Below are positions 1 through 64,000 of a DNA stretch of 64,000 bases, piece by piece (the stretch's first letter is position 1; every line of letters begins with the position of its first letter). The notes under the pieces were generated by a model that saw nothing but the letters and a program-made list of their open reading frames with translations, was not told the origin of the DNA and ran no database searches. The position numbers and the translations under genes are program-made. This DNA comes from Mariniflexile fucanivorans (GTDB taxonomy: Bacteria; Bacteroidota; Bacteroidia; Flavobacteriales; Flavobacteriaceae), in the NCBI RefSeq assembly GCF_004341235.1, contig NZ_SLUP01000002.1:124001-188000 (forward strand). Direction: 5' to 3'.

Positions 1-963
1 GCCATTTTCGAAATAATCGTATAATTTTTTCACATACTCTTTACGGTCTGGTTTGTGGTAAATGAAGAAAAAACGAACGTTGGGGTGTGGACTTGCTTTG
101 TATGGCCCCATTTTTTTCATACCTACTTTAGGGTCTATTTCGGTATTATTGAAGAACCTTAAATTATTTGATTTGTAATTCGTATGATGGATTTCTTTTT
201 CTGGAACGGTGAAAAACCCTTTTTCACTTAAAGGCAATACCTTTTTAAACGCTGCTGTATTTAAATAGTTGTTGTAAAAATCTGTTATGTGCTTGAAATA
301 GGGTTTGTAACGATTGCCTTTTTTAGGTATGCTATTTGGTATTTCGAGGTGGTTTTTAATAGGTATGTTTAGCAATGGAAATACCTGCTCTATATTTTGT
401 TTTGCTTCTTCTGAAAGCTGATTGAATTTGATTATTTCTTTTTTGTAAACTACTGTTTTAAAATAGTTAGAAGGGATATTTATTTTATCAATGCTTGTTG
501 TGGCTACTTTAGAAGTACCATCATACGATAGTAATAATGCTGGACTTTTTGTTAGCCCTGAAAATTCTATTTTTAAGGTATATTTATTATAGGTTTTATA
601 ACCTGTTGCCATTACTTTCGTATCTAAAAACCAAACTTCCGTATCTTTTACGTAATTGCATTTAATAGCATCGGCAATAGGCGTAAAATAATTATAAACT
701 AATTGGGTGTAGTAGTGTTTTGCAAAGGTTGTGTTTTGGTACATATCTACCTTAGCCAACATATCGCAGTTTTGGGTATCTAAAAAATTGGAATACAAGA
801 ATTTGAGGTCTTGCAACTCTGTTTTAAAATTATCCCATACCTCATTTGGCAACTGTGCTCTGTGAATAGGAAAAAACCCTTCTGTTTTATCTTTATAAAA
901 CCCAAATTCTTTAATTAATTCAGGATGTTTGAATGGTAGGATGTTAATTTTAAGATTTTCCAA
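1..963 (-). CDS. Argonaute-like (long pAgo) protein, 3' truncated by window edge
   Basis: An open frame of 321 codons runs from a TTG at 963 off the left edge. No ATG or GTG start lies upstream, because the frame is closed by a TAG inside the end of hsdR. The start region reads ENLKINILPFKHPEL, followed by GFYKDKTEGFFPIHR. The middle contains LLLSYDGTSKV. The end has LRFFNN then GMKKMGPYK, followed by a hydrophobic strand FFFIYHKP. The pattern of a basic GL/GM..GPY element followed by a beta strand is what I associate with the entry into the MID domain of long prokaryotic Argonautes, so the visible part would be N, PAZ-like and early MID. The PIWI catalytic domain lies outside the window, so activity cannot be judged. 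It starts 19 bp after hsdR on the same strand and is probably co-transcribed with it. The assignment is by pattern memory only; an unrelated nuclease or helper protein is the alternative. Confidence 0.6.
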   Translation of the reverse strand, partial: MENLKINILPFKHPELIKEFGFYKDKTEGFFPIHRAQLPNEVWDNFKTELQDLKFLYSNFLDTQNCDMLAKVDMYQNTTFAKHYYTQLVYNYFTPIADAIKCNYVKDTEVWFLDTKVMATGYKTYNKYTLKIEFSGLTKSPALLLSYDGTSKVATTSIDKINIPSNYFKTVVYKKEIIKFNQLSEEAKQNIEQVFPLLNIPIKNHLEIPNSIPKKGNRYKPYFKHITDFYNNYLNTAAFKKVLPLSEKGFFTVPEKEIHHTNYKSNNLRFFNNTEIDPKVGMKKMGPYKASPHPNVRFFFIYHKPDRKEYVKKLYDYFENG

Positions 964-982
964 AATATCACCGTTTAATAAT

Positions 983-3900
983 TTAATTTTCTCTAGAAAA
1001 CACGTCTGCTAAACTCTCACTTTGCGCAATTACTCTATCGGCTTGGATTCTTGCAATGTCTGGTGGATACCCATAACGCATTAATATTTTCTTTACAGCT
1101 AATCTTAAAGTGGCTCTAACATCGTCTCTTTTACTCCAATCTACAGTTGCATTTTTTCTTACTAAATCAACAATCGTATGAATTAGTTCTTTCATTTTAT
1201 CGTCTTGTAAGAAAGAAGTGGAATCGTTATCCTTTAAAACCGTATAAAAAGCATATTCTTCAGGTGTTAAACCTAAGTCATCTGATTTTTTATCTTCTAA
1301 TTGCATTTCTTTTGCAATCTCTGAAAGTTCTGCTAATACTTGTGCCGAATCGATTTGGTTGTTGTGGTAGCGTTTTACAACAGATTCTAACATTTCGGAG
1401 AACTTTTTACCTTGCACTAGGTTTTTTGTTTTACGCACTTTTACCTCATCACTTAACAATTTTTTAAGCAATTCAAACGCGAGGTTTTTTTGTTGCATGT
1501 TTTTTACTTCCAACAAAAACTCGTCTGATAAAATACTTACTGATGGTGCTTTTATTCCTGCAGCTTCAAAAATATCAATGACCCCATCGCTTGATAAGGC
1601 TTCGTCTACAATTTGTTTTATAGCTGTTTCTACTTCAAAATCAGACTTTACTCCATTGCTTGTGAATTTGTTTATTCTTGCTTTTACGGCTTGAAAAAAG
1701 GCAACCCCCTCTTTAATTTTATTGGCATCTGGACTTGGAATAGCCATTGCAAAAAGCTTTGACAATAAAGTCACTTCTTTTAAGAATCGTTCTTTTAATT
1801 TATCACTTGATAACATAAAGTTTTGCGCCCCTAATAGTATTTGTAATTTTTGTGCTGTTTCTGATTTAAAATAGGCTTTGAAGTCATAACCATTAAACAT
1901 TTGCTCTATCACTTCAAACTTCTCTTTCATTCCTGCAATGGCCTCTTTTATATCAAATATGGGTGTTCCTTCACCGCCACTTTGTAAATAGATTGCCATG
2001 GCATTTCTTAAATCTTGACCAATACCTATATAATCAACAATTAATCCGCCTGGTTTGTCTTTATATACACGGTTAACTCTTGCAATGGCTTGCATTAAGT
2101 TAGCCCCTTGCATTTTTTTATCAATGTACATGGTGTTTAAACTAGGAGCATCAAACCCCGTTAGCCACATATCTCTAACAATGACTAATTTTAGTTCATC
2201 ATTAGGGTCTTTCATTCTTGTTGCCAAATCTTTACGTTGCTTTTTTGTTGTATGGTGTGGTTGCAACAAAGCAATATCATCCGAAGCACTGGTCATAATC
2301 ACCTTTATTTTCCCTTTGTCTATATCGGAATTATGCCATTCGGGTTTTAACTCTATAATTTCTTGATATAATTTAGCGCATATCGTTCTCGTCATACCAA
2401 CAATCATTGCTTTGCCTTCAAACACTTCTTGTCTTTTTTCAAAGTGGTAAACAATATCTTTTGCAATGTCTTTTAATCGGTCTGGATGACCCACAACGGC
2501 ATCAATAGTCGCTACTTTTTGCTTGGATTTTTCTAATTGTTCTTCTGTAGCTCCAGAAATCGCATTAATTTCAGCATCAATCGTGGCTGTTGTGGCATCG
2601 TCTAATTTAATTTTTATTAAACGAGATTCATAACTTATAGGTACAGTTGCTCCATCATCTACGGCTTGTTTGATGTCGTAAACGTCTATATAATCGCCAA
2701 ATACTGCTGGTGTTGATTTGTCTTCTTTTTCTATGGGTGTTCCTGTAAAGCCTATATAAGACGCATTAGGTAAGGCGTCACGTAAATACTTCGCATTGCC
2801 ATACCGTGTTTCCATACCTTCCTCCGTTTCAACTTCTCGACCTTTAAAGCCATATTGACTACGGTGCGCTTCATCTGCCACTACAACAATATTTGTTCGC
2901 TCTGATAAGGTATCATACACATTGCCTGTTTCTGGTGAAAATTTTTGAATGGTAGTAAAAATGACACCGCCACCAGACACTTTTAATAATTCTTTGATGT
3001 GTTCTCTGTTTTCAGCTTGAATGGGTTTTTGACGTAACAAGCCAATACAATTACCAAAGGTTCCAAATAATTGGTCGTCTAAATCGTTACGGTCGGTTAG
3101 CATTACAATGGTTGGGTTTTCCATTAGTGGATGCGTAATTATTTGACCACTATAGAACACCATTGTTAATGATTTACCACTACCTTGTGTATGCCAAACA
3201 ACACCTGCTTTTCTGTCTCCATCGGTACTATGTGTTGCTCGTATGGTTTGTGCTACTGCTTTTTGTACTGCATAATACTGATGATAGGCCGCTACTTTTT
3301 TAACCTTGGTTTGAAAAATTAATCCTGTTTTGGCATCTTTTTTTTCTTCTGATTCAAAAACGGTACAATAGCGTATTAATTCTATTAATGTTTTTTTATC
3401 TAGCATGTACTTGGTTAAAATTTGCAAGTCTGTAGCACCATAATTTTGTGAAGGCTCTGCGGCCATAGCAAAATTTTCTTGGTTTGGTTCTGTTAGATAT
3501 TCTGCAGCAGTTGGAGCTTTCCATGAAAGATACCGACTTATAGGCGCCGAAATACTAGATGCTTTTGCATCTATACCATCGGAAATTACACATAGTGCAT
3601 TGTAATAAAAAATACTAGGAACTGCTTGTTTGTAGGTTTGTATTTGTTGAAATGCTTTTAAGACTGTTGCTTTTTCATCTGTGGCATTTTTTAATTCTAT
3701 AAAAACTAAGGGCAACCCATTTACATAGATTACGACATCAAAACGTTTTTCGGTATTATTTTCTTTAACCACTAATTGATTGACTACCCAAAAGCTATTG
3801 TTTTCAATATTTTGAGTATCTAATAAAGTAACCGGAATACCAATAGTGTTTTCCCCTTTTGTATATTCTACCGTAACGCCATTGGTTAGATAGTTATGGA

Positions 3901-4159
3901 AACGTTCGTTGTTTTCCATACTATCTTCTGTACCCAAATGGAGCACTTTTTGGTATGCTTCCACTCTTGCCGATTCTGGAATATTAGGATTTAGTTTTTT
4001 TAAACTTTCCTTAAACTGATTCTCTAAAATAACCGAAGCAAAGTTTTCTCTTTGGGGATTATCACTATATGGTGCTATATCAGGACCATAATAATAGGTA
4101 TAGCCTTGCTCTTGTAATTGCCCAATTAATGATTGTTCTATGTGGTTTTCATTAATCAT
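983..4159 (-). CDS. hsdR: Type I restriction enzyme, R (motor/nuclease) subunit HsdR
   Basis: This is the translocating and cutting subunit of a type I restriction-modification complex. The protein has 1058 residues, normal for HsdR. An N-terminal PD-(D/E)xK nuclease fold is visible at about residues 140-160, with an FDVVIYVNG strand followed by FIELKN. The superfamily 2 helicase motor follows: HTQGSGKS (Walker A), DEAHRSQYG (motif II), GFTGTP (motif III), LTGFDAPSLNTMYIDK and QAIARVNR (motif VI). It lies downstream of hsdM and hsdS, separated from hsdS by two small accessory genes and by a 187-bp spacer. The Argonaute-like gene follows after 19 bp. It appears intact. Confidence 0.96.
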   Translation of the reverse strand: MINENHIEQSLIGQLQEQGYTYYYGPDIAPYSDNPQRENFASVILENQFKESLKKLNPNIPESARVEAYQKVLHLGTEDSMENNERFHNYLTNGVTVEYTKGENTIGIPVTLLDTQNIENNSFWVVNQLVVKENNTEKRFDVVIYVNGLPLVFIELKNATDEKATVLKAFQQIQTYKQAVPSIFYYNALCVISDGIDAKASSISAPISRYLSWKAPTAAEYLTEPNQENFAMAAEPSQNYGATDLQILTKYMLDKKTLIELIRYCTVFESEEKKDAKTGLIFQTKVKKVAAYHQYYAVQKAVAQTIRATHSTDGDRKAGVVWHTQGSGKSLTMVFYSGQIITHPLMENPTIVMLTDRNDLDDQLFGTFGNCIGLLRQKPIQAENREHIKELLKVSGGGVIFTTIQKFSPETGNVYDTLSERTNIVVVADEAHRSQYGFKGREVETEEGMETRYGNAKYLRDALPNASYIGFTGTPIEKEDKSTPAVFGDYIDVYDIKQAVDDGATVPISYESRLIKIKLDDATTATIDAEINAISGATEEQLEKSKQKVATIDAVVGHPDRLKDIAKDIVYHFEKRQEVFEGKAMIVGMTRTICAKLYQEIIELKPEWHNSDIDKGKIKVIMTSASDDIALLQPHHTTKKQRKDLATRMKDPNDELKLVIVRDMWLTGFDAPSLNTMYIDKKMQGANLMQAIARVNRVYKDKPGGLIVDYIGIGQDLRNAMAIYLQSGGEGTPIFDIKEAIAGMKEKFEVIEQMFNGYDFKAYFKSETAQKLQILLGAQNFMLSSDKLKERFLKEVTLLSKLFAMAIPSPDANKIKEGVAFFQAVKARINKFTSNGVKSDFEVETAIKQIVDEALSSDGVIDIFEAAGIKAPSVSILSDEFLLEVKNMQQKNLAFELLKKLLSDEVKVRKTKNLVQGKKFSEMLESVVKRYHNNQIDSAQVLAELSEIAKEMQLEDKKSDDLGLTPEEYAFYTVLKDNDSTSFLQDDKMKELIHTIVDLVRKNATVDWSKRDDVRATLRLAVKKILMRYGYPPDIARIQADRVIAQSESLADVFSREN

Positions 4160-4221
4160 TTTAATTTATTTAAAAATGTATTTAATTGTACTTTACATTG
4201 TTATTATTAAAAATGTTGCCG

Positions 4222-4252
4222 TTTGCTTATATTAAAACATAATGTATCTTTG
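4222..4252 (+). promoter_or_regulatory. Consensus Bacteroidota promoter reading rightward, antisense to rhuM
   Basis: TTTG at 4222-4225, a 19-bp spacer, then TATCTTTG at 4245-4252 matches the Bacteroidota vegetative promoter pattern exactly. It points away from hsdR and into the 3' end of rhuM, where no plus-strand gene is convincing. A small GC hairpin (CCGC at 4291-4294 with GCGG at 4303-4306) lies about 40 bp downstream. It could drive a small or antisense RNA, or be a relic of an earlier gene. Confidence 0.5.
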
Positions 4253-4346
4253 CACCATCTCAATGACCAAGTGTTAAATGAGAAAAGAAGCCGCCTTAAT
4301 CAGCGGTTTCGGCATTTATATACTCCTCGTATTCTTTTAAAATATT

Positions 4347-5381
4347 TCATTCTTCATCATTATCTTGTAATCGTTTTATTTCTTTATCAAAATCACTTTC
4401 AAATAACCGATCCTGAATTATTCTGTATTTTTCAAATTCAGTTTCGGCTTTTTCTTTGGCAATTTGTACTGATATTTTCCCACCATCTTGCAATATTTCT
4501 CTTTCGTCAAAAGCTAAAAATTGGTCTATTCTTGTTGCCCAATCTTGCATCGTCATTGGTATTTTTCGTTGTGCTCTGTTTTCTGCCAAATCTAAAAAAG
4601 CATTCACAATTTTGCCTAATGATTCTAACTCTTCTTTGTTTAAATAATTTTTGGCAATGGCAACATCTGTTTTGATGATTTTTCCTTCGGGTGCATTTTT
4701 CCAAGAGGTTAAACCCATTTTATCCTTGCTACTATCTACTCTTTTATAGATGAGTTCCGAGGCTGTATGCCCGTGAATAGCAAAATGAAGTTTGTTTTGC
4801 ACTTTTGCAAAAAAAGCTTTGGTGGAAACCGCATCTTTGTTGTAATCAAGACTTGTTGCGTAAATATCGGTTATTTTTTGATAAAATTTTCGTTCGCTTA
4901 ATCGAATTTCTCGAATTTCGGCAAGTAATTCTTCAAAATAATTTTCATTAAGAAAAGAACCGTTTTCTAATCTTTTTTTGTCTAAAACAAAACCTTTTAT
5001 AGCAAAATCTTTAAGGACTTTGGTTGCCCATTGCCTAAACTGGGTTGCTCTAATCGAGTTTACTCGATATCCAACAGAAATGATGGCATCTAAATTATAA
5101 AAGGCTACTTCTCTATTTACTTCTCGATTGCCTTCGGTTTGAACTATCCTGAATTTCCGGATAGTTGCCAATTCGGTTTGTTCTTTTTGGGTATAAATAT
5201 TTTTTAAATGTTCGTTTATGGTACGAACATCTACTTCAAAAAGCGTTGCCATTAACTTTTGGCTCAACCATATTGTTTCGTCTTCATAGCGTGCCTCGAT
5301 GCTGCTTTCGCCAGCTTGTGCGGTAAAAATCAAAAATTCGGTGGTGCTATTTCGTATCAATTTGTCTGAACTATGATTCAT
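4347..5381 (-). CDS. rhuM: RhuM-family protein (virulence_RhuM)
   Basis: Protein of 344 residues with the RhuM hallmarks: IWLSQKLMATLFEVDVRTI near the N-terminus (an HTH-like segment), then NLDAIISVGYRVNS and FRQWATKVLKDFA. RhuM was first named from a Salmonella pathogenicity island, but its biochemical role is not known. Homologues are often found inside type I R-M operons, as here between hsdS and hsdR. Its ATG overlaps the stop of the upstream GxxExxY gene (ATGA-type overlap), so the two are translationally coupled. After the TGA stop at 4347-4349 the same frame continues for 16 further codons (ending INAETAD) to a TAA at 4296, so the C-terminus may have been shortened by a nonsense mutation. 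Confidence 0.9.
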   Translation of the reverse strand: MNHSSDKLIRNSTTEFLIFTAQAGESSIEARYEDETIWLSQKLMATLFEVDVRTINEHLKNIYTQKEQTELATIRKFRIVQTEGNREVNREVAFYNLDAIISVGYRVNSIRATQFRQWATKVLKDFAIKGFVLDKKRLENGSFLNENYFEELLAEIREIRLSERKFYQKITDIYATSLDYNKDAVSTKAFFAKVQNKLHFAIHGHTASELIYKRVDSSKDKMGLTSWKNAPEGKIIKTDVAIAKNYLNKEELESLGKIVNAFLDLAENRAQRKIPMTMQDWATRIDQFLAFDEREILQDGGKISVQIAKEKAETEFEKYRIIQDRLFESDFDKEIKRLQDNDEE

Positions 5382-5797
5382 TTGATATTTGGATTTTCTT
5401 GATTTTTTTGGTTAAACTTCTTGTTATTGAGTCTTTTAAACTGCAATGATTTTGCTCCAAAATTAATTAACAAACCAATTTCTAAATCATAAGCTTCTAG
5501 ATAATTGATGGCTTGTGCCAAATGCACATCTTGCAATTCGATAATTGCTTTTAATTCTACCGAAATGGTGTCTTGAATTAAAAAATCTACTCTACGCAAA
5601 CCTATTTGATGATTTTTATAAAAAACAGGCATTTCGTGTTCTCTTGAATACGAAATGTCATTATTCCTAAATTCTATTTCTAATGCTCTCTGATAAATAA
5701 CTTCCTGAAAACCGTTACCCAATTGACGATGCACTTCCATAGCCAAGCCAATTATTTTGGAGGTTATATCAGAATATTTATAAGTTTCATCTATCAT
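5378..5797 (-). CDS. GxxExxY protein (small PD-(D/E)xK-like family)
   Basis: Protein of 139 residues with the family-defining motif at about residues 28-34, within LGNGFQEVIYQRALE, followed by VDFLIQDTISVELKA, which resembles the D...ExK core of PD-(D/E)xK nucleases. The family is widespread in Bacteroidota and common next to defence and mobile genes; its function is not established. It sits between hsdS (57-bp gap) and rhuM (4-bp overlap). The C-terminus is lysine- and asparagine-rich (NNKKFNQKNQENPNIK). Family membership is clear. Nuclease activity is only an inference from the fold-like motif. Confidence 0.9.
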   Translation of the reverse strand: MIDETYKYSDITSKIIGLAMEVHRQLGNGFQEVIYQRALEIEFRNNDISYSREHEMPVFYKNHQIGLRRVDFLIQDTISVELKAIIELQDVHLAQAINYLEAYDLEIGLLINFGAKSLQFKRLNNKKFNQKNQENPNIK

Positions 5798-5854
5798 AAA
5801 TTTAGTTTTTAATTTTATTTATAAATCACAGTAATCATAAAATCATTAAAAAAA

Positions 5855-7123
5855 TCATAGTTCAGACACCCTTACCTCACCACTCATTAACCGTGGTAAT
5901 AATTCATCACGGGTTTTGGTGAGGGTTTGGATTTGTTTGGTATTTGTTTGGTATTTTTGATAAATTGGTTTTATTAAATTACACCAATTATTAATGCTTT
6001 CTAAACTTGGAATTAATAATAATAAATTACTAAGCACGGTTAAACTTACATTTGCTTGTACACCTTGAACGATATTAGAAATTATTACATCTTGTGTTTC
6101 TTTACTTTTAAGCCACAAATGAATGTATTCAAGAAAACTATGTTTGTCTTTTAATCTTATAAAAGCTAAAGCTTGGTTGCAATTTGAATTATTCATTTCT
6201 AAATCAACAATTGCAATTCTTCCTATTGTGCCAGCAATTGAAAATAATACATCATCTGTTTCTAGTATTGATCTTTTTAATTGATTTTCGTGTATAATTT
6301 TTGGAATTAATTCTAAATTGTTTTTTAAAATTAATCCATCATTAGAAATATCTTTTACTTTTAAAAAGGGTACTTCTCCCCGTAAGCCAATTAAATCATT
6401 TTTTGTTGGAGTTGTTCCTTTTGAAATTTTTATAACCAAATCCCCCAACTTCCCAACTCTCCAACCATCCGGCAATTCATCCTCAATTTGATATTTTCCA
6501 AACCATTCTGCAAATATAGTTTGTGCTGTTTCTTCTAGGGTTTTGTTTTGGGCTTGTAGTAATTCTATTTTATTGTCAAAAGCGATTAGGATGTCGGCTA
6601 TGGATTTTTGTTCTGGTATTGTTGGTAATGTTATATTAATGTTTTGAACACCGTATATTGGTAACTTTTTTTGCACTGCACCCACAGTATTTTTGACAAT
6701 CTCATCTTGACCATTCTTTGATATTAAGAAATAATACAAATAAGAATGATCAACATTTTTTAAATCAACTAATTTGGTACAATTTTCCGTAAGACTTGCT
6801 TTATCTAACTCTCGATCTATTTGAGCAACTAAACCAACTGTGCCTACAATTGTAATTACTACATCATTTTCATTTACAATATATCTTGATATATGCTTAA
6901 AAATATCATCAGTTACATATTGAAGTTGGTTTTTGTTAATTTGATTACCATTGAAATCTGTAATTCTTATGTATGGATGATTAGTTTTATAATTAACCAA
7001 AGTCATTCCCTTTGGTAGTCTTTTACCTCCTTTTGGGTTACATATTTCACCCAAAGTTGTTTCAACCCATCCATCTGGTATACTTCGACTAGGCTCAGTA
7101 TAAATATTTTTTACTTCACTCAT
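5855..7123 (-). CDS. hsdS: Type I restriction-modification specificity subunit HsdS
   Basis: DNA-recognition subunit of the type I complex, 422 residues. It has the usual two target-recognition domains: the first begins near IPDGWVETTLGEI, the second near DELPDGWRVGKLGDL. A conserved helical spacer (PEQKSIADILIAFDNKIEL) separates them, and a second spacer follows at the end (LTKTRDELLPRLMSGEVRV). The duplicated W..x.LG(D/E)(I/L) starts are clear. Its start overlaps the hsdM stop by 4 bp, so expression is coupled. No inverted repeats or second hsdS copy for shuffling specificity were seen in this window. Confidence 0.95.
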   Translation of the reverse strand: MSEVKNIYTEPSRSIPDGWVETTLGEICNPKGGKRLPKGMTLVNYKTNHPYIRITDFNGNQINKNQLQYVTDDIFKHISRYIVNENDVVITIVGTVGLVAQIDRELDKASLTENCTKLVDLKNVDHSYLYYFLISKNGQDEIVKNTVGAVQKKLPIYGVQNINITLPTIPEQKSIADILIAFDNKIELLQAQNKTLEETAQTIFAEWFGKYQIEDELPDGWRVGKLGDLVIKISKGTTPTKNDLIGLRGEVPFLKVKDISNDGLILKNNLELIPKIIHENQLKRSILETDDVLFSIAGTIGRIAIVDLEMNNSNCNQALAFIRLKDKHSFLEYIHLWLKSKETQDVIISNIVQGVQANVSLTVLSNLLLLIPSLESINNWCNLIKPIYQKYQTNTKQIQTLTKTRDELLPRLMSGEVRVSEL

Positions 7124-8649
7124 AACGATAAACCAATTTTAGCCAGTTGTGTAGCAATTTCGTTATTCAGTGCTATTTCCTTATCCATTTGCTGTTTTAG
7201 GCTAGTGGTCAATGCTTCCATTTTAGTTTCAAAAGAAATACCATCGTCTTCTACCGCTTCAATACCTACATAACGTCCAGGAGTAAGTACGTGGTTGTGT
7301 TTTTCTATTTCTTCAATAGTTGCGGATTTGCAAAAACCTTTGATGTCTTGATAGGCAGATTGCTTCGTTTCACTCGCAATGACGTTACGCCAATTGTGGT
7401 AAGTATTTGTAATTAAGTCTATGTCTTCTTCTGCTAAATCACGGTGAACACGGTCTTTCATGAAGCCCAGTTCACTAGCGTCTATAAATAATACTTCTTT
7501 ACTGTGGTTGGCTTTTTCTCTACGTAAAAACCAAATACAAGCTGGTATTCCTGTATTGTAAAACAATTGTTTAGGTAATGCCACAATACATTCTATCAAA
7601 TCGTTTTCTATTAAGTTTTTACGAATTTCTCCTTCACCACTAGTATTCGAGCTCAAAGAACCATTAGATAAAACAGTTGCCATAACACCTCTTGGTGCTA
7701 AATGGTACAACATGTGCTGCATCCATCCGTAATTGGCATTACCGCTTGGTGGGGTTCCGTATTTCCAGCGTCCGTCTTCTTGTAAAATATCTATTCCCCA
7801 TTCGCTTTGGTTAAAGGGTGGGTTGGCTAATATATAATCGGCTTTTAAGTCAGGGTGTGCATCTTTTAAGAACGTACCTTCTGTATTCCAAACCACAAAC
7901 TTAGAGTTGATGTTTCGAATGGCAAGGTTCATTTTAGACAATTTCCAAGTGGTTTGGTTGCTTTCTTGTCCGTATACTGTAATGTCTTGAATGTTCCCTT
8001 GATGTTCGGTTACAAATTTCTCACTCATTACAAACATACCTCCAGAACCACAAGCAGGGTCATAGACTCTTCCTTTGTAGGGTTCAATCATTTCTACCAT
8101 CAATTTTACAATTGATTTTGGTGTGTAAAATTGACCTCCTTTTTTACCTTCAGCATTGGCAAACTCCCCTAAAAAGTATTCGTATACGCGACCAAAAAGG
8201 TCTTTAGAGTTTTCGTTTTCGGCTTGTAAATCTGTATTAGAAATTAAATCAATTAATTCTCCTAAAGCTGTTTTATCTAGATTCGCTTTACCATATACCT
8301 GAGGTAATACGTTTTTTAAATCTTTATTTTCACTTTCAATAGCTTGCATGGCTTCGTCAATGGTTTGCCCTACTGTTGGTAATTTTGCGTTTGCGTGAAT
8401 GTGATTCCAACGTGCTTCTTTAGGAACAAAAAACGTGTTTTTCGCTAGATATTCGTCTCTGTCTTCAGGGTCTGAATATTCGTCGGATTGTAATTCGTCG
8501 TATAATTCACCAAACGATTCCGAAATGTATTTTAAGAATATTAAACCTAATACAACATGTTTGTATTCGGCAGCATCTATATTTTTACGCAGTTTATCTG
8601 CTGATTTAAAGAGTTTTTGTTCAAAAGAGGAATTATCGGTTTTCGCCAT
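7120..8649 (-). CDS. hsdM: Type I restriction-modification methyltransferase subunit HsdM
   Basis: N6-adenine methyltransferase subunit, 509 residues. An N-terminal helical HsdM domain is followed by GQFYTP (about 172-177), the SAM-binding motif DPACGSGGMF (about 197-206) and the catalytic NPPF (276-279). It is the first gene of the R-M operon. Residues about 422-432 (NVIASETKQSA) are an in-frame copy of a dispersed repeat, placed between the TYHNWR helix and the conserved GFCKSAT...LTPGRYVG segment. The rest of the family pattern resumes directly after it, so the enzyme may tolerate the insertion. The 169-bp upstream gap should hold the operon promoter, but no perfect consensus was found. 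Confidence 0.95.
   Translation of the reverse strand: MAKTDNSSFEQKLFKSADKLRKNIDAAEYKHVVLGLIFLKYISESFGELYDELQSDEYSDPEDRDEYLAKNTFFVPKEARWNHIHANAKLPTVGQTIDEAMQAIESENKDLKNVLPQVYGKANLDKTALGELIDLISNTDLQAENENSKDLFGRVYEYFLGEFANAEGKKGGQFYTPKSIVKLMVEMIEPYKGRVYDPACGSGGMFVMSEKFVTEHQGNIQDITVYGQESNQTTWKLSKMNLAIRNINSKFVVWNTEGTFLKDAHPDLKADYILANPPFNQSEWGIDILQEDGRWKYGTPPSGNANYGWMQHMLYHLAPRGVMATVLSNGSLSSNTSGEGEIRKNLIENDLIECIVALPKQLFYNTGIPACIWFLRREKANHSKEVLFIDASELGFMKDRVHRDLAEEDIDLITNTYHNWRNVIASETKQSAYQDIKGFCKSATIEEIEKHNHVLTPGRYVGIEAVEDDGISFETKMEALTTSLKQQMDKEIALNNEIATQLAKIGLSL
7354..7386 (-). repeat. Dispersed 'VIASETKQS'-type repeat inside hsdM
   Basis: On the minus strand the sequence contains GTCATTGCGAGTGAAACG followed by AAGCAATCTGCC. 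Sequences of this type are widely dispersed in Bacteroidota and other genomes, and their in-frame translation gives the tell-tale VIASETKQS peptide. Here the copy encodes HsdM residues about 422-432 without breaking the frame. No second copy was noticed elsewhere in the window. Confidence 0.7.
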
Positions 8650-8698
8650 TAGATATGTTATTCTGTGTGATAGGTTATTTTTAAAGCTTAAAAGTAAG

Positions 8699-8712
8699 TA
8701 ATTTCGATATAG
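8699..8712. other. Possible degenerate att-like site between hsdM and the mobility module
   Basis: TAATTTCGATATAG lies in the gap between the R-M operon and the DUF3987 gene. It aligns to TACTTTCCGATACAG in the mnmE 3' end (14580-14594) with 12 of 15 positions matching if one base is gapped, and in the same orientation. If real, it would bound a smaller element of about 5.9 kb (8.7-14.6 kb). The match is short and could be chance. Confidence 0.2.
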
Positions 8713-8818
8713 TTTTTATTGCTTTTTTTTATTTGTTTAAAATTTCATCTATTTAATTATATGACGTTTATTAAGCGGTTAACTCTAAAATAAAGAATCT
8801 ACTTATTTTATTAAAATT

Positions 8819-11101
8819 CTAGGTGCTTTCTGTTTTTTTATATACCCCATATTCAGGCTGTTGCAAGTACTTACCTAAACAACTTTTAAGAAAGGTTCCT
8901 ACTGTTCTTTCTGCCATATTAAAAGCACTTGCAAGTTCAACGGCTTCTTTTCTTGTGAATTGGTTGGGTAACGCATCAAAAAACCGTTTTTTATTTTGGC
9001 CAGATTTGAAAGGACCTTGTTCTTCATTTGTTTGTTTAGGCAGGTTTTCGAACATTAAAATATTGTGTTTTAAATAGACTTCTATGAGTTGCAGGGCTAT
9101 TTCGAAATCTTCGTCTAGACATTGTATATCTGTTCCCTGTTCTTGATTTTGGTATTTACGAATGGCCGTGAAAATCATGCATATTCTATACAATACGACC
9201 CCTAAGCGTTTTACGATACTTTGGGCATCTTCGGAAACAAAAGCACTAATTTGGTTTAGGTATTCACTGAACACGGGGTTGAATTTATCCCATTGTTCTC
9301 TTGATAAATGCACTGTTGTTTTACCGCTATCGAGAAACAACACCATTTCATACACTGCTATGGACAATTTTGCAAAATGGTCGGTTAAATTTACCCTTGA
9401 ACCAAAGGGAGAAGGATCTATCCATTTGCTGTTGGTTTTAAACACATAGAAAATAAACCGACTGAACAAACCATCTTCTGCCGAGGATATGATATTGTAT
9501 ACTTGTTGTGGCGTGCCTGAAAGTGCTACGGCTAATCGTGGATTGTTAATTTCGAAATATTCATTATTGGTTTTTCTTGAAATGGATATTTTTTCGTTGT
9601 GGAATGCTTTACGGAGTAAATCGGAATAAGAACCCCAATCGTTTTTGAAAACTTGCCCTAGGGTGTCGGCTTCGGTTTCGCAAATAATTCCAGAACCTTC
9701 ATTTTGTTGTAGGTGTTGAATAATTTTAGCATTGCTGGTATTGGCAGGAATGAATACGACCTTAAAAGGCGGTTCTTCAGGCATTTCTTCTTGATGGGTA
9801 TCCCCTTTCTTTTTAAATCTATTGGCGTGTTTAATGGCTTCTATTTTTTTGTCGTATTCCTTTTTTTGTTCTCTTGAATTTTTGAGGACTTCTTCGTGGT
9901 ATTTATCAGCTAACTCCTTAGATGATTGCAATGCCCCTTTGCCTGACGCCGCAGGTGCTAGAATGAAAGAAAACAGATGTGGGTACATCGTTCTGCCGCC
10001 GTATTCGCCTGTTACATTTGGTAAACAGCCAGACAAAACTGCTAAAGCACCTGTTAAGAATGTGTCTTTTTCTCTTGCCTCAGTAAATGCTTCTGCACCT
10101 TGTTTTAGAATGAGTGGTAAATTATTGTAAACCGATTGCGGAATTGTTGGCGTATTAAGAAGATAGTTTTCATCGTCTGTTGTTTCTTTTTTTTCTATGG
10201 GTTTCAATACCGCTTGCTGTATAGGTTTGCGGTTTGCAAAGTCGGCAAACTTTGCAAAGTCTGCAGCTTGGTTTTTGTAGGCACTTTGAACGGATGCTTT
10301 AATTTCTTTTTCGTTTAAATCGAAATTTGTGATGCAAAAGTCAAGTGTATCAGCTTCATTAATACCAAAACGGTTGGCATTAGATGCTAACAGATGCATA
10401 AAATTGTTTCTGTTTCCGTTGGCGTATTGTTCTTTTTGCTCTGTGAATTTTAGACATTTTTCCAATAAGGTGTCTGTGGATTCGAAACTTTGAGGTTCTA
10501 GTTTGTGTTCTTTTGGAAGCTGTTCTACTTCTTCTTGAATTTCAAACATTGTTGCCGATTCATTTAGATAAGTTTCTGGATCAAAAGAAACAAAACATAA
10601 TCGGGTAATGTCAATACATTTTGGGTCAAAATCGTACCCTGATAGATTTTTATAAAAATTAGCCACTTGATTGTATGCTGTTGTGTGTTGTGCTGCATTT
10701 GAATTGATTTTAATGAATACTTTAATTCCTTCGCCACTTGGGCTTATAAATGATGCAAACGTGTATTTACAATCGTTTACTAATGTGACCATTGTGTTGA
10801 GTTCTGTTACTGGAATGTGGTCGAAATCCAAACCTATAATTTGAGAATAGGATTTTATATTTGCTTTGGTTCTGCTTTTTCCAAACGTTCCAGACATCGT
10901 AAATGCTAGTAAACCACTTTTGATTTCATCAGCTACTTTTTCGTCACCTTTATGTATGGCATATCGGATAGAATTTATATCACTTTGGTATTTATCGGAT
11001 TTGATTTCTTGAAGTATTTCAATAAGACTTCTATCTTTTAACTTGGTCCCGAAATTTTGATACACGCTTACCACCAGCTTGTTGTTTACGACTTCGCTCA
11101 T
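8819..11101 (-). CDS. DUF3987 / BT4734-like (VirE N-domain) mobile-element protein
   Basis: Protein of 760 residues. The N-terminal third (VIGLDFDH-type IIGLDFDHIP, FASFISPSGEGIKVF, YDFDPKCIDITRLCFVSF) matches the BT4734/BF3469-like domain, related to primase-polymerase folds. The middle and C-terminal parts match DUF3987, including the loop LAPAASGKGALQSS, which resembles a P-loop. Proteins with this architecture are a standard component of Bacteroidota integrative elements and are thought to act in element replication or primase/helicase roles; activity is not demonstrated. It overlaps the upstream HTH gene by 4 bp, so it is the last gene of the mobility operon. Confidence 0.85.
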   Translation of the reverse strand: MSEVVNNKLVVSVYQNFGTKLKDRSLIEILQEIKSDKYQSDINSIRYAIHKGDEKVADEIKSGLLAFTMSGTFGKSRTKANIKSYSQIIGLDFDHIPVTELNTMVTLVNDCKYTFASFISPSGEGIKVFIKINSNAAQHTTAYNQVANFYKNLSGYDFDPKCIDITRLCFVSFDPETYLNESATMFEIQEEVEQLPKEHKLEPQSFESTDTLLEKCLKFTEQKEQYANGNRNNFMHLLASNANRFGINEADTLDFCITNFDLNEKEIKASVQSAYKNQAADFAKFADFANRKPIQQAVLKPIEKKETTDDENYLLNTPTIPQSVYNNLPLILKQGAEAFTEAREKDTFLTGALAVLSGCLPNVTGEYGGRTMYPHLFSFILAPAASGKGALQSSKELADKYHEEVLKNSREQKKEYDKKIEAIKHANRFKKKGDTHQEEMPEEPPFKVVFIPANTSNAKIIQHLQQNEGSGIICETEADTLGQVFKNDWGSYSDLLRKAFHNEKISISRKTNNEYFEINNPRLAVALSGTPQQVYNIISSAEDGLFSRFIFYVFKTNSKWIDPSPFGSRVNLTDHFAKLSIAVYEMVLFLDSGKTTVHLSREQWDKFNPVFSEYLNQISAFVSEDAQSIVKRLGVVLYRICMIFTAIRKYQNQEQGTDIQCLDEDFEIALQLIEVYLKHNILMFENLPKQTNEEQGPFKSGQNKKRFFDALPNQFTRKEAVELASAFNMAERTVGTFLKSCLGKYLQQPEYGVYKKTEST

Positions 11102-11376
11102 TTTTTCTTCGGTTTATAGTTATCGTTTAATAAGTCTTGAATGTCTTTTAGGCGGTAATAGATTTTATTGCCTAACTGACAATAACCAATAAATCCGCTA
11201 TCTCTCCAGGTTTGTGCTAATCGTTTGCTTATGTTCATTATTTGCATAAACTCTTGATTGTCGCAAAATAAATCGTCTGGGTGCATCTGCTGTTTTTCTT
11301 TGAGAATAACAGTGAGTTCTTTTAACTGCTCTTGGATTTCCTTGAACATTTTTTCTGTAGGTTCGTAGAATGGCAT
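11098..11376 (-). CDS. Helix-turn-helix (excisionase/MerR-like) DNA-binding protein
   Basis: Small protein of 92 residues. The N-terminal part is charged and helical. The HTH segment reads FMQIMNISKRLAQTWRDSG, followed by IYYRLKDIQDLLND, a winged-helix pattern of the helix_turn_helix_17/excisionase class found in Bacteroidota mobile elements. It overlaps the downstream DUF3987 gene (ATGA) and lies 3 bp after another HTH gene. The likely role is regulation of element genes or directing excision with the integrase; which of the two is not decidable here. Confidence 0.85.
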   Translation of the reverse strand: MPFYEPTEKMFKEIQEQLKELTVILKEKQQMHPDDLFCDNQEFMQIMNISKRLAQTWRDSGFIGYCQLGNKIYYRLKDIQDLLNDNYKPKKK

Positions 11377-11379
11377 GGC

Positions 11380-11682
11380 TTACTTTCTTTTATGAGTTAG
11401 TAAATAGTTTGCTGCCATGGTTTCGATTTCGTCGGTAGGCGTTTGACGATTGCGTTGCAGCCATTCGTCTAATTCTGTACGATTGAAATAGAGTTTTTTA
11501 CCTTGTGGACAGAAATGCGGAATTGATTTCTGACTGGTTAATTTGTAGAGGTGTGATGCGCTTATGTCTAAATAATTACAGGCATCATTGAAGTTTAGCA
11601 CTTCTTTCATTAAGAGGTTTTGTGCCTCTATTTTTTGCTCAAGTTTATCGAGCTTTTCTAAAATTAAAATTTCGTTACTCAT
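11380..11682 (-). CDS. Helix-turn-helix (excisionase-family) protein
   Basis: Protein of 100 residues with a predicted N-terminal coiled segment (EKLDKLEQKIEAQN) and an excisionase-type winged HTH: ACNYLDISASHLYKLTSQ followed by IPHFCPQGKKLYFNRTEL and DEWL. This SHLYKLTS..IP......Y F.R.EL..WL pattern is typical of element-encoded HTH_17 proteins in Bacteroidota. It heads the HTH-HTH-DUF3987 operon. About 120 bp of AT-rich DNA separates it from the unknown gene upstream and could carry the promoter. Confidence 0.88.
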   Translation of the reverse strand: MSNEILILEKLDKLEQKIEAQNLLMKEVLNFNDACNYLDISASHLYKLTSQKSIPHFCPQGKKLYFNRTELDEWLQRNRQTPTDEIETMAANYLLTHKRK

Positions 11683-11801
11683 GGTGTTATTTTTAAAGGT
11701 TTAACAATCATTTCTGAGAGCTAAATTCCTTTATAACACTATGGTAATTAGTTAGGTAGTAACATCTTACTACTATATCTTACTCATCTTACTGTTTTTA
11801 T

Positions 11802-12872
11802 TTATAGTTGTTTAATTATGTTATCTATAATATCTTGTTCTTTAGGAAAGTTGTTTTTGTTTTTATATAGATTGTTACGATTAAGCACTGTTCCTTTTTT
11901 AGAGTAAAATAAATTGGATTGTTCTATGGACGTAGGGTTAAAATTACTGAAATGGTATCCTAATTTATTAACTATATAACTGAATTGTGTTGTTTCGCAG
12001 CCTAAATGAATTTGTGGTGCACCAAGTTTTAAATCTTTACTTGTTAAAACACTTAATAAGTTTTCAATTGTTGTTTTGTCTTCATTCAGAAGCTCAATAT
12101 TTCTGTTCAAAGCAGTTATGACTGTTTTTAATTTAATTGCATCTCCATTGAACACGAATGATAATCGGGTATCTTTTTCAAGTTTAAAACTGTCATTCCC
12201 TAAAAGGATGTTATTCACTGTTTGAAATTCAGGTGTTGTTTTTTCAATATCTATGTCTGGAATTGGTTGTTGTAGTAGTTCGCCGTATAACTCGTTTTTG
12301 TTTGACGGTAGTTCTGAAAGGAATTGAGGATATAATTTTTCGGTTTCTTTCAGCAATCGAATTACGTTGGTAATTAATTGAGGTATTACATAATCTGTTA
12401 ATTCTGTTTTAGGAAATTTTTCTTTATCCGACCCGATACAGAACAAGATGTGTTTGCATGATTTAACAAGGTTTTGGATCATTTCTTTTTTTTGAATTTC
12501 TCCAATGTCTTTATTAATACATTCGAAAATTCTATTTGTTAATCGTGTTGTCTCATTTTTTAAAAGGAAGTGATAAAACTTTTGTGTTGTTGTAATTGGT
12601 TCTATTAACGACGTTTCAACTAATGGATATAGTATTTCATGATTTGTACCGTTGTTTTTCTGCTGCAAATAGATTTCTAAGCCATCTTCTTTGAATAAGT
12701 TAGGTTTGCTATTAAGAAGCTCTTTTAATGCATTATAATACTCGTTTATATTATGTGCTGGCTTCATAAAGTTTGATGATAAATTTTGTCTGTAAAATTT
12801 ATCATTAACAGCATTACTTGCCCAGGGTTTCAACTCTCCGTAGATAACACTTTTAAAAATAGTTAATTCCAT
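11802..12872 (-). CDS. Unknown protein translationally coupled to the integrase
   Basis: Protein of about 356 residues if started at the ATG at 12872, which sits one base after the integrase stop (TAA-T-ATG). A longer reading up to 12923 would overlap the integrase and is less likely. No catalytic motif, signal peptide or membrane segment is evident. The C-terminal 60 residues (APQIHLGCETTQFSYIVNK, then YHFSNFNP and TVLNRNNLYKN) look like the compact domain seen at the ends of several integrase-adjacent proteins in Bacteroidota. It may belong to a DUF6617-like group, but I am not sure. Its position suggests a role in element biology or cargo. Confidence 0.75.
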   Translation of the reverse strand: MELTIFKSVIYGELKPWASNAVNDKFYRQNLSSNFMKPAHNINEYYNALKELLNSKPNLFKEDGLEIYLQQKNNGTNHEILYPLVETSLIEPITTTQKFYHFLLKNETTRLTNRIFECINKDIGEIQKKEMIQNLVKSCKHILFCIGSDKEKFPKTELTDYVIPQLITNVIRLLKETEKLYPQFLSELPSNKNELYGELLQQPIPDIDIEKTTPEFQTVNNILLGNDSFKLEKDTRLSFVFNGDAIKLKTVITALNRNIELLNEDKTTIENLLSVLTSKDLKLGAPQIHLGCETTQFSYIVNKLGYHFSNFNPTSIEQSNLFYSKKGTVLNRNNLYKNKNNFPKEQDIIDNIIKQL

Positions 12873-12873
12873 A

Positions 12874-13980
12874 TTATAAATCGAGTTTGATTCTATTGGC
12901 TGCTTCCATTTTCTTTTCGTCAATTATTTTGGCATATACTTGTGTGGTTCTAATGTCTTTATGGCCTAATAATTTTGATACCGTAAATATATCAGTTCCC
13001 AATGTTAATTGCAACGTTGCATAAGTATGACGCGCGCAATGAAATGTAATCGTTTTGCTAATGCCCCCTTTCATTACCCATTGTTGTAATTTTAGATTAT
13101 GCCATGCACTGTACTTTAAACCTTTAAAAACTCTTTCTTCCGGTTCTCCTATCTCCTTTAATAAATCACGTGCTTGGTCTGACATTGGCAAAGTTTCTGC
13201 TCCTTTGGTTTTCTTTTGTCTGAAACGAATATACCACCCATAATCATTAGAATGTTGTATTTCCGACCAAACAAGCTTGTTTATATCTGACCATCTTAAA
13301 CCCGTTAAACAACTGAAAATAAAAGCTGTTTTTAGAATTGGAATTTCACATTCGTTTTTTATGATGCTTTGCAATTCTTCTAATGTTAGAAACTCTCTTT
13401 CGCTATCGCCCTGTGGTAAACATTCTACTTGTTCTGCTGGGTTGGAACGCATGATACCATCTTTAACAGCTTGTTTTAAAGCTGCACGAAATTTATTGAA
13501 ATAAGAGTGCGCCGAATTATCAGATAGGTTCTTACCACTTGGAGTTTTGGCGGTTTTTGTTAGGTAATCTTTGAAACCCTCAACAAACCTACTGTCTATT
13601 TGTGAAAATGAAATATCCTTTGGACAATACTTTCTTAAATGCTTGATGCTGCTATCCCAATTGCCATAATTACCTTTGCTTTCTAGTCGTTTTTCCGCTA
13701 AAGTTTCCATATAGATAATAAAAAAGCCTTTTAACTTTTCTTGGTCATTGAAATTGTATAATCCGTTCTGAATTTCTAAATGTCTTTTAGAACGAATACT
13801 TTCAGCAAGATTAAAAATTTTACTGTTTTCGTCTTTTTCGGCTTTAGTTAGTTTTCCTTTTTCAGGTTCTGGCATGAGATATAAACCTAAATATTCATAT
13901 TCTCGCTTACCATTTTTATAGTAATCCAGATACAAACTGATTTTGTTGCCTTTCTGTCTTTGTCTTAATGTAACTTTCAT
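12874..13980 (-). CDS. Tyrosine-type site-specific integrase
   Basis: Recombinase of 368 residues with the usual three parts: an N-terminal arm-binding region (SLYLDYYKNGKREYEYLGL), a SAM-like core-binding domain (about 100-190) and a C-terminal catalytic domain. Catalytic residues are visible: Arg in TGLRWSDI, His-x-x-Arg in HCARHTYATL, His in LLGHKDIRTTQ and the nucleophile Tyr in VYAKI. It lies about 600 bp from the mnmE 3' end with only one small HTH gene between, as expected for an integrase near its att site. It appears complete and potentially active. Confidence 0.95.
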   Translation of the reverse strand: MKVTLRQRQKGNKISLYLDYYKNGKREYEYLGLYLMPEPEKGKLTKAEKDENSKIFNLAESIRSKRHLEIQNGLYNFNDQEKLKGFFIIYMETLAEKRLESKGNYGNWDSSIKHLRKYCPKDISFSQIDSRFVEGFKDYLTKTAKTPSGKNLSDNSAHSYFNKFRAALKQAVKDGIMRSNPAEQVECLPQGDSEREFLTLEELQSIIKNECEIPILKTAFIFSCLTGLRWSDINKLVWSEIQHSNDYGWYIRFRQKKTKGAETLPMSDQARDLLKEIGEPEERVFKGLKYSAWHNLKLQQWVMKGGISKTITFHCARHTYATLQLTLGTDIFTVSKLLGHKDIRTTQVYAKIIDEKKMEAANRIKLDL

Positions 13981-13987
13981 AATACCA

Positions 13988-14359
13988 TCAATTAAAAAGT
14001 TTATCTATTTGTGCTCGTTGAATTATTTTCTTTCTTCCAAACTTGTGTATTTGTAGTTCTCCTCGTTTTATCATTCTGTTTATAGTCCATCGACTAACAC
14101 CAATTAATTCAGCAGTGTCTTGAATAGATAAAAAGTTTTTTGAAATTAAAGAGTTGGTGTTTGCTAATTGCAAAGTTTGCTGACTTTGCATTGCCTGCTG
14201 TTGCTCAATTAAGGAGGTTTGTATTTTGGCTTCTTTTATCTTTTGCTTGTAATGTCGAGAATTACACTTATGGCAACAATATTTGGTTAAAGTGGTCTTA
14301 GCTATAAAAGCCTTACCACAGTAAGAACAGGTTTTTGGAATTGCCATATTGCTACTCAT
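13988..14359 (-). CDS. Zinc-finger / HTH excisionase-like protein
   Basis: Protein of 123 residues. The N-terminus has a CSYCGKAF...YCCHKCNSRHYKQK module with paired cysteines that should bind zinc. A glutamine-rich linker follows, then an excisionase-type HTH (SIQDTAELIGVSRWTINRMI) with the wing LQIHKFGRKKIIQRAQI. It is the gene closest to the att site and lies 7 bp before the integrase, so the two form an operon. Its start codon (14359) adjoins the 10-bp repeat array, which could be its own binding site. An alternative start is the Met at residue 5. Confidence 0.88.
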   Translation of the reverse strand: MSSNMAIPKTCSYCGKAFIAKTTLTKYCCHKCNSRHYKQKIKEAKIQTSLIEQQQAMQSQQTLQLANTNSLISKNFLSIQDTAELIGVSRWTINRMIKRGELQIHKFGRKKIIQRAQIDKLFN

Positions 14360-14360
14360 A

Positions 14361-14410
14361 ATAATGTTGCATTATGTTGCTTAATGTAGCGATGTGTTGC
14401 AATATGTAGC
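14361..14410. repeat. Five 10-bp phased direct repeats (NNNATGTTGC-like)
   Basis: Five consecutive decamers read ATAATGTTGC, ATTATGTTGC, TTAATGTAGC, GATGTGTTGC and AATATGTAGC, sharing TGTTGC or TGTAGC at exactly one-helical-turn spacing. A further TTGTTGC occurs at 14426-14432, and copies in the opposite sense (GGCAACA) occur near 14444, 14464 and 14511. The array lies between the zinc-finger/HTH-integrase operon and the mnmE att site, which fits arm-type integrase or excisionase binding sites. Confidence 0.7.
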
Positions 14411-14578
14411 ATCATTTCGCCTATGTTGTTGCTTATAGATTAGGGCAACAAAAAACATTAGTGGGCAACAATTGAACAACAAATATAACGAATAAAGAGT
14501 TATTTGGCAACAAATAAAAGAAGAATAATTCACATAAACACAACAAAAACAAGTAGTTACGTAATAAAAGAAAGATTA

Positions 14579-14596
14579 TTACTTTCCGATACAGAA
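14579..14596 (-). other. Putative attachment site in the mnmE 3' end
   Basis: The last 18 bases of mnmE read TTCTGTATCGGAAAGTAA on the minus strand. This is nearly the same as the trmE/mnmE 3' sequence used as attB by SGI1-type islands, because it encodes the conserved C-terminal FCIGK. The island genes begin immediately beyond it. The partner att copy was not found in the window and should lie left of position 1, unless the weak match at 8699 is one. Confidence 0.6.
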
Positions 14597-15976
14597 ATTC
14601 GCAAAAATATTACCCAATAAATCATCGCTTGTAATTTCTCCAGTAATTTCACCGAAATAGTATAATGCTTGCCGAATATCAATCGCTAACAAATCGCCCG
14701 ACAAACCTGTTTCTAAACCATGTTTTACTTTTTCAATTTCTTCTAAAGCTTTCAATAACGAATCGTAATGCCTTGAATTAGTTACAATTGTATCATTATT
14801 TCTTAATGCACCTGTATTTACAAAACTTAAAAGTTTTTCTTTCAAAGTATCTACTCCAATTCCTTTTTTAGCAGATAACAAATGGATATTAGGGATATCG
14901 GTTTCAAGAAATTTTATGTGCTTGTCATCCAATTTATCAACTTTATTAGCAACAATTAATAAAGGTTTTAATGGATACTTATTCTTTATTTTTTCTATTT
15001 CTATTTTAAAAGTATGAACAAACGATTCATCTTTAAAATTAGTACTATCCGCCAGAAAAACAACAACCTGTGCCTGATCAATTTTTTCAAAAGTTTTTTT
15101 AATTCCAATACTTTCTACAACATCTTTGGTTTCACGAATACCAGCTGTATCAATAAATCTAAAACCAATGCCTCCAATAGAAATTTCGTCTTCAATAGTG
15201 TCTCTTGTTGTTCCTGCAATGTGTGATACAATGGCGCGTTCTTCATTTAAAAGCGCATTTAAAAGCGTTGATTTTCCTACATTTGGTTCGCCCACAATAG
15301 CAACAGGAATCCCGTTTTTAATCACATTACCAACAGCAAACGAATCTATCAAACGTTTCAAAACAAAACTGATGCGTTCTACTAAATCTTTAAACTGGGT
15401 TCTATCGGCAAATTCTACATCCTCTTCTGCAAAATCTAATTCCAATTCTATTAAAGATGCAAAATTTAAAAGTTCTTCACGAAGTTTAGCTATTTCAGAT
15501 GAAAAACCACCACGCATTTGTTGCATCGCTATTTGATGTGACGCTTCATTATCTGAAGATATTAAATCGGCAACAGCTTCTGCCTGACTTAAATCTAACT
15601 TTCCATTTAAAAAAGCTCGCAATGTAAATTCACCTGCGGTTGCCATTCGGCATCCTTTCCGAAGAAATAATTGTATAATTTCCTGCTGAATATAATTAGA
15701 GCCATGACATGACACTTCAACCACATCTTCACCTGTATAAGAATTCGGGTTTTTAAATACAGAAACCAAAACCTCATCAATAATTTTATTTTCATCCATA
15801 ACATGACCTAAATGTATGGTATGTGTTTTTTGAAGGTTAAGCGTCTTTTGGTTTTTTACCGATTTAAAACAAGTATCTGCTATTACAATCGCATCTTTTC
15901 CTGATAAGCGAATAACGGCAATGGCACCGGCACCCGATGGTGTTGCTAGTGCTACTATGGTGTCTTGATGTATCAT
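14579..15976 (-). CDS. mnmE: tRNA modification GTPase MnmE (TrmE)
   Basis: With MnmG this GTPase installs the aminomethyl-type modification on U34 of certain tRNAs. The protein has 465 residues, normal length. The N-terminal formyl-THF-binding domain starts MIHQDTIVALATPSGAGAI. The inserted G domain shows GEPNVGKSTLL (G1), IAGTTRDTIED (G2), DTAGIRET (G3) and NKVDK (G4). The C-terminus ends FCIGK, holding the essential cysteine of the CxGK motif. Because the stop codon lies inside the putative att site, integration preserved the reading frame and C-terminus. No mnmG is present in the window. Confidence 0.97.
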   Translation of the reverse strand: MIHQDTIVALATPSGAGAIAVIRLSGKDAIVIADTCFKSVKNQKTLNLQKTHTIHLGHVMDENKIIDEVLVSVFKNPNSYTGEDVVEVSCHGSNYIQQEIIQLFLRKGCRMATAGEFTLRAFLNGKLDLSQAEAVADLISSDNEASHQIAMQQMRGGFSSEIAKLREELLNFASLIELELDFAEEDVEFADRTQFKDLVERISFVLKRLIDSFAVGNVIKNGIPVAIVGEPNVGKSTLLNALLNEERAIVSHIAGTTRDTIEDEISIGGIGFRFIDTAGIRETKDVVESIGIKKTFEKIDQAQVVVFLADSTNFKDESFVHTFKIEIEKIKNKYPLKPLLIVANKVDKLDDKHIKFLETDIPNIHLLSAKKGIGVDTLKEKLLSFVNTGALRNNDTIVTNSRHYDSLLKALEEIEKVKHGLETGLSGDLLAIDIRQALYYFGEITGEITSDDLLGNIFANFCIGK

Positions 15977-16271
15977 GCAGCAAAAATACTAAATTTGACA
16001 TGCTAAATACCACGCATAATTTATAAAAATATAGGCCAATATGATTTATAATAGATTTTGAAACTTTGACTTATTATCAAATAACAAAAAAAAATAATTT
16101 ATTTACCGCTCCTTTTAAAACCTATAAAACGTCAGTAACCCCTAAAAATACTATGCATACATAGCGCATTTGCCTAACATCTCATTTTAAACTAAAAAAA
16201 ATAATTTTTAACCATGTGACTTTTAATAAATTAGAGTGTCTTAAAAGTATAAGCTAAATAATTAATAACCC
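15977..16271. other. AT-rich intergenic region between mnmE and a hypothetical gene
   Basis: About 295 bp with divergent flanking genes, so it should hold both promoters. The only structure noticed is a short palindrome CTATG-cata-CATAG at 16152-16165. No RNA gene or longer open frame is apparent. Confidence 0.4.
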
Positions 16272-16694
16272 ATGAAAATTAGTGCATCTGTTTTTTCAAA
16301 CCATATTTTAAATTCAAAAAAATTAAATTTAGGAGATATTTATTTTTTCCACAATTTTGCTGTGGTAGAATTTAATGAAGGGGTGCATATAGATATTTAT
16401 AATTCCGATCAAATATTTGACGAGTTAAATAACTATTATGGTTACTCCAAACCTTTTGGAGTGATAGCGAACAGAGTCAATTCATATTCCGTAAATCTAC
16501 TAGATATCGATTTATTTAGAGAAAAATCGAAAAATTTATGTGCTTATGCTGTCGTAGGTCATAACTTTGCAAGTAAAATGAATGCTGTAATTGAAAATAG
16601 CTTTTGCGAAAATGACACTATAAATTATGATAACTTACACGAAGCTATTGATGCCTTAACTTACAAGTTAAGAAAATGCGATTTAGCTATTTAA
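16272..16694 (+). CDS. Hypothetical protein, possibly STAS/SpoIIAA-like fold
   Basis: Protein of 140 residues without signal peptide or membrane segment. It begins MKISASVFSNHILNSKK and contains FAVVEFNEGVHIDIYNSD and PFGVIANRVNSYSVNLLDI. The alternating strand/helix pattern and the NRVNSYSV element resemble small flavobacterial proteins thought to adopt a SpoIIAA/STAS-like fold, but I cannot name a function. It is a single gene reading toward the CvfB-like gene, with a 4-bp overlap of the two 3' ends. Its upstream region is AT-rich without a clear consensus promoter. Confidence 0.75.
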   Translation: MKISASVFSNHILNSKKLNLGDIYFFHNFAVVEFNEGVHIDIYNSDQIFDELNNYYGYSKPFGVIANRVNSYSVNLLDIDLFREKSKNLCAYAVVGHNFASKMNAVIENSFCENDTINYDNLHEAIDALTYKLRKCDLAI

Positions 16695-17521
16695 ACTAAG
16701 TAAATACCGTCTGGTTTAATCTCAATTTGTTTTTGCTTATACAACGTACCCACGGCTTTCTTAAAGTTCTTTTTACTCATTTGAAGCACTTCTTTTATAA
16801 CCTCAGGATCCGATTTATCCGTTAAATTTAAAAAACCACTATTATCGTGCAATTCGTGCATAATACGTTCGGCATTAGGCTCAATATTTCTATAACCTAT
16901 TTGCCCCAAGGTAATATCCAATTTATTTCCTGGTCTTATCTTTTTAACAATACCTTTCAGTTTGTCACCAACACTCAATTCGGTAAAAATTTGGTCTTTG
17001 TAAATCAATCCAGTGTGTAATTTATTAACAATTACGTTCATACCAATATCCGATGGATGCGACACAATCAAATCCACTTCGTCAAATTGGTTCACCGTAA
17101 GCACTTTATTATCCAAAAAACTATTGGTTTTGCTCGACGCTGCCAATCGGCCGGTTTTTTCATCCAAATAGCAATAAACCAAATACCATCCTTTTGGCTT
17201 CATTTTAAAAGCTTGCTCTTTAAATGGGCAAAACAATTCTTTCACCAATCCCCAATCTAAAAACGCACCATATTCAGTCACCGCATTACAACGTAATAAG
17301 GCAAATTCACCCACCTTAATATACGGCATATCGGTAGTTGCAACAGGGCGTTCTTCGTTATCCAAATAAACAAAAACGTCTAATTTTTCCCAAATTTGAA
17401 ACGATTCTGGCACATACCTATTCGGTAATAAAACCTCATTACCGTCTGCATCTACCAAATACGCGCCGTGGTCCGTTTCGCGTAGTATTTCCAATGTATT
17501 AACTTGCCCAATTCTTATCAT
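16691..17521 (-). CDS. CvfB-like S1 RNA-binding protein
   Basis: Protein of 276 residues related to CvfB/YitL. It contains consecutive OB-fold S1-type domains: MIRIGQVNTLEILRETDHG at the start, then VGEFALLRCNAVTEYGAFL, then DLIVSHPSDIGMNVIVNK and GDKLKGIVKKIRPGNKLDI. The C-terminal winged helix (LNLTDKSDPEVIKEVLQ, then KKNFKKAVGTLYKQK) matches the CvfB WH domain. Family members bind RNA and affect gene expression in Gram-positives; the role in Bacteroidota is not established. It is monocistronic and converges on the hypothetical gene at 16272. Confidence 0.9.
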   Translation of the reverse strand: MIRIGQVNTLEILRETDHGAYLVDADGNEVLLPNRYVPESFQIWEKLDVFVYLDNEERPVATTDMPYIKVGEFALLRCNAVTEYGAFLDWGLVKELFCPFKEQAFKMKPKGWYLVYCYLDEKTGRLAASSKTNSFLDNKVLTVNQFDEVDLIVSHPSDIGMNVIVNKLHTGLIYKDQIFTELSVGDKLKGIVKKIRPGNKLDITLGQIGYRNIEPNAERIMHELHDNSGFLNLTDKSDPEVIKEVLQMSKKNFKKAVGTLYKQKQIEIKPDGIYLV

Positions 17522-17567
17522 GCCGCAAAGGTAACAATATTCATCATATTTCTAAATAAATGTATTT

Positions 17568-17653
17568 GGGCGTTCCCCTAGCGGGTCGGGTTTTCCCTTC
17601 CAAGTCCTCGCTCCTACGTCGCTGTGGGCTTTCCAGTACAACCCCTAACGCGG
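17568..17653. repeat. REP-like GC-rich intergenic element (copy 1)
   Basis: A GC-rich island in AT-rich DNA, starting GGGCGTTCCCC, then GCGGGTCGGGTT, and ending CAACCCCTAACGC. The inner arms GCGGGTCGGGTT and AACCCCTAACGC are imperfect inverted repeats. This GGGCG...GGTCGGG...CAA(T/C)CCCTAACGC layout is common between genes in Flavobacteriia and resembles REP/RAYT-type elements. A second copy starts at 34772. Confidence 0.65.
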
Positions 17654-17713
17654 GCATATTCGCCATATAATTACTTAACCCATAGCATTTTGTTTATTTC
17701 TAATAGTAAAATC

Positions 17714-17750
17714 AAAAAAAAAGCGTTACAATTTAAATTTGTAACGCCCT
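17714..17750 (-). terminator. Rho-independent terminator after DUF2853 gene
   Basis: The stem GCGTTACA (17723-17730) pairs with TGTAACGC (17740-17747). A run of nine A on the left becomes the U-tract for leftward transcription from the DUF2853 gene. Confidence 0.75.
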
Positions 17751-17773
17751 ATAATTATATAAATCTATTAAAA

Positions 17774-18112
17774 TTAATAAACAGACTCTTTTTTGAAATG
17801 TTTTGTTAATAAATAATAAACAACCGCTCTGTATTTATTACGGTTCGACTTACCATATTGCTCAATAACAGCAGCTAATCCTTTATCCAAATCGGCGCTG
17901 TCTTTTAATCCTAATTTCTTAATTAAGAAATTGTTCTTAACAGTTGCCAGCTCGCTTTCATCCGATCCTGAAACCGTAGCAGCATCTGCATTATAAATTG
18001 ATGGACCACAACCAATTGTAACTTTAGTTAATAAATCCATGTCTGCTGTAACACCGCATTTTTCTTTTAAATCGGCAGCATACTTTGCAATAAGTTCATC
18101 GCGTTTACTCAT
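17774..18112 (-). CDS. DUF2853 family protein
   Basis: Protein of 112 residues, recognised as DUF2853 from MSKRDELIAKYAADLKEKCG, CGPSIYNADAATVS and the C-terminal LTKHFKKESVY. The family is small, soluble, mainly helical and common in Bacteroidota and proteobacteria; its function is unknown. It is followed by a clear terminator and preceded by about 105 bp of AT-rich DNA, so it is probably a single-gene unit rather than part of the menaquinone operon upstream. Confidence 0.88.
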   Translation of the reverse strand: MSKRDELIAKYAADLKEKCGVTADMDLLTKVTIGCGPSIYNADAATVSGSDESELATVKNNFLIKKLGLKDSADLDKGLAAVIEQYGKSNRNKYRAVVYYLLTKHFKKESVY

Positions 18113-18217
18113 AATAAATTGTTGTTTTTAATATGTTAATAAAATAATCAAATTCTTAACTGTCTTAAAGATAGCTATTTTTTAGACACAATAAAAAAAA
18201 GAAAGTCACAATCTCAT

Positions 18218-19978
18218 TTATTTTAAATATTCAAAATATTGAAGTAGCACATCATCATTAATATCTTTCGGCGTGAAAATTTCCAACAATTTAGGGCCAT
18301 CTCCTTCCTTAAAAAATTCATTTAAACACTGTTGTAAAGGTTCTTCTTCTGAAACACTTTCATATGCAAATCCGTACATTTTACATAAATGACTTGCATT
18401 TAAATTATGAGTTGCCTCAAAAAAAGTTTCAAAATTTTCTGTGTTTTTGTGTCCTGGAAGTATTCTAAAAATACCTCCTCCTTGGTTATTTACAATAATA
18501 ATCCTAAAGTTTTTAGGAATGTAAGCGTTCCATAAAGCATTGCTGTCGTAAAAAAAACTTAAATCGCCAGTAATTAAAGTTGTAGGTTTTTCATGTACTA
18601 CCGCACAACCAATGGCGGTAGATGTACATCCATCTATACCGCTGGTACCTCTATTACAAAAAATTTGTAAAGTATCATTAACGGGGAATAACTGTGAATA
18701 ACGAATGGCAGAACTATTTCCTATTTGTAATATTTGATTATACGGTATGTTTTTAAACAAAATATCAAACACCTTAAAATCGGAAAAAGGTGCTGTTGCT
18801 AAATATTCCTCATGCTTAACTAAACGGTTTTTCTTAATTTCTTTCCAAGTAGCGTTGTAACTACTTTTTACATAATGTGTTATTTTAGGCAAAAATGCAG
18901 AAAAGAACTGATTGGGTGTTACATCAATATGATTGCTTAAACAGAAAAACGTATCGTTCGCCATTTTTTCATCAATATGCCAATGGTATTTTGGTTGAAA
19001 TTTACGTAACAATGTTTTTATTTTTTTAGATACTATTAAACCTCCAAAGGTTAATAGTATATCTGGCTGTAGTGCCTTTTTTTCTTCCTCGGTTAATGGA
19101 GAAATAATTTGATCGATCGACGAAAAAAAGCTTTCATGATATAAATTAGACGTGGTTTCTGTAAACACAACAACACTATCATCATCCGCCAATTCGTTTA
19201 ACCATTTTTGTTCAATTTCATTGGGAGCATTAACGCCCACAAGTATCATTTTTTTGGAGGCAGAATTCCAATCCTCCAAACATTCATTCAAAACATAATC
19301 TTCAATTGCTTTAGTTTTTATAGTTGGTTTTGTTGCTTTAGGGTTTATTCGTAATTTTTCAACTGTTATATAAAGCGGTTCATCAAAAGGAACGTTAATA
19401 TGTACAGGACCATTTTTAACTAAGGCAAAGTTTAAAGCCTCATTAATTTCTTCTTCATTATGTGTTTGAATGTCTTTTTGCAAGCCTAAAAAACGCTCCA
19501 ATTTACCTTCTAGGTTTTTCAACATGGGCAAATCTTCATTTCCAGGAATATTATTTTCATCCTTAATATCCAACTTAAGGTTAACCGAATATAGAATATG
19601 GCTCTCGAAAATATTTTTTTGGTTAATGGTTTGTCCGTCGCCAATGCCAATTAAATGCTTTGGTCTATCGGCAGATACAACCACCAATGGAATGTTGCTA
19701 AAATAAGCCTCGGTAACAGCTGGATAATAGTTAGCCAAAGCACTGCCTGAGGTACAAACCACAGCTGTGGGCACTTTTAATTGTTGTGCAATACCCATAG
19801 CAAAAAATGCAGCACTACGTTCGTCTACAATGCTATAACACGTAAAAAAAGGATTGTTGGTAAAACCAATGGTTAAAGGCGCATTTCTACTACCTGGAGA
19901 GATAACAATATGCTTTATACCTTTAGCTTTAAAAAGCTCAATAACGGTTTGCGCAAGAGGAATTTTTGGGTAAATCAT
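18218..19978 (-). CDS. menD: MenD, SEPHCHC synthase (menaquinone biosynthesis)
   Basis: Thiamine-diphosphate enzyme joining isochorismate and 2-oxoglutarate to give SEPHCHC, the second committed step of menaquinone synthesis. The protein has 586 residues. Visible features are SPGSRNAPLTIGF near the start, DERSAAFFAMGIAQ (glutamate region of the PYR domain), SGSALANYYPAV, and the ThDP/Mg motif GDLSFFYDSNALWN with IIIVNNQGGGIFR. It is the last gene of a three-gene run: hotdog thioesterase, isochorismate synthase, menD. Only 50 bp separate it from the isochorismate synthase gene. Confidence 0.97.
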   Translation of the reverse strand: MIYPKIPLAQTVIELFKAKGIKHIVISPGSRNAPLTIGFTNNPFFTCYSIVDERSAAFFAMGIAQQLKVPTAVVCTSGSALANYYPAVTEAYFSNIPLVVVSADRPKHLIGIGDGQTINQKNIFESHILYSVNLKLDIKDENNIPGNEDLPMLKNLEGKLERFLGLQKDIQTHNEEEINEALNFALVKNGPVHINVPFDEPLYITVEKLRINPKATKPTIKTKAIEDYVLNECLEDWNSASKKMILVGVNAPNEIEQKWLNELADDDSVVVFTETTSNLYHESFFSSIDQIISPLTEEEKKALQPDILLTFGGLIVSKKIKTLLRKFQPKYHWHIDEKMANDTFFCLSNHIDVTPNQFFSAFLPKITHYVKSSYNATWKEIKKNRLVKHEEYLATAPFSDFKVFDILFKNIPYNQILQIGNSSAIRYSQLFPVNDTLQIFCNRGTSGIDGCTSTAIGCAVVHEKPTTLITGDLSFFYDSNALWNAYIPKNFRIIIVNNQGGGIFRILPGHKNTENFETFFEATHNLNASHLCKMYGFAYESVSEEEPLQQCLNEFFKEGDGPKLLEIFTPKDINDDVLLQYFEYLK

Positions 19979-20028
19979 ATACTTAAATCAAGATGTAAAT
20001 GTAATAAATAGAGCTTAAAATAAGCTCA

Positions 20029-21144
20029 TTACAAAATATTTTTAATAATTAAAGATTTTGATACAGTTTCTTCCCATTCACTTTCTGGATTCGAATTTTC
20101 TGTTATACCACCGCCTACATATATTATAGCTTCGTCATTTTTTAGTTGCATACAGCGTAAATTAACATACAATTGTGTGCTTTTTTTGGTGATGGCGTAA
20201 GCTCTATTTTCAATATTTCGCTTGCCAGAACGAGGTGCAGTAGTAATTTCAAAGTTTAATTCACCTAAAAAACCAGTGTAAAACTCTCTATTGTAGTTTT
20301 CATTTTTTAAAATGAATTGTTTTGCTATATCTTTTGGAACACCGCAAACGGCTGGTGTTGGGTGAATGGTACAAATAATATCCTTTAATGTGGAATTGGA
20401 TTTTAAGCGTGCCGAAATCATGGTTTTTAAATGTACCAAATTACCAGCTTTTACGGTTTCGGTATCTGAAACAGTTAAGCTTTCAACCGAAGGTTTTAAG
20501 CTGTCAACTATAAAATCGGTTACAAATTTTTGTTCTTCTATTTCTTTATTCTGCCATGCGACATCTAAACTTCCTTGGTAAACCTGTGTACCTGCCAATG
20601 CCATTATTGAAAACTGGTTACCTTCAATTTTCACAAGTGTTTCTGGGGTTGCTCCCAACCATAAACCTACTTGGGGATGGTACCAACAATAATTAAACGA
20701 TGATGTATATGTATTTAAAAGTTTCTTAAATAAAAATAAAGGATTGGTTTTTCCTACTAAAACCAGCTCTTGTCTTGATAAAACCACTTTTTTAAACGCC
20801 TTATTTTTTATGGCGTCAATGGCTTTATTTACAAGGTCTATATGCCGAACCTTTTCTTTTTCATCTAAAACCTTATTTTTTTTGGAAATTTCACCAACTG
20901 GCAATAGTTCATAATGTGAAGAAACAAACTCAGAACCATCAAAAGGAATTAAAACTGAAGTTTCGGCATCATTAAATGGAGCAAAAACAAAACCTTTTTC
21001 AGTAAAATCATTTATAATATGTAGTTGATTGGTTGACTGAAGCAACGCATTTAATTTACTTTCTCGCGGTTTTCTATATACAACAAACGGCAATTTATTG
21101 GTGTATTGGGTTTCAATACGGGTAAAAAAATCTTCCAAAGTCAT
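20029..21144 (-). CDS. menF: Isochorismate synthase (chorismate-binding, MenF/EntC-type)
   Basis: Converts chorismate to isochorismate, supplying MenD next door. The protein has 371 residues with the chorismate-binding fold: KAFKKVVLSRQELV, LGATPETLVKIEG, ALAGTQ, IHPTPAVCGVPKD, YTGFLGEL and VGGGITENSNPESEWEET, all standard for the family. The N-terminal part is short, as in many Bacteroidota enzymes. It is 3 bp downstream of the thioesterase gene and 50 bp upstream of menD. An EntC siderophore role is unlikely given this context. Confidence 0.95.
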   Translation of the reverse strand: MTLEDFFTRIETQYTNKLPFVVYRKPRESKLNALLQSTNQLHIINDFTEKGFVFAPFNDAETSVLIPFDGSEFVSSHYELLPVGEISKKNKVLDEKEKVRHIDLVNKAIDAIKNKAFKKVVLSRQELVLVGKTNPLFLFKKLLNTYTSSFNYCWYHPQVGLWLGATPETLVKIEGNQFSIMALAGTQVYQGSLDVAWQNKEIEEQKFVTDFIVDSLKPSVESLTVSDTETVKAGNLVHLKTMISARLKSNSTLKDIICTIHPTPAVCGVPKDIAKQFILKNENYNREFYTGFLGELNFEITTAPRSGKRNIENRAYAITKKSTQLYVNLRCMQLKNDEAIIYVGGGITENSNPESEWEETVSKSLIIKNIL

Positions 21145-21147
21145 TAA

Positions 21148-21573
21148 TTAGCTCTTTTTTGGTAATGAAATGGTTGATAGTTTACAAACCGATATTAAAT
21201 TATCTGCTTCATCGGTTACTCTAATATCCAATAATTGCGTGGTTCTTCCTTTGTGTATAAACGTTGCTTTTGCATATACAAAGCCTTCTTTTATACTTTT
21301 TATATGGTTAGCAGAAATTTCTATACCGCGTATAAAAAACTTCTCGGTATCAATAAAAATATGTGATGCAAAACTTCCTACGCTTTCGGCTAAAGCAGCT
21401 GTAGCTCCACCATGCAAAACGCCATCTGGTTGGTGCACCCTTGAGTTTACGGGCATGCGAGCCACTAAAAAATCATCACCATAATCTATAATTTCAATAT
21501 TTAATGTTTCCATTAAAGTGTTTTTACTAGCTGCATTTGCTTTTGCTATAACATTTTCTTTAGTTAAAATCAT
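21148..21573 (-). CDS. menI: PaaI-type hotdog thioesterase, probable DHNA-CoA thioesterase
   Basis: About 141 residues if started at the ATG at 21573. A longer frame to 21663 exists, but its extra 30 residues do not look like the family, and a TATTTTTG -7-like box lies at 21601-21608, about 28 bp upstream of the chosen start. Hotdog motifs are RVHQPDGVLHGGATAALAES and EISANHIKS. Position as first gene of the isochorismate synthase-menD operon suggests it releases 1,4-dihydroxy-2-naphthoate from its CoA ester. That substrate is an inference from context; the gene symbol is tentative. Confidence 0.85.
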   Translation of the reverse strand: MILTKENVIAKANAASKNTLMETLNIEIIDYGDDFLVARMPVNSRVHQPDGVLHGGATAALAESVGSFASHIFIDTEKFFIRGIEISANHIKSIKEGFVYAKATFIHKGRTTQLLDIRVTDEADNLISVCKLSTISLPKKS

Positions 21574-21682
21574 AAAATAGTGTATTTTTAATCGTGCTTG
21601 CAAAAATACAAAATGCACCTGTAAAGACTGTAAAAAATCAGTTTCAATTATAAAGTTTTCCACTTAGTAAAAATGATAGATT

Positions 21683-22255
21683 ATGAATGTATCAACATTA
21701 GAAAACCAACGTGTTAAGTTGTCGCTTTTAGATTTAAATAATTACAAACATCTTTTAGATATCGCTAAACAACCCCACTTGGTGTACTATTCGCCCAGTA
21801 AAATTGATACTCCCGAAGATTTAAAAACTTATGTAAAAACTGCCATTGACGATTATAAACATAAAACAGCTATACCTTTTATAATTTTTGACAAACAGAC
21901 AAATAGTTATGCAGGTTGTACGCGTTTCGGACTTATTAACTGGAAAAACAAAGTATTGCACATAGGCTGGACTTGGATTGGCACCCAATTTCATGGAAGC
22001 GGATTGAATAAACACATGAAGTTTTTAATGTTACAATATGCATTTGAAACTTTGGAGTTTGATAAGGTAGAGTTTCGCGTTGATGAACGTAATATAAAAT
22101 CGAGAAAAGCAGTAGAAAAACTGGGCGCAAAACTAGAAGGCATTTTACGGAAAGACACGTTGATGCTTGACGGTTTTAAACGGAATACGTGCTGTTATGG
22201 TATTTTGAAAGAGGAATGGAACGATATTAAAAATGGTGTTTTTGATGGGTTTTAA
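21683..22255 (+). CDS. GNAT family N-acetyltransferase (RimJ/RimL type)
   Basis: Protein of 190 residues with the RimJ/RimL-like acetyltransferase pattern: RVKLSLLDLNNYKHLLDIA at the start, ISYAGCTRF-like strand SYAGCTRFGLINWKN, the acetyl-CoA loop region IGTQFHGSGLNKHMKFLM, and VEFRVDERNIKSRKAVEKLG followed by EGILRKDTLM. The substrate cannot be read from sequence; it could be a ribosomal protein N-terminus, another protein or a small amine. It is divergent from the menaquinone operon and shares its roughly 110-bp promoter region. Confidence 0.92.
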   Translation: MNVSTLENQRVKLSLLDLNNYKHLLDIAKQPHLVYYSPSKIDTPEDLKTYVKTAIDDYKHKTAIPFIIFDKQTNSYAGCTRFGLINWKNKVLHIGWTWIGTQFHGSGLNKHMKFLMLQYAFETLEFDKVEFRVDERNIKSRKAVEKLGAKLEGILRKDTLMLDGFKRNTCCYGILKEEWNDIKNGVFDGF

Positions 22256-22364
22256 ACATCATCAGATGATTTTATAATTAAACGATTAAAAATGATTTTC
22301 AACACAATAAATTTGTAGGTAAATTACAAAAAATTACATTTACTTCAATAAAACAATTCTACTT

Positions 22365-24428
22365 ATGAGACGCATTTTTACCGTTCTATTTCTTATTTCC
22401 TGTTTTTTTTCAAAAATGTACTCACAAGTATCAAAAGAAAATGAACCATCTTGGATTGATACCATTAATTATTCAAAATCTGAAATAGATAAAAATGAAG
22501 TATCTGCCGGAACGCATGTTTTACTTTTCGATATGCAAGTTAACATTCCTAAACAAGTCGTTTTTAATAGGCTTACTACTAAAGTTACAGATAATGTTGG
22601 TATTCAAAATGCATCAACTATCAATATTAATTATGATCCAACTTATCAAAAATTAATGTTTCATAAAATAAATATTATTAGAAATGATGAAGTTATAAAC
22701 AAATTGGATCTTGCGAATATTCAAGAAATGAGACGGGAACTAAACGCTGAAAACCATTTATACGATGGTTCCCTATCTGCTGTGATGAATATTTCGGACG
22801 TAAGAACCGATGATATTATAGATTACTCCTACTCCATCATTGGTTTTAACCCCATACACAAAAACATTTTCTCCAGCCATTTTTATTTGAACGACATGGA
22901 GTCCTACGGAAAAATAAATGTGACACTTCTTTCGCAAAACGAATTAAAATATAAATCATTTAACACATCGGTAAAACCCACAATTTCAAAAGTAAATAAT
23001 TTAAACAAATACAATTGGGTTACTACCAATACCAAGAAATTAGACTATGAAGAAAATACGCCTGCATGGAAACTAATTTATGAGTCGGTTTTTGTAAGTG
23101 AATTTAATTCATGGAACGATGTTGTTAATTGGGGTTTGGATGTATATAAAATTAACGAACCTATAAACGCTGAATTACAAGCAAAAATTAATGAAATAAA
23201 CAATTCAAATGAAACCAATGGCGAGAAAATAAAAGCAACTTTAAATTTTGTGCAAAATGAAATTAGATACTTGGGTTTAGAATCTGGTATTGGAAGTTAT
23301 AAACCATTTTCTCCAAATCAGGTTTTTAAACAACGTTTTGGTGACTGCAAAGACAAAAGTTTGTTAATGACCACCATGCTAAACAAAATGGATATTGAAG
23401 CGTACCCCATGTTTGTAAATACTCTTTTAAAGCAAAGCATTAAACAATTATTACCATCTCCTAAACTTTTTGACCATTGTGTTGTAAAAGTTATAAATGA
23501 TAAAGCGTTTTGGTACGACCCTACAATAACCAACCAAGGTGGTGAGCATGATAGTACTCATTTTCCAGATTATGCCTATGGTTTAGTTCTTAAAAAAGGT
23601 AATGATTCTTTTGATGAGATTAAGCCCTATTCTGAAAATAAAATTGAAATATTTGAAGAATATACCATTAAGGAACTGGGTAAAGGTGCGTCATTAAAAG
23701 TAGTAACCACCTATTATGAAGGTGAAGCCGATAATATGCGGTACTATTTTAAAAACAATAGCATCAATTCCATTGAAAAAGAATATGAAAAATTTTATTC
23801 TAACTATTATTACAATGTGTCTTCATCCCAATCACCACGATATGCCGATAACATAAACCGTAACATTTTTAAAGTATATGAAGAATACGCTTTAGATAGT
23901 ATTTGGCACCCCATGCCTGAAAAAGGAAATTTTATTTCGGTAACCTTTACACCTAGTAGCATGTTAAATTCATTGTATATACCTTCAAAAGACAAAAGAG
24001 ATTCTGAATTGGACATTATATACCCAATGATTAGAGAGCATCAAATAAAAATTAACCTTCCAATGGATTGGAATATTGAAGATGATAAATTATTTGTTAC
24101 TTCTCCTGGTTTTTATTACGAATGGAAGGTAAATTATAACAGAAAACAAAAAACATTAGACCTTTACTACTATTTAAAAACCCAAAAAGACCACATTACT
24201 AAAAATGAATACAAGCAGTATATTCAAGATGTAAAAAAAATAGACCAGACGACTTCATATCAAATTTATGTTCCTGAAAATTACTCTAATTCACTCGTAT
24301 CCTCTAACAGCAACACTAATTTACTGGCAGGTATAATGACTGTTTTTAAATTCTCATTAGGCCTTTGTGTTATTGTTGTTTTTATCTTACTTGTATTTTG
24401 GTACTTTGGAAAGAAAAAAGCAAATTAA
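22365..24428 (+). CDS. DUF3857 and transglutaminase-like domain protein, secreted and membrane-anchored
   Basis: Protein of 687 residues with a signal peptide (MRRIFTVLFLISCFFSKMYSQ), a DUF3857 domain in the N-terminal half and a transglutaminase-like domain around residues 290-400 (NEIRYLGLESGIGSYKPFSP, then FGDCKDKSLLM with the catalytic-type Cys, later DHCVVKV and FWYDPT for His/Asp). The C-terminus has one membrane helix (LGLCVIVVFILLVFWYFG) and a short basic tail. Proteins of this type are common in Bacteroidota, probably periplasmic or outer-face, with unknown substrates. It is monocistronic and ends at a bidirectional terminator. Confidence 0.92.
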   Translation: MRRIFTVLFLISCFFSKMYSQVSKENEPSWIDTINYSKSEIDKNEVSAGTHVLLFDMQVNIPKQVVFNRLTTKVTDNVGIQNASTININYDPTYQKLMFHKINIIRNDEVINKLDLANIQEMRRELNAENHLYDGSLSAVMNISDVRTDDIIDYSYSIIGFNPIHKNIFSSHFYLNDMESYGKINVTLLSQNELKYKSFNTSVKPTISKVNNLNKYNWVTTNTKKLDYEENTPAWKLIYESVFVSEFNSWNDVVNWGLDVYKINEPINAELQAKINEINNSNETNGEKIKATLNFVQNEIRYLGLESGIGSYKPFSPNQVFKQRFGDCKDKSLLMTTMLNKMDIEAYPMFVNTLLKQSIKQLLPSPKLFDHCVVKVINDKAFWYDPTITNQGGEHDSTHFPDYAYGLVLKKGNDSFDEIKPYSENKIEIFEEYTIKELGKGASLKVVTTYYEGEADNMRYYFKNNSINSIEKEYEKFYSNYYYNVSSSQSPRYADNINRNIFKVYEEYALDSIWHPMPEKGNFISVTFTPSSMLNSLYIPSKDKRDSELDIIYPMIREHQIKINLPMDWNIEDDKLFVTSPGFYYEWKVNYNRKQKTLDLYYYLKTQKDHITKNEYKQYIQDVKKIDQTTSYQIYVPENYSNSLVSSNSNTNLLAGIMTVFKFSLGLCVIVVFILLVFWYFGKKKAN

Positions 24429-24454
24429 AAATTACATTTCTTATGTAAAACGAA

Positions 24455-24489
24455 TAAAAAAATCCTAATCAGAAAATTAGGATTTTTTT
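24455..24489. terminator. Bidirectional terminator between convergent genes
   Basis: AATCCTAAT (24461-24469) pairs with ATTAGGATT (24476-24484), with an A-run on the left and a T-run on the right. It serves the DUF3857 gene (plus) and the FucP-type transporter gene (minus). Confidence 0.85.
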
Positions 24490-24509
24490 ACAATTATTTT
24501 AAAAATGGT

Positions 24510-25946
24510 TTAATGACCACCAGCAATTTTTTCATCGAAACTTATTCCTTGCGATCTTAAAATTCCTTTAACTCGCCATGCATAAAATGCTAAATAGGCA
24601 AAACAGAGAATTCCAACAATGTAACTTGCCTGAATCCCTATACTTTCAGAAACATAACCTTGTAACCAGCTAACAATACCACCTCCCATAATCATCATGA
24701 TTAAAAAGCTACTTCCTTGACTTGTATTATTTCCTAAGCCACTAACTGCCAATGTAAAAATACAAGGCCAAAGCGTACTACAAAATAACCCAACACTCGT
24801 AAAAGCATAAACACTAATCATACCATCTGAAGACATGCCAATGCCTAAAGCTAAAATTCCCAAAAGCGAAAATATTAATAGCATACGCGCCGGATTTCCT
24901 TTACTGGCAATATCTGCCGCAATTAATACTAAAATGATTAAGGCATACACATAAAAGGGTGTTAAATCGTGTTTTGCAATGGCATTTACGGCTAAAAACA
25001 CGCCGAAGGCAAGGTAAGGCGCAATAAACCTTAATATTTTACGAAGGCTAATATCGTTAGTAAACGCTTCAACAGCACCCGTCCAGCGTCCAATCATTAA
25101 ACTTGCCCAATACAACGAAATGTAAGGTGCAATATCAGATATTGCAAATCCCAATTCAGTTTCCATATATGCAGGTAAATTACTTGCAGTAGAAACTTCT
25201 ACCCCAACATATACAAAAATACCTATCATTCCCAATACCAGCTGTGGATATTTTAATGCAGACGATCTAGCCTTATTTAAACTTCCTTCTTCTTCAACTA
25301 TAGTCTCTGGTTTATCGGGTAGCGACGAAAATTTTAATAAAACCGCAACCAATAAGAATGCTAAACCTAAAACCAAGTAAGGTATTTTAACACTCTCGAT
25401 ACTCATATTGGTTGTTTTACCTATGGATGATCCAAAAATGGCAAAACTCACAATTAGAGGACCGATTGTAGTACCAAAATTATTAATACCACCTGCCAAT
25501 GTTAAACGTTGAGAACCTGTTGAAATAGGTCCTAGTGCAATTGCTAATGGATTTGCAACTGTTTGTTGTAATGAAAACCCTAAAGCAACAATAAACAACC
25601 CAGATAGCATGAGTGCAAACGAGCCCGTATTTGCTGCTGGATAAAACAGTAAAGTTCCTAAAGCTGATATAATAAGCCCTAGTACAAGTCCGTTTTTATA
25701 ACCAATTTTATTGATTATATCTTGTTTCATTAAAATTGAAATTCCCATATATATAAGCGAACCTACCGTATATGCAATGTAAAATGCTAGGGAAACCAGT
25801 TGACTTTCACCTTGGGTCAAATCAAATGCTTTTTTAAATACTGGAATTAGGATATCGTTACTTGCAGCAACAAACCCCCAAAAAAAGAAAACAGTAACCA
25901 GTGGAACGAACTGACCCCATTTAGTAGTTGAATTTTCAGAACTCAT
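24510..25946 (-). CDS. MFS sugar transporter, FucP/glucose-galactose family
   Basis: Major facilitator protein of 478 residues with about 12 membrane helices. The start (FVPLVTVFFFWGFVAASNDIL) and LSLQQTVANPLAIALGP-like segment GFSLQQTVANPLAIALGP, with NNFGTTIGPLIVSF, are hallmarks of the FucP/GluP sugar:proton symporters common in Bacteroidota. Near the end, MMIMGGGIVSWLQGYVSE is also typical. The sugar cannot be decided: fucose, glucose, galactose or N-acetylglucosamine are possible. It is monocistronic, with 231 bp of AT-rich upstream DNA in which nothing else was recognised. Confidence 0.93.
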   Translation of the reverse strand: MSSENSTTKWGQFVPLVTVFFFWGFVAASNDILIPVFKKAFDLTQGESQLVSLAFYIAYTVGSLIYMGISILMKQDIINKIGYKNGLVLGLIISALGTLLFYPAANTGSFALMLSGLFIVALGFSLQQTVANPLAIALGPISTGSQRLTLAGGINNFGTTIGPLIVSFAIFGSSIGKTTNMSIESVKIPYLVLGLAFLLVAVLLKFSSLPDKPETIVEEEGSLNKARSSALKYPQLVLGMIGIFVYVGVEVSTASNLPAYMETELGFAISDIAPYISLYWASLMIGRWTGAVEAFTNDISLRKILRFIAPYLAFGVFLAVNAIAKHDLTPFYVYALIILVLIAADIASKGNPARMLLIFSLLGILALGIGMSSDGMISVYAFTSVGLFCSTLWPCIFTLAVSGLGNNTSQGSSFLIMMIMGGGIVSWLQGYVSESIGIQASYIVGILCFAYLAFYAWRVKGILRSQGISFDEKIAGGH

Positions 25947-26177
25947 AATTAAGTTTTAGGATTTTTAAAATAAGTGTAAATATATTTTTTATGGATTAAA
26001 TAAAATCAAATTTTCAATATAATTTAAAAATATTACACAATTCACATAAACTGGATGAAGTTCAACTAATATTCCAACAAATTTTAAAGCCAAAAAGCAT
26101 AAATAACCTACCCTTTTTGAGGTAATTCAGCTGCGTTTTTTTATGTTTTTGAAAACTATTGGATAAAAACTTACATT

Positions 26178-27125
26178 CTACTCTGTAAGTTTCTTAATGA
26201 TTTCTTTTGTCGGTAAAATAGCATTTGTATGCTCAATACTTGGTCCGGCTACCCAAACCGTTTTATAAGTAGCTTGAGTCGCTGCTTTTTCAGTAGCTTT
26301 CATACCAATTGAAAAACGAATCATTTTTACCCATTTTTTAAGCTTTTTATGCTTGTTTAAAATAGATTCTAACCAAGTTGTTTTTGTCCCTATTTTTTGC
26401 ACATAAGGCGTATTAATGACTGTACATGGTGTTCCTGAAATGCGTTCAGTCATAACAATATCTTTAGCGCCATACTGGATACAAGCTTGTTTATATTCAT
26501 CTGTAACATTCGCCTCAACCGATGCTATAAACGGACTTCCTACTGAAACACCTTCTGCACCATAAGCCAACATTTTATCAATATCTGCTTTACACCCAAC
26601 ACCACCTGCCGAAATAATTGGAATATTGCAATTAGAAACCAACTCTTTAATGAGAACTTCAGGCGATAAATTTCCTCGGTGTCCGCCTGCTTCATTATTA
26701 ACGGCTATAATAGCATCGGCACCTAAATCTTCTACTTTTTGAGCAAATTTTAAATCTACCACGTCACAAAACACCTTAATTCCTACTTTATGTGCTTGCT
26801 TGATGGTTTCTTCAGGACTTCCTAGGGATGTAATAATAAAATCGCAACCTTCTTCACACAATACACGTAACTGCTCTTTATACTTAATGTTCGATTTGTT
26901 TACAATAAGATTAAAACCAAAAGAACCGCCTGCAACTTTCGCTTTTTTCAACTCAATTACTACTGTTTTTAACTCATCTAACGTTCTGTAATTAAGAGCT
27001 GGAATACAACCTGCAATACCGCTTTTCATGGCTTCAATAACCATAGTGGTATTTGATACCAAAAACATGGGAGCTTGAATAATAGGATATTTTATTTTGA
27101 GAAGTTCGGTTAGTTTCGTTTCCAT
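26178..27125 (-). CDS. Nitronate monooxygenase (2-nitropropane dioxygenase family)
   Basis: FMN-dependent TIM-barrel enzyme of about 315 residues when started at the ATG at 27125 (METKLTELLKIKYPIIQAPM). A longer frame to 27164 adds 13 residues that overlap the promoter palindrome and is less likely. Family motifs are YPIIQAPMFLVSN, GGSFGFNLIV, AIIAVNNEAGGHRG and IPIISAGGVGCKADIDK with YGAEGVSVGSPFI. The enzyme oxidises alkyl nitronates; similar sequences include enoyl reductase FabK-like proteins. The upstream region carries three TTATGC-NN-GCATAA palindromes, suggesting specific transcriptional control. Confidence 0.93.
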   Translation of the reverse strand: METKLTELLKIKYPIIQAPMFLVSNTTMVIEAMKSGIAGCIPALNYRTLDELKTVVIELKKAKVAGGSFGFNLIVNKSNIKYKEQLRVLCEEGCDFIITSLGSPEETIKQAHKVGIKVFCDVVDLKFAQKVEDLGADAIIAVNNEAGGHRGNLSPEVLIKELVSNCNIPIISAGGVGCKADIDKMLAYGAEGVSVGSPFIASVEANVTDEYKQACIQYGAKDIVMTERISGTPCTVINTPYVQKIGTKTTWLESILNKHKKLKKWVKMIRFSIGMKATEKAATQATYKTVWVAGPSIEHTNAILPTKEIIKKLTE

Positions 27126-27155
27126 AACTATTGTTTTGAACAAATATAATAAAAT

Positions 27156-27324
27156 ATTATGCACGCATAATTTTTGAGTTTATTAGAATAAAAATAGGAA
27201 TTACATCCATTTTTTATTTCTATAAACACCTATTTAGGAATCACTTTTATTTAACTTTAAAAAAATTAAAAAATATTATGCATGCATAATACCTGATTAT
27301 CAATATGTTATGCGTGCATAACAT
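27156..27324. promoter_or_regulatory. Three palindromic operator-like sites (TTATGC-NN-GCATAA)
   Basis: Site 1 at 27156-27171 is ATTATGCACGCATAAT, 31 bp upstream of the nitronate monooxygenase start. Site 2 at 27275-27290 is ATTATGCATGCATAAT, a perfect palindrome. Site 3 at 27305-27324 has 9-bp arms, ATGTTATGC and GCATAACAT. Sites 2 and 3 are 32 bp apart centre to centre, about three helical turns. Such repeated 14-bp palindromes between divergent genes look like operators for a dimeric regulator. The regulator is not identified; the MarR protein at 37746 is one candidate only. Confidence 0.65.
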
Positions 27325-27421
27325 GTTACAACGCCTTAAGTTTCTGATTTGATGATATTTATCATATTTTAAACTTGTATATTATTCTAAATTCGTGAAT
27401 AATTTTTATAAATTTAATATC

Positions 27422-27919
27422 ATGAAAAATATATTTTTAGGTTTAATAATTTTTGGATTTACCATCCAAATGCATTCACAATCTATCGAATTAAAAGAAG
27501 TTGAAGTTGTTGCTAATTACAATTATGTGGAAGCGACTAACCATAACACGGAAGCATTACCCGTTCAAAAAATACAGGCAAAAGTAAAAGATTATAAGTG
27601 CGATGCTAAAGACATTGATAGAGACGGAGAAGTAGCTTATACTATTGAATTTAACACTTCAGACGGAAATGCCATAGCTGAATACAGTGTTGAAGGAAAA
27701 GTATTAAGAACAAAAGAAAAATATAAAAACGTACGATTACCTTTAGAGGTGCTTCAAGCCATTTCAAAACGTTTTCCTAATTGGGCAGTTTTAGAAGACA
27801 CATATCATGTTAGTTATCAGTACGATAAAGGTGTAACTAAAAAAGTTTATAAAATTAAAATTATAAATGACGATAAAGTTTTAAACATTAAAACAAACCA
27901 TACTGGCGAATTTATTTAA
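27422..27919 (+). CDS. Secreted hypothetical protein (PepSY-like repeat suspected)
   Basis: About 165 residues starting MKNIFLGLIIFGFTIQMHSQS, a clear Sec signal peptide; an upstream frame from 27395 would add residues before it and is not preferred. The mature part has VAYTIEFNTSDGNAIAEYS and VLRTKEKYKNVRLP, then LQAISKRFPNWAVLEDTY and a beta-rich end, a strand-helix-strand order resembling PepSY-like periplasmic proteins. No function can be assigned. It is a single gene ending at a strong terminator, divergent from nitronate monooxygenase across the operator-like palindromes. Confidence 0.8.
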   Translation: MKNIFLGLIIFGFTIQMHSQSIELKEVEVVANYNYVEATNHNTEALPVQKIQAKVKDYKCDAKDIDRDGEVAYTIEFNTSDGNAIAEYSVEGKVLRTKEKYKNVRLPLEVLQAISKRFPNWAVLEDTYHVSYQYDKGVTKKVYKIKIINDDKVLNIKTNHTGEFI

Positions 27920-27943
27920 AGTACTTACTTTACCATAACTAAA

Positions 27944-27980
27944 CCAAAAAACGCAACCAATATGGTTGCGTTTTCGTTTT
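27944..27980. terminator. Terminator between convergent genes
   Basis: AACGCAACCA (27950-27959) pairs with TGGTTGCGTT (27963-27972), flanked by A-rich and T-rich runs. It serves the secreted protein gene and, in the opposite direction, the lipoprotein gene at 27994. Confidence 0.85.
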
Positions 27981-27993
27981 ATTTTCTATAAAA

Positions 27994-28509
27994 TTAATTT
28001 TGTCTTATATAAGTAGCTATTACTTTAACATCATACTTAAATGTTAGCCCTTGTTCTGAAATATTTTCAGTTTGACTGATAGCTATTTTTAATGTGGTAT
28101 CTGTAAGCTCTAAAATTGTTGCTGTAGTAGTTTCGTTATCATCTTCAATTGTCAATTTATTTCCAGATTTATTCCAACTCCCTGAACTTAGAAATGTAAG
28201 ATTTTCAGTATTTGAAACTTCAGTTTCACCATTATACTTAGTGGTTAATTTTACACTGTACGAACCATCTGAAACCACCTCGTTTGGATTTTCAGTAAAT
28301 ACTAATGAATAATCGACATCATATGCTTCTCCAACAAATGTTGCTTTGATTTTTTCTCCTGAAACCGTTGTTTCTGTACTACCAGTATAGTCTACATCGA
28401 CTCCTATCCAAGTACCAACCAAGTCTCCAGAGATATCCAATGAATCGTCACTGGAACAAGAACTAAGCGCTAATGCTAACGCAATAAATAAAATTGTAAT
28501 TTTTTTCAT
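27994..28509 (-). CDS. Lipoprotein, lipocalin-like
   Basis: Protein of 171 residues with a lipoprotein signal peptide: MKKITILFIALALALSSC, where the cysteine is followed by SSDDS, a serine/aspartate-rich start typical of Bacteroidota surface lipoproteins. The mature domain (LVGTWIGVDVDYTG at the start, SYSVKLTTKYNGETEV, SSGSWNKSGNKLTIEDD and LELTDTTLKIAIS) matches lipocalin-like families in which a GxW motif opens a beta barrel. The ligand is unknown. It is a single gene with terminators on both sides. Confidence 0.88.
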   Translation of the reverse strand: MKKITILFIALALALSSCSSDDSLDISGDLVGTWIGVDVDYTGSTETTVSGEKIKATFVGEAYDVDYSLVFTENPNEVVSDGSYSVKLTTKYNGETEVSNTENLTFLSSGSWNKSGNKLTIEDDNETTTATILELTDTTLKIAISQTENISEQGLTFKYDVKVIATYIRQN

Positions 28510-28575
28510 GATTTGGGTTTTTATAAATTATTGCATCAAATATAATATTTTTATTACATCAATAACTAAATAAAC

Positions 28576-28611
28576 AAAAAAAAAACGCAAGTATTATACT
28601 TGCGTTTTTTT
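28576..28611. terminator. Terminator downstream of the coiled-coil protein gene
   Basis: ACGCAAGTA (28585-28593) pairs with TACTTGCGT (28597-28605), with a run of nine A on one side and T-run on the other, so it works in both directions. Confidence 0.85.
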
Positions 28612-28631
28612 AAATAAATTTTAGAAATTTA

Positions 28632-29516
28632 TTATTTTAAAGTAAACTCAGAAGTAGCAACTAAATCCTTTTCATTATAAACATTAATAATATAACGTCC
28701 TTTTTGAAATTCAGTTTTACCTTTTGCAGCAACAAACTCGCAAACATCTAAGCTAGTGTTTTCGTAATTAAATTTACTTACTATGCTGTAGTTTAAAGCT
28801 TTATCTCCAAATCTTACTTGCTCGTTTAAACCTAAAGTATTACTTTTTGGGTCTATAACTTGAACATATAGCTCTTGGTCACCAGATTGAACTAATTTGT
28901 TTTTAGGCACTGTAAAACATACTCTAATTTTATCGGTTCTACTTGCTCTTTCTGTTGGAATTAATTTACCTGAAGTTCTTTCAATAACTCCAAACCCTTT
29001 CATATTTACGGCTCCTAATACGGCTGCATTTGAAACAACTTCAGCTAATGCATTGTTTTGTATTAGTAAAGAATCGGTAAATATAGTACGCTCTTCTAAA
29101 CGAACACGTGTACTATCTAAAGAGGTTGCTAAATATGAATTTTGAATTTTTAATTTATCGTTTTCAGCTAATAAAACATCCATTTCTTTTTGTAATGAAA
29201 CGTATTTTTGTTTGTAGCTCCATAAACTTTTTATATTAGTTTCAGAAATTTTTAATGAATCAATTAATCCTTGAATACGCGCTCTTGCTTCAATTAAATC
29301 GTTATTAGCAACTTCATTTTCGCCAATAGCTTCATCGTATTGTTTAGCCATCGCGTTTAAATCGTTCATTACTAATTGTTTTTGCTCTGTTAAGTCTTGT
29401 TGAGTTTTCGAGCTGCTTTGATACAAATTCATTGTGTAGAATGCAGTTCCTAAAAATAGAACCAATGCAATACCCAATGCTACTTTAAGTCCCATACTAC
29501 TTTTGTTGTTTTCCAT
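28632..29516 (-). CDS. Membrane-anchored coiled-coil protein, unknown function
   Basis: Protein of 294 residues with one N-terminal membrane helix (LKVALGIALVLFLGTAFYTMN) and a long coiled coil (about residues 35-160, rich in Q, E, L and N). A C-terminal beta-rich domain follows (GFGVIERTSGKLIPTERA, DKIRVCFTVPKNKLV, ELYVQVIDPKSN). This layout suggests a periplasmic rod with a terminal binding domain. Similar proteins occur across Flavobacteriaceae, but I know no assigned role. It is a single transcription unit, divergent from the formimidoylglutamase gene. Confidence 0.85.
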   Translation of the reverse strand: MENNKSSMGLKVALGIALVLFLGTAFYTMNLYQSSSKTQQDLTEQKQLVMNDLNAMAKQYDEAIGENEVANNDLIEARARIQGLIDSLKISETNIKSLWSYKQKYVSLQKEMDVLLAENDKLKIQNSYLATSLDSTRVRLEERTIFTDSLLIQNNALAEVVSNAAVLGAVNMKGFGVIERTSGKLIPTERASRTDKIRVCFTVPKNKLVQSGDQELYVQVIDPKSNTLGLNEQVRFGDKALNYSIVSKFNYENTSLDVCEFVAAKGKTEFQKGRYIINVYNEKDLVATSEFTLK

Positions 29517-29632
29517 AATTACTTGTTTTTAATCTTTTTAAAATCTAGTGTTTTTTAATTATAATTCTTTGTTTTTTTAATGCTTTAAATAAATAATGAT
29601 GTATTTTTATTTGAAATTTATTTACTTTTTTT

Positions 29633-30652
29633 ATGGATAAACTGGTTTTATTTAACAATACCGCTTTAAATGAGTTATTAAACAAACGCCAAGGCGAATC
29701 CAAATTTGGTGAACATATTCAAATATTAACCAGCATTTCCAATATATACGACCAACTTTTAAATTTGGATGTTACACATGTAATTATTGGTTTGCCTGAA
29801 GATGTTGGCGTGTATGCAAACTTCGGAAAGACGGGTACATCAAAAGCTTGGGACGCTACTTTAAATGTGTTATTGAACATACAAAGCAATGAATTTACAA
29901 AGGCCAACAAGGTTTTAATTTTAGGGCATCTGGATTTTTCAGAAGAACAATTAAAAGTTTCAGAATTAGATAGTTCCAAAAAGAAAAGCATTTCCAAAGC
30001 CAGAAAAATAGTAAGCGAAATAGATAAACACGTTACATATATTGTTCAACAAATTGTTTCGGCAGGAAAAAAACCTATTATTATTGGTGGCGGACATAAC
30101 AATGCCTACGGCAACATAAAAGGCACCAGTTTAGCCTTAAAAAAAACTATTAACGTTATAAATTTTGATGTGCATTCCGATTTTAGAGCCGAAGAAGGAC
30201 GCCATAGCGGAAACGGATTTAGTTACGCTTACGCGGAAGGATTTTTAAATAATTATTTTATTTTCGGTTTACAACGAAATTTTACTCCGGACACCTTGTT
30301 TAAATCGCTGAAGAAATTCAAATTAATTAAATATAATATATTTGAAGATATAGCTGTTGGTAAAGAATTGAAGTTTAAGGAAGAGCTTGAACGTGCTTCC
30401 AACCATGTTACCAATAAAAATTTTGGTATTGAACTAGATTGCGATGCAATAGAAAATATACCTAGTAGTGCTATGACACCTAGTGGTTTTAGCGTTAATA
30501 AAGCCAGAAGTTATGTTTCTTATTTTGGTAAATATGAAAACGCACGTTATTTACATATTTGCGAAGCGGCACCTACAAAGAAAACAGAAACACAGGTTGG
30601 AAAACTTATAACTTATTTAATTACCGATTTTATTGAAGCGTATGAAAGTTAA
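29633..30652 (+). CDS. Formimidoylglutamase / arginase family protein
   Basis: Ureohydrolase-fold manganese enzyme of 339 residues. Metal-binding motifs are GGGHNNAYG (GGxH), NFDVHSDFR (DxHxD) and ELDCDAIENIPSSAMTPSG, where the third motif is ELDCD rather than the usual SxDxDxxDP. Bacteroidota proteins of this type are annotated as formimidoylglutamase (histidine degradation, releasing formamide). No other hut gene is present in the window, so the substrate is uncertain; agmatinase-like activity is an alternative. It is a single gene. Confidence 0.85.
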   Translation: MDKLVLFNNTALNELLNKRQGESKFGEHIQILTSISNIYDQLLNLDVTHVIIGLPEDVGVYANFGKTGTSKAWDATLNVLLNIQSNEFTKANKVLILGHLDFSEEQLKVSELDSSKKKSISKARKIVSEIDKHVTYIVQQIVSAGKKPIIIGGGHNNAYGNIKGTSLALKKTINVINFDVHSDFRAEEGRHSGNGFSYAYAEGFLNNYFIFGLQRNFTPDTLFKSLKKFKLIKYNIFEDIAVGKELKFKEELERASNHVTNKNFGIELDCDAIENIPSSAMTPSGFSVNKARSYVSYFGKYENARYLHICEAAPTKKTETQVGKLITYLITDFIEAYES

Positions 30653-30678
30653 TTAAAGTAATTTGTTACTTTGATATG

Positions 30679-31173
30679 TTATTTTTTTAAGAGATTTTCT
30701 AATTCTATACAATATTTTAAGTCTTTAGAGCAAAGTGCACTTAATGTTTCTATCAATAATTTATTTAATTCTTCATTTTTAGAATCTATTTGACAGGCTA
30801 ACTTCAATTCCGAATAAGCACCTATTAAATTATTATGACTCAATCTTCTAATTCCTGAATCGTATAAATAATTAAATGCTTTTTCATTTTCTAAACGATA
30901 GTGGGCAGTTATAGACTTTGAATGATTAGTTGAGTAAACATAAAACTGCTTAAAAAGGACACCGCATAGCATTAAAAAGGACAATACAATAACTATAGTA
31001 AGGATAGCATTCTTTCTTTTAACCTGATCTTCATCTTCATGAGGTTTTATACCAAAATCCCTTGAATACTTTTGAAGTGGTGAAAATGAAGGCAATTTAT
31101 GTCTCTTGGCAAATGGCTTTCTGTTGCATTTTTTATAAATCCAACTTTGCATCCCAAAGCCCATGTATCCCAT
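30679..31173 (-). CDS. Hypothetical single-pass membrane protein
   Basis: Protein of 164 residues. A basic N-terminal region (SWIYKKCNRKPFAKRHKLP) is followed by one membrane helix (AILTIVIVLSFLMLCGVLF) and a helical C-terminus (YRLENEKAFNYLYDSGIRR, then LIGAYSELKLACQID) resembling a TPR-like pair. Topology predicts the helical part outside the cytoplasm. No family name is recognised. It lies between the formimidoylglutamase gene (convergent, 26 bp) and the nudK gene (59 bp upstream, same strand), and may be co-transcribed with the latter. Confidence 0.75.
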   Translation of the reverse strand: MGYMGFGMQSWIYKKCNRKPFAKRHKLPSFSPLQKYSRDFGIKPHEDEDQVKRKNAILTIVIVLSFLMLCGVLFKQFYVYSTNHSKSITAHYRLENEKAFNYLYDSGIRRLSHNNLIGAYSELKLACQIDSKNEELNKLLIETLSALCSKDLKYCIELENLLKK

Positions 31174-31232
31174 AACAAATTTTTATTTATAAGTACATGA
31201 ACAAATTAAAATGTTACACTAAATAAGCTTTA

Positions 31233-31820
31233 TTATTTATCCAAAAGTTTATGTATTATCGCATATTGCAATAAAACAATAGTTCTAGTATCGGTTATCT
31301 CACCATTATTAAGCATTGTAACAGCTTCTGTAAATGGTAATTCTAAAACTTCAATATCTTCGTGTTCACTTTCTAAACCGCCACCTTCATTTACTTTCAT
31401 GGCTTCGGTATATTCTCCAATAAAAAAATGCATTTTCTCGGTCATAACTCCAGGCGACGAATAAGCTTCAAAAATTTTTTTAACTTCTTTCAACCTATAC
31501 CCAACTTCTTCTTCCGTTTCTCTTATTATACAAGCTTCTGGGTTATCTTTATCTAACATGCCAGCACAAATTTCAACTAACATACCATCTTTATTATCAT
31601 TTAAAAACGTAGGCATTCTAAACTGTTTTGTTAAAATGATACTGCCTTTTTCTTTATTATAAAGTAAAATACCGGCACCATCTCCTCTATCATAACATTC
31701 TCTAACCTGTGTTACCCAGTTTCCATTGCTTAATTTATAATCAAAAGTTAGCTTATTTAATGTGTAATAATGGTTGGAAAGTAGTTCCTTTTTTATGTTT
31801 TTTAATTTTTCAGATGGCAT
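31233..31820 (-). CDS. nudK: NUDIX hydrolase, GDP-mannose pyrophosphatase NudK-like
   Basis: Protein of 195 residues with a complete Nudix box: the glycine of AGMLDKDNPEACIIRE and TEEEVGY fit Gx5Ex7REuxEExGu at about residues 98-120. The N-terminal segment (HYYTLNKLTFDYKLSNGNW, then REVYDRGDGA-like RECYDRGDGAGILLYNKE) and SSPGVMTEKMHFFIGEY match the ADP-ribose/GDP-mannose pyrophosphatase subgroup (NudK/NudF). The exact sugar nucleotide is not decided by sequence. The upstream 277 bp are AT-rich and shared with the divergent small membrane-protein cluster. Confidence 0.92.
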   Translation of the reverse strand: MPSEKLKNIKKELLSNHYYTLNKLTFDYKLSNGNWVTQVRECYDRGDGAGILLYNKEKGSIILTKQFRMPTFLNDNKDGMLVEICAGMLDKDNPEACIIRETEEEVGYRLKEVKKIFEAYSSPGVMTEKMHFFIGEYTEAMKVNEGGGLESEHEDIEVLELPFTEAVTMLNNGEITDTRTIVLLQYAIIHKLLDK

Positions 31821-32036
31821 AGTGAATGTTAAATGAGTTTTTTAAAATATGTGAAGCAATTTCGGTAAAAATTATTAAATGACTACATTATTTCAATATT
31901 GTTAATAAATTCTGATAAAATTAATTATCAAACCATTGTTTCATTTTTCAGTCTTTAACCATTTAGATAAGTAATAATTACATGTTTTATTTGTGATATA
32001 AGACTTACTTTATAGATTTCAACGCCATCATTTATA

Positions 32037-32067
32037 ATTGTTTAGTGAATAATTTACACTATATTTG
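32037..32067 (+). promoter_or_regulatory. Promoter of the small membrane-protein cluster
   Basis: ATTG at 32037-32040, a 19-bp spacer, then TATATTTG at 32060-32067 fits the Bacteroidota promoter (TTTG-N19-TAnnTTTG, one mismatch). It lies about 30 bp before the ATG at 32098. The rest of the 31821-32097 gap shows no other structure. Confidence 0.6.
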
Positions 32068-32097
32068 AGAAGCTATTAAACAAACTTTGCACTGACT

Positions 32098-32337
32098 ATG
32101 CTCTCAAATTTTTTAACCTGCTTTCAAATGATATTACTTTTGATAAGCCAATCTGATATTGTAACCATTTTAATTATTGTTGTTGTTTTCTTTTCCATAT
32201 TATTAGTTTTAGGAGTTAGAAAATCTTATAAGCTTAAAAAAGAAAATGAACGCCTCGATAAAATAAGTGAGGAAATGGCAAGGGCTGAAGAAAAATATAA
32301 AGATTTTACCGATGGCCATATGTATGGTGGTAATTAA
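32098..32337 (+). CDS. Small membrane protein, cluster member 1
   Basis: Protein of 79 residues. A hydrophobic N-terminal half (VTILIIVVVFFSILLVLGV, and a preceding hydrophobic stretch) gives one or two membrane helices. A charged helix follows (KENERLDKISEEMARAEEK), and the end reads FTDGHMYGGN. It could start at the internal Met-11. No family is recognised. It is the first of three tiny genes in a row (11-bp and 23-bp gaps), whose products all end in a GH(M/I/L)Y motif. Confidence 0.7.
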   Translation: MLSNFLTCFQMILLLISQSDIVTILIIVVVFFSILLVLGVRKSYKLKKENERLDKISEEMARAEEKYKDFTDGHMYGGN

Positions 32338-32348
32338 AAATAATAAAT

Positions 32349-32534
32349 ATGGCAACTATCCTTTTCGCGTTTATTGCAACTTATTTTATTGAATTGTTAT
32401 ATCGGAGAATAACATTAGGTAAGCAAATAAAAATTGAATTGAAAAAGTTTGATTCTAATAAGGATTATATAATGAAAATTGATTTTTATGGATATAAACT
32501 AGGGACTGGACATATTTATAAGAATAAAATCTAA
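32349..32534 (+). CDS. Small membrane protein, cluster member 2
   Basis: Protein of 61 residues with an N-terminal membrane helix (ATILFAFIATYFIELLY), a short basic linker (RRITLGKQIKIELKKF) and a C-terminus GYKLGTGHIYKNKI. The tail YKLGTGHIY is nearly identical to YKLGSGHLY in the next gene, so the two are probably related by duplication and the motif is under selection. Function unknown. Confidence 0.7.
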   Translation: MATILFAFIATYFIELLYRRITLGKQIKIELKKFDSNKDYIMKIDFYGYKLGTGHIYKNKI

Positions 32535-32557
32535 TCTATTTAAACCCAAACTCTGTT

Positions 32558-32755
32558 ATGGAATCTATTCTAATCCTATCTATTTTTAATATAGTAATTT
32601 TACTTTTTGCTTTTAGAACCAAAAGAGGTCTTTATACTATTACTCCAGAAAAACAATGGAGTAAGAATATTAAGGAATTTGATAAAAATTTAAAATCAAT
32701 TGATGATATAGATCTATCAAATTATAAGTTAGGCTCTGGTCATCTTTATGAATAA
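32558..32755 (+). CDS. Small membrane protein, cluster member 3
   Basis: Protein of 65 residues with an N-terminal membrane helix (ILILSIFNIVILLFAF), a positively charged loop (RTKRGLYTITPEKQWSKN), an acidic helix and the C-terminus NYKLGSGHLYE. The motif is shared with the preceding gene. A weak hairpin (32754-32785) follows and separates the cluster from convergent ettA. Confidence 0.7.
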   Translation: MESILILSIFNIVILLFAFRTKRGLYTITPEKQWSKNIKEFDKNLKSIDDIDLSNYKLGSGHLYE

Positions 32756-32785
32756 AAAACGCCCACTTTTCAGTGAGCGCGTCTA
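32754..32785. terminator. Probable terminator between cluster and ettA
   Basis: An A-run, then CGCCCACT, loop, and AGTGAGCG forming an imperfect stem between convergent genes. Weaker than the other terminators because the stem has two mismatched positions and no long T-run. Confidence 0.5.
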
Positions 32786-32791
32786 TACTTT

Positions 32792-34483
32792 TTAACGTAC
32801 TAACTTTTTATATTTAATACGTTTTGGTGTTAAATCGCCACCCAAACGTTTCTTTTTGTTTTCTTCATATTCACTAAAACTACCTTCAAAGAAATATACT
32901 TGCGAATCGCCTTCAAAAGCTAAAATATGGGTACAGATTCTATCTAAAAACCATCTATCATGCGATATAACTACGGCACAACCTGCAAAGTTTTCCAAAC
33001 CTTCTTCTAAAGCACGTAATGTATTTACATCAAGATCATTAGTAGGCTCATCTAAAAGCAATACGTTACCTTCTTCTTTAAGTGTCATGGCTAAATGAAG
33101 TCGGTTACGCTCACCACCCGAAAGCAGTTTTACTTTTTTATTCTGTTCTCCACCTGAAAAGTTAAATCTACTTAAATAAGCACGAGAATTTACTTCACGT
33201 CCGCCCATTAAAACAAGTTCTTGCTCATCACTAAAATTTTGCCAAATGGTTTTTTCAGGATCAATATTAGAATGCGCTTGATCCACATAAGCTATTTTGG
33301 CAGTTTCACCAACCACAAATTCGCCTTTATCTGGTGTTTGTTCACCCATTATCATTCTAAAAATAGTGGTTTTACCCGCACCATTGGGTCCGATAACTCC
33401 AACAATTCCTGCTTGAGGTAATTTGAAATTTAAATCTTCATAAAGCAGCTTATCATCAAAGCCTTTACTTACACCAACGGCTTCAATAACATTGGTGCCT
33501 AAACGTGGGCCGTTTGGAATGTAAATTTCCAGTTTTTCATCAAGCTGTTTTTGGTCTTGACTCAATAATTTATCGTAATTCTGTAAACGTGCTTTTTGCT
33601 TAGTTTGGCGTCCTTTTGCTCCTTGACGCACCCATTCCAACTCACGTTCTAATGTTTTTTGACGTTTAGATGCCGTTTTGCTTTCCTGTGCTAAACGCTT
33701 CGATTTTTGATCTAACCACGATGAATAATTTCCTTTCCAAGGAATGCCTTCACCTCTATCCAATTCTAAAATCCAACCAGCAACATTATCTAGAAAGTAC
33801 CTATCATGGGTTACGGCAATCACCGTTCCTTTATATTGCGCTAAATGATGTTCTAACCAATGTACCGATTCTGCATCCAAGTGGTTGGTAGGCTCATCTA
33901 ATAATAACACATCTGGCTCTTGTAAAAGCAAACGGCATAAAGCAACACGTCTGCGTTCACCACCAGAAAGCACGCTAATTTTTTTATCACCATCGGGTGT
34001 TCTAAGGGCATCCATGGCAATTTCTAACTTGGTGTCTAATTCCCAAGCATTAGAAGCATCAATTTTATCTTGAAGCTCTGCTTGTCTAGCCATCAATTTA
34101 TCCATTTTGTCTGGGTTCGAATACACTTCTTCCAAACCAAACATATCGTTTATTTTATTGTATTCATCTAGAATAGCAACGGTTTCCGCAGCACCTTCTT
34201 TTACAATTTCCAAAACGGTTTTGTTCTCATCAAGCTGTGGCTCTTGCTCTAAATAACCAACCGAATAATCTTGTAAAAACGTAACGTCACCTTGATAATT
34301 CTTTTCAACACCTGCAATTATTTTAAGTAAGGTCGATTTACCAGAACCATTTAAACCTAAAATACCAATTTTAGCTCCGTAAAAGAAACTCAAATAAATA
34401 TTTTTTAAAACTGGGGTATTTGCCCCTTGAAATGTCTTGGTTAAACCAGACATCGAGAAGATTACTTTCTTATCGTCACTCAT
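32792..34483 (-). CDS. ettA: EttA, energy-dependent translational throttle (ABC-F)
   Basis: Ribosome-associated ABC-F ATPase of 563 residues with two ABC domains. Walker A motifs are GLNGSGKST and GPNGAGKTT; signatures are LSGGERRRVAL and LLSGGERNRLHL; Walker B motifs are LLLDEPTNHLD and LLLDEPTNDLD. The linker between domains (KRLAQESKTASKRQKTLER, then ELEWVRQGAKGRQTKQKAR) is the tRNA-interacting motif typical of EttA. In E. coli EttA gates the first elongation step according to the ATP/ADP ratio. It lacks membrane segments, so it is not a transporter. Confidence 0.96.
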   Translation of the reverse strand: MSDDKKVIFSMSGLTKTFQGANTPVLKNIYLSFFYGAKIGILGLNGSGKSTLLKIIAGVEKNYQGDVTFLQDYSVGYLEQEPQLDENKTVLEIVKEGAAETVAILDEYNKINDMFGLEEVYSNPDKMDKLMARQAELQDKIDASNAWELDTKLEIAMDALRTPDGDKKISVLSGGERRRVALCRLLLQEPDVLLLDEPTNHLDAESVHWLEHHLAQYKGTVIAVTHDRYFLDNVAGWILELDRGEGIPWKGNYSSWLDQKSKRLAQESKTASKRQKTLERELEWVRQGAKGRQTKQKARLQNYDKLLSQDQKQLDEKLEIYIPNGPRLGTNVIEAVGVSKGFDDKLLYEDLNFKLPQAGIVGVIGPNGAGKTTIFRMIMGEQTPDKGEFVVGETAKIAYVDQAHSNIDPEKTIWQNFSDEQELVLMGGREVNSRAYLSRFNFSGGEQNKKVKLLSGGERNRLHLAMTLKEEGNVLLLDEPTNDLDVNTLRALEEGLENFAGCAVVISHDRWFLDRICTHILAFEGDSQVYFFEGSFSEYEENKKKRLGGDLTPKRIKYKKLVR

Positions 34484-34567
34484 TGTTGATTGTTTTTTTG
34501 TTGTTAAGCTGTTTAATGTTAAGTTATTTATAGACTAAATAACCCAAAACTTTCGACTAAACTTTTA

Positions 34568-34750
34568 TTATACACGTCCTTTTAGTGCATTAAAAACCCA
34601 TGCAATGGCAAAAAAACCAATACCAACAGATGCAAAACCCCAACCAGCCACATCATTGTACCTAAAAGCACCCAGACCAATTAAAATTAAACCTACTACA
34701 ATCATAATCCAAGTAGCCCAAGCCAATACTGTATTTTTATTCATTGCCAT
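34568..34750 (-). CDS. CAL67264-family small membrane protein
   Basis: Protein of 60 residues with two membrane helices (TVLAWATWIMIVVGLILIGLG and WGFASVGIGFFAIAWVF) around a short RYNDVAG loop. The sequence matches the CAL67264 family, a group found mainly in Flavobacteriia and of unknown function. It lies 84 bp upstream of ettA on the same strand; the two may share a transcript. Confidence 0.87.
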   Translation of the reverse strand: MAMNKNTVLAWATWIMIVVGLILIGLGAFRYNDVAGWGFASVGIGFFAIAWVFNALKGRV

Positions 34751-34771
34751 AATTAAGTTGTTTAGTTTTTT

Positions 34772-34918
34772 GGGCGCAACCTAAAAAAAGGTCGGGTTTG
34801 GAGTTTATCCAGAGCGGAGCCGAAGGCTATATCATTTTAATGCGTTTTTAATTTTATAACACCACAAGAGGTGTCTCGAACACATAAAAAAGAATGCCGC
34901 TGCAATCCCTTGCGCAAA
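34772..34918. repeat. REP-like intergenic element (copy 2)
   Basis: Starts GGGCGCAACC, then GGTCGGGTTTGG, and ends CCGCTGCAATCCCTTGCGC. The ends align with copy 1 at 17568 (GGGCGTTCCCC..GGTCGGGTT..CAACCCCTAACGC), with a longer, different centre. It occupies much of the 462-bp gap between the CAL67264-type gene and the glycoside hydrolase gene. The remaining 300 bp are AT-rich with no recognisable feature apart from the promoter the hydrolase gene must have. Confidence 0.6.
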
Positions 34919-35212
34919 TTAACAGCACAAATATCGTATTTTTAAACAAAAAAGCATTCTTTTAAAAGTTTAATTTTAATTGAATGAAAACTAATTTTTA
35001 TAGTTAAAATATGCAGACGCTACACTTAATCTGATAATAAATTCATTTAGTCTGCATTTATTTTGTAAAAATTTAAATTCGTGTTTGTAAATTATATAAA
35101 TTTACTGCTTTTAATTAAGTACCGATTACAAAAACATATTTTCAGTTAAGTAAGTAATGAACGAACTCAACGACTGTTAAATTTCAAAACAATTTTATTT
35201 TTATCAAACAAT

Positions 35213-36814
35213 ATGAAAATATTAGCCCCTTATTTTCTGTTTTTTTGTCTTGCTATACAAGCACAAGTAAACAAAGAAACCGTTGCTCCAAAAGGAGATT
35301 TAAGAGGTATTTTCATACCTTCCATTTCTAGTTTGTCTTGGCCAACAAACAAAAAAGCAACACCTGCCGTACAACAAGCAGAACTCATTGCAATTTTAGA
35401 TGATTTAAAAGCAAACGGTTACAACACGGTTTTTTTACAGATACGTCCAGAAAGTGATGCTTTATATGCCTCATCAATAGACCCTTGGTCTTATTGGCTT
35501 ACAGGAACGCAAGGAAAAGCACCATCCCCATTTTGGGATCCCTTGGAATTTGCAGTAACCGAAGCCCATGCACGTGGGCTCGATTTACACGCTTGGTTAA
35601 ACCCGTACCGAGTTAAACAAACGCCAACCATGGAATTAGCCCCAAATAACGTGGCAAATTTACATCCAAATTGGACGTTTCAAGCTAAAATTAATAACAC
35701 GGACAAAGCTTTATTATTAAAAATGCTAAATCCTGGACTTCCTGAAGTAAGAGATTATATAGTAGATGTAGTTAAAGACATTGCAAATAGATATGACGTA
35801 GATGGTATTCATTTTGATGACTATTTCTATCCTTATGCTGGTATGGAAACTCTGCCTCAAGATGCAAAAACGTTTAAAGAGCATAATCCCGCCAATATTA
35901 AAACCATTGAAGATTGGCGCAGAAATAATGTAAACCTTATGATTGGAATGGTTTACGATGCCTTACAAACCATTAATACTACTAAAAATAAAAACATTGT
36001 ATTTGGTGTAAGTCCGTTTGGTATATGGAAATCGGACACACCATCTGGGATTAAAGGCACCTCCTCGTTCAGTGCATTATATTGTGATCCACTTGCTTGG
36101 TTAAATTCAAATAAAATAGATTACCTAGCACCTCAATTATATTGGGAAATAGAGAAAAAACAAGATTATATTGCACTTTCAAAATGGTGGAACGATCAAG
36201 CAAAACTTTATTGCAAACAATTGTATGTTAGTCAAGCATTTTATAAAATTGAGCATAAAAATCCTTGGGAAATTTCAGAAATTCAAAACCAAATAAATCA
36301 AAATAGACAGCCTTACATGGATGCTACTTTTGGGCAAATAGCATATAGTTATACTGCTATAAAAAATAATTTAAAAGGAATAAATAGCGTTTTAAATAAC
36401 TCGCATTTTAAATACAAATCTTTTGCGCCGCCCGTTTTAGGATTAGGCAAAGATGATATTAGCCCAATGAAACCCGCCAATATTAGATTTGAACCTTTAA
36501 AGATTTTATGGGATATTCCTGAAGCAGCTCCAGATGGAGATTTACCTGTAAAATATGTTGTTTATGCTTTTGATAATGCAGATGAAGCAATTTCCAAGAT
36601 GAATGATGGATCAAAAATACTAGATATTGTCGCTGGAAATGAATTGGTATTAACCGAAGAACAATTAGCTGCTAAAGTTTTTGTTGTTACATCATTAGAT
36701 AAAAACAATAACGAAGCAGGCGATTTTACAGCTACTAATTCATTTAGCATTGTAACCAAGAAAGTGAATGAACTAGTAACGAATCCCGTTCAAGGAGTTG
36801 ATTTTATAAATTAG
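35213..36814 (+). CDS. Secreted glycoside hydrolase-like protein (GHL10 / DUF187, YngK-type)
   Basis: Protein of 533 residues with an N-terminal signal peptide (MKILAPYFLFFCLAIQAQ). The GHL10 TIM-barrel domain occupies about residues 30-370: DLRGIFIPSISSLSWP, NTVFLQIRPESDALYAS, RGLDLHAWLNPYRV, YDVDGIHFDDYFYPY (acidic putative catalytic residues) and FGVSPFGIWKS. A fibronectin-like C-terminal domain follows (ILWDIPEAAPDGDLPVKYVV). Family members act on bacterial polysaccharide or peptidoglycan-type substrates; the substrate is not proven. It is a single gene followed by a terminator. Confidence 0.92.
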   Translation: MKILAPYFLFFCLAIQAQVNKETVAPKGDLRGIFIPSISSLSWPTNKKATPAVQQAELIAILDDLKANGYNTVFLQIRPESDALYASSIDPWSYWLTGTQGKAPSPFWDPLEFAVTEAHARGLDLHAWLNPYRVKQTPTMELAPNNVANLHPNWTFQAKINNTDKALLLKMLNPGLPEVRDYIVDVVKDIANRYDVDGIHFDDYFYPYAGMETLPQDAKTFKEHNPANIKTIEDWRRNNVNLMIGMVYDALQTINTTKNKNIVFGVSPFGIWKSDTPSGIKGTSSFSALYCDPLAWLNSNKIDYLAPQLYWEIEKKQDYIALSKWWNDQAKLYCKQLYVSQAFYKIEHKNPWEISEIQNQINQNRQPYMDATFGQIAYSYTAIKNNLKGINSVLNNSHFKYKSFAPPVLGLGKDDISPMKPANIRFEPLKILWDIPEAAPDGDLPVKYVVYAFDNADEAISKMNDGSKILDIVAGNELVLTEEQLAAKVFVVTSLDKNNNEAGDFTATNSFSIVTKKVNELVTNPVQGVDFIN

Positions 36815-36869
36815 AAGCTCACTTTTGAAAAACTTATTTTCGATAGATTTTAATTGAAGAAACTTAACA

Positions 36870-36906
36870 AAAAAAACGGACAAATCTTTAAAAAGATAAG
36901 TCCGTT
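36870..36906. terminator. Terminator between convergent genes
   Basis: ACGGAC (36876-36881) pairs with GTCCGT (36900-36905), with an inner ATCTT...AGAT extension, after an A-run. It separates the hydrolase gene from the pirin gene. Confidence 0.7.
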
Positions 36907-36946
36907 GAAATTCTATTAATTTTAAAATTTAGAAATAGCTTTTTAC

Positions 36947-37669
36947 CTAAAACTCCATGGGGACTTCAATAAAAAGTAAGGCAGAATCTTCTGAAGCTTT
37001 AATGCTAAAAACATCTGTACTAGAAACCCCAAGAGCATCACGAGTTTCTAAAACATGAGCATCAATTGATACTTTACCGTGAATATTCATTATATAAACA
37101 CCATGATTTTCAGTTTTAAGTTTATATTCAAAATCATGATTTTTATCTAAATCAATTCTTGAAATGATAGCATCTTGATGAATTTTCAAACTACCTTCGT
37201 GTATTTCATCTATAGAAGTTACAAGAGTTTGAAGCTTATTTTTTCTTTCATTTCCATTAAATTTCTTTTGGTCGTATCGAGGTTCAACATTCTGTTTATC
37301 AGGAAATATCCAAATTTGAAATAAACTTAAATGGTCATTAACAGAACCATTGATTTCAGAATGCTGCACACCTTTTCCAGCACTCATAATTTGAACTTCG
37401 TTTGGTAACACTGGAATCCATTCATCACCCATATTGTCTTTGTGTTTTAAAACACCTTTTAAAGGAATGGTAATAATTTCCATATTATCATGCGGATGTG
37501 TTCCAAAACCCATTTTTGGCGCAATAATATCGTCATTTAAAACACGTAAGGCTCCAAAATGCACTTTTTCTGGGTTGTTATAACTAGCAAAACTAAATGA
37601 ATGGTTTGCCTGTAACCAACCGTGGTTTGCAAAACCGCGTTCGGTAGCTTTATGTAGTATCGTTTTCAT
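36947..37669 (-). CDS. Pirin family protein
   Basis: Bicupin protein of 240 residues. The metal-binding cupin pattern is visible as GTHPHDNMEIITIPLKG with a following HKDNMG, and the flanking QIMSAGKGVQHSEING. Some bacterial pirins are quercetinases, others redox-sensing regulators; the sequence does not decide. It is the last gene of a run NAD(P)H oxidoreductase, GNAT, MarR, pirin, which suggests response to quinones or electrophiles. Confidence 0.94.
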   Translation of the reverse strand: MKTILHKATERGFANHGWLQANHSFSFASYNNPEKVHFGALRVLNDDIIAPKMGFGTHPHDNMEIITIPLKGVLKHKDNMGDEWIPVLPNEVQIMSAGKGVQHSEINGSVNDHLSLFQIWIFPDKQNVEPRYDQKKFNGNERKNKLQTLVTSIDEIHEGSLKIHQDAIISRIDLDKNHDFEYKLKTENHGVYIMNIHGKVSIDAHVLETRDALGVSSTDVFSIKASEDSALLFIEVPMEF

Positions 37670-37745
37670 TTTTAATATATTTTTTCATTTCCGAGAAAGC
37701 GAAAATCATTTTGTTTTTTTCAATAGATTCCTGATTTCGCAGGAA

Positions 37746-38183
37746 TTAACGCATTTTATCAAGTAAATTACTTAATTGTTCTGCTTCTGCTTCATTTAAA
37801 TTTTTTAACAAATCGTTATTCAAACTATCTGGAATGGCATCTAAAAGGGCTTTCCCTTCTTTGGTTATTGCTATTTTAACCACACGCCTATCGAACTCAC
37901 TGGGCAAACGATCAATATAATTTTTAGCACAAAGCTTATCCATTAACCTTGTTGCATTTGGTGCGCGCTCTATCATTCTATCTTTTATATCTTGTACATT
38001 TATTGACTGGCCAGCTCCTTTTAATATTCTTAAAATATTATATTGTTGAGGTGAAATACCGTAAATCTTAAAAAATTCATTTTGATAGCTAGAAATCCAA
38101 TTGGCTGTATATAAAATATTCAACAATGCTTTAATTTTGTTATTTGGAAATGTTGAATTGATATCTTTACTAATGTCTCCCAT
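37746..38183 (-). CDS. MarR family transcriptional regulator
   Basis: Protein of 145 residues with the MarR winged helix-turn-helix: GISPQQYNILRILKGAGQ, VQDIKDRMIERAPNATRLMD and the wing SEFDRRVVKIAITKEGKALL. The N-terminus (IKALLNILYTANWISSYQ) would form the dimer interface. It lies between a GNAT gene (12 bp) and the pirin gene (76 bp) and probably represses its own operon in response to a small ligand. Whether it also binds the palindromes upstream of nitronate monooxygenase is open. Confidence 0.94.
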   Translation of the reverse strand: MGDISKDINSTFPNNKIKALLNILYTANWISSYQNEFFKIYGISPQQYNILRILKGAGQSINVQDIKDRMIERAPNATRLMDKLCAKNYIDRLPSEFDRRVVKIAITKEGKALLDAIPDSLNNDLLKNLNEAEAEQLSNLLDKMR

Positions 38184-38195
38184 TTTCTAAATTAT

Positions 38196-38480
38196 TTAAG
38201 ATAAAACATCACTGTATTCTTCATGCTTTTTATCAAAAATTGCTTTTGCAAATGAACATGTTGGATTCACTTTTAAATTATTATCACGCATATATTGAAC
38301 GGATGCTTCTATTAATTTATATCCAACACCTTTACCTTTCAGGGTTTCGCTAACTTCAGTATGATCAATAATAATCTTATTTGGTTTTTCATGTAAATAG
38401 GTCATTTCAGCTACCCTTTCACCTTCTTTTTCAATGTAAAAAACGCCTTTTGCTTCGTTATCTGTGTGCTTTATTTCCAT
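38196..38480 (-). CDS. Small GNAT-family acetyltransferase (YjdJ-type)
   Basis: Protein of 94 residues of the short GNAT subgroup. The start is GVFYIEKEGERVAEMTYLHE, followed by IIIDHTEVSETLKGKGVG, which carries the acetyl-CoA pyrophosphate-binding loop, and YMRDNNLKVNPTCSFAK with the conserved cysteine. These minimal GNAT proteins have unknown substrates. It is 3 bp from the oxidoreductase gene upstream and 12 bp from marR downstream, so clearly in the operon. Confidence 0.9.
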   Translation of the reverse strand: MEIKHTDNEAKGVFYIEKEGERVAEMTYLHEKPNKIIIDHTEVSETLKGKGVGYKLIEASVQYMRDNNLKVNPTCSFAKAIFDKKHEEYSDVLS

Positions 38481-38483
38481 AAT

Positions 38484-39014
38484 TTATAAGCTTTTCTCAA
38501 ATTGTTTAACAGCATTTTTTAATTGTTCATCTAAATCATCATTTGTGATTTTTCCTTCCGAAAAGTTATCCCCGAAAAATGGCAATGAAAAAACCTCAAT
38601 GATGCTAGCGTCGTGAAATGGGAATCTACTTTTAGCGATTTCTAAAACTGATGCTCCACCTCTACCCCCTGGCGATGTCGCCATTAGCAACATAGGCTTG
38701 TCAAAAAACATTTTTCCTTCTATCCGGGTCATCCAATCAAATAGATTTTTAAAAGCGGTAGAATAAGCGCCATTATGCTCTGCCAATGAAAGCAAAATCC
38801 CATCACTATCTTTTATTATCTGTAAAAATTTATGTGCGTTTTTAGGAATACCTTGCTCCTTTTCCAAATCAATACCATAAATAGGCAATTCAAAATCGTT
38901 TAAATCTAATATGGTTGCTTTTACATTTTCAACTAAACTAGAAGCATAAGTAACTAATTGTTTATTGATAGATTCTTTACTATTACTGCCTGCAAAGGCT
39001 ATTATATGTTTCAT
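38484..39014 (-). CDS. NAD(P)H-dependent FMN reductase family protein
   Basis: Flavodoxin-like oxidoreductase of about 176 residues if started at MKHIIAFAGSNSKES (ATG at 39014). A longer frame to 39080 adds 22 residues not typical of the family. FMN-binding loops are AGSNSKESINKQLV, LAEHNGAYSTAFKNLFDWM and ATSPGGRGGASVLEI. Such enzymes reduce FMN, azo compounds or quinones. It heads the operon with GNAT, MarR and pirin genes, and is divergent from the carboxylase gene across about 150 bp. Confidence 0.92.
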   Translation of the reverse strand: MKHIIAFAGSNSKESINKQLVTYASSLVENVKATILDLNDFELPIYGIDLEKEQGIPKNAHKFLQIIKDSDGILLSLAEHNGAYSTAFKNLFDWMTRIEGKMFFDKPMLLMATSPGGRGGASVLEIAKSRFPFHDASIIEVFSLPFFGDNFSEGKITNDDLDEQLKNAVKQFEKSL

Positions 39015-39161
39015 ATTTATATATTTTATTAACGCAAAAGTATAAAAAATATATTTAGTTTCCAAGGAAACTATTTCCATGTAATATTATTTAATAAAAC
39101 ATTAACAATAAAATAATAGTATCATTGAAACTTTTGTATTTTAGCTTCAAACAAAATAGCA

Positions 39162-40790
39162 ATGGATTTAAACTTCAACAAAAACGAAGATTACAACAAA
39201 CTTTTAGTATCACAACTAAATAATCGTCTTGCTAAAGTGCATTTAGGAGGTGGGAAAAAGAGTATTGAAAAACAACATGCCAAAGGTAAAATGACGGCAC
39301 ATGAGCGTGTTAATTATTTGTTGGACCCAAATTCAAAATCTATTGAAATAGCTGCTTTTGCAGGAGAAGACATGTACGAATCGCATGGTGGTTGTCCGTC
39401 TGCTGGTGTTGTTGTAAAAATTGGATATATAAAAGGAAAACAATGTGTTGTTGTTGCTAATGATGCTACGGTAAAAGCTGGAGCTTGGTTTCCTATTACT
39501 GCCAAAAAGAATTTAAGAGCTCAAGAAATTGCTATTGAAAACCGTTTACCAATTATTTATTTGGTAGATAGTGCCGGCGTGTATTTACCATTGCAGGATG
39601 AAATTTTCCCTGACAAAGAACATTTTGGACGTATTTTTAGAAATAACGCCGTAATGAGCAGCATGGGCATTACCCAAATTGCGGCTGTAATGGGTAGTTG
39701 TGTTGCTGGTGGTGCTTATTTACCAATTATGAGTGATGAAGCCCTTATTGTAGATAAAACGGGCAGTATATTTTTAGCTGGAAGTTACTTAGTGAAAGCT
39801 GCCATTGGCGAAACTATTGATAATGAAACTTTAGGAGGTGCCACTACGCATTGTGAAATTTCTGGAGTAACCGATTATAAGGCGAAAGATGACAAAGATG
39901 CTTTAGATACTATTAAAAATATTATTGATAAAATTGGCGATTACGACAAAGCTGGTTACAATAGAATTGACGCTGCAAAACCCAAAGAAAACCCTGAAGA
40001 TATTTACGGTATTTTACCAAAATCGAGAGCAGATCAATACGATATGCACGACATTATTAAGCGTTTGGTTGATAATTCGGAATTTGATGAATATAAAGTT
40101 GGCTACGGGAAAACCATTATAACCTGTTATGCCAGAATTGATGGTTGGGCAGTTGGTATTGTTGCTAACCAACGTAAATTGGTTAAAAATGCCAAAGGTG
40201 AAATGCAATTTGGAGGTGTTATTTATAATGATAGTGCCGATAAAGCCACCCGTTTTATAGCAAATTGTAATCAGAAAAAAATTCCGCTCGTATTTTTACA
40301 AGATGTTACAGGTTTTATGGTTGGTAGTAAAAGTGAGCATGGTGGCATTATTAAAGATGGCGCTAAAATGGTGAATGCCGTTAGTAATTCGGTGGTTCCC
40401 AAATTCACAATTATTATTGGAAATAGCTATGGCGCAGGTAATTACGCTATGTGCGGAAAGGCTTACGACCCAAGATTAATTGTTTCATGGCCCAGTGCCG
40501 AACTTGCTGTAATGAGCGGAAATTCAGCAGCAAAAGTTTTACTTCAAATTGAAAAAGCATCATTAGAAAAGAAAGGTGAAAAAATAACCAAAGAAAAAGA
40601 AGAAGCACTTTACAACAAAATTAAAGACCGATACGACAATCAAGTATCTCCATATTACGCTGCCTCACGTATTTGGACCGATGCTATTATAGATCCTTTA
40701 GACACCAGAAAATGGATAAGCATGGGAATTGAAGCTGCAAACCATGCGCCTATTGAAAAACCATTTAATTTGGGAGTTATACAAGTTTAA
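39162..40790 (+). CDS. Acyl-CoA carboxylase carboxyltransferase (beta) subunit
   Basis: Protein of 542 residues with the double crotonase-like carboxyltransferase fold. Visible segments are KGKMTAHERVNYLLDP, GGCPSAGVVVKIGYIKG, SAGVYLPLQDEIFPD, GGATTHCEISGVTDY (acyl-CoA site), LVFLQDVTGFMVGSKSEHGG and IIIGNSYGAGNYAMCGKAYDP (carboxybiotin site). It is most similar in pattern to the methylcrotonyl-CoA carboxylase beta subunit of leucine degradation, but propionyl- or geranyl-CoA use cannot be excluded. The biotin-carrying alpha subunit is not adjacent, so the partner must be encoded elsewhere. Confidence 0.94.
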   Translation: MDLNFNKNEDYNKLLVSQLNNRLAKVHLGGGKKSIEKQHAKGKMTAHERVNYLLDPNSKSIEIAAFAGEDMYESHGGCPSAGVVVKIGYIKGKQCVVVANDATVKAGAWFPITAKKNLRAQEIAIENRLPIIYLVDSAGVYLPLQDEIFPDKEHFGRIFRNNAVMSSMGITQIAAVMGSCVAGGAYLPIMSDEALIVDKTGSIFLAGSYLVKAAIGETIDNETLGGATTHCEISGVTDYKAKDDKDALDTIKNIIDKIGDYDKAGYNRIDAAKPKENPEDIYGILPKSRADQYDMHDIIKRLVDNSEFDEYKVGYGKTIITCYARIDGWAVGIVANQRKLVKNAKGEMQFGGVIYNDSADKATRFIANCNQKKIPLVFLQDVTGFMVGSKSEHGGIIKDGAKMVNAVSNSVVPKFTIIIGNSYGAGNYAMCGKAYDPRLIVSWPSAELAVMSGNSAAKVLLQIEKASLEKKGEKITKEKEEALYNKIKDRYDNQVSPYYAASRIWTDAIIDPLDTRKWISMGIEAANHAPIEKPFNLGVIQV

Positions 40791-40961
40791 AATAAAACTT
40801 TCTAAAAAGTGAATCATGCTTTCGTTGTAAGAAGTGCCGTTGAAAACTTTAAAAGGGAATACTTCGTTACAGTAAATTCGAAGCAGATTAAATTCAGTAT
40901 GATTCAAAAACATTCATTTTACAAAACATTAATTATACCTTTAGATTAATACATACTTTTT

Positions 40962-41837
40962 ATGCACACTCTAGAAAATAACCAACTTAAAATAGCTGTA
41001 AATACCATTGGCGCCGAGTTATGCAATATAACCTCTGTAAAAAATAGCACCGAATATATGTGGAATGCCGACCCAAATGTTTGGGCAAGTTTTGCTCCTA
41101 ACCTATTCCCTATCATTGGTGCTTTAAAAAACGATACCTATATTTTTGAAGGTAAAGCGTACAACTTACCAAAACATGGTATGGTTAGAAATAACAATAC
41201 TGTGGTGTTACACGAAAAAACCGCAAATAGTTTAACTTTCAAGTTGAGTTATAATGAAGATACTTTAAAAATATATCCGTTTAAGTTTGAATTTTTCATC
41301 ACCTATAAGCTTACTAATAGCACTATTGAAGTAATTCACACCGTTAAAAATTTAGATGAAAAATCACTATACTTTTCAGTTGGTGGGCATCCCGCTTTTA
41401 AATGTCCTGTGTTTGAAAATGAAGCGTATGAAGATTATGCTTTAGTTTTTGAACGTACCGAAACCTCCAAAACACACCTCATAAATATGGCAAACGGACT
41501 TATTTCAGCCAAAACCAAACTCGTTTTTAACAACACAAATATATTGCCATTAACACACGAATTATTTAATGATGACGCCCTTATTTTTAAAGACTTACAG
41601 TCTAAAAAAGTGACTTTAAATAGTAAAACACACGGAGATATTTTAACGGTAAGGTATCATGATTTTGATTATTTAGGCATTTGGGCAAAACCAACGGGCG
41701 ATTATGTGTGTATCGAACCATGGTTAGGTATTGCTGATAATGATGACACGAACCAAGACTTCTGCACCAAAGAAGGAATTATAAAATTACCTACGAGCGA
41801 AACCTTTAAAGCAAGCTATAGTATTGAAATACATTAA
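40962..41837 (+). CDS. Aldose 1-epimerase family protein
   Basis: Protein of 291 residues of the LacX/YeaD-like galactose mutarotase superfamily. Motifs are IGAELCNITSVKNSTEYMW, the NLFPIIGALKNDTY strand, LPKHGMVRNNN, FSVGGHPAFKCPV with the putative catalytic histidine, and WAKPTGDYVCIEPWLGIAD with the conserved acid/tryptophan region. It lacks a signal peptide, so it acts in the cytoplasm on an unidentified hexose or hexose phosphate. It appears to be a single gene, 170 bp after the carboxylase gene. Confidence 0.93.
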   Translation: MHTLENNQLKIAVNTIGAELCNITSVKNSTEYMWNADPNVWASFAPNLFPIIGALKNDTYIFEGKAYNLPKHGMVRNNNTVVLHEKTANSLTFKLSYNEDTLKIYPFKFEFFITYKLTNSTIEVIHTVKNLDEKSLYFSVGGHPAFKCPVFENEAYEDYALVFERTETSKTHLINMANGLISAKTKLVFNNTNILPLTHELFNDDALIFKDLQSKKVTLNSKTHGDILTVRYHDFDYLGIWAKPTGDYVCIEPWLGIADNDDTNQDFCTKEGIIKLPTSETFKASYSIEIH

Positions 41838-41913
41838 ATACTATGTTTTACACAGTAATTCTAATACATCTGCCAAGACATATAACCGTTTCGCTTGAAT
41901 AAAATAATAAGTG

Positions 41914-41921
41914 TAACTTTG
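41914..41921 (+). promoter_or_regulatory. -7 box (TAACTTTG) of the DEAD-box helicase gene
   Basis: TAACTTTG fits the Bacteroidota TAnnTTTG -7 element and lies 18 bp before the GTG start at 41940. A TTTC at about 21 bp upstream could serve as a weak -33 element. The implied 5' leader is very short. Confidence 0.5.
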
Positions 41922-41939
41922 CCAACTTAAACAACTGCT

Positions 41940-43286
41940 GTGACTTTCGAAGATTTAAATTTAAATACGCCTTTATACAACGCCTTAAACGATTTAGGTT
42001 TCACCACCCCAACACCCATACAAGCCGAAGCTTTTAATGTGGTTAATTCGGGTGCAGATATTGTAGGTATTGCACAAACAGGTACAGGTAAAACCTTTGC
42101 CTACATGTTGCCTATTTTAAAAAATTTGAAGTTTTCTACGCAAGAAATGCCGCGTGTTCTGGTGTTAGTACCTACCCGCGAACTGGTGGTACAAGTGGTT
42201 GATGAAATTGAAAAACTAGCAAAATACATGAATACGCGTGTGTTGGGTGTATATGGTGGCACCAATATTAATACACAAAAACAAGCCATTGCTGAAGGTG
42301 TTGACATTTTAGTTTCTACCCCAGGGCGTTTGTACGATTTGGCTTTAAGCCGCGTGTTACAATTAAAATCCATACAAAAATTGGTGATTGATGAAGTGGA
42401 TGTGATGCTCGATTTAGGGTTTAGACACCAACTCATTAATATTTTCGATTTACTACCCGAAAAACGCCAAAACATCATGTTTTCGGCAACTATGACGGAA
42501 GATGTAGACGGTTTAATTAACGACTTCTTTAAAGCACCAGAACGTGTTTCTATTGCGGTTTCTGGTACGCCACTTGAAAATATTACTCAAACACGCTACA
42601 ACGTGCCTAATTTTTATACCAAAACCAATTTGTTAAAACATCTGTTGAACGATGTGGAGACTTTTAATAAAGTATTGGTATTTGTATCCAACAAAAAAAT
42701 GGCCGACCGTTTATTTGATACTTTAGATGCTGTATATCACGATGAATTATGCGTGATTCACTCCAATAAAACCCAAAATTACCGTTTGCGCAGTATCGAG
42801 CAATTTAGAAATGGTGACAAGCGTATATTGGTAGCTACCGATGTTATGGCACGTGGGTTGGATATTGACAACATTTCGCATGTTATAAATTTTGATACAC
42901 CCAATTACCCCGAAAACTATATGCATCGCATTGGTAGAACCGGTAGAGCAGAACGTATGGGTGATGCTATTTTATTTTCTACGGAAAAAGAACAGGAATC
43001 GGTTGAAAGTATTGAGAAATTAATGCAGGTGCAGGTAACACTATTGGATATTCCTGAAGCTGTTGAAATATCCACCGAACTTATTGAAGAAGAACGTCCA
43101 CAAATAAAAGAACGCAACAACCCTGTAAAGCGCGACGAAAACATTGGTGCTGCATTTCATGAGAAATCTGAAAAAAACTCACAAGAAAACAAAGGAGGCT
43201 CGTATAAGTTTAAAATAGCTGCCAAATATAAAAAGCCAAAAACCAGAGGCGACAAGAATTATAATAAACGGAATAAGCGGAAGTAA
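41940..43286 (+). CDS. DEAD-box RNA helicase (DEVD variant)
   Basis: ATP-dependent RNA helicase of 448 residues starting at GTG. Motifs in order are the Q motif region FTTPTPIQAEA, AQTGTGKT (I), PTREL (Ia), STPGR (Ib), DEVD (II, with Val in place of Ala), SAT (III), HSNKTQNYR and HRIGRTGR (VI). The tail is basic and lysine-rich (KYKKPKTRGDKNYNKRNKR), typical of flavobacterial RhlE-like helicases that bind structured RNA, as in cold adaptation or ribosome assembly. The DEVD change is conservative and activity is expected. Confidence 0.95.
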   Translation: MTFEDLNLNTPLYNALNDLGFTTPTPIQAEAFNVVNSGADIVGIAQTGTGKTFAYMLPILKNLKFSTQEMPRVLVLVPTRELVVQVVDEIEKLAKYMNTRVLGVYGGTNINTQKQAIAEGVDILVSTPGRLYDLALSRVLQLKSIQKLVIDEVDVMLDLGFRHQLINIFDLLPEKRQNIMFSATMTEDVDGLINDFFKAPERVSIAVSGTPLENITQTRYNVPNFYTKTNLLKHLLNDVETFNKVLVFVSNKKMADRLFDTLDAVYHDELCVIHSNKTQNYRLRSIEQFRNGDKRILVATDVMARGLDIDNISHVINFDTPNYPENYMHRIGRTGRAERMGDAILFSTEKEQESVESIEKLMQVQVTLLDIPEAVEISTELIEEERPQIKERNNPVKRDENIGAAFHEKSEKNSQENKGGSYKFKIAAKYKKPKTRGDKNYNKRNKRK

Positions 43287-43299
43287 GGCTTTTGATGTT

Positions 43300-43385
43300 T
43301 ATGTATATCTTGGAAAGTTGCATGTTTGTGTGCGAGGATTTTCCGAAGGAAAATCCGATGCTAAGATATACTAGCAATTTTTATA
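43300..43385. repeat. Intergenic hairpin element after the helicase gene
   Basis: A perfect inverted repeat GGATTTTCC (43336-43344) and GGAAAATCC (43348-43356) is set within an outer pair AGTTGCAT...ATGCTA..CTAGCAA. It looks like a dispersed structured element of a type seen in flavobacterial genomes and may terminate helicase transcription. No second copy was found in the window. Confidence 0.45.
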
Positions 43386-43410
43386 ATATGTATTGTTTAT
43401 AATTGTTTTT

Positions 43411-44097
43411 TTAGAATCCATGTACTACAAATCTCTCTTTATATATTCCTTTTTCAATTTTCCACATTACTAAATAACCCCCTGCTCCGTCACTATTCAT
43501 TGTTTGGATATAAAACGTACCAGTAACGTTATCATAATTTACTTCTGCGGTGTATATATTAGGTTCGTAAAGTCCATCTAAAGCAAATTTTGGTAGCGTT
43601 ATGTATTTGTGACCTATTTTTATACTAATTTTTTCAAACTGTGTTTTAGGCATTCCGCCATCCAATCCCCAATATCGTTTATTATCTATTAATTCAATTT
43701 GGGTGGTATAATCTTTAACGTATTTAAAGACATGCTTTTTCTTATCAAATTTACTTTGCGAAATTATTACTTCAATAGTATCATTTTTTAATGTTATTAA
43801 ATTTTCCGATTTCTCGGATATTGTTAAAGCTGGAAAACTGGAAATTAACTTATATATGTTACTATAAACATATCCGTTAAGTTCTTTTCCTTTGTTTTCG
43901 TAGTCTATATTTGTCCAATCTCCTTTGTTTTCAAAACAGTAAATTAAGTGCCCATTTTGTAACTTGTCTATAACCTTACTATTTTGTACTCCATCCTCTC
44001 TGACGTTTACAACATTATCTTTATCATTCACAATAGCAAATTGTCCGAATGAATTAGAAAAATAAAGTAAAAGTATTAATGTGAAAACCTGTTTCAT
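43411..44097 (-). CDS. Secreted SH3-domain (SH3b) protein
   Basis: Protein of 228 residues with a signal peptide (MKQVFTLILLLYFSNSFGQF) followed by a bacterial SH3 domain (NVVNVREDGVQNSKVIDKL, GDWTNIDYENKGKELNGYV). The remaining 140 residues form an uncharacterised beta-rich domain (YWGLDGGMPKTQFEKISIK, TFYIQTMNSDGAGGYLVMWK). It is probably periplasmic or surface-exposed; the binding partner is unknown. It is one of several small unrelated genes in the 43.4-47.6 kb patch, which suggests accessory content. Confidence 0.85.
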   Translation of the reverse strand: MKQVFTLILLLYFSNSFGQFAIVNDKDNVVNVREDGVQNSKVIDKLQNGHLIYCFENKGDWTNIDYENKGKELNGYVYSNIYKLISSFPALTISEKSENLITLKNDTIEVIISQSKFDKKKHVFKYVKDYTTQIELIDNKRYWGLDGGMPKTQFEKISIKIGHKYITLPKFALDGLYEPNIYTAEVNYDNVTGTFYIQTMNSDGAGGYLVMWKIEKGIYKERFVVHGF

Positions 44098-44198
44098 AAT
44101 GTGGTATCTGGTTAAATTATTGCCAATATTTATGCACGCAACTACCTTTGTTTTAGTACTAAATCGTCATTATTTTTATACAATACTAGCACCCATAA

Positions 44199-44960
44199 TT
44201 ATTTATTCAGTTCTATTAATTTCCATTCTCCATTCGGTTCTTTTGTTAGATAAACACCAACATTCATGTCCTTTTTATTTCCAAGAACTTTTATTTCTAG
44301 CTGTGCCTGACCGTTTCCGTTTGAAATACTAACATTTCCTATTGGCATCATTCCGTAACCTATTATTCCACCAGTTTCCGATATTATTTCTTCATTTTGT
44401 TCAATTTCAGAAACTGCTACTTTATAAGCGTCTGAATTTTTCATTGCAGAACCAGCAAACAAGAATGTAAAAGTAAAAAAGGCAATTCCTATTCCAACTA
44501 ATGCTAAAATTCTCGGAAGACTTTTTGCTTTGGTTGGATTCTTAACTACAATTGCTTTTGCAATTTTATCTCCAAGTCTTTTTTTCTCTTGATTTGAAGC
44601 AAGCACTATAAACTCTACTGGCCAAATTATTAAAAATAGATTCCGTGTGAACAGTTTTCCTAAAGCAGGTACTTCATTAGGATTATTTTCATTACGAACC
44701 ATAATTCCCATAATCCATTTTCCAGGACTTATTCCTCTTATAGAATCTTTTGCAAAGTATACAAGAAAGCCAATAAGCATTGTTGGCAGCATTTTGGATA
44801 TTAAATTACTTAAATTGTTTTCGTCCCTAAAATCAGTTCCTAGTGATAAGAATACAGTTCCTACTATGAGAAATGTAAATACAAAATGGTCAATTATAAA
44901 TGCCGCTATTCTTCTTTTTCTACTTGATAGAGTATATTCTTTTACTAAATTTTCGCTCAT
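44199..44960 (-). CDS. RDD family membrane protein with Coa1-like C-terminal domain
   Basis: Protein of 253 residues. The N-terminal part is an RDD domain (SRKRRIAAFIIDHFVFTFL, then GISPGKWIMGIMVRNE) with about three membrane helices. A fourth helix (ALVGIGIAFFTFTFLFAGS) is followed by a C-terminal domain (SDAYKVAVSEIEQNEEI, MMPIGNVSISNGNGQA, EIKVLGNKKDMNVGVYLTK, GEWKLIEL) whose order matches Coa1-like domains (cytochrome oxidase assembly family). The fusion is a recurrent bacterial architecture of unknown role. It precedes the SH3 gene and follows the ACT gene on the same strand. Confidence 0.83.
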   Translation of the reverse strand: MSENLVKEYTLSSRKRRIAAFIIDHFVFTFLIVGTVFLSLGTDFRDENNLSNLISKMLPTMLIGFLVYFAKDSIRGISPGKWIMGIMVRNENNPNEVPALGKLFTRNLFLIIWPVEFIVLASNQEKKRLGDKIAKAIVVKNPTKAKSLPRILALVGIGIAFFTFTFLFAGSAMKNSDAYKVAVSEIEQNEEIISETGGIIGYGMMPIGNVSISNGNGQAQLEIKVLGNKKDMNVGVYLTKEPNGEWKLIELNK

Positions 44961-44996
44961 TATTTTACGGTTGGTTTATATTGTTGACTCCTTTTA

Positions 44997-45395
44997 TTAT
45001 TGATTTTCAGATAATTTCTTTAATATATTAATAGCCTTGTCTGAATCTTTTTTATCAACGAAAATATGGTCGTGATAATATCCAGCAACTACGTTACAGC
45101 TAATATCATTCTTTGCTAATTCTGTTGAAAATATAGCTGTTAAACCTACGGCATCGAGCGATGAGTGAACCATAAGCGTAATCCAAGAAGCTATATATTC
45201 ATAGTTCAAGTTTAGTTCGTCTGCTTTTTTTTTCTCGATGACAATTGTTATTCCTTCCCTTTCTTTGAATTCGCAAATGGTATCGCTTCGGTTAATCTTA
45301 CTCACATCTTTCACAGTGGAAAATATATATTCTCCATCGTTTAGCTTGGGAGTCATTCCTTTTAATAATTCAGAGATATTTGTTTCTCCAGCCAT
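44997..45395 (-). CDS. ACT domain-containing protein
   Basis: Protein of 132 residues: [19 protein letters not shown] at the start, [19 protein letters not shown] in the middle and [19 protein letters not shown] followed by [20 protein letters not shown]. This is the two-part ACT_3/ACT_7 layout of small DUF2241-like proteins that probably sense an amino acid or other small ligand. No enzymatic domain is attached. A copy of the inverted-repeat element at 45470 lies just upstream. Confidence 0.87.
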
Positions 45396-45816
45396 TATGT
45401 TTAGGTTTTTGTGTATAATACGGTTTTGTGTGCTAAGATTTTATAAAGTTAAATATGTAACTGGCTTACGTATATAACAACTTTTATTTCGCATAGCCAG
45501 CACCTAAGCAAGGCTATGATGCATTTTCAGTTACTACTGTAAGCTTTCATAAAAATGTAGTGTTTTCCCATCTTTCTAACAGAGGTTCTTGTTTGGCACT
45601 TTCTACTTTTATATTAATTCAAAATGTCAATTTGACATTTATTTAAATCTAATATAACCAATGTTTTGAAAAATTGACAGCGAAACAGATCATTTTAACA
45701 AAATATGGTTCACAAAATATGTTTTATCAATTTTGGTATTTTTTTTGTTTTATTAATATCGAATTCAACAAAGGAATTCAAATTTGAAATAATGTTTAAT
45801 TTAAAATTTTGTAATT
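45396..45816. other. 421-bp intergenic region with a repeat copy and the hsp20 control region
   Basis: The left part carries one copy of the dispersed inverted-repeat element (45470-45543). The right part is the hsp20 upstream region, with two direct copies of GAATTCAA (45761 and 45774) and the 12-bp palindrome TTCAAATTTGAA at 45777-45788, a plausible regulator site. No coding potential is apparent. Confidence 0.5.
45470..45543. repeat. Imperfect inverted-repeat element, copy A
   Basis: Begins GTATATAACAACTTTTATT and ends GTTACTACTGTAAG. An internal stem GCATAGCC...GGCTATG(AT)GC surrounds CACCTAAG. Copy B at 47579 shares the first 19 bases exactly, plus GCACCTAAG, TATGATGC and GTTACTAC. Terminal GTATATAAC and GTTACTAC are roughly inverted. 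Confidence 0.7.
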
Positions 45817-46293
45817 ATGAGCAATTTAGTTAGTGTTCCTAAAAACGGAAGTTTAGCGAACAGCAATTCAAATCAAACCTTCCCAACCTTATCAAATTGG
45901 TTAGATGATATTTTTAATCGAGACCTACCATCAGTATTTACATCAAATTTCAATACTGGAATAACTTTACCAAAAGTAAATATAAAAGAAACTGCTGATG
46001 CCTTTATAGTAGAAATGGCAGTTCCGGGTCTAAAAAAATCAGATTTCCATATTGATATTGACAATCAAGTATTATCAATTTCTACAGAGACGAAGGAAGA
46101 AAACGAACAAAAGGAAGAAAATTATACTCGTAGAGAGTTTGGTTACTCTGCCTTCAAAAGAACCTTTACCCTGCCTGAGAGCGTAAATGATGAAAAAATT
46201 AATGCGAGTTATAATGAAGGTATTTTGAGTATTCTTTTACCAAAAAAAGAAGAAGCTAAACAAAAGCCTGCTAGAAGCATTCAAATTTCATAA
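45817..46293 (+). CDS. Hsp20 / small heat-shock protein
   Basis: Alpha-crystallin-domain chaperone of 158 residues. An N-terminal arm (NWLDDIFNRDLPSVFTS) is followed by PKVNIKETADAFIVEMAVPG, LSISTETKEENEQKEENY, RREFGYSAFKRTFTLPESV and EGILSILLPKKEEAK, the A-x-x-x-G-V-L-like ending in its EGILSI form. It prevents aggregation of unfolded proteins in the cytoplasm. Upstream direct repeats and a 12-bp palindrome suggest stress control. A strong GC-rich hairpin follows the gene. Confidence 0.96.
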   Translation: MSNLVSVPKNGSLANSNSNQTFPTLSNWLDDIFNRDLPSVFTSNFNTGITLPKVNIKETADAFIVEMAVPGLKKSDFHIDIDNQVLSISTETKEENEQKEENYTRREFGYSAFKRTFTLPESVNDEKINASYNEGILSILLPKKEEAKQKPARSIQIS

Positions 46294-46329
46294 TTGATTC
46301 TCTAGATTTTTAGATTAAAGTGTATGGAA

Positions 46330-46354
46330 GGAGACCAATATTAAATTGGTCTCC
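46330..46354 (+). terminator. Hairpin after hsp20
   Basis: GGAGACCAAT (46330-46339) pairs perfectly with ATTGGTCTCC (46345-46354) over a 5-base loop. There is no long T-run, so it may act as an mRNA-stabilising 3' structure as well as a terminator. Confidence 0.7.
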
Positions 46355-46440
46355 TCTATATTACTCATCTTGTTTAATGCTATACTAAAAAGTTTAAATA
46401 TGGTAAATCGCAAATTAAGTTTAACTTAAAAGCCAAAGTG

Positions 46441-46929
46441 ATGAAAAAACATGTATTAGTTATAATAGTAGCTTTATTAAGTGTAAGTTGCAATGGTCAA
46501 AAAAATAATGCTAAACAAATTGAAATTAAAGAAAGTGAAGGAACTGTAGCTGAAGCTCCTAAAGGTTCTTGGAAAGTTGATAAAGAATTTGATGAAAACG
46601 GGAATTTAATTAGATATGACAGTATTTATTCTTGGTCATCGCAAGGTGAATTGGATCATATTTCAACTTTAGATAGGGATAGTTTGCTGCAATCTTTCAA
46701 ATCAAGATTCTTCACGAATTTTTCAGATTTTGAAAATCAAGGATTCGATGATGTATTTTCTAAAGATTCACTTTTTAGCAAACGTTTTTTCAATGAAGAT
46801 TTTTTTGGAAGTGATTTTGGCAAGGACTATATGGATATTGACAAAATAACACAACAAATGCTTGAAAAACAGAAGAAATTTTTAGAAAAATATCAATCAG
46901 AATTTATTAAACCAGAAGACGAAAACTAA
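46441..46929 (+). CDS. Lipoprotein, unknown function
   Basis: Protein of about 162 residues starting at ATG 46441 (a GTG directly before it is a possible alternative). The signal peptide ends in LLSVSC, a lipobox, followed by NGQKNNAKQ. The mature part is acidic and phenylalanine-rich (SRFFTNFSDFENQGFDD, SLFSKRFFNEDFFGSDFGK) and ends in a helical segment. It lies 148 bp after hsp20 and may be stress-related by context, but no family is recognised. Confidence 0.8.
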   Translation: MKKHVLVIIVALLSVSCNGQKNNAKQIEIKESEGTVAEAPKGSWKVDKEFDENGNLIRYDSIYSWSSQGELDHISTLDRDSLLQSFKSRFFTNFSDFENQGFDDVFSKDSLFSKRFFNEDFFGSDFGKDYMDIDKITQQMLEKQKKFLEKYQSEFIKPEDEN

Positions 46930-47014
46930 ATAGTTATCGTCTTCTTTTTGTGGTTTCAATTTTTTTTTTGGACATTTGTTAAGCTAAAAATAGGAATTTT
47001 TATATACGGTTTTA

Positions 47015-47548
47015 TCAGACATTTTTTTCTTTTTTATTTATCCAATTAGTAATTCGGTTGTAATTAGTCAACAAAATATATCCAATAATTAAATTTATTC
47101 CAGAAATTGCCCAATCTAAATAATCTTTAGTTTTACCGAAACTAAATTCCTCCAATTGATTTAATCCGCTTGGTGAAACCTCTTTTTTAAATGCGAGATA
47201 AGTGTATTGTAAAAATTGAGGTAAATAGTCAATAATCAAAAATCCTCCAATTAGTATCAAAGCAAGTTGCATTATTTTTTGACTATTAAAATTCCCGAAC
47301 TCAATTCGTTCATCGTCAAACCCTTTGTCTATTTTCAGAAAGTCAATTATTAGGTCAGTTTTGCGAATAAGAAGAGTATAAATCAAAACGGTTAAAGCAG
47401 CAACTCCAAAAATCCAAAGTAAAACAATGGGTTCAAATTGGTAAGCTACATAACTGATGTTAGTCGGAATGTAAGTGAAAATGGTTAGAATTAATGCATA
47501 AAGTCCGAATAGCTTTATTATAATTCTAAAAAAATCTCTTTTTGTCAT
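47015..47548 (-). CDS. Hypothetical membrane protein, four helices
   Basis: Protein of 177 residues. Predicted membrane helices are at IKLFGLYALILTIFTYIP, VLLWIFGVAALTVLIYTLL, LALILIGGFLIIDYLP and WAISGINLIIGYILLTNY. A positively charged C-terminus (NRITNWINKKEKN) should face the cytoplasm. No motif points to a function. It lies in the small-gene patch and repeat copy B lies directly upstream. Confidence 0.78.
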   Translation of the reverse strand: MTKRDFFRIIIKLFGLYALILTIFTYIPTNISYVAYQFEPIVLLWIFGVAALTVLIYTLLIRKTDLIIDFLKIDKGFDDERIEFGNFNSQKIMQLALILIGGFLIIDYLPQFLQYTYLAFKKEVSPSGLNQLEEFSFGKTKDYLDWAISGINLIIGYILLTNYNRITNWINKKEKNV

Positions 47549-47578
47549 AAGTTCATTTTCAAATGTTAGGTAACTACA

Positions 47579-47652
47579 GTATATAACAACTTTTATTCCA
47601 AATTGCCGGCACCTAAGTAAGAATATGATGCGTTTTTTGTTGTTACTACGTA
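47579..47652. repeat. Imperfect inverted-repeat element, copy B
   Basis: Begins GTATATAACAACTTTTATT, identical to copy A over 19 bases, then GCACCTAAGTAAG, TATGATGCG and GTTACTACGTAA. The internal stem is weaker than in copy A. The two copies are in the same orientation, about 2.1 kb apart, bracketing hsp20, the lipoprotein gene and the membrane-protein gene. Confidence 0.7.
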
Positions 47653-47707
47653 AATATAAAATTTATTTTGTAAATAAATACCGTAATAAAAAAAGACATA
47701 AATACTA

Positions 47708-48934
47708 CTAAGCAGTTTCTTGTTTACCTGTAGAGCCTGTTGGGTTTTGTGTTAATTGGTAAATAAAACTTGGGTTTAAACCTGCTTCTTTTCTATGGGA
47801 TACATATAAAATAGCAGTATCTGTTTCTTTGGCAATTTTATTTATAAGTTCGGAGAATAGTTTGGCATCAAAATCGTCCAGTCCATTTGTGGGTTCGTCT
47901 AAAATAAGTAATGGTGGGTGTTTTACCATGGCTCTGGCAATTAAAACCAAGCGTTGGTGCCCTTTTGATAAATCTAAAAAACTTTGCTTGCGTATATCGT
48001 ACATTTTTAACACATGCAGCCATTGTTCGGTTATTTTAATTTGCTCGTTGGTGGGTTCTTTATAAAGCCCAACAGAATCAAAAAAACCAGATACAATCAT
48101 ATTACCAATAGAATCCAACCGTTTAAAACCACGTAACATTTCGGAAGAAAAATAACCAATTTTCCTTTTAATATCCCAAACGCTTTCGCCACTCCCCTTT
48201 TTTACACCAAATAAGGTAATATCTTGCCCAAATGCTTTTGGGTTATCTCCATAAATCATACTTAACATCGTGCTTTTTCCTGAGCCGTTCGCACCGATGA
48301 GTTGCCAAAACTCACCGCGTTTAATTTCCCAAGAAATGGCATTTAAAATAGGACGGTCGCTGTAATTTACAGATACTTTATTGAATTTTACTAACGGATT
48401 GATGTTTTCTGAAATAGGACGGTATGGTTGTGGTAAGGCTTCCACAAAACTTAATGAAGTGCTTGTGTTTGTTATTTCTTTATGATTGAAAGTAACTAGT
48501 GTTTTACCTTCTAATTTATAAGTGTTTTTTATAAATGCTAAAATCTCTTCCTTTCTATTTGTTATTTGAATGATGAGTGTTTTACTACTTAAATAGGCAA
48601 ATGTTTTTTCAATGGCAACTTGTTTTTCTACATCTAAATTACCGAAAATATTATCGGCAATAATATAATCGGGGTTTTGTGAAATGATGTAATCTAGTAA
48701 GGCTTTTTTACGTTCGCCTTCCGAGGAATGTAGTAAACTATTTTTTGTTTCCGTTTCTACACCAAAATGGCCATGTATTATTTCTTCTTCAATAAATTTA
48801 TTCAGCGTAATTTCAGAAAAAAGAGCGGGTTTTAAGTTTGTAACATCTTCAAAAGTAATGCCTGAACTAATGCGCTCTATTAATTGAACTTTATCATCGT
48901 TATTCGAAATATAAATAGCTTTGTGATTTTTCAA
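47708..48934 (-). CDS. ABC-type ATP-binding protein, ModF-like, first domain degenerate
   Basis: Protein of 408 residues with two ATPase-like halves. The C-terminal half is complete: GANGSGKSTMLS (Walker A), LDLSKGHQRLVLIARAM (signature region) and LLILDEPTNGLDD (Walker B). The N-terminal half has signature- and Walker-B-like segments (LHSSEGERKKALLDYI, DYIIADNIFGNLD) but no Walker A, so it probably cannot bind ATP normally. The arrangement resembles ModF of molybdate regions, but no molybdate genes are nearby. No membrane segment. Role unknown. Confidence 0.88.
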   Translation of the reverse strand: MKNHKAIYISNNDDKVQLIERISSGITFEDVTNLKPALFSEITLNKFIEEEIIHGHFGVETETKNSLLHSSEGERKKALLDYIISQNPDYIIADNIFGNLDVEKQVAIEKTFAYLSSKTLIIQITNRKEEILAFIKNTYKLEGKTLVTFNHKEITNTSTSLSFVEALPQPYRPISENINPLVKFNKVSVNYSDRPILNAISWEIKRGEFWQLIGANGSGKSTMLSMIYGDNPKAFGQDITLFGVKKGSGESVWDIKRKIGYFSSEMLRGFKRLDSIGNMIVSGFFDSVGLYKEPTNEQIKITEQWLHVLKMYDIRKQSFLDLSKGHQRLVLIARAMVKHPPLLILDEPTNGLDDFDAKLFSELINKIAKETDTAILYVSHRKEAGLNPSFIYQLTQNPTGSTGKQETA

Positions 48935-48992
48935 GTTGTATGTTTTATTTACTAAACTAATAAATGAATTTTAAAAACTGTACGTCATAAAA

Positions 48993-49025
48993 AGACCTCA
49001 CAGGTTTTAAAAACTTGTGAGGTCT
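48993..49025. terminator. Terminator after the BadF-like kinase gene
   Basis: AGACCTCACA pairs with TGTGAGGTCT, with an inner GTTTT/AAAAC extension and flanking A-rich DNA. It lies between the ABC protein start region and the kinase gene end. Confidence 0.75.
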
Positions 49026-49045
49026 AAAAATTATAATTAATTTAT

Positions 49046-49906
49046 TTATAGGTTTTTAATATGATATGCCACCAAACCTTCAATTGGTCTGCGTTCAAAA
49101 TTACCAACTGTAAAGCCCATTTCTTTTGCTACGGCTTTAATTTCATCCTGGGAAAAATAAGCAATAGACCCAGCAAAATGTACTGGAACTGTTTTAACTT
49201 CTTCCTTGTACTGCATGATGTAATTTTCAACAAAAATGCGGATGCCTTGTTTAATAAGCTCAACTATATATTCTGAGTCTTTGTTTAAAAACATAAACTC
49301 TGCAAAATTGGCCAAATAGGCGTTTGGATTGGGTTGTTTATAGATGTTGTACTTAACATAATCGGCCTCCATATTGTACTTACTACCAAATGCTATTTTA
49401 ATGTTTTCTGGCATCGAATTGAAATAATAATCTCTTATTAATTGTTTTCCGTAATAGTTACCTGAAGCATCATCCATCAAAATATAGCCTAAAGACTGCA
49501 CTTTCTGGTGTAATTTAGCACCATCAAAATAACTACAGTTAGAACCCGTACCCAAAATACAAACAACAGCAGCTTCGGTGTCATGACTTATAGTACCATA
49601 AACAGCAGCCAAAGTATCTTCTTCCACTTTTATTAAAGCTTCAGGAAACACTTCCACTAAAGCAGCTCTTACAATTTCTTTACCACGATCTGTACCACAA
49701 CCAGCTCCATAAAAAAACACGTGAGTGACATCTTTTCTATTTGCCTTTAAATCTGGATTTTTTTTAATTAGTTTTTTTAGCTTATCTCCTTTTAAAACTT
49801 CAGGATTAAGACCTTTGGTTCTTACCTTTTCTAAAATTTGTTTACCATTATTATCTACAGCAATCCAATCACTTTTGGTAGAGCCACTATCAACAATTAA
49901 AATCAT
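49046..49906 (-). CDS. BadF/BadG family ATPase, N-acetylglucosamine kinase-like
   Basis: ASKHA-fold kinase of 286 residues. The phosphate-1 loop is at the start (ILIVDSGSTKSDWIAVD), the adenosine region contains VVCILGTGSNCSYFDG, and VPVHFAGSIAYFSQDEI follows near the end. Such BadF-type proteins in Bacteroidota are annotated as N-acetylglucosamine kinases that phosphorylate sugars from cell-wall recycling. It lies downstream of gap, from which a strong terminator separates it, so it probably has its own promoter. Confidence 0.88.
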   Translation of the reverse strand: MILIVDSGSTKSDWIAVDNNGKQILEKVRTKGLNPEVLKGDKLKKLIKKNPDLKANRKDVTHVFFYGAGCGTDRGKEIVRAALVEVFPEALIKVEEDTLAAVYGTISHDTEAAVVCILGTGSNCSYFDGAKLHQKVQSLGYILMDDASGNYYGKQLIRDYYFNSMPENIKIAFGSKYNMEADYVKYNIYKQPNPNAYLANFAEFMFLNKDSEYIVELIKQGIRIFVENYIMQYKEEVKTVPVHFAGSIAYFSQDEIKAVAKEMGFTVGNFERRPIEGLVAYHIKNL

Positions 49907-49923
49907 GTGTTTTGAAATAAAAA

Positions 49924-49964
49924 AACTCCACAGATTTTTATTATTACAATAAATCTGTGGAGTT
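49924..49964. terminator. Strong terminator after gap
   Basis: AACTCCACAGATTT (49924-49937) pairs perfectly with AAATCTGTGGAGTT (49951-49964), flanked by an A-run. It separates gap from the kinase gene. Confidence 0.85.
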
Positions 49965-49988
49965 CATAATTAATATTATTTTCTTAAA

Positions 49989-51997
<2,009 letters not shown>

Positions 51998-52156
51998 TAA
52001 ATTTTAATTTTTCAAACGTAAAATTACTAAACAAAAACCATATATCTACATGATTTATTCTATTTTATGAAACATATTAAACTATAACGTTTTAGTAAAT
52101 TACAAAAAAAAGTTGAGAAGTATTAACTTAAATGCTTTTACATAAAATTGAAAAAA

Positions 52157-55100
52157 TTATTTACCAGATGCCGGTTTCATTTTTACAAATTCCGGAAGTA
52201 ATGATACTTCTTTTTCAGGCTCATTTTCAATTGTGATTTCTTCTTCTTTTTTGGCGTTCTTAAAGAATTTTTGAAGTAGTTCTTTAAAAGTATCAAAATC
52301 TACACTATATGAAATACCCAAGCCTTGTGTGTAGCCTACTTTTTCACCAAAATTTTGAATACTATTTTCTCTGTTAAAAACATTGGCAGTTAAAGTACCT
52401 TCTTCGTTTAACAAAAAGTTTATTTCAACGTCGCCGGCTATAACAGTTTCTGAAGCTCCTGCTCCACCAACCGGCACACCAACTTTACCATTAATAAGTA
52501 CACGGTCGCTAATTTGGGTTTGTAGGGTTACCCCAAAACGATCATCGGTTTGGTAATCTGGCCTGTTTTCTCCTGCTTCATAATTCAACCCGATGTTAAG
52601 TTTACTATCGCCCGTTGTGAAAATACCGTTGATGATACCATTAAGACGTTCGGCAATGGTTCCTGAAAAACTAAGTTCGCTTAAGCCTCTAGAAAAAGAG
52701 CCCGTAGATAATAAATATAAGGCCTGGTTCTGTTTATCATTATCGGATTCTAACCTATATTGCAACTCTGATTTAATAGTTGAACTTACGGTAGGAAACT
52801 TAAAATCGTAAAGTGGTGTAGGTCGTTCTAAATTACCTGTTAAACTAATATTCAACTCTACAGGGATGCTTCTGTTTATTGGATTATCGAGTAATGGTGA
52901 CGGATTTGCTTGCGTTTTATATATAGCCTTCATATTTAACAAGGCATCTAACGGGTCGCCTTCCCAAGCAATAGTACCACCAGGTTGTACAGTGAATTCC
53001 TTTTGAATTAAACCGCCATAGGCAAAGTTATAAACCCCTTCAAACACCGAGAAATCTCCCCACATATTGAACTTACCATTGGTGTTAATTTCAACTAAAA
53101 TACCACCACGACCACGGCCTTTTAAGGAATGTCCAGAATTTTTATCAATAATGATTTCAACTTCGGCATCTTCGGTTATATCTAAATCAAAATCTAATTC
53201 AAGTCCTTTAATTTCATTAAATACAATATCTATTCCTTGTTTTCTTGCCAGTTTTTCTTCTTTAGTAATAAAATTTATATAACTATTATCTCCAAAAGAT
53301 TCTGTATCGCTTAAAGGTATTTTAAAAACCGTTCCTGGTTTTGTTTCACCTACCACATTTATTACAAGTTGTTCTGTTGGCCCTTTTATGCTTGCCCTAC
53401 CGCCTACAAAACCAGTACCATAATACAAGGCATCCTCGGCTTCTTTAGTATCTAACACCAATAATTTGGAGGTGTTTAAATCTAAATCTAATCGCCATTT
53501 AGAAAAATTCACATGACTTAACGATCCATTTAGCTGCCCTTTAGATTTGTACTTAGTATCTGTTAATTGAATTTTATTAAAAATAAAACTTTGGTTTTTT
53601 AATGTTACTGAAGATTTATTGGCAAATTGATAATCTACGTTAAGATAAGGTATGCCCAAGCCTGCCTTATTTAAAACAAGATCGCCATCTATATTTGGTT
53701 TATTTAAATTGCCGTTTACATTTACTTTCCCTGTAGCGAGTCCTCTTATATTCGATAAAACGCCGTGTAAAAGTGGGTTTAAGGGCTCTAAATTAAATGC
53801 ATTGAGTTCTAAATCAACATCAATACTTGATTGTTTTCCGTTTACATTAATATCGCCAATGGCTCTAAACGATTTATTGATATCATCTTTAATGGTAATA
53901 TCTACATTATAGTTGGTTAAGTTTTGATTCCCTTTTATGTTGGCATCAAACGAACCGAATTCCACATTATTAACCTTAAAATCATCAATAACTATGGCTG
54001 AATTTGGTAAATAAACCCCATTTTTTTGTAATAAATCTAACTTACCATTGGCGCGTCCTTCAAATTTCAAACTATCAATTTCTGGAATAATTTTAGCTAA
54101 ATCGACATTTTTAAAATCGAGCTTTAAATCTTTTTGTGTTGAATCTTTAAGAAAACCAGAAAACTTAACTTCTTCATTTCCATGATTAATTACAAGCTTA
54201 TCTATATTAAACTTTGTAAAGGTATTGTTGAATGAAATTTTGTTGAAACGGTCTTTCTTTTCATTAATATACCAGGTATTATCTTTTACGGTAACATCCG
54301 ATTTTTTAAAACCGATAACCGACTCATTATCTTTATTAATTGTATGATAGAAGCTTAAGTTAAAAATATCGTTATTACGTTTTCCGCCTCTAAATTCTGA
54401 ACGCATAAACAAGGTATCGTTTACCGTAACATTAATTAAACTGAATTTAGAAACGTTATAATATTTTGTATTTAAACTATCAACCTCTATATATGTGTTG
54501 AAAAGTGGGTTACTATTATCTACCTGAAGCTCGATATTGTTTGCAAAATAATCGAGTAATTTAATTTGAGGCGATTTAAAGGTTAACTTAAACTGCCTTT
54601 GGTCGTTTTCTACACGTCCTTTTATATAAGTGTTCTTTCCGAGTTCAATTTCCGGATAAAAAACTTCAACTATTTTATTATAAATTTTAAAGTTGAAATC
54701 GATACTCTGGTTCGTTTTAATTTTATGCGGAATGTAATTGGTATAAATATGCCCTAAAGAGTTTTCAAAAAGCTTTTTAATATCGTTCATTACAAAACGC
54801 CCTTTAAGCTCCCCTTCAATAATATCTGGCGATTTAATTTCTATAAATCGAATATCATCTTCAAATCTGGAGGTTAAATCCAATTTATCAAAATAATACG
54901 TATCATTTTGATTCTTATAAACCGTATTAGTAAATGAAATTTTTCCGTAAGCATCATCAAGCGTACTACTGTTCATGTTCATTTTAACATGGCTGCTAAA
55001 TTGAGATAAACTATCTTTCTTTATAAAATTAAGAGCATTTAAATTGGCATAATCAACATGTGCTTCAAAATCATATTTTTTTACTTTTTCAGAAAAATCT

Positions 55101-56536
55101 ACAAGTCCTAAAAAGTTTAATCTTAAATTTTTATCATTGGCTGTTAAATTTCCATCAAAAATTTTATTCCTAACATTTCCAATAACTTTAATTTCTGAAT
55201 AATTATAATTGTTATATTCTATTTCGTAAATAGCTCCTTTTACCTGTGTATTTAGGTTTTTGGCAGTAAAACCATAGCCATTTACATCGAAATTCAAGGA
55301 TGTTTTTCCAACAGTGGGGTCGTTAATAAAAGCACCTAAATCAAACCCTTCAAAAACAATTTTACCGTTATAGGATGCATTATCAATATCATTTATTTTT
55401 GATATTTTTAAATTGGAATCTACATAACCCAATTCGGTATCAATTTGAATGTTGGCATTAACTGTAGATGCCGTTATCTGCGAATTACCAACTATAGTGA
55501 ACTTCCCTAATTTATCGAACGAAGAAGGAATAGAAGCTCCCAAAATGTTTGGCAATAAGCCTGTTAAATCTTTATAGGTAGATGATAAATTTATAAAATT
55601 TCCATTCATATAAAAATTCCCTTCTTCTTTATTAAATAGGTTTTTAAAACGTATGTTTCCCTCTACAACAGTATTATTTCCAGTATTTAATTGAAGGTTG
55701 GTGGTTTGTAAATTATTTAATGTTCCGTATAAATCTGCATTTAATTTAACCGATTGATTTTTCCCAAATTCATTGTAAAACACATTAATTTCATCTAAAA
55801 AAACATGTGAATCTTTAAAGCTGGCAGTTACCAAAACCTTATCGGTAAAATATTGTAAATCTGCTCTATTGTATGAAAATTGCAAATCACCTTTTAATAA
55901 AGAATGTTCTGTTTTAGCCTCTAAATTATCAAAAGTCATATCGGTTAGCGTGTAGGCGAAATCGGTCATCATATTTTTCATAACCAAGCCCCTACTATCT
56001 TTAAAAGCCAACGTATTTATTCGAGTACTTACGTCGCTTCCATTAATTAAAAAATTGGTGGCATTAATATTTAGCTTTGTAAATTCTAACAATTTTGTGG
56101 TTTCCCTATTTTCATCCAGTAATCTAAAAATACCGTTATAAATGGACACATCACTAGACGATAACAAAAATGAACTTGTTGTTTTTCTTGGGTTATCGTC
56201 TTCAAATTTATGTACAAAAACATCCAAGTTGGTTTCCGATTCGCCTTTATAGGTTTTAATATTAAAAATTAAATCTTCAATATCAATATCACCAAAAGTT
56301 AATTTACCATTAATTAAATTATTAACACTAATAATGGACGTGTTTAACTCTGCTATTCCTATAAGGGTATCTTGCTTAAAATCTTCTATATAAATGTCTT
56401 TAAGCTCTACATCGCCATTAAACTGCAAACTAACCCTGCTGATGTTTATGTTGGTTTTAAAGGCGTCGTTAAGGCGTTTTGTAGCATATTTACCAAGACT
56501 GGTTTGAACCGCAGGAATAGAAAGTACCAGCACCAA
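52157..56536 (-). CDS. tamB: TamB-type translocation and assembly module protein
   Basis: Very large protein (1459 residues from a TTG start) of the AsmA/TamB (DUF490) family. It has many repeating beta-strand segments, GDVELKDIYIEDFKQD near the start, and the C-terminal TamB domain (LRPTPLYDFKFPTVSS-like region, DRFGVTLQTQISDRVLING, GKVGVPVGGAG). It forms a periplasm-spanning lipid-transfer or outer-membrane assembly bridge. The expected N-terminal membrane anchor lies upstream of this start: in the same frame, 56537-56620 encodes KIFKIAYKIAGIVLLLFII without an ATG or GTG. The true start may be the ATT at 56620 or an unseen one. Confidence 0.92.
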   Translation of the reverse strand: MVLVLSIPAVQTSLGKYATKRLNDAFKTNINISRVSLQFNGDVELKDIYIEDFKQDTLIGIAELNTSIISVNNLINGKLTFGDIDIEDLIFNIKTYKGESETNLDVFVHKFEDDNPRKTTSSFLLSSSDVSIYNGIFRLLDENRETTKLLEFTKLNINATNFLINGSDVSTRINTLAFKDSRGLVMKNMMTDFAYTLTDMTFDNLEAKTEHSLLKGDLQFSYNRADLQYFTDKVLVTASFKDSHVFLDEINVFYNEFGKNQSVKLNADLYGTLNNLQTTNLQLNTGNNTVVEGNIRFKNLFNKEEGNFYMNGNFINLSSTYKDLTGLLPNILGASIPSSFDKLGKFTIVGNSQITASTVNANIQIDTELGYVDSNLKISKINDIDNASYNGKIVFEGFDLGAFINDPTVGKTSLNFDVNGYGFTAKNLNTQVKGAIYEIEYNNYNYSEIKVIGNVRNKIFDGNLTANDKNLRLNFLGLVDFSEKVKKYDFEAHVDYANLNALNFIKKDSLSQFSSHVKMNMNSSTLDDAYGKISFTNTVYKNQNDTYYFDKLDLTSRFEDDIRFIEIKSPDIIEGELKGRFVMNDIKKLFENSLGHIYTNYIPHKIKTNQSIDFNFKIYNKIVEVFYPEIELGKNTYIKGRVENDQRQFKLTFKSPQIKLLDYFANNIELQVDNSNPLFNTYIEVDSLNTKYYNVSKFSLINVTVNDTLFMRSEFRGGKRNNDIFNLSFYHTINKDNESVIGFKKSDVTVKDNTWYINEKKDRFNKISFNNTFTKFNIDKLVINHGNEEVKFSGFLKDSTQKDLKLDFKNVDLAKIIPEIDSLKFEGRANGKLDLLQKNGVYLPNSAIVIDDFKVNNVEFGSFDANIKGNQNLTNYNVDITIKDDINKSFRAIGDINVNGKQSSIDVDLELNAFNLEPLNPLLHGVLSNIRGLATGKVNVNGNLNKPNIDGDLVLNKAGLGIPYLNVDYQFANKSSVTLKNQSFIFNKIQLTDTKYKSKGQLNGSLSHVNFSKWRLDLDLNTSKLLVLDTKEAEDALYYGTGFVGGRASIKGPTEQLVINVVGETKPGTVFKIPLSDTESFGDNSYINFITKEEKLARKQGIDIVFNEIKGLELDFDLDITEDAEVEIIIDKNSGHSLKGRGRGGILVEINTNGKFNMWGDFSVFEGVYNFAYGGLIQKEFTVQPGGTIAWEGDPLDALLNMKAIYKTQANPSPLLDNPINRSIPVELNISLTGNLERPTPLYDFKFPTVSSTIKSELQYRLESDNDKQNQALYLLSTGSFSRGLSELSFSGTIAERLNGIINGIFTTGDSKLNIGLNYEAGENRPDYQTDDRFGVTLQTQISDRVLINGKVGVPVGGAGASETVIAGDVEINFLLNEEGTLTANVFNRENSIQNFGEKVGYTQGLGISYSVDFDTFKELLQKFFKNAKKEEEITIENEPEKEVSLLPEFVKMKPASGK

Positions 56537-56689
56537 AATGATGAAAAGCAGCAGTACGATGCCTGCTATTTTATATGCTATTTTGAATATTTTTTTGATA
56601 CTAAATAACGATTTAATAATTGAAAAGGCACTAATTAAGGTAAACTACACAAACTACTTTTTTAACTTCAATTAAAAAATATAATTAAG

Positions 56690-56697
56690 TATTTTTG
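56690..56697 (+). promoter_or_regulatory. -7-like box upstream of tsaD
   Basis: TATTTTTG fits TAnnTTTG in the tamB-tsaD divergent region. No good -33 TTTG is found 19 bp upstream, so the site is tentative. It lies about 76 bp before the tsaD start. Confidence 0.35.
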
Positions 56698-56773
56698 CAA
56701 TTACGAATAAAAGTACTGTATTAGACTTTAATTCTGTTTCAAAATTAACAATAATTATGCCCAAAATTCAGTA

Positions 56774-57796
56774 ATGGCTTCACAAAATATTTATATTCTA
56801 GGAATTGAGTCCTCTTGCGATGATACCGCGGCTTCTGTAATGCACAACGGACGTATTTTAAGCAATGTTGTAGCAAACCAAAAAATACATGAAGAATATG
56901 GTGGCGTGGTACCCGAACTAGCATCCAGAGCGCACCAACAAAACATTGTTCCGGTGGTGGCACAAGCTTTAAAAAAAGCAAATATTACTAAAGACCAGTT
57001 ACATGCTATTGCTTTCACAAGAGGGCCTGGGTTAATGGGTTCGTTATTAGTTGGAACATCGTTTGCGAAGTCGTTGGCTTACGGATTGCATATTCCGCTT
57101 ATAGATGTGAACCACATGCAAGGACATATTTTGGCGCATTTTATTGATGAAGAAGGGTTTAATAAACCACCATTTCCGTTCTTAGCCATGACTATTTCTG
57201 GCGGACACACCCAAATTGTTAGAGTTGATAATTATTTTGACATGACCGTTATTGGTGAAACTATTGATGATGCCGTTGGTGAAGCGTTTGATAAAAGTGG
57301 AAAAATATTAGGTTTAGGCTATCCTGCGGGACCAGAAATTGATAAACGTGCCAAATTAGGAAACCCTAAAGCATTTAAATTTACGAAGCCAAGAGTTGAT
57401 GGTTTAAATTTTAGCTTTTCAGGGTTAAAAACAGCTATTTTATACTTTATCCAGAATGAAACCAAAGCAAACCCAAATTTTATTGAAGAAAACCTAAATG
57501 ATATTTGTGCTTCTATTCAATATACTATTATCGGGATTTTAATTGATAAATTGAAACTTGCCGTGAAACAAACGGGCATAAAACATATTGCTATTGGTGG
57601 TGGTGTTTCTGCAAATTCTGGTATTCGTCAAGCCTTAAAAGATGGTGAACAAAAATTTGGTTGGACTACCTACGTGCCCAAATTTGAATTCACAACCGAT
57701 AATGCTGCTATGATTGCCATAGTAGGCTATCTAAAATATTTAGAAGGCGATTTTGCTGAACAAAATGTAGCTGCTTCAGCGCGATTGAAGATTTAA
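56774..57796 (+). CDS. tsaD: tRNA N6-adenosine threonylcarbamoyltransferase TsaD
   Basis: Transfers the threonylcarbamoyl group to A37 of ANN-decoding tRNAs. Protein of 340 residues with YILGIESSCDDTAASVM, the metal-binding HMQGHILAHF, TISGGHTQIVRV, EAFDKSGKILGLGYPAGP and GGGVSANSGIRQAL. Normal length and complete. The 237-bp divergent gap with tamB holds its promoter. Other Tsa proteins are not present in the window. Confidence 0.98.
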   Translation: MASQNIYILGIESSCDDTAASVMHNGRILSNVVANQKIHEEYGGVVPELASRAHQQNIVPVVAQALKKANITKDQLHAIAFTRGPGLMGSLLVGTSFAKSLAYGLHIPLIDVNHMQGHILAHFIDEEGFNKPPFPFLAMTISGGHTQIVRVDNYFDMTVIGETIDDAVGEAFDKSGKILGLGYPAGPEIDKRAKLGNPKAFKFTKPRVDGLNFSFSGLKTAILYFIQNETKANPNFIEENLNDICASIQYTIIGILIDKLKLAVKQTGIKHIAIGGGVSANSGIRQALKDGEQKFGWTTYVPKFEFTTDNAAMIAIVGYLKYLEGDFAEQNVAASARLKI

Positions 57797-57829
57797 TTTT
57801 ATAGCCACTAATGCGCAAATGTTTTTTAA

Positions 57830-58282
57830 ATGAGACCTATAAAACCAAATATCTATTTTTGGATAACTTCAATAATTATTTTTGTTATTGGTTTCTTTGA
57901 TTACAACACTGATTCAATTGTAATAAACATTCATGATACATATTATGTTATTTCAAATTTAGACTTTATTATTTTATCTGGTTCGTTTTACGTTATTATA
58001 GGTTTCATTTACTGGATTTTGAGTAAATCAAGTTTAAATTTAAATGTTTTTTTGACTAAAATCCATACTACAACGAGCATCTTTTGCTTCTTAATATTTA
58101 TGATCGGAATATTTTATTATAGCATTACTGAAAATAAATTTATTATGTTAGATGACTCCTTAAGTATGGATGCCTTCATTGTAATAATTTTTATCATTTT
58201 TTCTTTTATTCAAATACTATTCATTATCAATCTATGTACCTCAATGTTAGCACATTTCTACTTTAACAAAAAACTAAAATAA
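57830..58282 (+). CDS. Small membrane protein with a COX1-like segment lacking heme ligands
   Basis: Protein of 150 residues with about four membrane helices. The segment INIHDTYYVISNLDFIILSG followed by GFIYWIL resembles the HDTYYVVAHFHYVL region of cytochrome oxidase subunit I, including the DTYYV core, but the following histidines that bind heme in subunit I are replaced (SNLDFI). It may derive from, or mimic, a piece of the oxidase fold; no redox role can be claimed. It lies 33 bp after tsaD and may be co-transcribed. Confidence 0.75.
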   Translation: MRPIKPNIYFWITSIIIFVIGFFDYNTDSIVINIHDTYYVISNLDFIILSGSFYVIIGFIYWILSKSSLNLNVFLTKIHTTTSIFCFLIFMIGIFYYSITENKFIMLDDSLSMDAFIVIIFIIFSFIQILFIINLCTSMLAHFYFNKKLK

Positions 58283-58376
58283 GTTATAAACAATCTATTC
58301 TTAAAAATTTATATCCTTCCCATTTAAATTTTCCGACAATAATTTTAAATTTGAGGCTAAATTTAAACCCAAAATC

Positions 58377-59021
58377 ATGATTAAAAACCTACTTTTTGCA
58401 GCAACCCTTTGTGGTTCTGCTTTTTTGAATGCCCAAACTTCAACCGAAAAAGAATTAGAATTTATTGAAACCCCAGAGCAGATTGAAGCATATCTTGCAT
58501 CAAACAAATCGAAAGAAAATAAATTGCTTACTTTTAATGAGGAAAAACACAAAACCATACTAGCCAAAGAGCTTATAGCCCTTAATACGGGTAGCATGAA
58601 AACAGTAAGGAACAGCTATGAAAGAATAATTTACAAAGTAGTTGAAAAAACCAATAAAACCTATTACAGAGTTTCTTATATTTATTTAGATGGCACCAAA
58701 TATGGAAACATAGACGATTTAAATATTTTTAGATCAACATTAATTAATGAGTATAAAAACAGTAATGCACCATTTGATTTTTTAGCAAAACGCTATTCCA
58801 TGGATGAGAATGCCAATAAAGGTGGCGATTCTGGCTGGTTTATAGAAGGTGAATTACAACCCGAATTTGAAAATGAAATTATTAATGGTGACCATAGTTT
58901 AGATGATATTTTCACTGTAGATATTCCAGAAAAAAACAAGTTTTATATAATTTTAAAAACTTTTGAACCTAAGGAAATCTCAGAAATTAAAGTTTTAAAA
59001 ATTGTAGACAAATTAGATTAA
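58377..59021 (+). CDS. Parvulin-type peptidylprolyl isomerase, secreted
   Basis: Protein of 214 residues with a signal peptide (MIKNLLFAATLCGSAFLNAQ). The parvulin (PpiC-like) domain sits at about residues 85-205: RVSYIYLDGTKY, APFDFLAKRYSMDENANK, GGDSGWFIEGELQPEFENEI and ITLKTFEP-like FYIILKTFEPKEI. It would catalyse prolyl isomerisation or assist folding of exported proteins in the periplasm. It overlaps the rsmE start by one base (TAATG). Confidence 0.9.
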   Translation: MIKNLLFAATLCGSAFLNAQTSTEKELEFIETPEQIEAYLASNKSKENKLLTFNEEKHKTILAKELIALNTGSMKTVRNSYERIIYKVVEKTNKTYYRVSYIYLDGTKYGNIDDLNIFRSTLINEYKNSNAPFDFLAKRYSMDENANKGGDSGWFIEGELQPEFENEIINGDHSLDDIFTVDIPEKNKFYIILKTFEPKEISEIKVLKIVDKLD

Positions 59022-59725
59022 TGCAACTTTTTTACAATCCAGACATTACCGAGAGTACCACCCAATTTTCTTTTGAAAAAGAAGAAAGCAAGCATATTGT
59101 AAAAGTGCTTCGCAAAACAGGTGGCGATATATTACATATTACAAACGGTAATGGCTGGTTGTTTACTGCAGAAGTGACCATACCAAACATTAACAAATGT
59201 GTGGTAACTATTATTTCGAAATCAAAACAACAAAAACACGATTATAATTTGCATTTAGCGGTGGCACCAACTAAAATGAACGACCGTTACGAATGGTTTT
59301 TAGAAAAAGCTACTGAAATTGGTATTGATAGCATCACCCCTATAATGTGCGACCATAGCGAACGTAAAATTATCAAACCCGAACGTTTTGAGAAGATTAT
59401 GCAATCGGCCATGAAACAATCGTTGAGTTGCTATATGCCAAAACTTAATGATGCTATTTCTTTTAAAGATTTTATTTCACAGGAATTTACAGGCGATTTG
59501 TTTATTGCCCATTGCGAAGAAACCGATAGAAAATCGCTGAAGCAACAACTAAAACCAAAACAAAATATTACGATCTTAATTGGTCCTGAAGGCGATTTTA
59601 GTACAAAAGAGATTGAATTGGCCATAAAAAACAAGTTTATTCCAGTAACTTTGGGAGAAACCAGACTGCGTACCGAAACGGCTGCTATTGTAGCGTGTCA
59701 TTCAGTCGCTTATACAAATGAATGA
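59021..59725 (+). CDS. rsmE: 16S rRNA m3U1498 methyltransferase RsmE
   Basis: SPOUT-class methyltransferase of 234 residues. An N-terminal PUA-like domain (EKEESKHIVKVLRKTGGD, ITNGNGWLFTAEV) is followed by the catalytic knot domain: LAVAPTKMNDRYEWFLEKA, CDHSERKIIKPER, ILIGPEGDFSTKEIE and LGETRLRTETAAIVACH, the last being the SAM-binding knot. It methylates U1498 of 16S rRNA. It overlaps the parvulin gene upstream and the small membrane gene downstream by one and four bases. Confidence 0.97.
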   Translation: MQLFYNPDITESTTQFSFEKEESKHIVKVLRKTGGDILHITNGNGWLFTAEVTIPNINKCVVTIISKSKQQKHDYNLHLAVAPTKMNDRYEWFLEKATEIGIDSITPIMCDHSERKIIKPERFEKIMQSAMKQSLSCYMPKLNDAISFKDFISQEFTGDLFIAHCEETDRKSLKQQLKPKQNITILIGPEGDFSTKEIELAIKNKFIPVTLGETRLRTETAAIVACHSVAYTNE

Positions 59726-59985
59726 AAAAGATTATAATTTCTATTTACAATTCTATATTCTTCTTTTTTCATAAAAGGATTGGATCAAATAATTATACTT
59801 CCAAATCTGCTGCATTAACCATTGTTTCTTTTGTAATAATTGGCGTTTTAATTATTTTATTAAATGCAATTAGTATAATTCTAATAAATTATGATTTTAT
59901 AAAAAACGCTAATGAATGGGTTATATTAATTACATTTATTTTCATTTATATAATTACATATAGTTTTGTCAGTAAACAAATTTGA
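59722..59985 (+). CDS. Small two-helix membrane protein
   Basis: Protein of 87 residues with a basic N-terminus, then two hydrophobic helices (LTIVSFVIIGVLIILLNAIS and VILITFIFIYIITYSFV). Its start overlaps the rsmE stop (ATGA), so translation is coupled. No family is recognised. It ends just before the DUF4159 gene start. Confidence 0.7.
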   Translation: MKKIIISIYNSIFFFFHKRIGSNNYTSKSAALTIVSFVIIGVLIILLNAISIILINYDFIKNANEWVILITFIFIYIITYSFVSKQI

Positions 59986-59992
59986 GTCAATT

Positions 59993-60637
59993 ATGAAAAA
60001 GACAATCCTACTTTTAACTTTTAACTTTTTACTTTTTACTGTTTCTGCCCAAGAAATAGCACTAGTTAAATACAAAGGTGGTGGAGATTGGTATGCAAAC
60101 CCAACCTCGTTACGTAACTTAATTGCGTTTTGTAATAATAACATTGGCACTAAAATAAACCCAAAACCACAAGATGTAGAAGTTGGAAGTTCTGATATTT
60201 TTCAATTTCCTTTTTTACATATGACGGGGCACGGAAATGTGTTTTTTAGTGAAACCGATGCTGAAAACCTTCGTAATTATTTAATTTCTGGTGGTTTTTT
60301 GCATATTGATGATAACTATGGTTTTCAACAATACATAACGAAAGAACTTAAAAAAGTATTTCCAGATAAGGAATTGGTAGAACTTCCTGCAAATCACGAC
60401 ATTTTTAATATAGCGTATAAATTCCCGAACGGCTTACCTAAAATACATGAACATGATGGCAAGCGCCCCCAAGCCTTTGGTATTTATTTTGAAGACCGAT
60501 TGGTTTTATTATTTACCTATGAAAGTGATTTAGGTGATGGTTGGGAAGACCCCGAAGTGCATAACGACCCCGCAGATGTTAGAGAAAAAGCCTTGAAAAT
60601 GGGCGCTAATATTGTTAAATATGCGTTTGAACATTGA
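59993..60637 (+). CDS. Secreted DUF4159 family protein
   Basis: About 214 residues starting at MKKTILLLTFNFLLFTVSAQ, a signal peptide; an earlier start at 59966 would overlap the upstream gene and is not preferred. The DUF4159 pattern is visible as GGGDWYANPTSLRNLIAF, LHMTGHGNVFFSETD, LRNYLISGGFLHIDDNYGF and LLFTYESDLGDGWEDPEVH. The family is probably exported and frequently near membrane-integrity genes in Bacteroidota; its biochemical role is unknown. Confidence 0.9.
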   Translation: MKKTILLLTFNFLLFTVSAQEIALVKYKGGGDWYANPTSLRNLIAFCNNNIGTKINPKPQDVEVGSSDIFQFPFLHMTGHGNVFFSETDAENLRNYLISGGFLHIDDNYGFQQYITKELKKVFPDKELVELPANHDIFNIAYKFPNGLPKIHEHDGKRPQAFGIYFEDRLVLLFTYESDLGDGWEDPEVHNDPADVREKALKMGANIVKYAFEH

Positions 60638-60726
60638 ATTGATTAACGATTGACGGTTTTTGATTTACGATTTACGAATTAACACCTAAACAGAAAACAA
60701 CTTAACAAATAAACACATCAACACCT

Positions 60727-61227
60727 TTGCAGCTTACCCACTACAACATCCATTTTAAAAAACGTAAATTCCCAATTGTCCTAGTATGCGATAATGTAAC
60801 CAACGCACCAAACATTGGTAGTTTATTTAGAATTTCTGATGCTTTTGGGGTTGAAAAATTGATGCTTTGTGGTGAAGGTATTTCTATTGGAAGGAAAATT
60901 ACAAAAACTTCACGAGCTACTGAAAAAGTAGTGAATTTTGAAATTTGTGCATCTGCAATTACTGTTGTTGAAAAGTTAAAAGAACAAAACTATCAAATTA
61001 TTTCGTTGGAAATTACATCTACCAGCAAACCGCTTCACACCTTAAAATTTGCGGCAAAAAAACCGATAGTACTCGTAATTGGCGATGAAAATTTTGGGGT
61101 TTCGGAAGCTATTTTAAATATATCGGATGTTGTGATTCATATTGATATGTTTGGTTTAAATAGCAGTATGAATGTGGTGCAAGCCACCAACATTGCCTTG
61201 TATGAAATGACCAAGCAGCTTGTTTAG
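60727..61227 (+). CDS. TrmH-family (SpoU) RNA 2'-O-methyltransferase
   Basis: SPOUT methyltransferase of 166 residues from a TTG start; QLTHYNIHFKKRKFPIVLV matches the usual N-terminus, so TTG is likely correct. Motifs are NVTNAPNIGSLFRISDAFG (motif 1), IVLVIGDENFGVSEAIL (motif 2) and GLNSSMNVVQATNIALYEM (motif 3, knot). It would methylate a ribose in tRNA or rRNA; the target is not decided. A structured element (61226-61290) follows its stop codon. Confidence 0.93.
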   Translation: MQLTHYNIHFKKRKFPIVLVCDNVTNAPNIGSLFRISDAFGVEKLMLCGEGISIGRKITKTSRATEKVVNFEICASAITVVEKLKEQNYQIISLEITSTSKPLHTLKFAAKKPIVLVIGDENFGVSEAILNISDVVIHIDMFGLNSSMNVVQATNIALYEMTKQLV

Positions 61228-61290
61228 CCCTGATAGAAGCGGCATCCTTTTTTGATTTTTCTTCAAAAAAGATATAGCGGATAGCAGGAA
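61226..61290. repeat. Structured intergenic element / terminator after trmH-like gene
   Basis: Contains AGCCCTGATAGAAGCGGCATCC, a T-rich stem (TTTTTTGATTTTTC..CAAAAAAGAT) and ATAGCGGATAGCAGGAAAC. Elements of this form (AGCGGcATCC...GATATAGCGGAtAGC.GG) recur after genes in Flavobacteriia and act at least as terminators. It separates convergent genes. Confidence 0.6.
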
Positions 61291-61310
61291 ACAGCTTCTA
61301 TAAATTGATT

Positions 61311-62738
61311 TTATTTCACCAAAACTTTCTTCACAAAACTACTTTTTGGGGCTTCACAAAGGGAACATTCATAAGTTTCTGGTAGGCTTTCAAACGGGGT
61401 TTCTGGCGGAATATTTTGGGTGATGTCGCCATAAACTTCGTTATAAACCGTCAAACAATCTGTGCACTGATATACTTGTTCTTCAATACTTTCCTTTTTT
61501 ACAGCTTTTACTGAAACCTCTTCGCGTTCGGTTCCTAATTGCTCAAAATACAACTGACTTAATTCCATTAACAAACCAGGTAACTCCACCTTATCAATAT
61601 CTTGAACATGCATGATGTAGTCTCGTGTATTTGGGTCGAAATTTTTGGCGTACAATAAATTGTAGGTGTCTCGAATTACAAAACCATGTAACGCTTCGGG
61701 TTGTTTGTTTTTCTGAATAACTACCGATGTAAAATAATAGGCCTTACTAGCGTAATTGGTGAGTCCGAAAGTTAAACCATAGGTGCTGATATCGTTCTGA
61801 TCGAAATTAGTAACCAAATATTTTTTTAGACTCAAAGCTTCTTTATCATTCACCGGCAAATGCCAATTGAGTTCTAGCATGGAGTGGCGTACGTTGATAC
61901 CAAACTTGCCTAAAAACTTCTCCCATTGGAGTTTTGCTTGCAACGGAATACCTTTTACAATGAATGATTTCCATGGGGTGATGGATATTTTACCTATTTT
62001 ATTTTCGGCGCACAACTCGCACATCGCTTTTAAAAAATTTAGGTCGTAACGGTTATTTCTCCAATATAAACCCAACCAATATTTATCGCCTATTCTATTC
62101 ATGCCCTCATAGTATGGAAATGGGTAAAATGGGACTTCCAAAGGTTTATCGACGGTTCTGTTGTTGGTGTCTATCGCATCACTAACCAATTCGAAAATAG
62201 TTTCTACATTTTCTGGTTCTTCCTGCAACATGTTTTCAATGGCAAGCTCTACTTTATCTAAATCCCAGCTATAAATAAGCGCTGGATACATAACTGTTTT
62301 TTTCCATTCTGGAAGTCGGATGTACAAATACCAATAATCTTCGTGTTCTGAAGCTATAAAATTAATATGCCCCGTAAATAAAGGCACTAAACGTTGTTTA
62401 GGGTCGGTAATATTAACACGTAAATTTAATTTATGTTTGAATTGTTCCAAAACGTATAAATACCTATCGCTGGTAAGCCATGAGGTACTTGGAAAAATAT
62501 CGGACGACACATAAGACGACACCATATTTTCGCAACGGTCTGCATTTGGAACTACTATTTGAAGTTTATCGAACGTCTTTAATTTTTCTACATCTACAGG
62601 TTCTGGAAAAACAATATCTTGTCTTGAACCAAACGAAATGGAATCTAAACCCAAACTTTCTGCGGCTTCACAAATGTATTTTAACTCGCCCGGCGACAGT
62701 ACACCACCGTTCACTATTAATCTATATGATTCACTCAT
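61311..62738 (-). CDS. Sulfite/nitrite reductase-like protein fused to rubredoxin
   Basis: Protein of 475 residues. The N-terminal 400 residues resemble the ferredoxin-like halves of nitrite/sulfite reductases (YRLIVNGGVLSPGELKYIC, ISFGSRQDIVFPEPVDVEKL, KISITPWKSFIVKGIPL), but the C-x5-C...C-x3-C siroheme/Fe4S4 ligands are not seen. A rubredoxin domain ends the protein, with iron ligands CTDC and CSLC. Related proteins sit in Bacteroidota nitrate/nitrite assimilation clusters and probably carry electrons. It overlaps the upstream gene by 4 bp (ATGA). Confidence 0.85.
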   Translation of the reverse strand: MSESYRLIVNGGVLSPGELKYICEAAESLGLDSISFGSRQDIVFPEPVDVEKLKTFDKLQIVVPNADRCENMVSSYVSSDIFPSTSWLTSDRYLYVLEQFKHKLNLRVNITDPKQRLVPLFTGHINFIASEHEDYWYLYIRLPEWKKTVMYPALIYSWDLDKVELAIENMLQEEPENVETIFELVSDAIDTNNRTVDKPLEVPFYPFPYYEGMNRIGDKYWLGLYWRNNRYDLNFLKAMCELCAENKIGKISITPWKSFIVKGIPLQAKLQWEKFLGKFGINVRHSMLELNWHLPVNDKEALSLKKYLVTNFDQNDISTYGLTFGLTNYASKAYYFTSVVIQKNKQPEALHGFVIRDTYNLLYAKNFDPNTRDYIMHVQDIDKVELPGLLMELSQLYFEQLGTEREEVSVKAVKKESIEEQVYQCTDCLTVYNEVYGDITQNIPPETPFESLPETYECSLCEAPKSSFVKKVLVK

Positions 62739-64000
62739 GCCAATACTTTTGCATTATTAAGAATTTCCTTAACCTCCGTTTTACAACTTCCGCAGCCTAA
62801 ACCTGCTCCTGTTTTGTTACACAGTTCTGTAAAATCGGTACAGCCACTTTTAATGGCATCTTCAATATTACCTACACCTACCTGACTACAGGAACAGACT
62901 AATTTACCAATAACAGGCACATCGTTTGAAGATCCGCGTAATAAAGTGTTTCTTTTATCAGACATTTCGATTTTGCTTTCAATCATGGTTTTAAATTCGG
63001 CAAATTCATTTTTATCACCCATTAAAACCGCACCAACTAACAAATCGTCCTTTACAATACATTTTTTATAATAGCGTTTTGAAATATCGGTGAAGATGAC
63101 TTCCTCATACGAATCATCATTTTCAGGTACATTTATTTCGCCAATGCTACACAGATTTAAATCGTTGAATTTTAAAATATTCATTAAAACCGAACCGTTA
63201 TAAGCACAACTAATATCGCCCGCAATAAAATTGGCTAAAATAGTGGCTTGCTCTTCTGCTGCTGAAGTAATTCCGAATAATTGATTATTAAATTCGGCAA
63301 TTTCACCAATCGCAAAAATATCTGAATTGGACGATTGCAAATGCTGATTCACTTTTACTCCACGACTGCAATGAATGCCGTTTTCTCTCGCAATTTCAAT
63401 ATTAGGAATCGTTCCAATAGCATATACAATGGCATTAGCCGTAATGAACTTTCCACTTTTTAAAGTGATGTTTAATTCGCCTGTATCATCATCATCAAAT
63501 ACGGTACTTACTTCATTGTCAAAGTAAATTTGAATACCACGTTCTTGCACATCCAAAGACAACAATTTACTTGAAATTTTATCTAATTGACGTTCCATTA
63601 ATCGAGATGCCCGTTGTATGATGGTGATTTTTACGTTTTTATGCTTCATGGCAGCTGCCAACTCTAAGCCTAAAAGTCCGCCTCCTACAATAACAACGTG
63701 TTGTTCTTCGGGTGGTAAACCTGTAGCATCTAAATAAGCTTTAAATCTATCGGCATCATTCTTATTACGCATGGTAAAACGCCCAGGCAGATCAATTTGA
63801 ACATCTTTTGGAATAAACGAACGACTTCCAGTTGCCAAAATAAGCTTATTGAAAGTGTGTTTATCGCCATTGGTATCTGTCACTATTTTATTTTCAGAAT
63901 CGATTTTGTTAATTGATGTTTCAGGATATACCTTAATATTTAACTTACCTAACTCTTTTTGTTTTATTTTAAGAAGTTGTTCCCAACTCAATTCTTCAGT
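62735..64000 (-). CDS. NirB-like FAD-dependent nitrite-reductase subunit, 5' truncated
   Basis: At least 422 codons remain in frame to the window edge; the N-terminal FAD-binding part lies beyond 64000. It begins in the middle of the fold (TEELSWEQLL), then LILATGSRSFIPKDVQ, the second Rossmann motif VVIVGGGLLGLELAAAM, YAIGTIPN and IFAIGEIAEF. The C-terminus has a BFD-like [2Fe-2S] domain (CSCSQVGVGNIEDAIKSG, GAGLGCGSC). This is the NAD(P)H-oxidising half of NirB-type nitrite reductase. It is upstream of the rubredoxin fusion and co-translated with it. Confidence 0.88.
   Translation of the reverse strand, partial: TEELSWEQLLKIKQKELGKLNIKVYPETSINKIDSENKIVTDTNGDKHTFNKLILATGSRSFIPKDVQIDLPGRFTMRNKNDADRFKAYLDATGLPPEEQHVVIVGGGLLGLELAAAMKHKNVKITIIQRASRLMERQLDKISSKLLSLDVQERGIQIYFDNEVSTVFDDDDTGELNITLKSGKFITANAIVYAIGTIPNIEIARENGIHCSRGVKVNQHLQSSNSDIFAIGEIAEFNNQLFGITSAAEEQATILANFIAGDISCAYNGSVLMNILKFNDLNLCSIGEINVPENDDSYEEVIFTDISKRYYKKCIVKDDLLVGAVLMGDKNEFAEFKTMIESKIEMSDKRNTLLRGSSNDVPVIGKLVCSCSQVGVGNIEDAIKSGCTDFTELCNKTGAGLGCGSCKTEVKEILNNAKVLA

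Follow-up and report, generated by a model that had tools for sequence, protein, structure and literature searches.

Gene content of the locus

The stretch analysed here, referred to below as the window, spans 64,000 nucleotides of a Mariniflexile fucanivorans contig (C2). Its left edge cuts a gene read on the minus strand, upstream of which lie a type I restriction-modification (R-M) operon, a series of genes with counterparts in related loci, a tyrosine integrase and the host gene mnmE (window positions, unless C2 is named):

1..963, minus strand: 5' part of the Argonaute gene, 321 of 676 codons (profile matches, open frame, alignment)
983..4159, minus strand: hsdR, type I restriction subunit, slot 1 cargo (Pfam HSDR_N, SWI2_SNF2, T1R_D3-like, T1RH-like_C)
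4347..5381, minus strand: RhuM-family gene, slot 1 cargo (PF13310, E=2.2e-112)
5378..5797, minus strand: PDDEXK_3 gene, slot 1 cargo (PF13366, E=7.8e-38)
5855..7123, minus strand: hsdS, specificity subunit, slot 1 cargo (PF01420, two Methylase_S stretches)
7120..8649, minus strand: hsdM, methyltransferase subunit, slot 1 cargo (PF02384 and PF12161)
8819..11101, minus strand: BT4734-like_N/DUF3987 protein, backbone (PF08800, E=1.7e-28; PF13148, E=9.8e-63; PADLOC VirE- and PrimPol-type models)
11098..11376, minus strand: HTH1, backbone HTH_17 protein (PF12728, E=5.4e-07; homologues in the same place in relatives)
11380..11682, minus strand: HTH2, backbone HTH_17 protein (PF12728, E=3.8e-13; homologues in the same place in relatives)
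11802..12923, minus strand: DUF6617 backbone protein (PF20322, E=7.4e-29)
12874..13980, minus strand: tyrosine integrase of the element (PF00589, PF13102, PF17293)
13988..14359, minus strand: small HTH_17 protein between mnmE and the integrase (PF12728, E=6.5e-09; homologues adjoin mnmE in relatives)
14579..14594, minus strand: att repeat at the integrase end, the last 16 bases of mnmE (1 mismatch to TTGTATCGGRAAGTRA)
14579..15976, minus strand: mnmE (trmE), host gene and integration site (PF10396, E=1.4e-43; PF12631, E=1.5e-53)
C2:118350-118365, outside the window: far att repeat (3 mismatches in 16)

The type I operon is complete, with HsdM, HsdS and HsdR all recognised by Pfam, and accommodates the PDDEXK_3 gene, which we take to be of the GxxExxY type, together with the RhuM gene between hsdS and hsdR. 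An integrative element encloses it, with the integrase and the mnmE target at 12.9-16.0 kb of the window. The RhuM gene within the operon (4347-5381), for which the best PADLOC model is PDC-S05, has counterparts in slot 1, i.e. the space between the backbone genes and the Argonaute, of two related loci (L009 and G200).

The Argonaute and its predicted activity

The original prediction described a 321-codon frame, which starts with TTG 19 bp past hsdR and is cut by the window edge, as an Argonaute located immediately after a complete type I R-M operon. This description holds in full: the minus strand is open from 963 to 1, the hsdR stop lies at window position 983 and both genes share a strand. 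Leftward extension places the remaining codons at C2:122933-124000 and yields a complete gene (G000:C2:122933-124963, minus strand) of 676 aa with no internal stops, which matches Pfam Piwi PF02171 with 51.6 bits (E=1.1e-13; cut-off 28.9 bits) and, over residues 1-676, the PADLOC pAgo model PDLC02385 (E=8.6e-275). Of the N, PAZ-like and MID features read from the partial frame, the MID part is thereby confirmed as MID-PIWI, and the uninterrupted length and the profile matches rule out a chance open frame. The TTG start is supported because the alignments of relatives begin at the same N-terminal residues, their start codons being mostly ATG and in some cases GTG or TTG.

The nearest solved relatives of the Argonaute are AF1318 (AfAgo), a chain named EcAgo, and the PDB entries 5awh, 6d8a and 6d95, which are labelled 'Uncharacterized protein' and which we take to be RsAgo; AfAgo and RsAgo are presumably long-B pAgos. 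EcAgo is likewise a long-B pAgo in the part of Song et al., 2023 drawn on here (PMC10620215). Judged by these closest solved relatives, rather than by a full pAgo tree, the protein classifies as long-B-type. A structure model built from 7 sequences had a mean pLDDT of 49, too poor for PAZ* or fold comparison.

In an alignment of 26 Argonautes, in which the query shares 36-79% identity with the others, the residues Y391, K395, Q406 and K432 never vary (26/26) and line up with Y, K, Q and K in the RsAgo entries, the MID residues that hold the guide 5' end. Within PIWI, E526 is invariant and D560 is conserved in at least 90% of the sequences; no Asp anywhere in the protein is invariant across the 26. 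The presumed place of the first catalytic Asp is occupied by Gly in the query, as in the EcAgo and RsAgo entries. The expectation of a cutting Argonaute with a DEDX tetrad is accordingly not supported, nor, on the same alignment, is a catalytically active long-A pAgo. As far as these residues can tell, the protein is probably catalytically dead; with the guide-pocket residues invariant and no invariant Asp, it should bind guide and target, and guided binding without cleavage is expected.

Integrative elements at the 3' end of mnmE

We collected 36 Argonaute loci: the query, nine on GTDB contigs, 15 more from a class sample (Argonaute match in 16/395 genomes, own included), 10 more from an order sample (12/395) and one at the mnmE gene of the congener G782. 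Where the backbone is in view, they show a characteristic order, namely small HTH, integrase, DUF6617, two HTH proteins, VirE_N/DUF3987, usually an Xre gene, slot 1, Argonaute, slot 2 and a far att repeat. The BT4734-like_N/DUF3987 protein is probably the replication primase/helicase of the element. An ORF matching the Xre gene is present in 17 of the 28 loci examined and absent from the query element. The backbone lies upstream of the Argonaute on the same strand in 25/35 loci, and later also in L010 and G782, with the qualification that not every small backbone gene was recognised in each of the 25 and that L005, L007, L008 and L011 were initially counted without integrase. Counts over 25 loci given below leave out ten of the 35 (L004, L006, L010, L012, G393, G138, G388, G002, G733 and G287), where the backbone falls outside the stretch covered, and precede the addition of G782.

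The host gene mnmE adjoins the element in 24/36 loci, and in 23 of them (the query with 15 others, L005, L007, L008, L009, L010, L011 and G782) a site-specific tyrosine integrase was read between mnmE and the Argonaute. The 24th, G388 (L040), has the order mnmE, 180-aa gene, Argonaute, with integrase and primase absent, and is decayed or rearranged. Four loci (G131, G133, G278, G099) combine the backbone with another kind of integrase, with no mnmE in the stretch read. Eight (L004, L006, L012, G393, G138, G002, G733, G287) are indeterminate, fragmentary, decayed or distant; among them, G733 has a 5'-truncated Argonaute with no backbone (L072:15585-16946), and G393 and G138 have the mnmE-integrase end and the Argonaute on separate contigs, both cut near contig ends, so that a single element is likely rather than shown in each. 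Searches for other vehicles returned no Argonaute relative in IMG/VR contigs by a pattern scan that reaches close relatives only, and just 11 plasmid records, at 17-26% identity and none covering 80%; neither a phage origin nor a plasmid-borne family finds support in these results.

The terminal bases of mnmE, TTGTATCGGRAAGTRA, are repeated downstream of the Argonaute, and the att core of the element family reads TTGTATCGG. Among the 14 of 24 mnmE loci with long downstream stretches, the core recurs downstream of the Argonaute with at most one mismatch in 7/14 and at most two in 10/14. Reverse-complement and reversed patterns gave 0, and 200 shuffles gave means of 0.01 (at most one mismatch) and 0.57 (at most two) loci, with maxima of 1 and 5; as the pattern was derived from a k-mer search of the same loci, the test is not independent of them. 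The context of the repeat is convincing in 8 of the 10 loci, G567 and G597 being without the context found elsewhere. No convincing far att was found in the stretches read of G445 and G749, and those of G709, G567 and G597 are likewise unconvincing; G709 has a 3-mismatch site, comparable to that of the query, in a context resembling G635. At the level of these matches, the element is flanked by att-like direct repeats in most loci tested.

The query's own far att rests on about 20 bases of context common with the perfect site of G194, and on this reading its element measures about 20.2 kb (C2:118350-138594, window -5650 to 14594). An exact-repeat search of the own contig with the mnmE flanks returned no clear match, and a 20-base pattern allowing up to 3 mismatches found, in the own genome, mnmE and one site in an unrelated ORF that we took as chance. 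The gene beyond the own far att, sought as a marker of an empty site, was found in 0/30 relatives at E<=1e-60, so that no empty site came to light. In G194 (L105/L041) two perfect att cores lie at +24523 and +30797 from the mnmE stop, the second preceded by an apparent displaced mnmE 3' end, which suggests tandem elements in that genome.

Exchange of cargo around the Argonaute

Slot 1 contains R-M genes in 19/25 loci (21/27 with L010 and G782), of the following kinds:

HsdM-/HsdR-like genes: query, L007, L008, G004, G133, G158, G267 and G060 (8 loci; outside the query, by phmmer against the window proteins)
N6-methylase genes with HSDR_N_2 domain: L005, G099
hsdR with Abi_2 and RhuM: L009
type III-like genes: L011, G131, G278, G200
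methyltransferases with an AAA_5 gene, which we read as McrB-like: G194, G443
AlwI-type: G567
type IIG-like: G635
later additions: Eco57I-type methylase in L010; N6-methylase and specificity genes in G782

The underlying Pfam scan covered the slots apart from the large gene before the ResIII gene in G131 and one gene each in G133, G267 and G060. No R-M was recognised in slot 1 of G562, G399 and G445, each with a small Xre gene only, or of G709, G597 and G749. The slot-1 genes share the strand of the Argonaute in 25/25 loci and end close to it (median gap 14 bp; 25 bp or less in 19/25), which makes co-transcription with the Argonaute likely. Slot 2 has RND efflux, GmrSD, AraC-type and other genes that differ between loci; the next two genes downstream of the query Argonaute have no PADLOC match and no match above the Pfam cut-off. 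On the same side, at L002:10821-11624 (C2:118821-119624), lies a member of a 267-aa family with no Pfam match; it has two paralogues in the own genome (35-37% identity), and similar ORFs recur, by eye, 3' of the Argonaute in many loci.

Pairs of closely related elements were compared at the DNA level. In G060 and G567 an identity of 93% extends from near mnmE into the Xre gene and resumes over the Argonaute, covering bases 0 to 2097 of 2100; in L005 and L009 an identity of 94% likewise reaches into the Xre gene and resumes over the Argonaute, here at bases 1-2028 of 2028. Elsewhere, both pairs have only pieces of 40-156 bases in common. Thus, Argonautes that are 96-97% identical stand beside unlike cargo, type I in G060 vs AlwI-type in G567, and methyltransferase, specificity and ATPase genes in L005 vs RhuM, Abi_2 and hsdR in L009. 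In the other two near-identical pairs the picture is less clean: L007 and L008 have a common Argonaute stretch (-1 to 2039, at 98%) but related type I genes, and G158 and G267 also have the last slot gene in common. By these alignments, exchange is clean on both sides of the Argonaute in two of the four pairs.

These counts bear directly on the combined defence unit of R-M and Argonaute that had been suggested for the window. As a specific pair it is not sustained: hsdR immediately precedes the Argonaute in 4/25 backbone loci, which leaves a conserved hsdR-Argonaute pair unsupported, and in place of always the same R-M genes we find varied types in 19/25 slots and none recognised in 6/25. What survives is a weaker link to R-M in general (19/25), which could itself mean functional cooperation with the Argonaute.

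Co-divergence, selection and distribution

Across 22 mnmE elements, Argonaute distances correlate with those of the integrase (r=0.613) and of DUF3987 (r=0.665), in both cases with 0/2000 permutations as high; the correlation with host MnmE is r=0.259 (15/2000), a weak host signal. Without five close copies (n=17), r is 0.404 for the integrase (1/2000), 0.521 for DUF3987 (0) and 0.06 for MnmE (522). The test supersedes an earlier one on 16 loci (integrase 0.705, DUF3987 0.659, MnmE 0.144). When the four loci with another integrase are included (21 loci), the correlation with the integrase is only r=0.237 (2/2000). The wider distance test comprised 28 Argonautes, without L004, L006, L012, G002, G388, G287 and G733, and the longer piece of split DUF3987 genes was used throughout. 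For the type I subunits the relationship is different: Argonaute vs HsdR gives r=0.125 (n=10; 450/2000 permutations as high) and vs HsdM r=0.318 (n=10; 74/2000), whereas DUF3987 in the HsdR and HsdM sets (9 and 10 loci) reaches r=0.781 and 0.789 against the Argonaute. Judged by these distances, the divergence of the Argonaute is matched much more closely by the backbone genes than by host MnmE or HsdR. A fixed hsdR-Argonaute pair is left unsupported by this divergence of HsdR, unrelated to that of the Argonaute, together with the adjacency in 4/25 loci.

For the Argonaute, dN/dS ranges from 0.03 to 0.12 across 8 pairs, with dS >1 in the three most distant, values that indicate purifying selection. 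In the class sample, own genome excluded, 8 of the 10 genomes with a close integrase (>500 bits, a limit chosen after the list was seen) hold the Argonaute, vs 7/384 others (Fisher p=2e-11); two of the eight, G393 and G138, hold it on another contig. At E<=1e-100 for the integrase, the Argonaute is present in 9/17 other genomes, that of G133 being in another place. The remaining two of the ten lack it: the element of G075 has the backbone, with the Argonaute missing from the whole genome, and that of G038 is cut by its contig end.

Relationship to previously described systems

The closest comparisons are provided by other long-B pAgos. The BPAN, BPAS and BPAM systems, in which a long-B pAgo is combined with a nuclease, Sir2 or membrane effector, have the same long-B type and inactive PIWI, and the EcAgo chain among the closest solved relatives is, we assume, the EcAgo of BPAN. 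RsAgo has the same guide 5'-end residues and, in the alignment, Gly at the first catalytic place; we know of no integrative element with exchangeable R-M cargo that has it in its backbone. Among mobile elements, the NBU-type elements of Bacteroides encode an integrase, small regulators and a primase one after another, as in the element described here, whereas the Argonaute and the two cargo slots are features of the latter. To our knowledge, there is no Argonaute backbone gene in SGI1-type trmE/mnmE islands. SGI1 and other such islands, in the portion of the source considered, are equally integrated at the 3' end of trmE/mnmE, but they are gammaproteobacterial and mobilised by IncA/IncC plasmids (PMC8409611). 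The BPAN-type systems differ in that, in the sections of their description consulted, a fixed effector lies downstream of the pAgo (PMC10620215), whereas here the neighbours of the Argonaute change.

The query family is probably the og_54 VirE N-terminal-linked subclade of long-B pAgos (PMC10620215, Song et al., 2023, for the subclade; PMC6299218, Ryazansky et al., 2018, for the orthogroup), an identification made at group level: the features in common are a long-B-type sequence, the lack of a conserved catalytic Asp and a VirE_N-type gene nearby. The relevant passages of both papers describe operon partners, and no integrase, mnmE site, att repeats or pair of cargo slots. Song et al. separate the VirE_N-linked long-B subclade and, in the text considered, leave its function open (PMC10620215). 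Among the orthogroups that Ryazansky et al. report for pAgo operons are, in the corresponding section, those of HsdS, type III restriction and RND, the role of RND being unknown (PMC6299218). Earlier, pAgo neighbourhoods were found enriched in combined defence-gene sets including R-M, with a link to mobilome genes absent (p=0.63), as stated in the part of Makarova et al., 2009 used here (PMC2743648).

The open-access literature, mostly titles and abstract openings, with preprints and most subscription journals outside its scope, gave no description of an Argonaute element at mnmE. Already known, then, are the Argonaute group and the kind of element, the R-M enrichment near pAgos and, in print, the VirE_N-linked subclade; new is the arrangement and, possibly, an account of old pAgo associations. 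Associations that were published and left open (VirE_N, RND efflux, R-M) can be the backbone and cargo of one element, and neighbour statistics around pAgos can mislead because the partner found in one genome gives way to another elsewhere. The link between pAgos and the mobilome is strong in this group, vs none in the corresponding passage of the 2009 study (PMC2743648).

Functional interpretation

We consider it likely that the Argonaute, a long-B-type protein that is probably catalytically dead, is a backbone gene of Bacteroidota integrative elements at the 3' end of mnmE, with the type I R-M system as an interchangeable partner. The restriction system of the window appears, from the slot comparisons, to be an exchangeable passenger, in which case the R-M/Argonaute pair would not be a fixed defence machine. 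From the features of the protein and its surroundings we infer how it might act on targets. It would be transcribed as the last gene of whichever slot-1 operon is present, load short 5'-phosphate guides and, so loaded, bind matching invader DNA (phage, plasmid or rival element) with no cutting; damage to the invader would then be done by other nucleases, of the host, the R-M system or other cargo. The type I system of the window would protect in parallel, and may supply fragments as guides or cut marked DNA; it is unlikely to be required because slots without recognised R-M exist. We entertain more tentatively, as a conjecture, that an Argonaute unable to cut forms the constant core of a mobile element, where it would serve as a universal, guide-programmed means of finding targets for any restriction or nuclease cargo in the slots beside it. 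If this were true, the element would re-arm itself by exchanging cassettes while its sensor stays the same. Some near-identical elements differ in their R-M genes or have none, and these offer a natural test of the dead Argonaute's dependence on R-M.

The Argonaute might instead be taken to form one machine with the complete type I operon, which ends 19 bp before it and shares its strand, the R-M system producing fragments as guides or targets, or HsdR serving as effector of the dead Argonaute. R-M of some kind in 19/25 slots, plus L010 and G782, is compatible with this, as are, within the portions of the literature cited, the R-M enrichment near pAgos (PMC2743648) and the presence of HsdS and type III restriction among the orthogroups of pAgo operons (PMC6299218). 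Nevertheless, we regard it as very unlikely, given that six of the 25 slots have no recognised R-M, three of them (G562, G399, G445) being Xre-only, that hsdR is adjacent in only 4/25, that 96-97% identical Argonautes stand beside different cargo (G060/G567, L005/L009) and that the Argonaute does not co-diverge with HsdR.

An Argonaute that has no link to R-M need not have a role in the element either: it could be a stand-alone defence protein kept here by chance, one among the many kinds of defence genes found in the same slots and at the mnmE site of congeners, and missing from one known element (G075). Such a plain passenger is unlikely, since the Argonaute stays in place while the genes on both sides change, co-diverges with the integrase and replication genes, and is present in 8/10 genomes with a close integrase. 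This very constancy with the backbone, together with co-divergence with HTH2, HTH1 and DUF3987, would fit a role in the life cycle of the element, for example control of copy number or exclusion of a second mnmE element, with VirE_N/DUF3987 as the working partner; the tie of a long-B subclade to VirE_N proteins, unexplained in the part of the publication considered (PMC10620215), points the same way. The element of G075 does without an Argonaute, however, and four relatives have other integrases, which renders a life-cycle role rather doubtful. The backbone Argonaute with interchangeable cargo is the reading that we retain.

The mnmE 3' side in related genomes

At mnmE, none of G780, G781, G782, G783, G784 and G789 shows the left flank of the query element; in G781 and G789 (same family) no element was recognised among the genes that follow mnmE. 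In the congener G782 a related element with its own Argonaute follows mnmE. Type I genes lie 3' of mnmE in G780 (HsdM and HsdR; L127), and other large ORFs in G783 and G784. Integrases next to mnmE also form a second group (360-393 bits; L097, L098 and L101), in which the backbones are different and the stretches read contain no Argonaute. Judging by the congeners, the 3' side of mnmE looks like a defence hotspot in the genus. In G784 (L126, 2873-7343) a 1117-aa Cas9-like protein (RuvC_III, HNH_4) lies 3' of mnmE, and the same locus also carries a 261-aa gene that resembles, by eye, the 267-aa family found downstream of the Argonaute.
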